Part shown: positions 1 to 45,611 of the stretch, one piece after another
Layout of the letters: every line of letters begins with the position of its first letter
Numbering within the stretch: the stretch's first letter is position 1
Source of the DNA: Acidobacteriota bacterium
GTDB lineage: Bacteria > Acidobacteriota > Terriglobia > Terriglobales > Acidobacteriaceae
Assembly (NCBI GenBank): GCA_028876335.1
Contig: JAGWSG010000207.1
Location: forward strand, 1-45,611
Length of the DNA stretch: 45,611 bases
Direction: 5' to 3'
Notes under the pieces: generated by a model
The model's input: only the letters and a program-made list of their open reading frames with translations
The model's database searches: none
What the model was told of the DNA's origin: nothing
Position numbers and translations under genes: made by a program

Positions 1-270
1 CTCGCATTGGGATCTACTAAGTCTGACATGTATGTTTCACTACTGCGTCAGTTCGTCTGGCCCATTACTGCGGGGTTTGCACTGGGGACAGGAATTGCGC
101 TTTTTGCATCGCAGTTCCTGCGCATGGTTCTGTTCGGAGTCAGCAATCTTGATCCAGCGGGCTATGCAGCCGGAGTTGCGGTTCTGCTTGCCGTTGTTGC
201 GCTGTCAGGAATCTGGCCTGCGCGCAAGGCGATGAACCTGAATATGGCACGTGCGCTCCACTATGAATAA
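1..270 (+). CDS. ABC transporter permease, C-terminal fragment (FtsX/MacB-like, ADOP type); 5' end outside the window
   Basis: Frame open from base 1. Translation ...LALGSTKSDMYVSLLRQFVWPITAGFALG...SGIWPARKAMNLNMARALHYE* matches the typical permease C-terminus with PARKAxxxxxxxALxxE. Confidence 0.75.
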   Translation, partial: LALGSTKSDMYVSLLRQFVWPITAGFALGTGIALFASQFLRMVLFGVSNLDPAGYAAGVAVLLAVVALSGIWPARKAMNLNMARALHYE

Positions 271-1701
271 TCAGTAATCCATTGCGTGTGGATACACATA
301 ATAGATAAGCCCAAGGTAATCGTCGGAGATAAGAAAAGTATCTGGCGCGATACGCAATATTCCGCATGGACGTCCGTGGACTTTGGGCAGGCCGGCAGTG
401 CGCGCTAAAAATCCCGTGATGAACGGCTGGGGCGTGCGGTTGCTCGGGGTGAAGCGCGCTACACGATAGCCGGTTCCAATGCTGGGATGACTTGCACCAT
501 GCAGTGCTACGAGGAAGCTGCCGCCGAGTACTGCATCACCCTGGGGAAAGTACTGAAAGCCCAACGGAGAGCTGTGCGCGGCAAATGTGGTGTACGCCGG
601 TGGAACGCTCTGGCATGAGCGCAAAGGTGTGGGAGGTTTGCCGAGCGCGGCATTCGGGTCTGTTTCCTCATGCCCTCCGCCTGCGGCAAGATTGGTTCCC
701 GCGGCGGCCACTCCGTTCTGCTTTCCGTAGACCGAATCTTCCTCGTCGACCTCTTCGGGACCATTGGTAAGTTTGCCTGCATCCTTCAAATTCGGCAGTG
801 GTGTGGCGTCATGGACGGCTTTGCCCTGTGCAAAGTAGCAGGTGGGCCAGCCGTAGTTGCGCGGTAGTTCACCGGACGTTGCAATCTCAAAAAATGTGTC
901 GTCCGGCAATTTGCGTCCGAGATGATCGTCGCCCATGTTGGTGGCCATCAGGGCCCCTCCGTCCACTTCCGGCACGTAACGCAGGTCAACGGCATTGCGC
1001 AGGCCCTCGGCAATCAATGTCTGGTGACTGCCATCCGGGTCCATGGCAACAATAGCCGCGCGCAGCACTTCACTCTCCTGGCAGTAATTGCACGAGGAGC
1101 CCGATGCAACGTACACCCGCGTGTGACCATTGCGCTCGACAACTTCGACAGTGCGGGTGAGATGCCAGCCACCGTATTTGTAACCGAGGCCGTAATCGGG
1201 AAAGTGAATAAGCGTCTGCGGCGCTGAGGTTGGCGCATTGTCGCCGGCCTTGTAACGGTAGCGCACCATCTTGTCCGTCAATGGCAAATAAAGCCACGAA
1301 TGTCCGGTCTTCGGATCGGTCCAGAAGGCAAGGTTGTTGGGATTGCGCAGGTGGTCAAGGTAGTGCGTGATTTTGGTGAAGCGGTGCGTCTTCTCATCCC
1401 AGCCGTCGAGGATAAATACCGAGCCACGCTTGTTATCAGAAAGGTTGTACATGCCGGTTGCAAAGATGCGTCCATCGGGTGACTTGGCGAAGAATCGCAC
1501 GCGCTTCAATCCGTTGGCCGCTATCTCGATATCGAAACTTGCGGGCAGATTAAGCGTGATGGATTTGCCTTTTGCGTAGACGAGTGTGTGCGGCTTCATC
1601 GGCGCTAAAGTTTGCGCAACTGTTCTTGTGGGAATAGCGCCCAATGCACACAACAATGCAAGCGCGACGCTCACTCGAAGAGTTCTTGGCTTTCGACTCA
1701 T
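271..1701 (-). CDS. PQQ-dependent sugar dehydrogenase / sorbosone dehydrogenase-like secreted beta-propeller protein
   Basis: ORF 271..1722. The preferred start at 1701 (MSRKPRTLRVSVALALLCALG) has a GGGGA RBS and signal peptide. Contains EGLRNAVDLRYVPEVDGGALMATNMGDDHLG... Confidence 0.7.
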   Translation of the reverse strand: MSRKPRTLRVSVALALLCALGAIPTRTVAQTLAPMKPHTLVYAKGKSITLNLPASFDIEIAANGLKRVRFFAKSPDGRIFATGMYNLSDNKRGSVFILDGWDEKTHRFTKITHYLDHLRNPNNLAFWTDPKTGHSWLYLPLTDKMVRYRYKAGDNAPTSAPQTLIHFPDYGLGYKYGGWHLTRTVEVVERNGHTRVYVASGSSCNYCQESEVLRAAIVAMDPDGSHQTLIAEGLRNAVDLRYVPEVDGGALMATNMGDDHLGRKLPDDTFFEIATSGELPRNYGWPTCYFAQGKAVHDATPLPNLKDAGKLTNGPEEVDEEDSVYGKQNGVAAAGTNLAAGGGHEETDPNAALGKPPTPLRSCQSVPPAYTTFAAHSSPLGFQYFPQGDAVLGGSFLVALHGASHPSIGTGYRVARFTPSNRTPQPFITGFLARTAGLPKVHGRPCGILRIAPDTFLISDDYLGLIYYVYPHAMDY

Positions 1702-1720
1702 ATTGCTGTTAATCCCCATC

Positions 1721-1748
1721 AAAAAACGCCGGGGACATGGCCCCGGCG
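1721..1748 (-). terminator. Intrinsic terminator downstream of efp
   Basis: Perfect 8-bp stem CGCCGGGG-acatgg-CCCCGGCG, followed on the minus strand by TTTTTT. Confidence 0.85.
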
Positions 1749-1771
1749 CTCGTACATCGTCATCTGTCCGC

Positions 1772-2332
1772 CTACGCGCGGCTCATGTAGGTGCCTTCAC
1801 TTGTATCCACGCGGATTTTCTCACCCTCATTAATGAAAGGCGGCACCTGCACCACGAGGCCGGTTTCCATCTTGGCGGGCTTGGTAACGCTTGAAGCGGT
1901 TGCCGACTTGAGGCCCGGCTCGGTCTCAACCACGGTGAGTTCAACGTAGGTGGGCAGATCGATACCGACCGGCTGGCCGTCAATGTAGCTGATCTGGATC
2001 TGGATGTTCGGTGTGAGGTATTCGACGGCGTCGCCCAGCATCTCCGACTTCAGGATGGTCTGCTCGAAATCTGTAGGATTCATGAAGTAGTAGTCATCGC
2101 CGTCGTTGTAGAGATACTCCATGGTGACTTCGTCCACGGAAACTTTTTCAATGGAGTCCGCCGAGCGGAAACGATGCTCGAACATAGAGCCGGACTTGAG
2201 GTTGCGCAGTTTGGCCTGGATGAAGGCGCGCAGGTTGCCAGGGGTGCGGTGCTCCACTTTGAAGACCAGGTGGAGCTGGTCATTGTGCTTGATGATCATG
2301 CCGGGACGCATTTGAGTGGCGGGAATCGCCAT
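1772..2332 (-). CDS. efp: Elongation factor P
   Basis: MAIPATQMRPGMIIKHNDQLHLVFKVEHRTPGNLRAFIQAKLRNLKSG... ending VPPFINEGEKIRVDTSEGTYMSRA. ORF track start at 2368 is an upstream extension. Confidence 0.96.
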   Translation of the reverse strand: MAIPATQMRPGMIIKHNDQLHLVFKVEHRTPGNLRAFIQAKLRNLKSGSMFEHRFRSADSIEKVSVDEVTMEYLYNDGDDYYFMNPTDFEQTILKSEMLGDAVEYLTPNIQIQISYIDGQPVGIDLPTYVELTVVETEPGLKSATASSVTKPAKMETGLVVQVPPFINEGEKIRVDTSEGTYMSRA

Positions 2333-2445
2333 AAAGGTAAAACTCCTTACTGTGGTTGCGCGCATCACGCAAAAAGAATTGGCCTTGGACCAACTTTCAT
2401 TGTAAATGAGGCTGGAATTTCAGGTATCGGAGACAAGATTGTGTT

Positions 2446-3417
2446 TTGATCGAAACGATGCCGATCCGTACCAAATCGAAGAACTTCAAGGTTGTGACAG
2501 TGCTGCTTGGAATCAGCCTACTATGGGCTTTTGACGCGCTGCGCTTTGACGCTTGGCCGGAGATATTTCGACGTGCACCAGAAAGTCTCTATTTTCAGCG
2601 ATCAGCATTGCTCTGGAGCGTTCTAGCGCTTGGAGCGGCTGTTCCTGCCGCGGCCCGACGTGCCTGGCCCACCAAGCGACAAGCACTCCATGCAGCACTC
2701 ATCGGAGTTGGTATTTTTGTGGTTCCTGCTCTACTGACGCATGCGACTGCGAGCCTGATTGCTGACCAGGTGCGTGTGATTCTCTTCATGCTCACCCCTT
2801 TGTTTGCCGTGGTCCTCGAGCCGTCCGTTGGATCATCCAATGCGACGCCACCACACGGGAACTTGCTTGCGGCACTGGTTGCAGTGGCAGGCGGGCTGAT
2901 GCTGTTTTCATTTCGATTGCCTAACTCCATTCAGGAGGGGGGCGCTTTTTGCCTGCTCGTTGTCGGAGCGGCATGGGTAGCCGCAACCAATTGTTGGGCG
3001 GTCCACGTAACGCAACGTCACAATACAGACTCAAGCCTGGTCTTGGCCGCCATCGGTGCCGGTACAACTGCGCTGGCATTCGCGTGTTTGAGCATGGTCT
3101 TTGGATCTCAAGGCTTTGTATTCCACTGCTCAATGCCGGAGTTGCTTTGGACTGTCATTGTGGACTTGCCTGTACTTCTTGGCTTCTATTGGCTGCTCGA
3201 CCACATGTCGGCAACGCGCATGACGTTACGCTTTGTTCTTGCGCCGCTGTTCACCGCGCTCCTGAGCATTGTTCTATTTCAGCCCGCCGTGAGTCTGCAA
3301 TCCATTGGAGGGCTCATTCTTATGGCCACCGGCACGGGATGGATACTCTTCGTAACGAAAGTCGATGACACAACGCCTGCATCCCTTCTGCCTTTTAACG
3401 GTGATGACGGCAACTGA
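2446..3417 (+). CDS. EamA/DMT-family membrane transporter-like protein
   Basis: 323 aa with multiple hydrophobic segments and repeat organisation resembling DMT transporters. Start could be 2458. Confidence 0.55.
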   Translation: MIETMPIRTKSKNFKVVTVLLGISLLWAFDALRFDAWPEIFRRAPESLYFQRSALLWSVLALGAAVPAAARRAWPTKRQALHAALIGVGIFVVPALLTHATASLIADQVRVILFMLTPLFAVVLEPSVGSSNATPPHGNLLAALVAVAGGLMLFSFRLPNSIQEGGAFCLLVVGAAWVAATNCWAVHVTQRHNTDSSLVLAAIGAGTTALAFACLSMVFGSQGFVFHCSMPELLWTVIVDLPVLLGFYWLLDHMSATRMTLRFVLAPLFTALLSIVLFQPAVSLQSIGGLILMATGTGWILFVTKVDDTTPASLLPFNGDDGN

Positions 3418-3549
3418 CGGAGTTGCCTCAGCGTGACTGCAGGATCTTGTATTGGTCGAACCCCATGCATGTTTGTGGTCAGAACTCGCCCTGGGTTAGG
3501 ATGACCGCGGACGAATCCAACCGATTTTTGTGTTTTGAGGTGTAACTCC

Positions 3550-5778
3550 ATGCGCACAAGGCTTGCCGTCGCTTTTTCCGTTCTGTGCCTGGCCACATTT
3601 TGTAACGGATATTCGCAGAGTGTGCCATCCAACGCTCCCTATAAGAACCCTAAGCTCTCCGCCGATGCGCGCGCCGACGATTTGCTTAAGCGTATGACGC
3701 TGGAAGAAAAGGCCACGATGCTGGCTGGATCGGGATGGATGGAATCTGCGCCTATTGAACGGCTGGGTATACCTGCAATTCATATGGCTGACGGCCCGCT
3801 TGGTGTGCGGTCGTGGATGGGCAGTTCGGCCATCACAAACGCCTCCAGCAATCCAGTCAAGATTGAGTCCACGGCCTTCCCCTCGGGCGTGGCCATGGCG
3901 GCCACATGGGATCCGGCGCTGGTGGAGCGCGAAGGCAAGGAGATTGGAGAAGAGGTAAAAGCGCTGGGACGTGACATGATCCTTGGACCGACCGTGAACA
4001 TTAACCGGCAGCCTCTTTGGGGGCGCAACTTTGAGGGATACGGAGAGGATCCATATCTGACATCGCAATTGGGAGTGGCTTACATTTTCGGGGTACAAAG
4101 CGAAGGAGTCATTCCTTCCGTGAAGCACTTCATCGCCAATAACCAGGAGTTCGAGCGGCACCGCATCAATGTGGTGATGGACGAGCGGACACTGCATGAG
4201 ATTTATCTGCCGGCCTTCAAGGCTGCAGTGCAACAGGCAAATGTGTGGACCGTTATGTCAGCCTACAACAAGCTCAATGGGACCTACTGCGCCGAAAACG
4301 AGGAGCTGCTGAACACAATCCTCAAGCGCGAGCTTGGCTTCAAGGGATTTGTCATCTCCGACTGGGGAAGCACTTACTCAACTGCGCCGACTGTAAATGC
4401 CGGAATGGATCTGGAAATGCCGGGCGGTGAGCCGGCGCGGAAGATGATTGCCTCACCGCGTTCGTTGCTGGCAGGTAACAGCGGAACCTGGCTGGAACGC
4501 GATAAGGTTCTGGCTGCGATGAAGGCCGGACAAATTTCAGAAGCGACGCTTGATGACAATGTGCGCCGCATTCTGCGCGTGATTTTTCTGAGCGGCATCT
4601 TCGATCATCCACACCCAGCAGGCGGCCCGGTGGATACGCCGGAGCAGCAGGCTGTGGCGCTGCAGGGAGCGACGGAAGGCATTGTCCTGCTGAAGAACGA
4701 GCACGCTCTGCTGCCGATTGAGCAGGACAAGGTGCACTCTCTTGCGGTCATCGGACCGAATGCGGCGACGGCACGCACTGGCGGAGGCGGCAGTTCCATG
4801 GTGCGGCCGAAGTTTGCGATTTCGCCGCTTGATGGCATCAAGACCCGTGCGGCGAAGGCCGGCATCACCGTAACTTACGCTCTTGGTGTAGGCATGGAAG
4901 GTGAGGACTCTGCAAGCGATACGCCTGAAGCGCGTGAAGCCGCACTGCAGGAAGCTGTCGATGTGGCCTCAAAAGCGGATGTGGCAGTTGTTGTTGTCGG
5001 CCGCTACTGGAAAAACGAGTCCGAGGGCTTTGACGTGAAGACAATGGACTTGCCGGCAGGGCAGGACGCATTGATCGAGGCGGTAGAGAAAGCGAATCCA
5101 CGCACCGTAGTGGTGCTGAACACAGGTGATCCTGTCACCATGACACAGTGGCTCGATACGACACCTGCCTTACTGGACATGTGGTACGGCGGGGAAGAGG
5201 GTGGGGCCGCGCTGGCATCGATTTTGTTTGGTGATGCGAATCCTTCGGGGAAGCTCCCCGTCACTCTGCCCAGGCGATTTGAAGATTCACCTGCTGCGGC
5301 CAATTATCCCGGCAAAGATCTGACCGTGCATTATGCCGAAGGAATTTACGTTGGCTATCGCTACTACGACACGAAGAAAGTTGAGCCTGCATTCCCGTTC
5401 GGCTATGGCCTGAGGTATACGAGCTTTGCTTATAGCGGGCTGAAGGTCACGCCACGCTTCTCTGTCGATCAATCCGTGGCCGTGAGTCTGAGGGTTCGCA
5501 ATACAGGCAAGCGCGCCGGTGCAGAAGTGGTGCAGGTGTATGTGCACGATGGACATTCGAAGATCGACCGGCCAGTTCATGAGCTGAAAGGTTTTGAGAA
5601 AGTCGATCTTATGGCTGGCGAATCTAAAACGGTGACACTGAAACTTGATCGTGCAGCATTCTCCTACTGGAATCCGGCAACGAAAAGATGGCAAGCGGAC
5701 CCAGGTACATTTGAAGTGCAGGTTGGAGCTTCTTCGCGCGATATCAGGCTGCGCGCGCCTGTCGTGCTCGAGCGTTAG
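3550..5778 (+). CDS. Glycoside hydrolase family 3 beta-glucosidase-like, secreted
   Basis: Signal peptide MRTRLAVAFSVLCLATFCNGYSQ. GH3 features GPTVNINRQPLWGRNFEGYGEDPYL, KHFIANNQEFERHRINVVMDERTLHEIYLPAF, FVISDWGS, and a C-terminal fibronectin-III-like domain. Confidence 0.93.
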   Translation: MRTRLAVAFSVLCLATFCNGYSQSVPSNAPYKNPKLSADARADDLLKRMTLEEKATMLAGSGWMESAPIERLGIPAIHMADGPLGVRSWMGSSAITNASSNPVKIESTAFPSGVAMAATWDPALVEREGKEIGEEVKALGRDMILGPTVNINRQPLWGRNFEGYGEDPYLTSQLGVAYIFGVQSEGVIPSVKHFIANNQEFERHRINVVMDERTLHEIYLPAFKAAVQQANVWTVMSAYNKLNGTYCAENEELLNTILKRELGFKGFVISDWGSTYSTAPTVNAGMDLEMPGGEPARKMIASPRSLLAGNSGTWLERDKVLAAMKAGQISEATLDDNVRRILRVIFLSGIFDHPHPAGGPVDTPEQQAVALQGATEGIVLLKNEHALLPIEQDKVHSLAVIGPNAATARTGGGGSSMVRPKFAISPLDGIKTRAAKAGITVTYALGVGMEGEDSASDTPEAREAALQEAVDVASKADVAVVVVGRYWKNESEGFDVKTMDLPAGQDALIEAVEKANPRTVVVLNTGDPVTMTQWLDTTPALLDMWYGGEEGGAALASILFGDANPSGKLPVTLPRRFEDSPAAANYPGKDLTVHYAEGIYVGYRYYDTKKVEPAFPFGYGLRYTSFAYSGLKVTPRFSVDQSVAVSLRVRNTGKRAGAEVVQVYVHDGHSKIDRPVHELKGFEKVDLMAGESKTVTLKLDRAAFSYWNPATKRWQADPGTFEVQVGASSRDIRLRAPVVLER

Positions 5779-5803
5779 GCTAAATTTCTTTGCCAAAAAC
5801 AAA

Positions 5804-5831
5804 GCGGCAGCGAAATTTACGTCGCTGCCGC
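5804..5831 (-). terminator. Hairpin terminator between convergent genes
   Basis: Perfect 10-bp stem GCGGCAGCGA/TCGCTGCCGC; minus-strand tail TTTGTTTTTGG. Could also serve the plus-strand GH3 gene. Confidence 0.8.
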
Positions 5832-5848
5832 ACGCATTTTCGTGTTTC

Positions 5849-6739
5849 CTATTTCGGCGGCGCGTAAGGCTCCACGCGCAACATGTCTGAAAGAATGCCG
5901 CGCTCTTCCGGACTGAAGTTGTCTTTGTAGCGTTCAGAGTTCAGCATGGTATCCCGCTGATTGGGTGGAACACCTCGGAGGTCACGGAAGGCCTCACGCA
6001 TCCGCTCCTGCCTGCCGGGCGGCATGGTTGCCCAGCGGCGGGCAGCCAGATTTACCTGTGCGCGCTGTTGCGGAGAAAGCCGTTCCAGAGCTTCCGCTCG
6101 AGCAAGGCGCCGCTCACGCTGCGCCTCAGGCATCTGGTCTACCTGGTGCAATTGCTGAATTAATCTCTGCTGATCGCTCTTGGGCAGACGCGAGAAGCTC
6201 GGATCGCGGCGCAGCATCTGCTCCTGCTGCTGGATGGGCACGCCGCGATGGTCATTGAGCCACGCGCCAAGGTGCCCAGGAGGAGCATAGACCGGCGCGG
6301 GATAGTTGGAGTATCCGGGCCGCTCATAGCCAGGCCGCGTTCCCTGCTCTCCGCGCGAGTAGCCGGGCTGCTCAAAGCGAGGTTGATCAAACTGCGACCC
6401 TCGCTGCTGGCCACGCCCTTCCGGTCCGCGATATTGCGGAATGGAATTTCGATTGGGCCGGAAGCCGTTTCTGTTTTGGCTGCCAGCCTCGGGATTGGGC
6501 TGGAAGCTTCTGCGTTCGTTGCCAAACTGCCGCTGTTGCCGAGGAGGAATCTCCCTGTTGCTGCCACTATTCTCGTTGCGCGGCTGCACATTACGTGGCC
6601 GTTCGGGGCGCTGTCTTTCAGACTGCTGACTTTGGCCTCGGCGTTGCGCCTGAAGCAATGGACTGAAGGCGCACAACCACACCATCGCCGCGGCAAGCGC
6701 CGCGGTGCAGGCCACTCTCGCTCTGGCTGCGCCTTTCAT
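5849..6739 (-). CDS. DUF3106-domain protein with signal peptide and Gln/Arg-rich low-complexity N-terminal half
   Basis: MPEAQRERRLARAEALERLSPQQRAQVNLAARRWATMPPGRQERMREAFRDLRGVPPNQRDTMLNSERYKDNFSPEERGILSDML. Confidence 0.75.
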   Translation of the reverse strand: MKGAARARVACTAALAAAMVWLCAFSPLLQAQRRGQSQQSERQRPERPRNVQPRNENSGSNREIPPRQQRQFGNERRSFQPNPEAGSQNRNGFRPNRNSIPQYRGPEGRGQQRGSQFDQPRFEQPGYSRGEQGTRPGYERPGYSNYPAPVYAPPGHLGAWLNDHRGVPIQQQEQMLRRDPSFSRLPKSDQQRLIQQLHQVDQMPEAQRERRLARAEALERLSPQQRAQVNLAARRWATMPPGRQERMREAFRDLRGVPPNQRDTMLNSERYKDNFSPEERGILSDMLRVEPYAPPK

Positions 6740-6790
6740 AATCTTTCCGTTCCCCTGTTTCTAAACGTCCGGTTGCTTCCTGGCAATCGC

Positions 6791-7303
6791 TTAATTCATC
6801 ACACTGCTGTTGTCGTTGTCTGTGATCGATTCGAGCTGATCCAGAAGCTGTGCATTGTTCTCCAGCGTCTGCAGGTCATGCACCACCGCTGCATCCTTGG
6901 CTGGAGCCTTCGGCTGCTCCCAGCTGGACAGCCCCAGGTAAGCACCGCCGCCCAGCAGCATCATCACTGTAAGGGCAAGTGCCGCAAGTGGCCGCGATTG
7001 CAGGTGAGGGTTATATGTCCACCGCGCGTGCAGGCGTTCAAGCCAGCCGGCGCGAGGAGCTCTGCGCTCCTCGCTCATCCGGGCTTCAAACTGCGTCATG
7101 AAATAGGGATTTGGCTCGGGCGCTTTCCACTCGTCCATCAGCGCCATCGTGGCGCGCAGTTCTTCCAGCTCGCGCTGGCATTCGGCGCATCCGTCAACAT
7201 GAGTTTGAACCTTGGCAGGCACTGTCTCAGGAGCGAGCAGCATCTCCGCCAGCTTCGCTTCCATACCCGTGCATTTCTTCATTGTCTCCGCCATTTCAAC
7301 CAC
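6791..7303 (-). CDS. Anti-sigma factor, zinc-finger (zf-HC2) type, one TM segment
   Basis: HVDGCAECQRELEELRATM motif, then a TM segment (PLAALALTVMMLLGGGAYLGL). Lies directly downstream of the sigma factor gene. Confidence 0.8.
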   Translation of the reverse strand: MVEMAETMKKCTGMEAKLAEMLLAPETVPAKVQTHVDGCAECQRELEELRATMALMDEWKAPEPNPYFMTQFEARMSEERRAPRAGWLERLHARWTYNPHLQSRPLAALALTVMMLLGGGAYLGLSSWEQPKAPAKDAAVVHDLQTLENNAQLLDQLESITDNDNSSVMN

Positions 7304-7336
7304 CCCACTCTCTTCGCCGGTTTTCCCGGCTTTGTC

Positions 7337-8299
7337 CTACACAAAATCTTTCAATCTCTCGCGTAATGTTTGATACGCCCTGAACAAGAGCGACTTGGTC
7401 GCTGACTCACTCAGTTTCAGAACTTCGCCGATCTGCTTGTAGTCCAGCCCCTGATACTTGTGCATCAGGACGGCCATCCTTTGCCGCTCCGGAAGCGCCA
7501 TCACGTGTTTCCGGATCGACGCCATTCGTTCGTCGCGCAGCATTCGCTGCTCAACGGTCATCTCGTCATCGGCCACATCGGGCGTGGTGCCGGTTTCTTC
7601 GTCCGGCGCGTCGAGATAGACGTTTTGCGCCGCCCGCTCGTGCTTGGTGTCACGTGCATGGTTTACCGCAAGGTTGGTTGCAATGCGATAAAGCCATGTG
7701 GTGAACTTGGCTTCAGCGCGATAGCTGTCGCGCGAACGGTACACGCGCAGAAAAACTTCCTGCGCCAGCTCCTCTGCAACCGCCTGATTATGCACCATTC
7801 GGAAAAGAAACCGTGCGATTGCGGCATGGTGCTTACTCACAAGAAAATTGAAACCCGCTTCATCGCCGGCAGCAACGCGCAGCATGATTGCCGCATCGCT
7901 TGCCGGGTCCGGGCCATCTGCCGACTGTGCCGCCCGTGTCGCCCGACCCAGAACCGAATTGTCCAGGACCAGGGTTGCCATATCTTCACCAACCCCATCC
8001 TCGCCGGAAGGTTGCGTTTTCTCGCTCGATTCCGGGCCAATTTCCTCTTGATTTTCCGTGTCTTCGCCGGTTTCGGAAGATCTTCTGGCCGGGGAACTTC
8101 TGCCGGTACCGCGACTCATCGCCAATCGAAGTCCAGGACCGCACTGCGAAGCGCCGAATGAGACCCCATTTTCCGCAGCAAAGCCGGCCATTTCCCGTGA
8201 AGGAAAGAGCCAGGACAGGCTATCCAGAATTGTGCGTGCGCTCAAAAACATAGGGTCAAATAAGCGGGCCTCTGGGTTCATCAGGCAGGTTGGCTCCAA
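7337..8299 (-). CDS. ECF RNA polymerase sigma factor (sigma-70 family) with possible N-terminal extension
   Basis: Region 2 (ARFLFRMVHNQAVAEELAQEVFLRVYRSRDSYRAEAKFTTWLYRIATNLAVNHARD) and region 4 (LPERQRMAVLMHKYQGLDYKQIGEVLKLSESATKSLLFRAYQTLRERL). Start uncertain: 8119 or 7981 are alternatives. Confidence 0.9.
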   Translation of the reverse strand: MEPTCLMNPEARLFDPMFLSARTILDSLSWLFPSREMAGFAAENGVSFGASQCGPGLRLAMSRGTGRSSPARRSSETGEDTENQEEIGPESSEKTQPSGEDGVGEDMATLVLDNSVLGRATRAAQSADGPDPASDAAIMLRVAAGDEAGFNFLVSKHHAAIARFLFRMVHNQAVAEELAQEVFLRVYRSRDSYRAEAKFTTWLYRIATNLAVNHARDTKHERAAQNVYLDAPDEETGTTPDVADDEMTVEQRMLRDERMASIRKHVMALPERQRMAVLMHKYQGLDYKQIGEVLKLSESATKSLLFRAYQTLRERLKDFV

Positions 8300-8368
8300 A
8301 GCCCTGCTGGTGTTACTCTACCCTACGGGATAACCTCTCGAGACCCGGCATACACTGGGCGTCTCTCC

Positions 8369-8443
8369 GGGCGCTTAACTCAGCGGTAGAGTGCCACCTT
8401 CACACGGTGGAAGTCATAGGTTCGAATCCTATAGCGCCCACCA
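8369..8443 (+). tRNA. tRNA-Val (anticodon CAC), CCA encoded
   Basis: GGGCGCT...AGCGCCC acceptor stem, anticodon arm CCACC-TTCACAC-GGTGG, T-arm ATAGG-TTCGAAT-CCTAT, terminal ACCA. Confidence 0.96.
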
Positions 8444-8843
8444 TAGAATCAACAAGTTACGGTTCATTCTCTCAGCCTTGAATCGCGCACCCGCAACCTT
8501 TCCAGGGCCAGGTTTGTGGTCTCATGCAAAAGTCCCTGTGGACGGCTTATAGGCCTGACTTGATCGCACACGCTCTTGTGGACTCGAATGCAGAAATTCC
8601 TGTAGATATTACCTCTCACATGAGTGTTCTCAAATTGACCATCCGCTGGATTTTCGAGGTGGATAGAATCTTATCTGACGGTAGTGGCGCAGTTTTCCTG
8701 CCCTGTTCGAACTAACGGAAACACAGAACTTCCATGCCAGCCGGACCGAGCCGCTTTTTCCACGCGGGAACCTTCATTTCAATCCTGGATTCGACTGCAC
8801 GGCCCTGCCTGCAGCTTTCAATTAAGGCAGGCAACGCTGGCGA

Positions 8844-9668
8844 TTAGCGGCTCTCGCCTGCGCGCAAAACAGGTGAGACCTTCCGGCTGTAGCGGCCCAG
8901 CAGGGCATTCCAGCGAATGCACAGCAGCTCTTCCAGCATGCGCATGCCGTCTTTCAAATAGCTCATCCTGGTCCGTTCATCATGTGCCCAACTGACCGGC
9001 ACTTCCTGAACACGCAATCCACGCTTGAGGGCAATAAATAAAATTTCGGGGTCAAATCCCCACCCCTCAATAGTTTGCAACTGAAAAACAGTCTGTGCCG
9101 CGTTTCTGGTAAACGCTTTGAACCCGCATTGCGTATCGGCAAAAGGCAGGCCCATGATTGCGCGGGTTACAAGATTGAAGCACCGCCCGAAAAACTGCCT
9201 GTAGAGCGGCTGGCGGTGCGTCTGGCGACCGCTTTCAAGCCAGCGCGAGCCGATGGCAATGTCTGCACCGCCTGCAATAGCAGCGAAGAGCCGGTCAGCT
9301 TCCTCGATCGGCGCGGAAAGGTCAGAATCCGTGAACATTACGTATTCCCCCCTGGCCTGGAGGCATCCATTGCGGACGCTGTACCCTTTGCCGTGATTTC
9401 CGGGATTCTCGACGAGCCGGACTTCCGGGGCAGTACGCGCAAAGTCGGTGACAATTTGGGCCGTATTGTCCTTTGAACCGTCATTGACGACGATGATCTC
9501 AGCTTCCCAGCCATTGCTGCGGACGCACGCGAGCACAGCTTCGAGCGTGGCCGGAATGCGTGCGCTTTCGTTGTAAGCCGGGATGACGATGCTGTATTTG
9601 GGAAACTGAGACACTGCGCCGCCCCCTCCTGTGGTGCGGTAATCACCGAGTAAGGCTCTGGTAATCAT
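8844..9668 (-). CDS. Family 2 glycosyltransferase, dolichyl-phosphate beta-glucosyltransferase-like
   Basis: YSIVIPAYNESARIPATLEAVL...EIIVVNDGSKDNTAQIV...YVMFTDSDLSAPIEEADRL...DTQCGFKAF. Confidence 0.88.
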   Translation of the reverse strand: MITRALLGDYRTTGGGGAVSQFPKYSIVIPAYNESARIPATLEAVLACVRSNGWEAEIIVVNDGSKDNTAQIVTDFARTAPEVRLVENPGNHGKGYSVRNGCLQARGEYVMFTDSDLSAPIEEADRLFAAIAGGADIAIGSRWLESGRQTHRQPLYRQFFGRCFNLVTRAIMGLPFADTQCGFKAFTRNAAQTVFQLQTIEGWGFDPEILFIALKRGLRVQEVPVSWAHDERTRMSYLKDGMRMLEELLCIRWNALLGRYSRKVSPVLRAGESR

Positions 9669-9818
9669 AAACCTGCCGGGTTATTTGCGACAGCCCTCGA
9701 ATGGGCCAACTCACTCCAAACTCGTCACTTTCACCAGACACTGCCTAAAATCCTTACCTTCGTTTCTTGCCTCTTTCGGGGCGAATGCGTTTATGCTGTG
9801 AGGGGAGGCCAAGAGGCT

Positions 9819-10115
9819 ATGACGAAAGCAGATCTGGTGGAAAAGGTAACCCAGCTCGGCGACCTGACGCGTCGCGATGGCGAGGTCATTGTCGAAACCG
9901 TGTTCAATTCTGTAATTGGAGCTTTGCAGGGCGGCGACAAGATTGAGATTCGCGGCTTCGGTTCGTTCCGCATTCGCCAGCGCAATCCGCGCATTGGGCG
10001 TAATCCCAAAACTGGTGAACGCGTGGAAGTTCCAGCCAAAAAGGTTCCCTACTTCAAGCCGTCCAAGGAATTGCGCGACCTTGTGAATCCTTCCGAAGCG
10101 CAGGCAGCCTCCTAG
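9819..10115 (+). CDS. HU/IHF-family DNA-binding protein
   Basis: MTKADLVEKVTQLGDLTRRDGEVIVETVFNSVIGALQGGDKIEIRGFGSFRIRQRNPRIGRNPKTGERVEVPAKKVPYFKPSKELRDLVN. RBS GGGGAGG. Confidence 0.95.
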   Translation: MTKADLVEKVTQLGDLTRRDGEVIVETVFNSVIGALQGGDKIEIRGFGSFRIRQRNPRIGRNPKTGERVEVPAKKVPYFKPSKELRDLVNPSEAQAAS

Positions 10116-10136
10116 GCAATCGATTTGCGGCAATCC

Positions 10137-10178
10137 AGGCAGGCGCAGATATCGCTCCTGCCTGATGCCTGTTCAGGC
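10137..10178. terminator. Tandem hairpins between convergent HU and pgeF genes
   Basis: AGGCAGG...CCTGCCT (7 bp) followed by GCCTG-TT-CAGGC (5 bp). Confidence 0.6.
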
Positions 10179-10185
10179 TTACAGT

Positions 10186-11103
10186 TCAGTCCCCTCGAAT
10201 CCCAATCACACTCATCATGCGGCCGGCAAAGCCCTGTGAGCCTCGGTGTGAGAAAAACAGCTCGCGATCGCACTGCGTGCATCCGCCCGTCACATGTATG
10301 GCGCGCGTGCTTAAGCCTGCGTCCAATAGCTGGCGACGATTGGCTTCTGCAACATCCAGATGCAACTGCGGCCCGATGGGCGAGTGGCCCGGCGCCCTCT
10401 GCGTGAGAAACAGCATGGGATATTTTTTTCGAACCGGGTCCGAATCGAACACTTCCCTGAAAAGCTCCGGCGCGTACGAGAACTGCGATTCGAAGGCAGC
10501 AAACACCTCATCGCCCACTCCATAGCAGCAGGCACCAATCCCCGGCCCGATTGCGGCGATCAAGTCCTCTGGTTGCGAGCCGTAGAGCAGGCGCATACGG
10601 CCCACGCCGTTCTCCACGATGCGCTGAACGGTTCCGCGCCAGCCGGCATGGAAAGCGCCCACCACGCGCTTCTTCATATCAGCCACAAGTACCGGAATGC
10701 AGTCGGCGGTCTGCACTGCGATCAGGATGCCTGGCTCATCCGTAATAAGACCGTCTCCTTTGCAGATGACGCTGTCGCTCTGGACACAACGCACTAGATT
10801 GGAGTGGAACTGCCTGACCAGCCTCAACCGAGTCTCTGAACGCCCGGTAATCGCCTCGACGAGCAGCCGGCGATTCTTCTGTACGTGTTCAGGCGTATCG
10901 GCGTCAGTTAGACCAAGGTTCAGGTCACCAGGCGCACCCTCCGCGCAGTAGACCCGGCTGACGCCACCCTTACGCGTACTGAAACCGTGCCAAAGCCAGG
11001 TCAGTTTCTTCCACTCGGGAACTGCAATCCAATGCACTCCGTTCGCGGCAGCGACAGTCTTCGGCGCAGGCTTTCTCAGCTCTTCCGCCGAATAGCGGGC
11101 CAT
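10186..11103 (-). CDS. pgeF: Peptidoglycan editing factor PgeF / YfiH multicopper polyphenol oxidase (laccase) family
   Basis: VQTADCIPVLVADMKKRVVGAFHAGWRGTVQRIVENGVGRM...IGPGIGACCYGVGDEV. ORF opens at 11520, but its upstream part crosses a strong terminator-like hairpin, so the internal start at 11103 is preferred. Confidence 0.88.
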   Translation of the reverse strand: MARYSAEELRKPAPKTVAAANGVHWIAVPEWKKLTWLWHGFSTRKGGVSRVYCAEGAPGDLNLGLTDADTPEHVQKNRRLLVEAITGRSETRLRLVRQFHSNLVRCVQSDSVICKGDGLITDEPGILIAVQTADCIPVLVADMKKRVVGAFHAGWRGTVQRIVENGVGRMRLLYGSQPEDLIAAIGPGIGACCYGVGDEVFAAFESQFSYAPELFREVFDSDPVRKKYPMLFLTQRAPGHSPIGPQLHLDVAEANRRQLLDAGLSTRAIHVTGGCTQCDRELFFSHRGSQGFAGRMMSVIGIRGD

Positions 11104-11300
11104 GCGAAGCCGAGTGGTGATGCCAGCCGGGGCTCCGCGGCGCCTGCTACGCACCAACCCGCCCGTCCGGTACAGCTCATCAATGGCTTCAACTGTGTTT
11201 TTTGAGGGTGATTTCAAGGAATTTCGCGCCTGAGTTACACCTTGATTGTAGCCGTCCGCAGCTTCTTGAGAGGAAATTGCAGTGAATGCCGTACACAGAA

Positions 11301-11332
11301 ACAAGCGAGCCCGCCTTCCGGCGGGCTCTTGT
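11301..11332 (-). terminator. Strong hairpin, terminator-like in the minus direction, upstream of pgeF
   Basis: 9-bp perfect stem GAGCCCGCC-TTCC-GGCGGGCTC extended by ACAAG/TTGT; minus tail GCTTGTTTCTG. Confidence 0.6.
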
Positions 11333-11689
11333 GCGAGGCACTTATTTGGAGGGTATTCAGAAGGGGTAATGAGGAGGGGTCCTTTTGGAAACGGGCCCTC
11401 AATTGAAGGGTTCCTTGCTTGGATGGGTCGTACTTCGAGGAAGCCTCTGCTTGTTAATGGATAGGATGCACTGCCGGGTAAAGAGTTGCCTGAAATCGCT
11501 GGGCTCACCAAATTCTTCAAAATTATCCGCTTTCAGAGACACGGCAATTGGCAGGCTCGCCGGTTTCAGAATTTTTCCACAGGATTGCGATAGCCGGAGA
11601 AATGGCGCGCTCATTCTCCTCATGTTTTAACTGGAGGTGCCGATACTCCTCCCATACAGGAGCATCATTTGCTCCTAGCGGAGGGACTC

Positions 11690-12196
11690 ATGGCGTTCTC
11701 AGCCACTTCCACCTTCGCAGTCCGATCCGCATTACCGAATGCGGCGCTGCATCTTGCCTCGACGGTAAATCAATCTCGCGTGGCTACGTTTCAAACTGCG
11801 GCGGCCTCCGTGAAAGGCGCGAATACCTCCGCCATGATTACCCGGTCCGCCCAGCGCCTTGCCTATTTCCAGGCTTTGCAGGCCGCTCTGAGTCCGGCTC
11901 AAGCATCGCTGCTGCGCCTCGACCTTACCGCGTTGGGAGCAGCAATCCATTCGGGCAATCTGCCTTCCGCTCAAACAGCCTACATCACGTTCAAAGGCAA
12001 CCTGCGCGACATTCCGCAGCAGCAACTCGATTACTCCAATTCCGGACTCTCACAAACGGCAACCCGCGCCGATGTGCGCATTGCTCTGCTGAATTCCATT
12101 TCACAGGCGGTACGAAAGGCTGCAACGCAACTGAAGCAGGGTGCAGCTTCAGCTACCGCTGCCAATGTCGGTTCCATTATCGATACCTATGTTTAG
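11690..12196 (+). CDS. Hypothetical Ala-rich protein with one ALGxAxxSGxLxxAQxAY-type segment
   Basis: ORF 11669..12196. Start at 11690 has SD GGAGGG. Contains LRLDLTALGAAIHSGNLPSAQTAYITFKGNLR. Confidence 0.65.
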   Translation: MAFSATSTFAVRSALPNAALHLASTVNQSRVATFQTAAASVKGANTSAMITRSAQRLAYFQALQAALSPAQASLLRLDLTALGAAIHSGNLPSAQTAYITFKGNLRDIPQQQLDYSNSGLSQTATRADVRIALLNSISQAVRKAATQLKQGAASATAANVGSIIDTYV

Positions 12197-12216
12197 GCCG
12201 CTACACTTGCCGGTCA

Positions 12217-13014
12217 TCATCGCTTTTCCTTGGGCCGCGCCGCCTTCTCCACATAGCGCGTGATCAGGCCGACGGGCAGCAAGCGAACAAGCAATGTATT
12301 GAAACGGCCCTGCGCATAAGGAACCACCGTTCGCTTGCCCTGCAACATTCCATCCACGCCTATGCGAGCCACTTCTTCGGCTGATTGCAGATTCTTCCAC
12401 ACAAAACTCTGCGCGTGCGCTACTTCATGGAACTCACTCTCTGTTGGCCCAGGGCACAGTGCCGAAACTTTCACGCCAAACCGTTCAACCTCCGCGGCTA
12501 TTCCCAGAGCGAACATGCGGTCGAAGGCTTTGGTTGCGGCGTACGTGGAAATGTACGGTACCGGCTGAAAGCTTGCCGTCGAGGCAACCACCATCACCCA
12601 TCCGCGCCGGCGCTCCACCATAGCGGGCAGAAACAACCGGGCAATGGCAACCACGGCGTCGCAGTTAACGCGGATTTGACTCAGCTCCTGCTCCACTTCG
12701 TTGGTATGAAAGGCACCGTAATTTCCCAGACCTGCATTGTTGATGAGGATTTCAATATCGATACCTTGTGCCTTAACCGCATCGAAAATTGCCTGAGCTG
12801 CGCTTGGATCATTCAAGTCCGCCGTTACGACGCGTACGTCAACGCCTTTCTGCACCAGCTCTGCAGCCAGTGTTTCCAGTCGCTCGCGCCGCCGCGATGT
12901 GAGAATCAGGTTTGCGCCGCGCTGAGCCAGATCGCGGGCAATCGCAGAACCGATGCCCGCACTGGCACCTGTGACCAGCGCCCATTTGCCTTTGAGTTCG
13001 GAAGATTGTGCCAT
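12217..13014 (-). CDS. Short-chain dehydrogenase/reductase (SDR)
   Basis: GKWALVTGASAGIGSAIARDLAQRG, ILINNAGLGNYG, YISTYAATKAF. Start at MAQSSELKGKW. Confidence 0.92.
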   Translation of the reverse strand: MAQSSELKGKWALVTGASAGIGSAIARDLAQRGANLILTSRRRERLETLAAELVQKGVDVRVVTADLNDPSAAQAIFDAVKAQGIDIEILINNAGLGNYGAFHTNEVEQELSQIRVNCDAVVAIARLFLPAMVERRRGWVMVVASTASFQPVPYISTYAATKAFDRMFALGIAAEVERFGVKVSALCPGPTESEFHEVAHAQSFVWKNLQSAEEVARIGVDGMLQGKRTVVPYAQGRFNTLLVRLLPVGLITRYVEKAARPKEKR

Positions 13015-13069
13015 CGAATTCATCCTATCTGATGCACGTCGCCGGGACCTTCTCGCGTACCATGGCCTC

Positions 13070-13450
13070 ATGGCTTACTTCCTCTTCAAGACTGAACCGG
13101 ACGTCTACTCATTCGATGACTTCCTGCGCGACAAAGAGACCATCTGGGACGGCGTCACCAATCCAACCGCCGTGATGCACCTGCGGAATATGAAAGCGGG
13201 AACCAAATGGGTCTTTTATCACACTGGCGATGAGCGCACCGCAGTCGGAACCGGCACGGTTCTCTCTGTTGATGCCACCGACCCCAAGGTTCCCATCGTG
13301 CGCGTGAAAGTGGGTAAGCGCTTGAAAACTCCGAAAACGCTGGGAACCATCAAAGCGGAAAAGATCTTCGCCGGTTCGCCTTTGGTAGTAATTGGACGCT
13401 TGAGCGTGGTTCCACTCACCGAGGAACAATGGAAGTGGTTCGTGAGCTGA
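13070..13450 (+). CDS. EVE-domain protein (YTH/PUA-like fold)
   Basis: MAYFLFKTEPDVYSFDDFLRDKETIWDGVTNPTAVMHLRNMKAGTKWVFYHTGDERTAVGTGTV. Confidence 0.92.
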   Translation: MAYFLFKTEPDVYSFDDFLRDKETIWDGVTNPTAVMHLRNMKAGTKWVFYHTGDERTAVGTGTVLSVDATDPKVPIVRVKVGKRLKTPKTLGTIKAEKIFAGSPLVVIGRLSVVPLTEEQWKWFVS

Positions 13451-13464
13451 ATTGTCAGCAGGTT

Positions 13465-13851
13465 TCACACGAAGTAAAAGAGCAGGCCCAGCCCAAGCAG
13501 AATCCACGGCCAGTACTGGGCGGGCGCAAAGAACAGCGTGTCTTTCCGAGTGAAGAAGGGTTTGCGCCCCTCGTGCAATTCTGAGCCCGGCACCGTTTCA
13601 TCCGCTGAACCGCTGTTCAACATCCATATAAGCAATGCCGCAGCGGCGAAAGCCGCCAGCTTTGGCCAGCCGTGGTTTGCGTAGTAGCTGCTGTCGTGGA
13701 AATACACCCCAGTCAGCCAGTCGGCTGCGAGCAGACAGGCCCCGGCGATCAGTCCTACAAGAATCCCCTTGCCGGTTGCAGCAAAAAAGAAGAACCCGTA
13801 GCGGACAAGTCCTGCATGAACCGCATCGCTTTCCGCGCCGCCAAAATTCAC
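13465..13851 (-). CDS. Hypothetical small membrane protein
   Basis: 128 aa with about 3 hydrophobic segments. ATGA overlap with the upstream YhaM-like gene supports translational coupling. Confidence 0.6.
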   Translation of the reverse strand: MNFGGAESDAVHAGLVRYGFFFFAATGKGILVGLIAGACLLAADWLTGVYFHDSSYYANHGWPKLAAFAAAALLIWMLNSGSADETVPGSELHEGRKPFFTRKDTLFFAPAQYWPWILLGLGLLFYFV

Positions 13852-14849
13852 TCTTCGCTATCTCCGCCTTTGAGCCAGCCTCGCGTGTCGAGCATCTGGC
13901 GGTTATCGAGCGACCAGACCTTGCCTGTGAGATCTGCACCGTTGCGTCCTTCACGCGCGCCCTTTTCGAACTCGCTGACTACCGCTTGCATCTTGGCGTC
14001 GAGATCGTCCACAAAGCTGAGAACCAGCGCCTCGGGTGTCATGGGTAGCTTGGGCGAGCCAAACTCCAGCTTGCCGTGGTGCGACAAAATCAGGTGGATT
14101 ACCAGTGTGCGCAAGCGCGGAGGAAAATCCCCCAGGGCGTCGATCGCCTTCTCCACCAACGCCACACCCATGGGAATGTGTCCGACCAGTACGCCTTCCA
14201 CTGTATATTCAAAGCCCATCTGCCACTTCAGCTCCTGGGTCTTGCCAACGTCATGGAGAATGACGCCCGTCAGCAGTAGGTCGCGATGCACCAGGGGATA
14301 GTGCGCAGCCACGCGATCGGCCAGACCGATGAGACTGACTACATGTTCAAGCAGCCCTCCCAGCCATGCATGATGCAGTTGCCGGGCAGCCGGTGCTTCA
14401 CGATACGCTCGCGCCAATTCTTCATCGGCAAACATGGACTCAAGCAGCCGTTTCAAATCCTGATCTGTAAAACTAGCGATTGTCTCGGTGAGAGTCTTCC
14501 AAAGCGCGTTCACGTCATAGCGTGTGGAAGGAAGCATGTCACTCATGTCCGCTTCAGACGTGGAGGCTTTGCGCATCTGCTCAATCTTCATCTGCAGACG
14601 GCCATCAAAGGCGGAAACCGAGCCACGCGCTTTGACAATGTCACCGACGGCTGCGTCTTTGGCGATACGAGGATCGTTTGGATCCCAGACGCGCGCTTCA
14701 ATCTGTCCCGTATTGTCGCCCAGCGTAAGACTCAAATAGGGCTTGTTGGTCTTCGTCATTCGCTGCTGACGCGCCAGCATCAGAAAGTAGCTATCGAAGA
14801 CTTTGCTCTCGTCAAAACCTGCAAGATCGGCAATATAGATATCTTTCAT
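13848..14849 (-). CDS. 3'-5' exoribonuclease YhaM-like (OB-fold plus HD domain)
   Basis: FLMLARQQRMTKTNKPYLSLTLGDNTGQIEARVWD (OB fold) and LLTGVILHDVGKTQEL...LILSHHGKLEFGSPKLPMTPEALVL (HD domain). Confidence 0.88.
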   Translation of the reverse strand: MKDIYIADLAGFDESKVFDSYFLMLARQQRMTKTNKPYLSLTLGDNTGQIEARVWDPNDPRIAKDAAVGDIVKARGSVSAFDGRLQMKIEQMRKASTSEADMSDMLPSTRYDVNALWKTLTETIASFTDQDLKRLLESMFADEELARAYREAPAARQLHHAWLGGLLEHVVSLIGLADRVAAHYPLVHRDLLLTGVILHDVGKTQELKWQMGFEYTVEGVLVGHIPMGVALVEKAIDALGDFPPRLRTLVIHLILSHHGKLEFGSPKLPMTPEALVLSFVDDLDAKMQAVVSEFEKGAREGRNGADLTGKVWSLDNRQMLDTRGWLKGGDSEE

Positions 14850-14929
14850 TCTGCTCTGAAGATTACCGCATTGCGTTTATGCTCTGCCATAAACACCCTT
14901 TGAACATTTCTACACACCAGTCTGCAAGA

Positions 14930-15415
14930 ATGAGGGACGCCATGCACATAACCGAATCATCCTCGAAAGCCTTAATCACCCTTCGCTCCATGGAAGAGCG
15001 GGATGCCGAAGCCACTGCACAACTTTGCGCTGAGCTCGGCTATCAGCGCTCAACTGAGGACGTGCTGAACTGGATTGAGACAATCAGCCTGAACAAAGAA
15101 GGGCAGGCCGCTTTCGTTGCGTACAAAGACGAAGTCATTCTTGGCTGGGTAGAGGTTTCGATGGAGCGACGCCTGCAGAGTCCGCCTTTCGCACTCATTG
15201 GCGGACTGGTTGTGAAAGCTGAAGCACGCGGCATGGGCGTTGGCCGGCTACTCTGCGGAAGGGCGGAGCAGTGGGGATGGCAACACGGCGCTGAAAAAAT
15301 CCGCGTTACCTCCCGAAGTACCCGCACCGATGCGCACCGTTTTTATCTCCAAAGTGGGTTTGAAGAAACCAAGCTCTCACATGTTTTTGAGAAGTGCAAA
15401 AGCAAACGGGCCTGA
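14930..15415 (+). CDS. GNAT-family N-acetyltransferase
   Basis: ALIGGLVVKAEARGMGVGRLLCGRAEQWGWQHGAEKIRVTSRSTRTDAHRFYLQSGF. Start 14930 or 14942. Confidence 0.88.
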   Translation: MRDAMHITESSSKALITLRSMEERDAEATAQLCAELGYQRSTEDVLNWIETISLNKEGQAAFVAYKDEVILGWVEVSMERRLQSPPFALIGGLVVKAEARGMGVGRLLCGRAEQWGWQHGAEKIRVTSRSTRTDAHRFYLQSGFEETKLSHVFEKCKSKRA

Positions 15416-15434
15416 GACTCTCAGTCTCAGGCCC
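15408..15434. terminator. 12-bp perfect hairpin overlapping the GNAT stop codon
   Basis: GGGCCTGAGACT-CTC-AGTCTCAGGCCC between convergent genes; no clear T-run. Confidence 0.5.
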
Positions 15435-15460
15435 TGCCTATATGGAGTGTACTGAATCTT

Positions 15461-17149
15461 CTACTGCGGATTTGATGAAGGCGCTGACTGGGTGGAAGGC
15501 GTCGGAGCATCGCCCAGCAGACGACCAGTGGATGGCTTTTCTTCCTTCTTCTCGTCCTTTTTACGATCACTCAAGCGGGTCTTCTCGCCTGTCGTGGTTT
15601 CAGTACCTTTCTTTTTGGTTGCCGTTTCGCCGTTCAAGCCGAGCGGCGCGGATTGAATCTGGCGATTCGCAATCGTTGCGGCATCGGGAGTCGGAGCCGA
15701 CATCGGATCTGCTCCCGGAGAATTGGAGGCATTCTTCTTTTCTTTGTTTTCCTTTTTCTCTTCGCGCAGCCTATCGCTGAAGCGGGTCTTCTTTTCCTTC
15801 ACCGGTGCTTCGTCAAAGCTTTCCTGCGAATCTGCGTTGCTTGCGGTCTCAGGCAATGCCCCGGCATCTTCAATACTGCTTGCTCGTGCTGCCTTCGGAA
15901 GGGTTTCCTGAGGAGCCTGTCCGAAGCGGATCTTTTCCTTCTTACCCGGCTTCAATGAGCCTGGTGCTTCTTCTTTGGATGACTTTGCCTCCGCCACCCG
16001 TTCCACCTTCGCACCCGACTTTTGCCGGAATCCGTGACCGGTTTCGCGGAAGCGCGTACGCTCTACCTTCTTGCGTTTCTTGGGCGAGGGAGGTGTGTAG
16101 GCACTGAACACGGGCTTGGTTTCATTTGGGCTGGCGCCGGTGTCTGTATAGCCTGGACGAATGTCGATGAATGCCTGTTCGCGCATCTTGGTCAGATAGT
16201 TGCGAATGGCAGGCTCCATCTTGCTCATGTAGTAGGTTTGCTCAACTTCCTGCTCAACATCCTTGAAAGCGGGCACACCGCCAGGGTTGTGCTTGACTAC
16301 CTTGAAAATAATGAAACCCTGCTTGGTGCGAATGGGCTGTGTAACCTGTCCGTCCTTGAGTGGAAAGACCGCATCTTCAAATACTTTGGCCAGCTCTCCG
16401 TGCTTGTAAGTGCCCAGGCTTCCGCCGTCGGCGGCGGTCTGTCCATTGCTGAAGGTCTTGGCCAGATCCGTAAAATCTCCGCCGGCCTGCAATTTATTCT
16501 CAATGTCCTCTGCTTTTGCCTTGGCATCGGCAACCTTCTGCTCACTGCCATCACTGGAAGAAATCAGAATCTCGCTCAGCTGTACGCTCTCGGGCTGCAC
16601 ATAATTCTGCTTGTGCTCTTCAAAATAGCGGCGAACCTCACCCGGTGTCATGGAGATGTGCGCACCAACTTCCTGGCGCATCACCTGCTGGGTAATGATT
16701 TGATTGCGAATATTGGCCTTGAAGTCCTCATAGGAAACGCCCTGCTGCTCGGCAGCCTTTTCCAGATCTTCCAGCGAGTCCATGTGGTACTGCTTGCGGA
16801 TTTCATTCAGGCGATTGATGAGCTCTGTTTCACCCGTGATGCCCAGTTCCTTGCCCTTGGAAAGCCAAAGCTGCTGGTCGATCAAATTCCGCAGAAGATC
16901 GCGATGAGCCTCTGAAATCTGCTGCATCGAGGCGCCATGCTGACGCTCATCCTGATCCAGATCCTTCATGGCTCGGTCGTAATCCGAGTTGGTGATGATC
17001 TGATCATTCACTCTGGCCACAATCTGCTCCACGACGGTTCCGCCATAGGGGCTTGCCATCGCTTCATTTGATTGGGCTTGAGCGGAGGAACCGAGCAGCA
17101 ACGTACCGAAAACTATCGCCGCGGGAATGCAAAGAGAATTCAATTTCAT
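15461..17149 (-). CDS. SurA-like periplasmic peptidyl-prolyl isomerase (SurA_N plus parvulin) with long Lys-rich C-terminal tail
   Basis: Signal peptide, IVARVNDQIITNSDYDRAM, and parvulin domain VQLSEILISSSDG...ADGGSLGTYKHGELAKVFEDAVFPLKDGQVTQPIRTKQGFIIFKVV. Confidence 0.9.
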   Translation of the reverse strand: MKLNSLCIPAAIVFGTLLLGSSAQAQSNEAMASPYGGTVVEQIVARVNDQIITNSDYDRAMKDLDQDERQHGASMQQISEAHRDLLRNLIDQQLWLSKGKELGITGETELINRLNEIRKQYHMDSLEDLEKAAEQQGVSYEDFKANIRNQIITQQVMRQEVGAHISMTPGEVRRYFEEHKQNYVQPESVQLSEILISSSDGSEQKVADAKAKAEDIENKLQAGGDFTDLAKTFSNGQTAADGGSLGTYKHGELAKVFEDAVFPLKDGQVTQPIRTKQGFIIFKVVKHNPGGVPAFKDVEQEVEQTYYMSKMEPAIRNYLTKMREQAFIDIRPGYTDTGASPNETKPVFSAYTPPSPKKRKKVERTRFRETGHGFRQKSGAKVERVAEAKSSKEEAPGSLKPGKKEKIRFGQAPQETLPKAARASSIEDAGALPETASNADSQESFDEAPVKEKKTRFSDRLREEKKENKEKKNASNSPGADPMSAPTPDAATIANRQIQSAPLGLNGETATKKKGTETTTGEKTRLSDRKKDEKKEEKPSTGRLLGDAPTPSTQSAPSSNPQ

Positions 17150-17258
17150 AGGCACACATGGGGTGGCGGTAGGAATGCTCCGCCTAAATCCATAGACGTC
17201 ATTGTAAATGGCAGGAGAGCAGTCGGTCAGTCATTCCTTACGAATTCCTGTCGGTACT

Positions 17259-18191
17259 TCATTGTGTGGCGGTTCCAGCTTCGCGCGGATGTGCCCAGGC
17301 ATAGATTGCGCCCAGCCACGAACTTCCCTTTTCAGGCTCTTTTACGTGTGGAATTAACGCCCAAATGCCAATAAAGGCAAGCCCGACTAGATTTGGAAAC
17401 AAAAGTGGCGCCAGCGGAGGTGCTCCATTCACCAGCTTGTCCCAAAGCCCATGGCCCGGTTCAACCAGATTGGCCTGAAGATGAAACCAAAAGCCCAAAA
17501 CACCCACCGCCGCTTGCCCGCACATCACCGCCATGCAGACATCCAGATAGCGCCGGGTTACTTCCATCATTAAAGGAACCAGTAAAAAACCGGTGGCGAA
17601 TGCCGAGGAAATCACCGGTATCCACTCTGTTTTGAGGAAGAACCCGTTGGACGCGTGGTCTGTAAGTGAGAGCAGGAAATTGCCCATAAATCCGCCAAGT
17701 GCAAGAAGAATGACCCATCGAGCCCAATCGGCGGTCCTTGATGCCACCATTCGATTCACTAGAAGCAGGAAACCAAGGCCCGTGTAAGCGAGCGGTGCGG
17801 CAAAAGGCGCAGCATAGGTCAAGCTCTTCAAGGTTCGGTCGAGAAAAAAATGGCTTTCAAGGTGATATAAAACGCCGCCAAGCCCCACCAAAATCGATAG
17901 CCAGCCGACAAGGTAACCAACATCGCGCCAGGCAGCCTCAAAGTGCCACACCCATCGGAGCAAGATGACGGCCGCAAGGGCAAGCGGGGCAACGAGCGAA
18001 AAATAGAGCGGAATAAACTCTGCGGTCTTCGCGAAGTGATTTACCGAGTGCGCAATGAAAATATCGCCGGCGAGGATGGCCAGGTTCGAAGTAACAAAGA
18101 GCTCTATCCATAACTGTGGATCGTGCGCCCATCGCAGCGGTTCGCCGGTTACCAGAGCCTGCATTTGCGCCACAAGACTATTTGCGCGCAT
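17259..18191 (-). CDS. Polytopic membrane protein, putative membrane partner of the adjacent octaheme cytochrome
   Basis: 310 aa, about 8 hydrophobic segments with several intramembrane His residues; overlaps the 3' end of the cytochrome gene by 14 nt. Confidence 0.65.
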   Translation of the reverse strand: MRANSLVAQMQALVTGEPLRWAHDPQLWIELFVTSNLAILAGDIFIAHSVNHFAKTAEFIPLYFSLVAPLALAAVILLRWVWHFEAAWRDVGYLVGWLSILVGLGGVLYHLESHFFLDRTLKSLTYAAPFAAPLAYTGLGFLLLVNRMVASRTADWARWVILLALGGFMGNFLLSLTDHASNGFFLKTEWIPVISSAFATGFLLVPLMMEVTRRYLDVCMAVMCGQAAVGVLGFWFHLQANLVEPGHGLWDKLVNGAPPLAPLLFPNLVGLAFIGIWALIPHVKEPEKGSSWLGAIYAWAHPREAGTATQ

Positions 18192-19443
18192 GCTCTCTCC
18201 GCAGTTCGGCCGCTTCTTCCTTCAATTCAACTGTCTTTGACAGCAGCTCGTAATTTCCGTGCCACTGCACAAAATCAGCACCGCCCATGAAAGCCCCATG
18301 CTTGCTGGTTCGCCCGTCATAGTGCCACATGTTGAAGTAGGTAAAGTCGATTGTGTGCGTAAAGGGCGGCCCGGTCAGTGTCCCGTCCTTGTGAAGTTCG
18401 TCAACAATCTCCTTCGCGGCCAGAATCTTTTGATTCGTGTTTTCAATCACCTGCTCGGCCTGTGTGTAAACCCGATTGACCAAAGCCGAGGTGTGGCACT
18501 GCTCGCATACCTGTTTCATGTTTGCCTGTGCCTGCAGGTAATTGGGACGCTTGGTGCTGACGGCCGCTGCCAAATACCAGCTCAAGCGTTCAGAGGGATC
18601 ATGGGTCACTTTCAGTCCATTAATGCCGCTCATGTGGCATGTCGCGCATGTGGGGACGAACATATCGCGGGTCGTCAAAGAGTCCGGCGGAGCGTTCAGA
18701 TTCAAGAGATTACGTTGCGCTGCAAACATCACTCCGTGCCTGGACTCGGTGTAGATCTCCAATTGCGAATGATCCGGTCCCATGTGGCATTGCCCGCAGG
18801 TGGAGGGCAGCCGTGCCAACGCTACGGAGCCGGTGTGGCGCGAATGGCACTCTGTGCAGGTTCCGATGGTGCCGTCATCATTGGGTTTCCCAATTGCATG
18901 GCACTTCTCACAGCCTGCAGTAACGGCTGGATGTCCCTCCGGTAACGTAAGCGGATTGGGTGGCCTTTTGGTTCCGCCAGGCTGGTACTTTTCGCTGAAT
19001 GCTACTTCCTCCGGTGTAAGTCCCTTTTCTCCGTGGACCGCTGCCCAGCTTGGCGCCGCGTGGCGGCTGCGCAAGAACTCCTGATACTCCCCTTCATGAC
19101 ACGAACGGCAATTGCCAGCAGTAAGGTGCGCGCTTATTACAAATCCGTGGTGATCGACTTTCTTTTGCCCAGGTGCGGGCTGATGACAGTCCAGGCAGTT
19201 CACGCCCTTCTTTGCATGCTCTGACATCTCATACTCATGCACTACCGCGTATTGCAGCCGTGCATGACATTCCGCGCATCTGCCCGAAGCACGAACAAAA
19301 TCCGCGGTTGGTTGCTGGGTCTCCAACTTGGGACGAGCCCGGTTGATCAGGAAGGCGGAAATAATCAGCGCAAACGCAATGACGACTGCAACAAACACCG
19401 AACGAAACGACATTGGCCACGACCTCGCCGCAAAATCAATCAA
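18178..19443 (-). CDS. Octaheme c-type cytochrome of the hydroxylamine oxidoreductase (HAO)-like family
   Basis: N-terminal signal/anchor, eight CxxCH motifs (CAECH, CLDCH, CRSCH, CEKCH, CTECH, CGQCH, CATCH, CEQCH) and C-terminal MWHYDGRTSKHGAFMGGADFVQWHGNYEL. Start may be 19413. Confidence 0.82.
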   Translation of the reverse strand: MIDFAARSWPMSFRSVFVAVVIAFALIISAFLINRARPKLETQQPTADFVRASGRCAECHARLQYAVVHEYEMSEHAKKGVNCLDCHQPAPGQKKVDHHGFVISAHLTAGNCRSCHEGEYQEFLRSRHAAPSWAAVHGEKGLTPEEVAFSEKYQPGGTKRPPNPLTLPEGHPAVTAGCEKCHAIGKPNDDGTIGTCTECHSRHTGSVALARLPSTCGQCHMGPDHSQLEIYTESRHGVMFAAQRNLLNLNAPPDSLTTRDMFVPTCATCHMSGINGLKVTHDPSERLSWYLAAAVSTKRPNYLQAQANMKQVCEQCHTSALVNRVYTQAEQVIENTNQKILAAKEIVDELHKDGTLTGPPFTHTIDFTYFNMWHYDGRTSKHGAFMGGADFVQWHGNYELLSKTVELKEEAAELRREHARK

Positions 19444-19865
19444 CTAAATTGAAAGGCTTGACACGTCAGTACATTCATTCAAACTGGCGCACATTTCAGG
19501 CGTGGCAATCTTAACAACTGCGCTTCATATGTGAATCAAAATTCCGCTTATTTGGACGGTTGTCGAACCCAAGCTCCACAGTTCCCTTTTCAGTGGTGCC
19601 ACGATTCAATGCACCGCCTGCTCAAAGGCAAGTGCTGACGGGCAAACAAGGCCCCATTCGAAAGAGAATCAACACCCGCTACCTACTGTTGAATTGGCAT
19701 CATATGGAATGGAATGTGAAACTTCCGTCCACATATGTGGTAGCCGCTACCTTCGCTTCATCTCCAGAGTCCAATTCTCTGAGTGCTATACTTTAGCCCA
19801 AGACCGCAGCGCCTTGGCCATGTTTTTTGTCCATCGCAGCAGCTGTCCGGAGGTACCACCCGCCC

Positions 19866-21488
19866 ATGACTCCCCGCACACGCCGGGCCATCTTCAGCCT
19901 TACTATCTTCTTTGCTGTCTGCGCCGTAGCAGGCCTCGTCCTGCAGGGCAAGGTCGGTGCTCAATCGTCTGAAGACGAAAGCCAGTTGCGCGACAGCATC
20001 AAGTCGTTCGCGGATGTTTACTCCATCGTCGAACAGAATTACGCGGAACCCATCAAAGGGGACAAGGTAGACGACGCAATTTATGACGGCGCCATCCCCG
20101 GCATGCTGCGCGTGCTCGATCCGCACTCAAACTTCTACGATCCGAAAGCCTACGCACGCATGCGCGAAGACCAGCGCGGCCACTATTACGGTGTCGGCAT
20201 GGTCATCCAGCAGCAAGGCAATAAGGTGTATGTGATCACTCCGTATGAGGGCACACCGTCCTACCGTGCCGGCATTAAACCCGGTGACGTGATTGCTTCC
20301 ATTGACGGCAAGGCCACCACAGGATGGACCTCCGATCAGGTGGCAAAGGCGTTGAAGGGTCCCCGTGGAACGCATGTGCAGGTTTCGATGATTCGCGACG
20401 GCCACACAAGCCCGCTTGTGTTTGACCTTGTGCGCGACGACATCTCGCATCCTTCTGTTGATCTGGCCTTCGAGATCCGTCCCGGCATTGGTTACATCCA
20501 TCTGACACAGTTCCAGGAAACCACCGGTAAGGAAGTGGTTGACGCGATCAACAGCTTCCCGAACCTTAAGGGATTGCTGCTCGACCTGCGTGGCAACCCG
20601 GGCGGCCTGTTGAGCCAGGCGGTAGACGTATGCGACCACCTACTTGCCAAAGGACAGACCATCGTCTCGCAGCGTGGACGCGCCTATCCGGACCAGAATT
20701 ACGTAGCCACCCACGGAAACGGCGGTAAAACTTTTCCCATCGTGGTGCTGGTCAATCGTGGAACCGCTTCCGCAGCGGAAATTGTCTCTGGCGCGCTGCA
20801 GGATCATGATCGAGCGCTGATTGTTGGCGAAACCACATTCGGCAAGGGCCTGGTGCAGACGGTATACAACCTAAGCGACAACACAGGTCTGGCACTGACA
20901 ACTTATCACTACTACACGCCATCCGGCCGCCTGATACAGCGCAACTACACTGGCGTTTCGCTGTATGACTATTACTACAATCACGCTGGCGCTTTGCCTT
21001 CTAACTCGACCAATCGCGAAGTGAAATTTACCGACTCCGGCCGCACAGTCTACGGCGGCGGCGGTATCACTCCGGACGAGAAGATTGAGTCGCCCAAGTC
21101 GAACAACTTTCAGGACCAGCTCATTTACAAACAGGTCTTCTTTCATTTTGCCGCCAACTACCTGGCGAATCGTACGATTGATCGTGACTTCAAGGTCGAT
21201 GACGCAGTGCTCAAAGCTTTCAAGGACTTCCTGACCAGTCAAAACATTGCCTATACGGATCAGGACATCAATGGTGTGATGGATTGGCTAAAGGCGAGCA
21301 TTCGCGACAAGATGGTCACCTATGAATTCGGGCAGCAACAGGGGCTTCGTGTTCTCGCGGATTGGGACCCGATGATTCAGAAGGCGCTCACCTACATGCC
21401 GGAAGCGCAAGCGCTGGAAGAGCACGCGCATGAGGTACTTGCGCAGAAGGCGCAGGCTCGCAATGAAGGCGCTCCAACTCATCAGTAG
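19866..21488 (+). CDS. S41-family carboxyl-terminal processing peptidase
   Basis: PDZ domain (VITPYEGTPSYRAGIKPGDVIASIDG), GLLLDLRGNPGGLLSQAVDV, catalytic VNRGTASAAEIVSGALQDHDRALIVGETTFGKGLVQ. Confidence 0.95.
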   Translation: MTPRTRRAIFSLTIFFAVCAVAGLVLQGKVGAQSSEDESQLRDSIKSFADVYSIVEQNYAEPIKGDKVDDAIYDGAIPGMLRVLDPHSNFYDPKAYARMREDQRGHYYGVGMVIQQQGNKVYVITPYEGTPSYRAGIKPGDVIASIDGKATTGWTSDQVAKALKGPRGTHVQVSMIRDGHTSPLVFDLVRDDISHPSVDLAFEIRPGIGYIHLTQFQETTGKEVVDAINSFPNLKGLLLDLRGNPGGLLSQAVDVCDHLLAKGQTIVSQRGRAYPDQNYVATHGNGGKTFPIVVLVNRGTASAAEIVSGALQDHDRALIVGETTFGKGLVQTVYNLSDNTGLALTTYHYYTPSGRLIQRNYTGVSLYDYYYNHAGALPSNSTNREVKFTDSGRTVYGGGGITPDEKIESPKSNNFQDQLIYKQVFFHFAANYLANRTIDRDFKVDDAVLKAFKDFLTSQNIAYTDQDINGVMDWLKASIRDKMVTYEFGQQQGLRVLADWDPMIQKALTYMPEAQALEEHAHEVLAQKAQARNEGAPTHQ

Positions 21489-21505
21489 CGACAACAGTTC
21501 AATCA

Positions 21506-21543
21506 AAACTGAGGCCTTCCCGCATGGGATGGCCTTTCAGTTT
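21506..21543. terminator. Bidirectional terminator-like hairpin between convergent genes
   Basis: AAACTGA-GGCC-t-TCCC-gcat-GGGA-t-GGCC-tt-TCAGTTT, flanked by A- and T-rich ends. Confidence 0.75.
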
Positions 21544-21560
21544 CGAACTGGCTTATCTTT

Positions 21561-22109
21561 TCAACGCTGACTTGCTTCGCCGGCTGCAACCTTCTTATTG
21601 AACTCCGCGGAACCTTTCCTGGGAACGGTGAGCGACTTCCATCCTTCGCCTGCAAAGTGGCGGGAGAGCAACACAATTTGTCCTACGTGATAGGGATAGT
21701 GCGCGAGTTGCCGGTTGATGGCCTGCATCACGGAGTGGGCCTCGCCTCGAATGGTGATTGTGCGGTCGAGATCTTCATCCGTCAGAGCGTCGAGCGCCGC
21801 AAAGAATACACTCCAACCATATTCCCATTGAGCCATGAGTTCTGCGCGTGTGGCTGCGGGTTCTTCAAATTCGCTGTCTCGATTGCGATCCGGCTTCTCG
21901 CCATCCGTGGTAAGGAAATCCGTCCATCGCGAACGCATATTCCCCACCATGTGCTTCACGATGATGGCAATAGAATTCGACTCGCCGTCAATAACCGTGA
22001 ACAGTTGCTCGTCGGGCGTCTGCTCCATTGCGCGTTCTGCGAGCTTTTTGTAGTAGTGAAAAACGGCCAGTGCGTCAGTTAAAAACGAGGTTGTGAATTC
22101 GAGCGCCAT
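21561..22109 (-). CDS. DUF1572 / DinB-superfamily protein
   Basis: LFTVIDGESNSIAIIVKHMVGNMRSRWTDFLTTDGEKPDRNRDSEF...AHYPYHVGQIVLLSRHFAGEGWKSLTVPRKGSAEFN. Confidence 0.85.
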   Translation of the reverse strand: MALEFTTSFLTDALAVFHYYKKLAERAMEQTPDEQLFTVIDGESNSIAIIVKHMVGNMRSRWTDFLTTDGEKPDRNRDSEFEEPAATRAELMAQWEYGWSVFFAALDALTDEDLDRTITIRGEAHSVMQAINRQLAHYPYHVGQIVLLSRHFAGEGWKSLTVPRKGSAEFNKKVAAGEASQR

Positions 22110-22125
22110 ACTGGGAGTCTAGCTC

Positions 22126-23193
22126 TTACGGCTCATCGCTATAGATCGACACGATCGGTTTACCGCCCTCTGCCTGCCGTGCGCGGTACATCCCCGGCGT
22201 GTTGAAGCTCCATGCCATCTGTCCGTCAGGCGCAATGGCAATCACGCCGCCGTCGCCTTTCAATGCAGTCAATTCGCCATGAATCACTTCATCGGCAGCC
22301 TTCTGCAGTGGCATCTTCCTGAAGTAAACAAGATTGCATACTTCGCGTGCCACTCCGAGGCGGATGAAAAACTCTCCTGTCCCGGTACCCGAAACCGCGC
22401 ACGACTTGTTCGAGGCATAAGTGCCTGCGCCGATGATCGGCGAATCGCCCACGCGACCCCACTGCTTCGCGGTCAGTCCGCCCGTGGATGTACCCGCTGC
22501 AATATTGCCGGCCTTGTCGAGTGCAACGACACCTACCGTCCCGAACTTGTGCGCGCCTGGCGCGTCAATCTCCGCCACTGGCTTTGCGGGAGCCGGAGGC
22601 ACGCCCGCTGGACGCTGAGGTATGGGCAATCCTTCCTTCTTCAGTTCGCGCACCAGAGACTGCCACCGCCTCTCCGTGAAGAAGTAGCTGGGCGGCACCA
22701 TTTCCAATCCCTCTTTCTGTGCGAATGCATCGGCGCCAGCGCCCTCCAGCATCACATGTGGGGATTTTTCCATAACTGCACGCGCCAGGGTGATTGGATG
22801 CTTGGTTCGCGTGACGCCCGCAACCGCGCCTGCCATCAGGCTGGATCCATCCATGATTGCCGCGTCTAGTTCGTTCCTCCCCTCGGCTGTAAAAACAGCA
22901 CCCCGGCCTGCGTTGAACAGAGGATCGTCTTCAAACCGCCGGATCACTGCCTCTACCGCATCCAATGAAGACCCGCCTCGGTCCAGTACCGCTGCCCCCG
23001 CGGCCAGCCCTTCGCCAAGAGCCTTGCGATAAGCAGCTTCGGTTTCAGGTTTCATGTGCGCGCGTTCAATCACTCCGGCGCCGCCATGCAACACGATGGC
23101 CCAGTGGTGCGCTGGCTTCTGAGCCTGCAAGGAAGAATTCAATCCAGCCATAATCATCGCTACCGATAGAGCGAGGAAGAAAAAACGACGCAC
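22126..23193 (-). CDS. Isoaspartyl peptidase / plant-type L-asparaginase (Ntn hydrolase), secreted
   Basis: Signal peptide, WAIVLHGGAGVIER, nucleophile region HKFGTVGVVALDKAGNIAAGTSTGGLTAKQWGRVGDSPIIGAGTYA. Confidence 0.93.
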   Translation of the reverse strand: MRRFFFLALSVAMIMAGLNSSLQAQKPAHHWAIVLHGGAGVIERAHMKPETEAAYRKALGEGLAAGAAVLDRGGSSLDAVEAVIRRFEDDPLFNAGRGAVFTAEGRNELDAAIMDGSSLMAGAVAGVTRTKHPITLARAVMEKSPHVMLEGAGADAFAQKEGLEMVPPSYFFTERRWQSLVRELKKEGLPIPQRPAGVPPAPAKPVAEIDAPGAHKFGTVGVVALDKAGNIAAGTSTGGLTAKQWGRVGDSPIIGAGTYASNKSCAVSGTGTGEFFIRLGVAREVCNLVYFRKMPLQKAADEVIHGELTALKGDGGVIAIAPDGQMAWSFNTPGMYRARQAEGGKPIVSIYSDEP

Positions 23194-23241
23194 GATTCTC
23201 TCCTGGATTGCAGAATAAAGCGCGCTTGAGCCAGTGCAAAG

Positions 23242-23273
23242 AAAAAAGGCGCGGCGGCCAAAGCCGCCACGCC
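23242..23273 (-). terminator. Intrinsic terminator downstream of the TonB receptor gene
   Basis: Minus strand: GGCGTGGCGGC-TTTG-GCCGCCGCGCC followed by TTTTTT. Confidence 0.9.
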
Positions 23274-23294
23274 TGAGGTTTCCCAGGACTTACT

Positions 23295-26200
23295 TTAGAA
23301 AACGAACTTACCGACAATCTGCATCTGTCGCGCACCAAACAGAATGCCCGAGGTGCTGGTTGGAGTGCCTAGATAAGTTGCCGCATTGGTGTACGGTGCA
23401 ATACAGCCATTGGTGTGACCTGAGCAACTGCCCGCACCCGGAGCAACGTAAGTGGAATAATTCGTAGCCTCACTCAGGATGTTCTGGTGATTCAGAAGGT
23501 TAAAGGACTCCACGTAGAACTCGAACTTCGTCTTTTCAGTAATGTTAAAGTCACGGGCAAGACGAGCATCCACGTTCCGCAGACCGGCTCCGGGGAAGGA
23601 GTTGCGGCCAAGCTCCGGAGTCCTCACCGCCGTTCCAAAGTTGAACCAGCTAACCGAAGCGCCGGTAAGGCCACCATTGCCGAAGATGCCGGGCGAGGAA
23701 AGTGCACTGGTCGGGTAGTTGCTCATCATCGCCGTAAGCGGGAAACCGGTCTGCGCCGTAAATCCGCCTGAAAGAGTCCAGCCGTTTGCGATGTAGCCAA
23801 GCGGAGTCACCGAGGTCCGGACCTTTGGAGACCAGATCAGGCTGCCCACAAAGCGATTCCGAAGATCAAGGTCAGAGCGTGCGTACTCGGCTTTGTAGTT
23901 GTTCGGATCGATCGGCACGTCGGTTCCGTTAAAGGTTCCGCTCACGCCTCCCACCTCACCGTTGTCCATAGCCTTGGCCCAGGTGTAATTAACAAGCACC
24001 TGCACGCCATGGCCCATAGGCTTCTTCACCGTTACCACCATGGAGTGGTACCAGGTGTTCATGTCGGAGAAACCCGTCAACACACCGGCAGTATCGGTTG
24101 TTACGCGCTGTGTATACCACGGCAGTGTGACCGTCTCCTGCGTAACGCCTGCAGCGTTCACAATGTCGTAGCTCTTGGTCTCTGTCGCCGGCTGCACGTT
24201 CGTGTCAATAAACCTGGGCAGACGCATGCCGCGATTGCCCACGTAGCCGACCGTCAGGCCGATGTGGCCGGGCAGCTCCTGGTCGATTGCGAGATCCCAT
24301 GAGTGCGAATACGGATTGCTGAACTTGGGATCAAGACCGCGTGCAGCCAATGGAGCAAGAGACGCGCCAGTGTTCTGCACCACAGGAGTCAGTGCGCCGT
24401 CAAACGGAGCAGCCAGTGCCGGCCCCGGAGGTGTAAACAGAACACCGAGGTTTGCAGGAGCCCACGATGTAGTCGGGCCTGCGTTGTACTGTTGCTGGAA
24501 GACGCCATTTTCCGCACGGATGGTGTAATACGTGGAAGCCTGCGTCAGGCCATAGAACATTCCGTAGCCACCACGAATAACTGTCTTGGGGAACGGGTTC
24601 CAGTTAAAGCCGAAGCGAGGCTGGAAGTTGGCCTTGCCGATATGAATCTTCGAAGTATATAGCTCGGCCAGAGCACTGGTCTTATTCGGCATGGGAGGTT
24701 GCGGCATCATCTGAATGTCGTAACGCAGACCAAGTGAAACCTGGAATTTCGGGCTCACCTTATAGCGCTCGTTCACAAATGCGCCCAGAACCTTCTGCCA
24801 TGCGTCGTCTTTGCCAATGCCGGTGATAGGATCGTTCACTTGAGTGAAGGAGGTGTAGTGCTTGCCACCATTCACTCCGTAAACGTCCTGCACCCAATTG
24901 GCGAAGGCGTCTTCCGGTGTACCAGGCCTATAGGTGTAGATACCGCCACCCTGGAACAGGTTGATGGCCAGTTCGTCGATCAGGTTCAGATCGAAGCCGG
25001 CTTTCAGTGTGTTGCGTCCGAAAGTCTTCGAGTAGGTATCCGCGATCTCCCAACGATGTTCATCAGGAAACGCTGGGCGAGGCAGCGCGTTGGGCATGCC
25101 GTAGGAGGCGATGCTCGTAATCGCGACAGAAGGTCCGGAGGCGTTTGCGCCCGCCGTCTCCAGATCACGCGCCCATTGGAAGGTCATCTGATTTACGGAG
25201 CTCGCATTCAGAACCGCGGTCCAGTTCGCGATGAAGAAACGTTCGTGATAGACCGTTGAACCATTCTGCGTGACACCGTTGTTGACTGAAGTACTGGACG
25301 AGTTGTAACCGTTTGGCAGCTTGAAATTATCCCAGTTGAACTCGGCGGATACCAGGTTCTTCGGGGTGATCTGCCAGTCGAGCTTAGGGAAAAAGATGTT
25401 CTGGTCCCACGTACGGGGATACAGACCCTGCAGCTTATAGCCACCTACTCCGGCGATTCTGCCGGTCAGGTAATCCAGAGCAGTCTGGCACTGGCTAACA
25501 GTCAAAGGAGACTTGCAATAGGCTGTGCTGCCAGACTGAATCGATGTGGAAAGCTCGCTGTACGGCGCCGTGGAGATGTAGGTGATCGGGTTCACCTTGC
25601 GGAAACCGTCATAAGTGAAGAAGTAGAACAGCTTGTCCTTTTTGATGGGTCCGCCGATCGATCCGCCAAACTGGTGCTGCTGATGTACAGGCTGGGTAAA
25701 GACACCGTGTGCCTTACCGTAGGGGTCCAGCGCGTTCAGGCCGGGATAGCGAAGAAAATAAAACAGATCGCCATGCATATTGTTCGTGCCCGACTTGGTA
25801 ATCGCATTGATCTGTCCGCCTGCGGCCTGACCGAGTTCGGCAGAGTAAGGGCCCGATGCTGACTGGAACTCCTGAATCGAATCTGTCGAATAGACATAAG
25901 GAGCACCCGTCGCGCGTCCACGCGCCTCGGAGAAGAACGCCTGGTTGTTGTTCGCTCCGTCGATCAGGTTCGAGTTGTACAAAGACGAAATGCCACGGTA
26001 TGAAATCAGGCCGCTTGCTCCGTCCGGAGCCACGTTTGGAGTCATCAGCACATAGTTGTCATACCGGCGTCCATTCACCGGCATGTTGCTGATCGTTTCC
26101 TGTCCAATTTCCTGCGAAGTTGAGATCTTTTCCGTATCAATAAGCGGGGCTTCACTTGTGATCGTCACTGTGTCTGAAGCCGTAGCAACGGGCAATTGCG

Positions 26201-26555
26201 CATCCACATTTACTGTCTGACCGACGAGTACAGTCACGTCTTTGCGGACCACTTTTGCGAACCCCGGAGCGACAAGAGTCACCTGATAGCGCCCTGGCTT
26301 GAGAAATGTGGCCGTATACGTACCCGCAGAGGTGGTCACCAGTTGACGTGAAATACCCGTGTCAGTTTGCAGCACAGTCACGGTTGCACCGGCGACGACC
26401 GCGTTATTGGGATCGGTGACGGTACCGCTGATGGTACCCAGTCCGGCATCCTGCGCTATGACTGGTGTTGCAAACAACACCAGCACAGACGCGCAGAAGA
26501 GCCCGACCCGCAAAAGGCCTCGAAGGGTCTTCTGAGTCGAAGAAATAATATTCAT
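23295..26555 (-). CDS. TonB-dependent receptor, Oar-like, with N-terminal carboxypeptidase-regulatory-like domain
   Basis: GTISGTVTDPNNAVVAGATVTVLQTDTGISRQLVTTSAGTYTATFLKPGRYQVTL, then plug and beta-barrel (YSAELGQAAGGQINAITKSGTNNMHGDLFYFLR) ending in F. Start at MNIISSTQK. Confidence 0.92.
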   Translation of the reverse strand: MNIISSTQKTLRGLLRVGLFCASVLVLFATPVIAQDAGLGTISGTVTDPNNAVVAGATVTVLQTDTGISRQLVTTSAGTYTATFLKPGRYQVTLVAPGFAKVVRKDVTVLVGQTVNVDAQLPVATASDTVTITSEAPLIDTEKISTSQEIGQETISNMPVNGRRYDNYVLMTPNVAPDGASGLISYRGISSLYNSNLIDGANNNQAFFSEARGRATGAPYVYSTDSIQEFQSASGPYSAELGQAAGGQINAITKSGTNNMHGDLFYFLRYPGLNALDPYGKAHGVFTQPVHQQHQFGGSIGGPIKKDKLFYFFTYDGFRKVNPITYISTAPYSELSTSIQSGSTAYCKSPLTVSQCQTALDYLTGRIAGVGGYKLQGLYPRTWDQNIFFPKLDWQITPKNLVSAEFNWDNFKLPNGYNSSSTSVNNGVTQNGSTVYHERFFIANWTAVLNASSVNQMTFQWARDLETAGANASGPSVAITSIASYGMPNALPRPAFPDEHRWEIADTYSKTFGRNTLKAGFDLNLIDELAINLFQGGGIYTYRPGTPEDAFANWVQDVYGVNGGKHYTSFTQVNDPITGIGKDDAWQKVLGAFVNERYKVSPKFQVSLGLRYDIQMMPQPPMPNKTSALAELYTSKIHIGKANFQPRFGFNWNPFPKTVIRGGYGMFYGLTQASTYYTIRAENGVFQQQYNAGPTTSWAPANLGVLFTPPGPALAAPFDGALTPVVQNTGASLAPLAARGLDPKFSNPYSHSWDLAIDQELPGHIGLTVGYVGNRGMRLPRFIDTNVQPATETKSYDIVNAAGVTQETVTLPWYTQRVTTDTAGVLTGFSDMNTWYHSMVVTVKKPMGHGVQVLVNYTWAKAMDNGEVGGVSGTFNGTDVPIDPNNYKAEYARSDLDLRNRFVGSLIWSPKVRTSVTPLGYIANGWTLSGGFTAQTGFPLTAMMSNYPTSALSSPGIFGNGGLTGASVSWFNFGTAVRTPELGRNSFPGAGLRNVDARLARDFNITEKTKFEFYVESFNLLNHQNILSEATNYSTYVAPGAGSCSGHTNGCIAPYTNAATYLGTPTSTSGILFGARQMQIVGKFVF

Positions 26556-26891
26556 TGCGTTCTGGTTCTCCTTAGTAAATGGTTCGAATTCAAGTAAGAA
26601 CAGCGGTCCGCCTCTAAGGTCAGATAGTTCCAAAATTCCTCAAAGCAGCTCTTGTGTACACAATTCACTTGATTTGTGCGTTTTTGGCTCTGTCGCGCAA
26701 ATTCTGCTGCAACGAGCCTCTGCCCGGGTGCCGGCCATACTTCGCCGACTTAGAGTAGTTACACATGATCTCGGGTAAGATGCCCTGATTCTACCTTCAA
26801 CAAAGCTGAAAATAACCCCGGAAAAACATGTACCCATGTGAAAATAATGTCATACTCACTCGCAAGTTGCACAATTTGGACGGCATTTTTC

Positions 26892-27968
26892 ATGGTTTTT
26901 CGCTTTCGAACTCTCTCCGCTGCTCTACTTACCTTTCTCATTAGCCAATCAGCCGCCCTTCAGGCGAGTTCCTCTCAGCCTGCGCAGGCCCCTATCCCCG
27001 TTAAGGTCGTTGTCGTAGCCATGTTTGAGTTGGGCAACGACACAGGCGACCGACCCGGCGAGTTGCAGTATTGGGTCGAACGCGATCACCTCGACCACGT
27101 CTACGAGGTTCCCGCCGCCTATCACTCCGTCCGCATGAACGACCGGGGAGAGATGGCAATTCTTACCGGTGCGGGTACGGCACATGCTGCGGCCACGCTC
27201 ATGGCTGTCGGCCAAGACCCGCGTTTCGATTTCTCACATGCCTACTGGATCATTGCCGGAATCTCCGGAGGAAATCCAAAGCGTGTTTCTCTTGGTTCCG
27301 CTGTCTGGGCAAACTGGGTGGTGGATGGAGACCTGGCCTACGAGATCGATGAGCGCGAAATCCCGAAGAACTGGCCAACCGGCTATGTACCGCTGCGCAA
27401 GACCATCCCTTTCGAAAGGCCCGCAGAGCCAACGCCCAACCAGGTCTTCGAGCTCAACCACGGGCTTGAGAAATGGGCGTATCGACTGACAAAAGATATT
27501 CCTCTTGCCGACGATGAAAAGCTGCGTGCGATTCGCGGCAACTACGATGGCAAGGCAGCGCAACTACCTCCCATAGTCACAGAAGGCGATGAGATTTCCT
27601 CCTCGACCTTTTGGCACGGCAAATTGCTCGATAAGTGGGCGGATGAGTGGATCACCTATTTCACAAACGGACAGGGCCACTTTGCGACTACGGCCATGGA
27701 AGATACCGGGACTCTGCTCTCCATCGATGGACTTGCGGCAGCAGGTAAGGCAGATGGAAACCGCGTTCTCGTTCTGCGCACCATCAGCAATTTTGACCAG
27801 CAGCCGCGCGGCCTGGATGCTGCGACGAGCCTCGCTCGCCAGCGACTGGGATCCTACAGTGCATATATGCCATCTCTTGAGGCGGCTTACACCGTCGGCC
27901 ATACGGTCGTAAACGAGCTACTCACCCATTGGTCCAGGTACAGCTCGGCAATTCCATCGGCACAATAA
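26892..27968 (+). CDS. Purine nucleoside permease (NUP)-family protein with signal peptide
   Basis: PIPVKVVVVAMFELGNDTGDRPGELQYWVERDHLDHVYEVPAAYHSVRMNDRGEMAILTGAGTAHAAATLMA...YWIIAGISGGNPKRVSLGSAVWANWVVDGDLAYEIDEREIP. Confidence 0.88.
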   Translation: MVFRFRTLSAALLTFLISQSAALQASSSQPAQAPIPVKVVVVAMFELGNDTGDRPGELQYWVERDHLDHVYEVPAAYHSVRMNDRGEMAILTGAGTAHAAATLMAVGQDPRFDFSHAYWIIAGISGGNPKRVSLGSAVWANWVVDGDLAYEIDEREIPKNWPTGYVPLRKTIPFERPAEPTPNQVFELNHGLEKWAYRLTKDIPLADDEKLRAIRGNYDGKAAQLPPIVTEGDEISSSTFWHGKLLDKWADEWITYFTNGQGHFATTAMEDTGTLLSIDGLAAAGKADGNRVLVLRTISNFDQQPRGLDAATSLARQRLGSYSAYMPSLEAAYTVGHTVVNELLTHWSRYSSAIPSAQ

Positions 27969-28213
27969 ACACCGCCGCGAGAGAAAAACACCCTGCACAT
28001 CATCGCTCGCGGAATAAAGCGCCGAGATGCGCACGCACTCGTCTCCGCGCCGCCATTCCCAGCCTGCTTGAAGGCAGCAAAATCGCCTGAAAATCAGGCC
28101 GCATCAATTCCCGCACTTGGCGACTCCACGCCCGGCAGTGCACAATTCTTGAGTTTCCGCATCATGCACTAAAGGCACATCCCCATCGCTCCTGCGACCG
28201 TAAAAGAGGTTTC

Positions 28214-28627
28214 ATGAAACTCAACATCGGAACCCTCCTTCTCATCCTCGTCGCGGCACTTTTGTTCGCGCGCAGCGTCTCGCATCTTCCACTCACGCCG
28301 ATGCGGGTGGCCGGACTTGCCATCGCCGTTCCCTCGTTTCTCCTGCTTGTCATCGCCAGGGTGCAGTTGGGCCGTGCCTTCAGCGTCGGGGCCAAGGCAT
28401 CCACTCTGGTCTCAACCGGCCTCTATTCCCGCATTCGCAATCCCATTTACGTCTTCGGATTTTTGCTGTGCACGGGCGTCATCATCTGGGCAGGCAACCC
28501 GTGGCTCATTCTCTTTCTCGCCGTTTTGGCCCCGCTGCAAATCTGGCGCAGCGGCAAGGAAGAGGCTATTCTCGAACAAACCTTTGGCGAAGAATACCTG
28601 GAATACAAGCGCAAGACTTGGTTTTAG
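28214..28627 (+). CDS. Isoprenylcysteine carboxyl methyltransferase (ICMT)/PEMT-family membrane protein
   Basis: LVSTGLYSRIRNPIYVFGFLLCTGVIIWAGNPWLIL...KEEAILEQTFGEEYLEYKRKTWF. Confidence 0.88.
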   Translation: MKLNIGTLLLILVAALLFARSVSHLPLTPMRVAGLAIAVPSFLLLVIARVQLGRAFSVGAKASTLVSTGLYSRIRNPIYVFGFLLCTGVIIWAGNPWLILFLAVLAPLQIWRSGKEEAILEQTFGEEYLEYKRKTWF

Positions 28628-28697
28628 TAAGCAGCCGCATGCGCTGGCGGCTTTTTGCATATTTTAGAAACCGATTCTGTTTCTCTGGAGATCAAGA

Positions 28698-29426
28698 ATG
28701 CACTCAGTCTGGTTCGGTGAATTTCTCGGCACACTTGTACTTTTGCTCCTTGGCAACGGTGTCTGTGCCGCAGTCACATTGAAAAAGTCCTACGCCCAGA
28801 ATTCCGGCTGGATGGTGATCGCCACTGGGTGGGGACTCGCAGTTCTTTGCGGCGTCCTGATTGCACAGGCCTTCGGCAGTAGCGGAGCGCACCTCAATCC
28901 TGCCGTCACAATGGCAATGGCGGTCAATACGGGCAACTACTCGCAGCTTGGCCTCTATTGGTCTGCTCAGCTTGCCGGTGCCATGTGCGGGTCAGTACTC
29001 ATGGTGCTGCAATATGGTCCCCATTGGAGCCTGACAGAGGACCCTGCGGCGAAACTCGGCATTTTCTGCACGGCGCCCGCAGTCAAGAACACACCCTTCA
29101 ATCTTCTCAGTGAAATCATCGGCACCATGGTGCTCGTTGTCGTCGCGGGAGCCATCGGTTCGCAGGGTGTCTCCGCCACCGGCCCCGCACCTGCGCTCGC
29201 ACCATGGCTGGTGGGCAGTCTTGTCTGGAGCATCGGTCTCTCACTCGGTGCCACTACGGGATACGCCATTAATCCCGCCCGAGACTTTGGACCGCGCCTG
29301 GTGCACTTCCTGTTGCCTATTCCGGGCAAGGGTGGTTCCAACTGGGCATATGCACCCATCCCCATCCTTGGCCCACTCATCGGCGGAGCTTTGGGTGGCT
29401 TGCTTTTGCACTTCGGAAAAATTTAG
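28698..29426 (+). CDS. MIP-family aquaporin / glycerol facilitator
   Basis: First NPA box SSGAHLNPAVTMAMAV and second box GYAINPARDFGPRLVH. Confidence 0.93.
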   Translation: MHSVWFGEFLGTLVLLLLGNGVCAAVTLKKSYAQNSGWMVIATGWGLAVLCGVLIAQAFGSSGAHLNPAVTMAMAVNTGNYSQLGLYWSAQLAGAMCGSVLMVLQYGPHWSLTEDPAAKLGIFCTAPAVKNTPFNLLSEIIGTMVLVVVAGAIGSQGVSATGPAPALAPWLVGSLVWSIGLSLGATTGYAINPARDFGPRLVHFLLPIPGKGGSNWAYAPIPILGPLIGGALGGLLLHFGKI

Positions 29427-29432
29427 AGCGGT

Positions 29433-30863
29433 TCAGCACACACGTTTGTAGCCAAGCCCGCAGAGTGCGGCCAGCTTCTCAATCGTCGCCGCCACGTGTC
29501 CTACGCCCACTGCGCAATGGTGCGCCGGCCCTTCGGCATTCCATGCATTCACGAACCCGCGCGCGCCAAGCGGAAATCTGTAGCGACTGTTTGTGTTGCC
29601 AATTTCAAGAATCGGACCGGCTACGCACTCGCCTTCAGCCACCAGCAGCTTGAACCGCTTTTCCGCATCTTCGACAACGGACAGCAATGTAACAGGACCG
29701 TGCCTTACGCTCATCTCGACAGAGAGACCACGCCCTACTTTGCCGTGATAAACCTTCAGCGGTCGCACCTTGGTTTTACCTTCGGCAATCGCAATGTGGC
29801 CCGGCCCATCGTGCCCCATCAGGACTAAATCGTCGTTGAAATCCATCGCATAATACTCGGTAAACGATCCACCCGCACCCAGCAGGTCCATAATCTTCAT
29901 CGCCACCGCGTTCTTTACTTCGTACTCACCGGCCACGGGGATATGCCGCGCTGTGAGCAGCGACGTCCCCAGAATGATCGAACTCATCGTGTCTTCATTC
30001 GAGGCCACTCCGGAGCCCTTGTAGTAGTACGCCATCGCGTCCAACTCATATTTCGCTACAAATCGGTCGAGAGCAACAGATGTTCGCGCCGCGCGTTCCA
30101 GTTCCTCGTGCGGGCAATCTGGCTGCACCTCGAATGCGGTGCTGAACTCCTCCACCCGAGCGGCAACTTCTGATTGTTCCGCCTCAGCAACCAGCGCCGT
30201 CAGCTCATCCACTTCCACGATCTCCACGTGGGTACCAAACGCAATCGACACCAGCGTCACATCGGTCATGATGTCGAGCATGCCTGAGTAGTAATGGCCC
30301 ATGAGCCCAAGCCTTGCCGATCCCAGTGCTGCCCGTACGCGCGCTGCGGCCAGCCACTGCTCAATCTCGCTCCACGTCGCGTCTTCGTCCAGAATGCCAG
30401 TCACCTGATGAAATGGAATCCGCGCACGCTGCAACACATTCGCAATCTCCGGGACAGGGCACGCGGAACAATAGGCCAGCCACTCGCCCGTCATCGCGGT
30501 GCGGTCCGTCAGCTTGTTGAACGCTGCGTAGTCAATGGCAGACTTTGGTTGCAGATTCAGAATCACAACGGGAACGCCCGAACGCTGCACAAGCGGTAAT
30601 ACAGTATTCGACAAGGCGTAGGTCGTCACGTAGAGAAACAGCATATCGATGTCGGCGCGCCGTGCAGCGCGTCCGGCTGCCAGTGAACGCTGCGGCGCAT
30701 CAATCAGGCCCAGATTCACAACCTCCACTCCGGGACGCTTCAGTTTCTCCGCCACTTCTGCGACGTACCCCTTCAGACGTGCTTCAAGACCCGCAAACTG
30801 GGGCCAATACGCTTCAAGGCCAATACCGCACAGCCCCACGCGGAGGGGTTCATTGCTGTTCAT
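29433..30863 (-). CDS. L-fucose/L-arabinose isomerase-family protein
   Basis: LFLYVTTYALSNTVLPLVQRSGVPVVILNLQP...AGEYEVKNAVAMKIMDLLGAGGSFTEYYAMDFNDDLVLMGHDGPGH. Confidence 0.8.
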   Translation of the reverse strand: MNSNEPLRVGLCGIGLEAYWPQFAGLEARLKGYVAEVAEKLKRPGVEVVNLGLIDAPQRSLAAGRAARRADIDMLFLYVTTYALSNTVLPLVQRSGVPVVILNLQPKSAIDYAAFNKLTDRTAMTGEWLAYCSACPVPEIANVLQRARIPFHQVTGILDEDATWSEIEQWLAAARVRAALGSARLGLMGHYYSGMLDIMTDVTLVSIAFGTHVEIVEVDELTALVAEAEQSEVAARVEEFSTAFEVQPDCPHEELERAARTSVALDRFVAKYELDAMAYYYKGSGVASNEDTMSSIILGTSLLTARHIPVAGEYEVKNAVAMKIMDLLGAGGSFTEYYAMDFNDDLVLMGHDGPGHIAIAEGKTKVRPLKVYHGKVGRGLSVEMSVRHGPVTLLSVVEDAEKRFKLLVAEGECVAGPILEIGNTNSRYRFPLGARGFVNAWNAEGPAHHCAVGVGHVAATIEKLAALCGLGYKRVC

Positions 30864-30884
30864 TGGTTGTCCTCACTCGCCGGT

Positions 30885-31211
30885 CTACTTCAGGTAGAAG
30901 ACCTCTTCCATCATGGGGAAGCGCTCGCCCGGCCGCAAGCCCTCCAGCGTTTCGAAGAAGGGTGCCATTGCCTGTTGCCACCGCGTATTCACCGGGTCGG
31001 CCTCAATGATGCGCCACGTCGCCTCAAAGTCCTCACAACGCAGCGCGAGCACCAGAAGTTGATCACGCCGGTAGATGGAGTATTCCGAAATCCCCGCACG
31101 CTTCAACAATGCCAGCATCTCCGGCCATACAGCTTTGTGCGACTCGTCGTAGGCAGCCTCCGCCCCCGGCTTAATCCTCAATTGAAAGGCATATCGCTTC
31201 AATTCCGCCAT
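30885..31211 (-). CDS. L-rhamnose mutarotase family (RhaM-like)
   Basis: RYAFQLRIKPGAEAAYDESHKAVWPEMLALLKRAGISEYSIYRRDQLLVLALRCEDFEATWRIIEADPVNTRWQQAM. Confidence 0.9.
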   Translation of the reverse strand: MAELKRYAFQLRIKPGAEAAYDESHKAVWPEMLALLKRAGISEYSIYRRDQLLVLALRCEDFEATWRIIEADPVNTRWQQAMAPFFETLEGLRPGERFPMMEEVFYLK

Positions 31212-31214
31212 CGC

Positions 31215-32744
31215 TCACCAACTCACAACAGTCACAGCAAACGGCGCTAGCTTCACAGTTCCGTTCGATACTGGCTCACTTTGTGCCGGCCCGTCACCCG
31301 TCGACTCGTCCACTGTCAGAGCCGTCATATGCCCCGCGCTGGGTACTGCAACATCGATCTCATGATTGCGCTTGTTCACCAGGAGCAGCTTGTGCCCATT
31401 CGGTGTGTCAAATCCCTGCGATGTCAAATCGCCTGAGCCCGCCCCATCTAGCTTGGTTTGCACAAGCTTGTCGCCCGGATGGAAGTTGTCATGAATCAGT
31501 TTCAACACCCAGAACCGCGCATTGGGCTTGTTGTTCTGCCAGTTCATCATGCTCACGCTTGGAAACTGGGTTGGTACACCAACAAGCTGCGATTCTCCAA
31601 TCACGTCAATTTGCAGACGCGAAAGCTCGATGAACAGGTGCGCATAGAGCGCGCCTGCCAGATTCCAGTACTTCTTCGGCGGCGGCACATCGTCACCAGG
31701 CTTGTTATCCGTAGGCAGAATCACGCCGAGTTCATCTGTGTCCGTCTTCGTCTCCGGCGAGAGCCGCTTCCTGATCTCTTCGATGTAATGCACTGTATTC
31801 AGGAATCCAGCAGCCTGGTCAAAGAAGGTGTACTGCCAACTGTTAATGTCCTGCCCCGGAGCCGGCGAAGCGTAGAAGTGATAGGAAATATAGTCGAGTG
31901 GAATTCCCGCCTCGTGATTCCTGTGATTCAGGAAGTACTCGAACATCTGCGGATTGTTGCCCGGAATCGCCAGCGCAAGGCCCATGAATTTCGTTTCCGG
32001 TGACACCTTGTGAATCGCGCTCACAATCGCGTCATAGCGGTCCGTGTACTGCTTCGGTGTCATGTTGTGCTCAAAATCAACCTCATTGAGCACTTCCCAA
32101 ATGGGGAATGAGTAGTGATAGCCCGACTCGTGGCGCTTGCCAAGCTCGTCGGTGAATCCGCCTTTCGTGTACCAGCTCACCAGTCGCGCGTAGTAGTCGC
32201 CCAGCTCTTTGCCACTTGGGTCGCGCAGTTCTGTCCCCTGCGTGTAATTCCACACCGGCTTATTCGGGTCCTCCGGATACGTAACTGGCTTGTCGGTCTT
32301 GAAAAGCCACGCTGGAATTGTGCTGAAATTCATCACTGTCGGATGACCGGCAGTTGCGTTGAGAAAGTCCTTCGTCATGGGATCGATCAGTGTGAAGTCC
32401 CAGCTTGTCTTGGTTGCCGTGGGAGGCTCAAGTTCAGCGACAGCAAGCTTCGGATAGGGCAGCCACGGAACATAGCGCACGTCATTTGCGCCCAGCTCTT
32501 TGAGCGCCTTGAAGGATGCCTCGCTCAGGGGGTTTCCAGGACGCAGCGGCGGATTCACCACCACCTGCAATGTCGGCGTTGACTTCGAGACAAGAGTCGT
32601 CTTACTCCAGTCAACTTCAACCTTTGGTCCTGAATCCTCCTGCGCATACAACGCAGGCGCCGCAGCAGCCGCCAACGCGACCAGCGCACAAAACGTTAAA
32701 TGAAGCTTTCTATTGACACATTCCTGACCATGGATCGATCGCAT
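31215..32744 (-). CDS. Secreted GH39-like (clan GH-A) glycoside hydrolase
   Basis: Signal peptide at MRSIHGQECVNRKLHLTFCALVALAAAAAPALYAQ; acid/base-like WEVLNEVDFEH; nucleophile-region candidate TDTDELG; YISYHFYASP. Confidence 0.65.
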   Translation of the reverse strand: MRSIHGQECVNRKLHLTFCALVALAAAAAPALYAQEDSGPKVEVDWSKTTLVSKSTPTLQVVVNPPLRPGNPLSEASFKALKELGANDVRYVPWLPYPKLAVAELEPPTATKTSWDFTLIDPMTKDFLNATAGHPTVMNFSTIPAWLFKTDKPVTYPEDPNKPVWNYTQGTELRDPSGKELGDYYARLVSWYTKGGFTDELGKRHESGYHYSFPIWEVLNEVDFEHNMTPKQYTDRYDAIVSAIHKVSPETKFMGLALAIPGNNPQMFEYFLNHRNHEAGIPLDYISYHFYASPAPGQDINSWQYTFFDQAAGFLNTVHYIEEIRKRLSPETKTDTDELGVILPTDNKPGDDVPPPKKYWNLAGALYAHLFIELSRLQIDVIGESQLVGVPTQFPSVSMMNWQNNKPNARFWVLKLIHDNFHPGDKLVQTKLDGAGSGDLTSQGFDTPNGHKLLLVNKRNHEIDVAVPSAGHMTALTVDESTGDGPAQSEPVSNGTVKLAPFAVTVVSW

Positions 32745-32904
32745 CGTCTTTCCTCCCGGCCCATGCATCGCGCGCTCGCATCTTATGGCAAGCACAGATG
32801 GGCTTTCTATCCGTCGCAACCGTATATCATTTGCCGAGTCCGATTTGCAATCTTTTCTGTATTGATACTTTATCTTTGAAATCATCCCGGAGCGTGAAGC
32901 CTGA

Positions 32905-33924
32905 TCAACGGCTCACTTCCACCATGATCTTTGAGAACTTCACAGGCTCGCGACTCCATTGCTCCAGAATTACAGGCACCTGCTCCATCGGCACAATGTG
33001 CGTCACAGCATCGTCAACGGGAAAAGTGCCTGCCTCCAAATACTTCATTACCTCTCGAAAATCCTCTGGCAGCGCATTACGCGAACCACGAATATCGAGC
33101 TCTTTCTGCACAAAGTATTTCGTCTCGTAGCTCACCGGCTCTTTTGCATAGCCGATATAGACGACCCGTCCCGTGAATGCGACTTCCTCGACGGCCATGC
33201 GATACGTATCTGGCAATCCAATCGCTTCGATCACTACATCCGGCCCCAAACCATCAGTGAGTTCGGCGAGACGTTCGTGCACGTTCTCTCGCCCTGAATG
33301 AATTGCTTCCACTGCACCGGCCTTCTTTGCTGTAGAAAGCTTTCGATCATCCACATCAATCGCAATCACACGCGCGCCTCGATGAGCCGCTCCCGCCACT
33401 GCGCCAAGCCCCACTCCGCCGCAACCGATAACGGCTACGGTTTCGCCCGGTGCAACATTCCCTCGCGCCGAACTGTGAAAGCCTACAGTCAGCGGTTCCA
33501 CAAGGCACAGTTCCTTCAATGACAGATTTGCAGCAAACAATTTCGATGCCGGCATATAAATGCGCTCACACATTGCTCCATCGCGCATTACACCCATTGT
33601 CAGATTGTTCTTGCATGCGTTGTAACGCTGTCGCCGGCACGAAGCGCACACGCCGCAGTGGTTGTAAGGAGAAAGCGTAACCTGCGTACCGGCGCGCCAC
33701 TCCGGATGCTTCGGATTTGTTTCAGCCACAACGGCCGAGACCTCGTGTCCCAGAATTCTGGGAAAGCTCAACAACGGATTCTTTCCGCGATAAGAATTCA
33801 GGTCGCTGCCGCACAAGCCAATGTAACGAACAGCAAGCATCACTTCATCATCACTTCCAGTCTCCGGTTCTGCCACTTCCTTCAAGACAACTTTCCCCGG
33901 CTCTTCCAGCACAATCGCTTTCAC
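32905..33924 (-). CDS. Zinc-binding MDR alcohol/polyol dehydrogenase
   Basis: YIGLCGSDLNSYRGKNPLLSFPRILGHEVSAVV...CGVCASCRRQRYNACKN...AVIGCGGVGLGAVAGAAHRGARVIAIDVDDRKL. Confidence 0.9.
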   Translation of the reverse strand: MKAIVLEEPGKVVLKEVAEPETGSDDEVMLAVRYIGLCGSDLNSYRGKNPLLSFPRILGHEVSAVVAETNPKHPEWRAGTQVTLSPYNHCGVCASCRRQRYNACKNNLTMGVMRDGAMCERIYMPASKLFAANLSLKELCLVEPLTVGFHSSARGNVAPGETVAVIGCGGVGLGAVAGAAHRGARVIAIDVDDRKLSTAKKAGAVEAIHSGRENVHERLAELTDGLGPDVVIEAIGLPDTYRMAVEEVAFTGRVVYIGYAKEPVSYETKYFVQKELDIRGSRNALPEDFREVMKYLEAGTFPVDDAVTHIVPMEQVPVILEQWSREPVKFSKIMVEVSR

Positions 33925-34060
33925 TTGGCTCGTTTACCTCCGCAATTCCTACTCGAACCTTTGATCATAGTGGCCGGGGCTACCCGTTCGCTGCCGGGGC
34001 TCTGGATGTATGCTTTGTTTTGGCACAATCTGCTGCCCAGCGCCCGTTCGAGGAATACCC

Positions 34061-35695
34061 ATGCCGGAAACAGTCCTTCACCTTGATGCCCGTGATAATG
34101 TGCTCGTCGCACTTGTGCCGCTTGAAGACGGTTCTACCGTTCACTACGGACCTGCATCCTGTCCGGTGGTCGACAACATTCCAGCCAAGCACAAACTCGC
34201 GCTTGTTGACCTTAATCCCGGCAGCCTCGTCATCATGTATGGAATGGTTGTGGGTGAAACAACTGCCTTCATCCCACGGGGAGGCTTGCTTTCGACAACC
34301 AACGTGCGCCATCGCGCATCCGACTACTCCTCCACGCGGCGGCCTTCGCATCACTCTCTTCCCGATCCCACACCCTGGGCTAACTTCACCTTCAATGGCT
34401 TTCACCGCGCCGACGGGCAGGTGGGCACACGCAATTACTGGCTCGTGCTGCCGCTCGTATTTTGCGAGAACCGCAACATCGAGCGCATGAAGGAAGCTCT
34501 GGAAGAGGAACTTGGATACGGAATCGCTAACTCCAGCTATCGCCAGCATGTCCGCAACCTTGTTCACGGGAAATCGGGCAACAGGGATGATTCGCAGACC
34601 GCCATTGTCGAGGCCCGCGCCCATCGAGTCTTTCCCAACATCGATGGAATTCGCTTTCTTACTCACCAGGGCGGCTGCGGCGGCACGCGCCAGGACGCAC
34701 AGGCGCTCTGTGGTCTGCTTGCCGGATACATTCACCACCCCAATGTCGCGGGCGCAACTGTGCTCAGCCTCGGTTGTCAGCACTCGCAGGCAGACATCCT
34801 GATGGACGAACTGCGTGCGCGCGACCCGAAGATGACCAAACCGGTCCTGATTTTCGATCAGCAGAAATCCGGCCGTGAGTCTGCTCTGATGACGCGTGCA
34901 CTGGATGAAACATTCGCCGCTCTTAGCTCGGCAAATAGCGTTGTCCGCAAGCCCGCGCCCATTACCGCACTTACCGTCGGCCTCAAGTGCGGCGGTTCGG
35001 ACGGCTTCAGCGGTATCTCCGCCAATCCCACCCTCGGTTATCTCTCGGACATGCTCGGAGAACTTGGCGGGAAAACCATCCTCAGTGAATTCCCAGAGCT
35101 CCATGGCGTCGAGCAGGAAATCATCAACCGATGTGCCACTGATCAGGTTGCCTACCGGTTTTTCAATTTAATGCAGGTTTACTCCGCGCGTGCCAAGGCA
35201 GCGCATTCCAGCTTCGAAATGAATCCATCCCCCGGTAATATTGCCGACGGCCTGATCACAGATGCCATCAAGTCCGCTGGCGCGGCACGAAAAGGCGGAG
35301 TTGGTCCCGTCCGCGACGTGATCGACTATCCCAATTACACCCGCTCGAAGGGACTCACTCTTCTCTGCACGCCGGGCAACGACGTGGAGTGTGTTACTGC
35401 GCAGGCCGGATCGGGCGCCAACCTCGTTCTCTTCACCACGGGCCTGGGCACGCCGACAGGGAACCCCGTCGCGCCGGTAATTAAGATCTCTACCAACTCT
35501 CAGCTCGCCGAGCGTATGGGCGATATCATCGACTTCGATGCCGGTGCGATTGTCACCGGTGAAAAGTCCATTCCCCAATGCGCGGATGAACTGATGCAGT
35601 TGTGTATTGAAGTTGCAAACGGCGACAAGCTCACCAAAGCCGAGCAACTGGGCCAGTACGATTTCATTCCCTGGAAGCGTGGCGTTTCGCTTTAA
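34061..35695 (+). CDS. UxaA/GarD-family dehydratase (altronate dehydratase-like, SAF domain plus catalytic domain)
   Basis: GFHRADGQVGTRNYWLVLPLVFCENRN...THQGGCGGTRQDAQALCGLLAGYIHHPNVAGATVLSLGCQHSQ...TVGLKCGGSDGFSGISANPTLG. Confidence 0.9.
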   Translation: MPETVLHLDARDNVLVALVPLEDGSTVHYGPASCPVVDNIPAKHKLALVDLNPGSLVIMYGMVVGETTAFIPRGGLLSTTNVRHRASDYSSTRRPSHHSLPDPTPWANFTFNGFHRADGQVGTRNYWLVLPLVFCENRNIERMKEALEEELGYGIANSSYRQHVRNLVHGKSGNRDDSQTAIVEARAHRVFPNIDGIRFLTHQGGCGGTRQDAQALCGLLAGYIHHPNVAGATVLSLGCQHSQADILMDELRARDPKMTKPVLIFDQQKSGRESALMTRALDETFAALSSANSVVRKPAPITALTVGLKCGGSDGFSGISANPTLGYLSDMLGELGGKTILSEFPELHGVEQEIINRCATDQVAYRFFNLMQVYSARAKAAHSSFEMNPSPGNIADGLITDAIKSAGAARKGGVGPVRDVIDYPNYTRSKGLTLLCTPGNDVECVTAQAGSGANLVLFTTGLGTPTGNPVAPVIKISTNSQLAERMGDIIDFDAGAIVTGEKSIPQCADELMQLCIEVANGDKLTKAEQLGQYDFIPWKRGVSL

Positions 35696-35705
35696 AGAGC
35701 CGCGA

Positions 35706-36449
35706 CTACTCCAGGAGTGAAGCCGTCACAGCCAGCGCCGCGATTGCGGCCGTCTCCGCACGTAGAATCCTCGACCCGAGCGAGACCGCCTTCCATCCAT
35801 TCGCCTCGAACATCTTCGCTTCTTCGGGAGCCCATCCACCTTCCGGTCCAACAGCAATCTCGAATGCAGGCGTACTTTCGTGGTCCTGAATCGCCCCTTG
35901 CACGGTCTCGTGCAACATCGTCGCACGCTCCTGCTCCGCAAGAACGATGCGCACCGCATTCATCTCCAGCTGCATTCGTTCCTTCAATACAACTGGATCA
36001 TGAATCTCCGGAACGTCGCTGCGGCGTGACTGCTGTGCCGCTTCACGCGCAATGCGTCTCCATCGCTCCGCACGTTTGGCGGCCGACTGCGCGAGATGCT
36101 TTTCGCTTCGCCGTGCGATGACCGGAGCAATTGCAGCCACACCCAGTTCCGTCGCCTTCTCGATTGCCCACTCCATCCGGTCGAACTTGTAGACCGCCAT
36201 TACCAGCGTAATAGGCAATGCACTCTCTGCCGATGCCTCATCAAGCAAAGCAAAGCGGACTTCCATTTCTCCATTGTCGTCCTGCCGCACTTCATCCACC
36301 GTGGAATGGAAGAGTCGACCACCCGCCACCACATCGGCCTTCATGCCGCGTTCGGCCCGCAACACGCGTGCAAGATGCGCCGCCTGTGATCCCGTCAGCG
36401 TCGCGGTCTCGTCATCCCACTTGTCGGCAATCCAGCGTCGTCTCGTCAT
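35706..36449 (-). CDS. rsmE: 16S rRNA (uracil1498-N3)-methyltransferase
   Basis: MTRRRWIADKWDDETATLTGSQAAHLARVLRAERGMKADVV...FEIAVGPEGGWAPEEAKMFEANGWKAVSLGSRILRAETAAIAAL. Confidence 0.93.
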   Translation of the reverse strand: MTRRRWIADKWDDETATLTGSQAAHLARVLRAERGMKADVVAGGRLFHSTVDEVRQDDNGEMEVRFALLDEASAESALPITLVMAVYKFDRMEWAIEKATELGVAAIAPVIARRSEKHLAQSAAKRAERWRRIAREAAQQSRRSDVPEIHDPVVLKERMQLEMNAVRIVLAEQERATMLHETVQGAIQDHESTPAFEIAVGPEGGWAPEEAKMFEANGWKAVSLGSRILRAETAAIAALAVTASLLE

Positions 36450-36501
36450 TCGCCTTTATTCATGCACCTTTTCGTATCAGTTTACCGAATGCAGAAACAC
36501 T

Positions 36502-36529
36502 GAGAGGGATGCATTTGCATCCCCCTCTT
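36502..36529 (-). terminator. Hairpin downstream of the 24-aa K/A-rich micro-ORF
   Basis: AGAGGG-ATGC/GCAT-cc-CCCTCT hairpin; minus-strand tail AGTGTTTCTG (modest T content). Confidence 0.5.
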
Positions 36530-36554
36530 GTGTTGCCTTGTTGATGGTTGCCAG

Positions 36555-36629
36555 TTACTTCTTCTTCTTGGCGGCTTTCTTTGCTGCCTTCTTCGCAGGT
36601 GCCTTCTTGGCTGCTTTCTTGGTTGCCAT
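36555..36629 (-). CDS. 24-aa Lys/Ala-rich histone H1 tail-like micropeptide
   Basis: Translation MATKKAAKKAPAKKAAKKAAKKKK*. GGGAGA RBS upstream; near-consensus promoter and inverted repeat precede it. Too short for the ORF track. Confidence 0.7.
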   Translation of the reverse strand: MATKKAAKKAPAKKAAKKAAKKKK

Positions 36630-36663
36630 TTGCCTATTCTCCCTTTTCGATGGGTTGCATCGA

Positions 36664-36685
36664 AACTGCAATATTTATTGCAGTT
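36664..36685. repeat. Perfect inverted repeat at the predicted transcript start of the micropeptide gene
   Basis: AACTGCAATA-TT-TATTGCAGTT (10-bp arms). Confidence 0.85.
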
Positions 36686-36690
36686 GAGGA

Positions 36691-36720
36691 ATGTATAGAT
36701 TCATGCTTGCTCAGTGTCAA
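36691..36720 (-). promoter_or_regulatory. Near-consensus sigma70 promoter of the micropeptide gene
   Basis: Minus strand TTGACA - 17 nt - TATACA(T): -35 at 36715-36720, -10 at 36692-36697. Confidence 0.8.
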
Positions 36721-36803
36721 GAAAAAAACACACATGAAGTGGAAAAAGTGGCAACAATTTTTGCAGCCAATTTCCTACCCCGAATCTCACTGTGATGTAG
36801 AGC

Positions 36804-37703
36804 TCACAACATGTGATGAGAACGCAGCAGTGAGAGCGTCACTCCGGTGACAAAATCGTGCCATGCATGCGCGTAAATGCAGGAGCGCAAACTTCGCCGT
36901 AAAAGCACCAGTACACCAAACAAGGCTCCGAACACGGCGAGCAACACCATACTGCGAATACCTTCGTATCCGTGCGCCGCACCAAAGACCAATGCTGAAA
37001 ACACCACGCCGTACGCGGCTTTTCCGCCTGCCCACGCCGTAAACTGACTCTGCAGATATCCGCGAAACACGGTCTCTTCCACCACGCCGACTACCGCGCA
37101 CAACACAAACCACATCGCAAATTCTGCGCCACCTTCGGGTGCAAGTTGCGAAATCAGGCGCACCTGATGACGCTGTGCTTGATTGACCTCAGACATTTTT
37201 CCCGCATGCATAGGAAGCGGTTGATGATGAATTGCCGCGTCCACAGTCAGCCAACCCAGGTTAAGCGACCCCAGTACAAACAGAGATACCCACCAGAACA
37301 AAAGTGCTACACCGGCGTCGAGAAACCACTTCTTTGCCCCTTTGCGTCGCACACCGTACAGAGTGAGGAACGGAACCTTGCGCAGATGCAGCCCCAGCCA
37401 CACCCATCCCAGCATTACCAGTTGCATCGCAATCGTTGAGCCGTAAGTGAACATGCGGTGAGACGCTAGACCTCCGCCGGCCCCCAGACGCTTTGTGCCA
37501 GTCAGCGAAAGCAGAAGTATCCCTGCGACCAGCACCGCCGTGTGCCACCACGGGGCCAGACTGCGTGAGTGTGCAGTGTTATCAGGGTCCATCGAACCGT
37601 TGGCGATCGTGCTGTCAGTATGAGACTGAGTTGACGGCTCGGGGACTGCCGGACGCGGAACACCCTGCTCATTCAACTGGTCCTCAGGTTCCAACTCGGC
37701 CAA
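36804..37703 (-). CDS. CPBP-family intramembrane metalloprotease
   Basis: VVGVVEETVFRGYLQSQFTAWAGGKAAYGVVFSALVFGAAHGYEG (EExxxR and HxxxG-type motifs) plus multiple TM segments. Confidence 0.88.
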   Translation of the reverse strand: MAELEPEDQLNEQGVPRPAVPEPSTQSHTDSTIANGSMDPDNTAHSRSLAPWWHTAVLVAGILLLSLTGTKRLGAGGGLASHRMFTYGSTIAMQLVMLGWVWLGLHLRKVPFLTLYGVRRKGAKKWFLDAGVALLFWWVSLFVLGSLNLGWLTVDAAIHHQPLPMHAGKMSEVNQAQRHQVRLISQLAPEGGAEFAMWFVLCAVVGVVEETVFRGYLQSQFTAWAGGKAAYGVVFSALVFGAAHGYEGIRSMVLLAVFGALFGVLVLLRRSLRSCIYAHAWHDFVTGVTLSLLRSHHML

Positions 37704-37760
37704 GTAGGTCCTCTCTTCGCGTACGGTGAGTTCTCCAAAAGTCTGACGCAGCAGTCGCTG

Positions 37761-39182
37761 TCAGCATTCAATAATGTTCAGCGCCAGCCCCGCCAGGCTT
37801 GTCTCTTTATACCGCGACTGCATGTCGAGACCCGTCTGGTACATCGTTTTGATTACCTGATCGAGAGATACTTTGTGTCCTTCGGTCTCGTTCATCGCTA
37901 TCCGCGCTGCATGCACCGCCTTCACCGCGCCCATGGCGTTGCGCTCAATGCAGGGAATCTGCACCAGACCTCCAATAGGGTCGCACGTCATTCCCAGGTT
38001 GTGCTCCATTGCGATCTCCGCAGCATGTTCCACCTGGCCGTTCGTTCCTCCCAGCGCAGCTGCCAGCCCACCGGCAGCCATGGAGCATGCAACCCCAACC
38101 TCTCCCTGGCATCCCACTTCCGCACCGCTGATGGAGGCATTCTCCTTGTAGAGAATTCCAATCGCGGCCGAAGTCAGAAAGAATCTCAGAATCCCCTCGT
38201 CGTCAGCTTCAGGAGCAAATCGCTCATAGTAGTGCGCCACCGCCGGCACCACACCTGCCGCTCCATTCGTCGGTGCCGTTACCACGCGGCCGCCGGCGGC
38301 ATTCTCTTCATTCACCGCCATTGCGTATACCGTCACCCAGTCCAGCGGCGCCAGCGGATCGCTGCGTAAACCGTTGGCTTCCTTTTCGCGCAGTCTCTCC
38401 GCCAGCCGATGCGCGCGCCGCCGCACGTTTAGCCCACCCGGCAGGATTCCTTCCGTCGCAATGCCGCGTACCACGCAATCGCGCATCGTCTGCCAGATCC
38501 GCTCAATTCCCTGGCGCACCTGTTCAACCGGCGCCGTAGCGCACGTGTGGTCCATCCGTGCGCACTCGTTTTCAAGCATTAATTGGCTGATCGAGATCTC
38601 ATTGGCATCCGCAATGCGTAGCAACTCAGCCGCGGTTCGAAATGGAAACGGCACTTCAATCTCATTCTGGATAATTGGCTGCGAAGCCGCATCTTCACCA
38701 TCCTCGACAATGAAACCGCCGCCAATGGAAAAGTAGGTGCACATCTCTAGCGCTACGCCATCCGCATCAAGCGCTTCAAATCGCATTCCATTCGGATGTT
38801 CGATTCTTGCACCCGGCGGATAGAGAGTATCCCGGTGCTCAATCAACGAATCCGCCTCATCGAAGCACACAACCGCCGTACCATCAAGAGCCAATTTCTT
38901 TCCAGCGCGGATGCACCCAACGGTTGCCTCTATAGCCCCCGGATCGATTGTGGCCGGTTCAAATCCGGAAAGTCCCAGCAATACCGCCCGGTCTGTTGCG
39001 TGCCCCTTGCCGGTCAACGCAAGTGATCCGTACAGGTCCACGCGCACGCGCTTTACGCGTTGAAGCAAACCGCGCTCGGAAAGCCTTTGCGCAAAGGCAC
39101 GCGCGGCCTTCATCGGGCCCATAGTATGTGAGCTTGAAGGCCCAACTCCGATTTTGTAGAGGTCAAAGAGACTCGTGGCCAC
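37761..39182 (-). CDS. sdaA: L-serine ammonia-lyase (single-chain L-serine dehydratase)
   Basis: [27 protein letters not shown]...[66 protein letters not shown]. Confidence 0.96.
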
Positions 39183-39220
39183 GGTGTGATTCTAGCCCTT
39201 TTACCGTGCGCAGAGTTTTC

Positions 39221-40306
39221 TTAGTTGCAGGCAACGCTCCCGGGATTTCGCCGCGTGCGTTTCGACTTCGAAATAGCCTCTTCCGCCTTGTTCAGCATCT
39301 CGCCAAGGGTTGGATGTTCCGACATGCGTGCCTGTGCCAGACCGATACTCATGGTAAGCGGCACTGCCGCGCCGCTGGTCTGGTTGTAGGCGTCGATATA
39401 GAGCTGAAGGCGGTCGGCAAAATCCGCCGGATGCGGATTGCTGACGCCAAGGACCGCAAAGGCCGCCTCATCCATGCGCGCGATTACATCGCTCCCACGG
39501 AAAGCTTCCCGCAGAATGCGCGCCGCTGCCTCCAGCAATTTATTACCCTCTATGCGGCCCAATCCGTCGTTCACCGGCTGCAGTCCGTCAATATCCGCCA
39601 GCAACAGCCACGTTGTTTCATAGGAGCGTTGCGCCAGACCCAGCAATTGCATCGCCAACAACTCAAAACCGCGACGGTTATACAAACCGGTTGCTTCATC
39701 CATCAGGGTGAGCTCCCGCAGTTCGCGATGCGCCGCCTCAAGCTGAGTGTTGCGTTCAATGACTCGCTCTTCCAGTTCCTGCTGAATGGCAACGTCTTCC
39801 ATTGCCACGGCAGTTGCGTCCGCCATCACTTGCAGCAGTCGCATCTGCTCTTCGCTCGCCCGGTAGTGCGAGGCCCAGTACACGCCAATGGCGCCCAGCG
39901 GGTCTGCCGTGCGAATGGGCACCATCGACATCGCGTGAACGAAGGTGGCCCGGTAAAGATCGCCCGAAACCCGGCTGTCGTCGAATACGTCCTTGATCGA
40001 CACCGCCTGCTTGTGTTCCATCACCCATCCGCTGACGCACGCTGAAAGCGGAATCCGTGCTCCCTTCCACAGCGGAGAAATAGCATCCTCATCCACGTAG
40101 AAACTGAAATCCCCGTCGCGCACAATAACTGTCGCGCCATCGGCTTTCAACAGAGCGCGTGCCTCGCTGCGCACAATATCCACAATCGTGTCGAAACTCT
40201 TGGCCAGCGACAACTGATGCACCACCTCAACCAGGCGTTCAACAGTGCCCATCGAGTTGCCAAGTTCATCCTGGGAGGAGTTCCCTCCACGTGTGCGCAA
40301 TACCAT
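39221..40306 (-). CDS. GAF-GGDEF protein with degenerate GGDEF signature
   Basis: GAF-like N-terminal domain; LMDEATGLYNRRGFELLAMQLL...LADIDGLQPVNDGLGRIEGNKLL...ARMDEAAFAVLGV...MSIGLAQ. Confidence 0.85.
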   Translation of the reverse strand: MVLRTRGGNSSQDELGNSMGTVERLVEVVHQLSLAKSFDTIVDIVRSEARALLKADGATVIVRDGDFSFYVDEDAISPLWKGARIPLSACVSGWVMEHKQAVSIKDVFDDSRVSGDLYRATFVHAMSMVPIRTADPLGAIGVYWASHYRASEEQMRLLQVMADATAVAMEDVAIQQELEERVIERNTQLEAAHRELRELTLMDEATGLYNRRGFELLAMQLLGLAQRSYETTWLLLADIDGLQPVNDGLGRIEGNKLLEAAARILREAFRGSDVIARMDEAAFAVLGVSNPHPADFADRLQLYIDAYNQTSGAAVPLTMSIGLAQARMSEHPTLGEMLNKAEEAISKSKRTRRNPGSVACN

Positions 40307-40555
40307 GTGATCTATCTCGCTTTTGTTGCCTTTTCGGCAGCTTTCGATGCGACACTATCACACCGGTACGTGCCTTGGTCTCCCACATTCGTGTCAACAG
40401 ACCTAACGTTCGTCATAGGTCCGGTCTAAATCGGGACCGAAATGCCGATTGCCCACTCCAAATGTCTGCAACAGAGACATCTTTCTGCCGCCCGCGAGCT
40501 GTCACTTCCTTCATCGGTCTGGAGGCCGAACAAATCGTCAATGTCTCGCGATTCT

Positions 40556-41920
40556 TCACCTGGTGGTCGCAGCTTCCGCCCCCAATGAACCTTCGCGTCG
40601 AACATACAAAAATGTAGCTGCCAGCAGAAAAAGCGTCAGCAGCAAGAGGGCGAGAGTTCCAGCGCGAGAGAGAAGCAACGATGCAACGTTCATGCCGCCC
40701 CCGGATGTCGCGTGGCTGTGCAGGAGTCCCACTTGCACAAAGGTCAAAATATCGGTATTGAGGGCAATCGTAAGGGTCGTCAATGCAATGGCGGACTTGG
40801 CCAGAAACTTGTCTCGCGCCAGCACCGCGCACGCCGGGATTGTGAGCATAAGCAGCTTCGCATCATGCTGAAAGTGGTACAGAGGAAGCAGCGCCAGAGG
40901 AATGATGGCGGCCAGTGCAATGTATTGGGCATCCACGCTGTTGCGGGTGCGGCGCAGGGCGGCTATCCAGACAACAAGCAGGACTCCGCATACGGAATAG
41001 ACCACCAGGTCGGCAACACGCGCATTGGCGATGAAGAGCCGGACTGCAACCTGTAACTGAACCATTGGGTCCATGACCCTGCCCACATAGCCCATTGGCC
41101 CGGCATCGGCAATTCCTCCAGTACGCGAGAAGAACTCGAGGTTGTTCCGAACACTCTCTGACCAGTGTGGAAAATTCACCTGCACGTAGAGCAGGCATGG
41201 CAGGCCAATCGCCGCGGATGAAGCCAGCACTTGCCACGCTCTGCGCCGCAAGCCAGGACTGGCAGACAAAAGAAACAACCAGACGGGCCCCGCATCGTGC
41301 GGTTTGAGCATCAGGCTGATAGTCATGCATACAACACCCGCCACGGCATATCGCTCGCGCAGAAAACACCACATGCTGAAAACACACAGTCCAACGCCGA
41401 TGGCGGCGGAATTTCCCAGCAGCAACACCCAGAAACTGCCTGAAAGGAGCAGCCCAAGCAAAGCACCGGCTAACAAAGGCGCTGCATCGCGGCTCAAATC
41501 CCACACAGCCCATGCGCCGAGCAACATGCTCACCGCCACCAGCACCCCCCAGAGTAGGTGTCCTGCCGCATAGCCCAGCGCCGCAATGGGAACGGACACC
41601 ACAAGCGTAGAGGGGAAGTAGATGAACCGCGTCATTACCGCACGGTTGTCGGCAATTTCACCGATACTTTCCCGGCCTTCGGCCCGGTAAACGCGCAATA
41701 CATCCTGCTCGCTATAGGGATTTCCATGTTGCAGCAGGGTGCGCGCGCTGTAATAGACGACTTTAAAATCGCCCATCGCATTTTTGCTGGAGACTGAAAG
41801 CAGACCGCTGAATGCCAGCATGACCAGGGCGCCAACAATCGCAAGCGCCCTTCCATCGCGCCTCTTCTTCTCGATCTCCGGCTTTGCGCCTTCGGCCCCC
41901 ATGCGTCTTCCCCCGTCCAA
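40556..41920 (-). CDS. Polytopic membrane GT87 (DUF2029)-like glycosyltransferase
   Basis: About 10 TM segments; KVVYYSARTLLQHGNPYSEQDVLRVY (D-F/Y-ARxLLxGxxPY-type luminal motif) and LKPHDAGPVWLFLL. Confidence 0.75.
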   Translation of the reverse strand: MDGGRRMGAEGAKPEIEKKRRDGRALAIVGALVMLAFSGLLSVSSKNAMGDFKVVYYSARTLLQHGNPYSEQDVLRVYRAEGRESIGEIADNRAVMTRFIYFPSTLVVSVPIAALGYAAGHLLWGVLVAVSMLLGAWAVWDLSRDAAPLLAGALLGLLLSGSFWVLLLGNSAAIGVGLCVFSMWCFLRERYAVAGVVCMTISLMLKPHDAGPVWLFLLSASPGLRRRAWQVLASSAAIGLPCLLYVQVNFPHWSESVRNNLEFFSRTGGIADAGPMGYVGRVMDPMVQLQVAVRLFIANARVADLVVYSVCGVLLVVWIAALRRTRNSVDAQYIALAAIIPLALLPLYHFQHDAKLLMLTIPACAVLARDKFLAKSAIALTTLTIALNTDILTFVQVGLLHSHATSGGGMNVASLLLSRAGTLALLLLTLFLLAATFLYVRREGSLGAEAATTR

Positions 41921-42013
41921 TGCATTATCCCAAGCTTGTGACAGCTAAACATAGCTGACGTTCGTCACTGTACACCTCAAAATCTGGTGCTAGACTGCCT
42001 TCCACTCATCACC

Positions 42014-43573
42014 ATGCTCTTTAAAGCACTCAGCGCTGCCGTTTACGGAATCGACGCCAACCTCATCGACGTCGAGATCGACTACAGCGGGAATGTCGCG
42101 GAAAAGGAAGTGTTCCAGACCGTGGGCCTGCCCGATGCCGCCGTGCGCGAAAGTCGAAATCGCGTGCGCGCCGCCATCAAAAACTCTGGCTACGCCATTC
42201 CTCCCACATTCATCACGGTCAATCTCGCACCTGCCGACATCAAAAAAGAAGGCTCCGGCTTCGATCTCCCGATTGCGCTCGGCATCCTCGGTGCCTACGG
42301 CGCATTGCAGGTTTCCGATGTCAGCCAATTCCTCATCGTCGGCGAACTCGGACTCGACGGAAGCGTGCGCCCGGTACCAGGTGTATTGCCCATGGCTATT
42401 CTCGCGCGCGAAAAAAACATCCCCAACTTCATCCTCCCCGCAGAGAACGCCGCGGAAGCAGCCGTCGTGGAAGGCGTGAATGTCTACCCCATCTCCTCGC
42501 TCACGGACGTAATCGACCTGCTCAATCGGGCTGTGGTTGGCGTGGTGCAGCGCGAGCCCTTTCGCGTGTCAAACGAAAAGCTGCTCAGTGAGCTTCAGCA
42601 ATTCTCAGTTGATTTCAAGGATGTGCGCGGCCAGCAAACCGCCAAGCGTGCGCTGGAAGTGGCCGCCGCGGGCAGCCACAACATTCTTATGATCGGCCCT
42701 CCCGGCTCCGGCAAAACAATGCTGGCCAAGCGCCTGCCCTCCATTCTCGCTCCGCTTTCGTTCGATGAAGCGCTGGAGACCACAAAGATTCACTCCGTTG
42801 CCGGTGTACTCGATGCCGCCCAGGGCCTCGTTACCCAGCGTCCCTTCCGCGCCCCGCATCACACCATTTCCGACGCGGGTCTGATCGGCGGAGGCATCGT
42901 GCCGCGCCCAGGGGAGGTTTCCCTCTCTCACAATGGGCTGCTCTTTCTGGATGAGTTGCCGGAGTTTCCGCGCAATGTCCTCGAGGTCATGCGCCAGCCG
43001 CTCGAAGATCACACTGTTACCATTGCCCGCGCGTCTATGTCGCTCAACTTCCCTGCACGCTTCATGCTCGCTGCTGCTATGAATCCCTGCCCCTGCGGCT
43101 ACTTCAATGACAAGTCGCGCGAGTGTATGTGTACACCGCCCATGATTCAACGCTATGTCTCAAAAGTCTCCGGCCCCCTGCTGGACCGAATTGATATCCA
43201 TATAGAGGTGCCCGCGGTTCAATACAAGGAGCTACGCGGTGGCGCCGCTGCGGAAGGCTCCTCAGAGATCCGTGACCGCGTCCTGGCCGCACGCGAACGG
43301 CAAAGGGACCGCTTTCGCAAACACGGAGAAAAGATCTATTCCAACGCGCAAATGACCACACGCCAGATTCGCGCCTATTGTGAACTTGGTCCCGACGCCG
43401 AAAGGCTCCTCGAGCGGGCCATGCAGCAACAGGGCTTAACCGCGCGTGCCCACGACCGCATCCTGAAAGTGGCCAGAACCATTGCGGATATTGAAGGTGC
43501 CGAACACCTGAACGTCTCCCACCTGGCCGAAGCCATCCAATATAGGACTCTCGATCGCAGTTACTGGGCTTGA
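42014..43573 (+). CDS. comM: YifB/ComM-family Mg-chelatase-like AAA ATPase
   Basis: [26 protein letters not shown]...[27 protein letters not shown]; Walker [22 protein letters not shown]-type; [19 protein letters not shown]. Confidence 0.95.
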
Positions 43574-43782
43574 ATCACTGAAAAACCCTGTGAGACCAGT
43601 AAAACTTCGCCTGTGGATGCCCTGAAACGTCGAAGATATCGACACACCGCTTCAATATCACCTGATGAGACGGGCAGAGAGACAAAATCCGCATGTAAAT
43701 CAATCATTTAAATAGATTTAGAAGCATCAACCCGATGTACCCAAACAGGCAATCTTTCATCATTTCCAGCCTTAAAAAACTG

Positions 43783-43810
43783 TTGACCCCTCATCGGGCT
43801 GGGTATACAT
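43783..43810 (+). promoter_or_regulatory. Candidate sigma70 promoter upstream of the rpoZ leader
   Basis: TTGACC-15 nt-TATACAT (or TGTTGA with 17-nt spacing). Confidence 0.5.
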
Positions 43811-44172
43811 TCATGATTGCCATCCACCAAGGGTAGATTGCATAGATCGATCTCCTGTCAGTCTGATTGCCTTTTCCCGCATCTAAGCTGAAGAGATGTA
43901 TATCGTGTAACGACCGGTGTGTAGGTGACCGGAATGGGAAAAGCTAAGCAAGTTATTCCTGAACCGGCTGAAAAGCTAGAGCATTCGAATTGTAGACGGA
44001 CACGTGGATGAGGAAATGCGCCAAGATTTTAAAACTCGGCAAGCATTTCTTGCGTCTAACAGCTTGGGGAGGATTCCAACGGGTAGTTTTACCCGTTCGT
44101 TCAATTCCCCGGTACATAGCCGGCACCACGCAGTTCCGCGCACGTACCGGATTTTTGGAAGGAGAATTTCTT

Positions 44173-44394
44173 ATGCGTTCTGATTTGGTTTTTGGGGCAC
44201 TCACTCACGTGTCCAATCGCTATCAGCTCTGCCAATTGGCCAGCAAGGCCACCCGCAAGCTGCATAAGCCCAACACTCGTTTGCAGGATACGACCAACGA
44301 AGTCCTGGTTCGTTTTCACACCATCAATCCCGGCTCCGCGGCGCCCGTTATGCAAGCTGCGACACAGACTGTTGAGACGCGCCGCGCTGCATAG
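44173..44394 (+). CDS. rpoZ: RNA polymerase omega subunit-like protein
   Basis: MRSDLVFGALTHVSNRYQLCQLASKATRKLHKPNTRLQDTTNEVLVRFHTIN. RBS GGAAGGAGAA. The longer ORF start at 44008 crosses leader hairpins and is not preferred. Confidence 0.75.
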   Translation: MRSDLVFGALTHVSNRYQLCQLASKATRKLHKPNTRLQDTTNEVLVRFHTINPGSAAPVMQAATQTVETRRAA

Positions 44395-44637
44395 GCTCGC
44401 GGCCGCTCACAGGCGTTCTTTTTGTTGATAGTAGGTTCTTTGTTAAGTAAGTACTCATCACAACCAGCCAAAACAGCCTCGAAGTTCCGATTTCCCAGGC
44501 ATTTGTTGTGAATCCCATTTTGAGCGGGCCACCCCCGGGGCCGCTCCTTCGGGTCTTCTCCCGCTTGCCGCTGGTGAGTCATCCTTTCAAATTCCATTCA
44601 TCACTCCCATCTCAAAAATCCCGACCGCAGGTGAATC

Positions 44638-45611
44638 ATGACCATCGCTGAGCTGAAAGAAAAAAACATCACGGAACTGAGCCGTATCGCGCGCACCCTT
44701 GAAATTCCAGGTGCGAGTGGCCTGCGCAAGCAGGATCTGATCTTCAAGATCCTTCAGGCGCAGAGTGAAAAGGAAGGACACATCTTTGCCGATGGCGTCC
44801 TTGAAATCCTCCCGGACGGTTACGGCTTCCTCCGCTCGCCTGACTACAACTACCTGCCCGGACCAGACGACATCTACGTCTCCCCTTCGCAGATTCGCAA
44901 GTTCGACCTCAAGACCGGCGACTCCATCAGCGGCAACGTCCGCCCGCCGCATGAAGGCGAAAAGTACTTCGCCCTCGTCAAGATTGAGGCCATCAACTTC
45001 GAGTCGCCCGAGGAAACGCGCAACAAGATCCTCTTCGACAACCTGACGCCGCTCTATCCGCAGGAGCGGATCAAGATGGAGACGGTACGCGAAGCCACCA
45101 GCGGCCGCGTCATGGATCTTCTCACCCCCGTCGGTAAGGGCCAGCGCGGACTCATCGTCGCTCCGCCGCGCACCGGTAAAACCATCCTCCTGCAGTCCAT
45201 CGCAAACTCCATCTCGGCGAACCATCCGGAAGTCGTCCTCATCGTTCTGCTCATCGACGAGCGCCCCGAAGAAGTCACCGACATGCAACGTTCGGTCAAG
45301 GGCGAGGTCATCAGCTCCACCTTCGACGAACCCGCGGCGCGCCACGTACAGGTGGCAGAAATGGTCATCGAGAAGGCCAAACGCCTCGTCGAGCACAAGC
45401 GCGACGTCGTCATCCTCCTCGACTCCATCACGCGTCTCGCCCGCGCTTACAACACCGTCGTGCCTCCGTCAGGGAAGATCCTCTCCGGCGGTGTGGATTC
45501 AAACGCCCTTCATAAACCCAAACGTTTTTTCGGAGCCGCGCGAAACATCGAAGAAGGCGGGAGCCTCACGATCATCGCCACAGCCCTTATTGATACCGGT
45601 TCACGGATGGA
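44638..45611 (+). CDS. rho: Transcription termination factor Rho, 5' part (truncated by window end)
   Basis: [67 protein letters not shown]...[25 protein letters not shown]...[66 protein letters not shown]. Absent from the ORF track because no stop lies in the window. Confidence 0.97.

Follow-up and report, generated by a model that had tools for sequence, protein, structure and literature searches.

The window, that is, the whole analysed stretch of 45,611 nucleotides, carries on its minus strand a compact transcription unit (36502-36720, read from the sequence), which is flanked on the same strand by a gene for a CPBP-type membrane protease upstream and by rsmE downstream, both named from their open reading frames. 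Direct reading places a -35 hexamer TTGACA at 36720-36715 and a -10 hexamer TATACA at 36697-36692, with a 17-nt spacer between them (promoter 36692..36720). The -35 element and the spacing bear out the wording "near-consensus promoter" of the preliminary description, whereas the -10 element does not, since it matches TATAAT at four of six positions and lacks the final T, which is also why this promoter is absent from the promoter-scan list. An inverted repeat, H1 (AACTGCAATA-AA-TATTGCAGTT, 36664..36685), coincides with the predicted transcript start; its 10-bp arms are perfect, and RNA folding gives an 8-bp stem with a 4-nt loop. A second hairpin, H2 (TTCGATG-CAACC-CATCGAA, approximately 36646..36664), follows the inverted repeat ahead of the ribosome site and had been overlooked in the first account of the locus. 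The ribosome-binding segment AAGGGAGAATAG (approximately 36634..36645) is nearly invariant between genera, and GGGAGAATAG stands 5' of the start codon ATG at 36629. The open reading frame 36629-36555 consists of 24 codons plus TAA and encodes the peptide MATKKAAKKAPAKKAAKKAAKKKK, in which 12 of the 24 residues are lysine, one fewer than the 13 counted previously. The unit ends with a hairpin with an 11-bp stem (GAGGGGGATGC-AAAT-GCATCCCTCTC, 36502..36527), a likely terminator as judged from its sequence, fold and homologues. The layout originally proposed, namely TTGACA-17-TATACA, inverted repeat, ribosome site, micro-ORF and downstream hairpin, was confirmed element by element on the minus strand. 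An upstream mini-ORF (MQPIEKGE), starting inside H2, was dropped as a candidate; the corresponding ATG of other species lies in frame with the main ORF.

With the 261-nt unit as a query, nearly all of the 59 congeners were matched strongly and over almost the full length, so that the promoter, the 5' hairpin, the second hairpin, AAGGGAGAATAG, the micro-ORF and the terminator hairpin could be aligned; the unit was also matched in many further genera of the family Acidobacteriaceae. Among 170 homologous units with TTGAC/TATAY elements, the promoter spacer measures 17 nt in 169 and the -35 hexamer reads TTGACA in 153. Scanning for the pattern GGAGAAY, gap, MATKK retrieved 95 of the 399 class genomes (about one with the reversed control) and 33 of 396 genomes in a phylum-wide draw, all but three of which belong to the class; the non-acidobacterial matches to the pattern were set aside as bL27-like N-termini or chance hits. 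The start codon, the reading frame and the K/A-rich composition are kept in more than 160 distinct homologous units, and the claim of a real gene made in the preliminary description stands, as the complete unit is conserved both in congeners and between genera; the absence of a conserved start, frame or K/A pattern, named there as a refuting outcome, was not encountered.

A covariance model of the leader provided an independent view of the coding part. A MAFFT folding alignment of all 104 leaders gave no usable consensus, and the model was built instead from 18 leaders; it ends at GAATAG and contains no coding sequence. This leader-only model matched 210 of 301 family genomes, covering 70 of 80 genera, almost always in a single copy. 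In 20 of 20 extra leader matches, taken from previously unread genomes, a lysine-rich micro-ORF lies right behind the leader (e.g., MATKKKAKKKKKH, MAPKKKAAKKKKKH and MATKKGGSKKGGSKKGSKKH); for L333, L336, L338 and L344 the script had taken an ATG further upstream as the start, and the micro-ORF was read directly in the same sequence. Since the model holds no coding sequence, this test is free of any selection for lysine content and, together with the conservation of the unit, strongly supports the sequence-based identification of the micropeptide gene as real and conserved. No leader match was found in the near-complete family genomes G129, G163, G143 and G111, so that the leader, and perhaps the gene, would be dispensable there, either through loss or because the leader has changed. 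Three sister-family loci (L111, L112 and L121) encode MATKKPAKKAAKK... peptides with a hairpin of different sequence at the same place; their genomes were not detected by the leader model.

Variation within the ORF resembles that of a protein-coding gene. The comparison of synonymous and nonsynonymous changes proposed in the preliminary description gave mostly silent changes: single-base codon differences between equal-length ORFs comprised 12610 silent versus 1336 replacing changes, against an expectation from sites of 3.57 replacing per silent change, in counts for which the pairs are not independent (related sequences enter many times) and the ORFs were picked partly by lysine content. Codon position 3 holds 18199 of the differences, and the commonest replacements turn Ala into Thr, Pro, Ser or Val. 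The homologous peptides range from 12 to 37 residues, changing by whole codons, with a lysine share of 43-64% and a pooled composition of 51% K, 35% A and 4% P; acidic residues total two in 168 peptides. The shortest form, MATKKKAKKKKH, of 12 residues (L263, L264), still comes with promoter, hairpins and terminator. The C-terminus ends in ...KKKH or ...KKH in one genus group (L328-L332, L256, L261, L263, L264) and in ...KKK in the other. Non-lysine spacer residues are exchangeable, even for Gly or Ser, as in L336 (MATKKGGSKKGGSKKGSKKH again), and this replaceability points to charge rather than to a fold or a motif.

The RNA itself is also constrained. The 187-nt transcript folds with z = -4.9 relative to dinucleotide shuffles, and the leaders of homologous units are likewise more stably folded than shuffles (median z -3.7). 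In the wide alignment, which was fitted to the covariance model, two-sided changes occur in 12 of 14 stem pairs (six of eight in H1 and six of six in H2 being compensatory), amounting to 113 cells, where shuffles gave 28.7 and a slid-partner control no more than 21; the 18-sequence MAFFT alignment gave 20 versus 6.0. H2 is lost in some genera. The distance between the arms of H1 ranges from 4 up to 14 nt in homologous units and is mostly 8-12 nt. The inverted repeat had initially been read as either an operator or a 5' stabilising hairpin; because its stem pairs co-vary and the arm spacing varies, the hairpin is the more likely of the two and the operator is disfavoured. Given the great constancy of its CTGCA/TGCAG core, it may still contain a recognised element. 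Of 168 units, 162 have the downstream hairpin, and most positions of its stem show paired changes. Its commonest form, GGGGGACGC, occurs only at this locus in three of six genomes searched and was found nowhere in the other three; a generic repeat or terminator was rejected as a reading of the hairpin, the exact GGGGGACGC being confined to this locus where present.

A functional RNA would likewise be in keeping with the very strong conservation of the CTGCA/TGCAG core, of AAGGGAGAATAG and of the terminator core. One alternative is a dual-function RNA, whose hairpin-rich transcript would pair with and regulate other mRNAs and yield the peptide in addition. The unit is short and autonomous, with its own promoter, terminator and small ORF; its transcript of about 185 nt has a conserved leader and a locus-specific terminator hairpin. 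Precedents exist in Spot 42/SpfP (PMC11188072) and VcdRP/VcdP (PMC8672173), which, like the present unit, are short, structured transcripts containing a micro-ORF (15-30 codons); SpfP is a 15-aa peptide encoded by Spot 42. The composition of the micropeptide is, however, quite unlike that of their peptides, no sign of a pairing seed was seen, conservation in the non-coding portions falls mostly on stems and the ribosome site instead of on a single-stranded seed, and the ORF varies in a protein-like manner. Moreover, no Rfam 15 family covers the unit, the one chance-level match falling elsewhere in the 600-nt stretch searched. On balance, a dual-function RNA appears unlikely.

Gene order bears on a second alternative, according to which the peptide is a leader peptide or attenuator, with ribosome stalling at the lysine codons controlling the next gene, rsmE. 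The lysine-run ORF does lie directly before a terminator hairpin, the order CPBP-unit-RsmE is common, and rsmE follows about 100 bp further on in many genomes. Nonetheless, L100, L101, L105 and L118 have RsmE in the reverse orientation, and in Edaphobacter/Granulicella-type loci the unit is followed by an unrelated, uncharacterised coiled-coil-like gene (read from the sequence) on the other strand; upstream, a thiolase-like gene, likewise named from sequence, is found in L145 and L161. Across these lineages no same-strand downstream gene is conserved, as it either changes or is reversed, and the predicted fold has no competing antiterminator. Such a variety of gene contexts argues for an autonomous unit and not an attenuator of rsmE, a reading that gene order, having already largely refuted it, leaves with next to no probability.

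A further possibility is that the peptide is a small basic ribosomal protein embedded in rRNA, like mycobacterial bL37/bS22 or eukaryotic eL41; mycobacterial ribosomes are known to contain bL37 and bS22 as extra small proteins (PMC6133939). The peptide shares with these proteins a very small size and a very basic character, its promoter looks strong, and in most lineages the unit adjoins rsmE, a gene for a 16S rRNA methyltransferase. Yet bL37, bS22 and eL41 occupy fixed positions in the ribosome (PMC6133939), whereas the micropeptide is of low complexity and, far from being of near-constant length, varies three-fold (12-37 aa), which together with its replaceable spacers does not suit a fixed ribosome slot. 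In other lineages rsmE is inverted or absent nearby, and no chain in the PDB matched the 24-mer at E values up to 10, with a query that is short and of low complexity. A ribosomal role is accordingly quite improbable.

In its composition the peptide resembles the H1-like proteins of bacteria, namely chlamydial Hc2 (Pfam HC2), the Burkholderia H1-like proteins (NF038053) and AlgP, which are built of K/A/P-rich repeats (KKA, PAKK). The micropeptides are likewise K/A/P-rich, basic and of low complexity; both they and the H1-like proteins have almost no acidic residues and tolerate changes in length. They differ in that the micropeptide has merely 12-37 residues, and the 24-mer found no match among the Pfam or NCBIfam profiles. 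To our knowledge, H1-like bacterial proteins have not been described with a comparably fixed mRNA layout. In Bryobacterales-type genomes, one syntenic slot is occupied by K/A/P-rich proteins of 23-29 or 74-97 residues starting with MATKK (L125, L164, L181 and L243 compared with L138, L147, L183, L242, L244, L246, L247 and L248). Within this group the flanking genes and the promoter region are shared, and position identifies the short and the long forms as orthologues. The promoter region differs from that of the Acidobacteriaceae unit, and the two genes may be homologous or may have arisen in parallel. A 74-aa relative of this type scored 13.6 bits against a cut-off of 40 for HC2 and 17.6 against 80 for the Burkholderia H1-like profile, so that neither it nor the 24-mer exceeds the curated cut-offs of these models. 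In the same genome as the window, about 11.8-12.0 kb along contig G000:C29 (L002, L003), lies the gene for a larger K/A-rich protein whose N-terminal part is acidic and whose long tail is basic and H1-like.

A comparable element is the C-terminal tail of mycobacterial HU/MDP1 (HupB), which is disordered and basic and organises DNA (PMC5974015). Unlike in HupB, the tail-like sequence of the micropeptide is the whole gene product, without an HU fold. Each of the 21 genomes checked encodes HU separately, and one such gene lies inside this window; the HU-family match (PF00216) there lies at 9819-10088 on the plus strand, about 26 kb away from the micro-gene. Taken by analogy, the micropeptide most likely works like an H1 or HU tail, although it is not assigned to those families. 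No description of the peptide was found in the freely accessible literature, and the main texts of two omics papers on cultured relatives make no mention of histone-like or lysine-rich small proteins.

The reality of the gene, its frame, its autonomy and its RNA hairpins are thus supported by comparison, and from the sequence we infer high expression, translation and nucleic-acid binding. The explanation that we favour, and consider probable, is a well-transcribed, disordered polycation that would act as a stand-alone nucleic-acid binder resembling the tail of histone H1. The sigma-70-type promoter with its fixed 17-nt spacing would yield a short mRNA (about 185 nt), beginning within a few bases of H1, carrying H2 before the ribosome site and ending at the strong hairpin terminator; the 5' hairpin most likely shields this mRNA and aids high output. 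Translation would then give a disordered peptide of 12-37 residues, about half of them lysine, which would sit as a small polycation on the phosphate backbones of DNA and/or RNA with no sequence specificity, in the manner of the lysine-rich tails that histone H1 and mycobacterial HU carry, but without a folded domain. Charge is kept while length, spacers and the last residues vary, which argues for such non-specific electrostatic binding rather than for a folded structure, a fixed place in the ribosome or a motif. A nucleoid- or RNA-binding role is suggested by composition, by the tolerance for length and spacer changes and by the longer, H1-tail-like relatives of the Bryobacterales type. The obvious partners would be nucleic acids, and polyphosphate or membranes may also be bound.

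As a special form of the polycation reading, the peptide could stand in, as a gene product, for the polyamines of a lineage mostly without known spermidine routes. SpeD (PF02675) was detected in two of 13 genus genomes (G000-G012) and in none of eight sister-family genomes (G060-G067), and NspC scored above its cut-off in none of these 21, so that the usual spermidine routes appear to be mostly missing in the genus. Both genomes with SpeD (G001 and G009) nevertheless retain the peptide gene, and the link is a correlation based on SpeD and NspC among the spermidine/polyamine routes; we hold such a substitution to be very improbable. A broader version of the polycation reading is somewhat less remote, if still speculative and on the doubtful side: half-lysine peptides, down to 12 residues and with no folded domain, expressed from a dedicated and strictly conserved unit, might serve in Terriglobia as abundant counter-ions of nucleic acids, partly replacing polyamines or histone tails.

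The gene is also present in cultured strains of Edaphobacter, Granulicella and other Acidobacteriaceae, which brings deletion and pull-down tests within reach. If the polycation reading is true, the micropeptides would be among the smallest conserved bacterial protein families (12-37 residues), occurring in the majority of genera of an abundant family of soil bacteria, with no counterpart in any library searched. Since their length and spacers vary while charge is kept, they would offer a natural test of the minimal sequence needed by a chromatin- or RNA-condensing protein.
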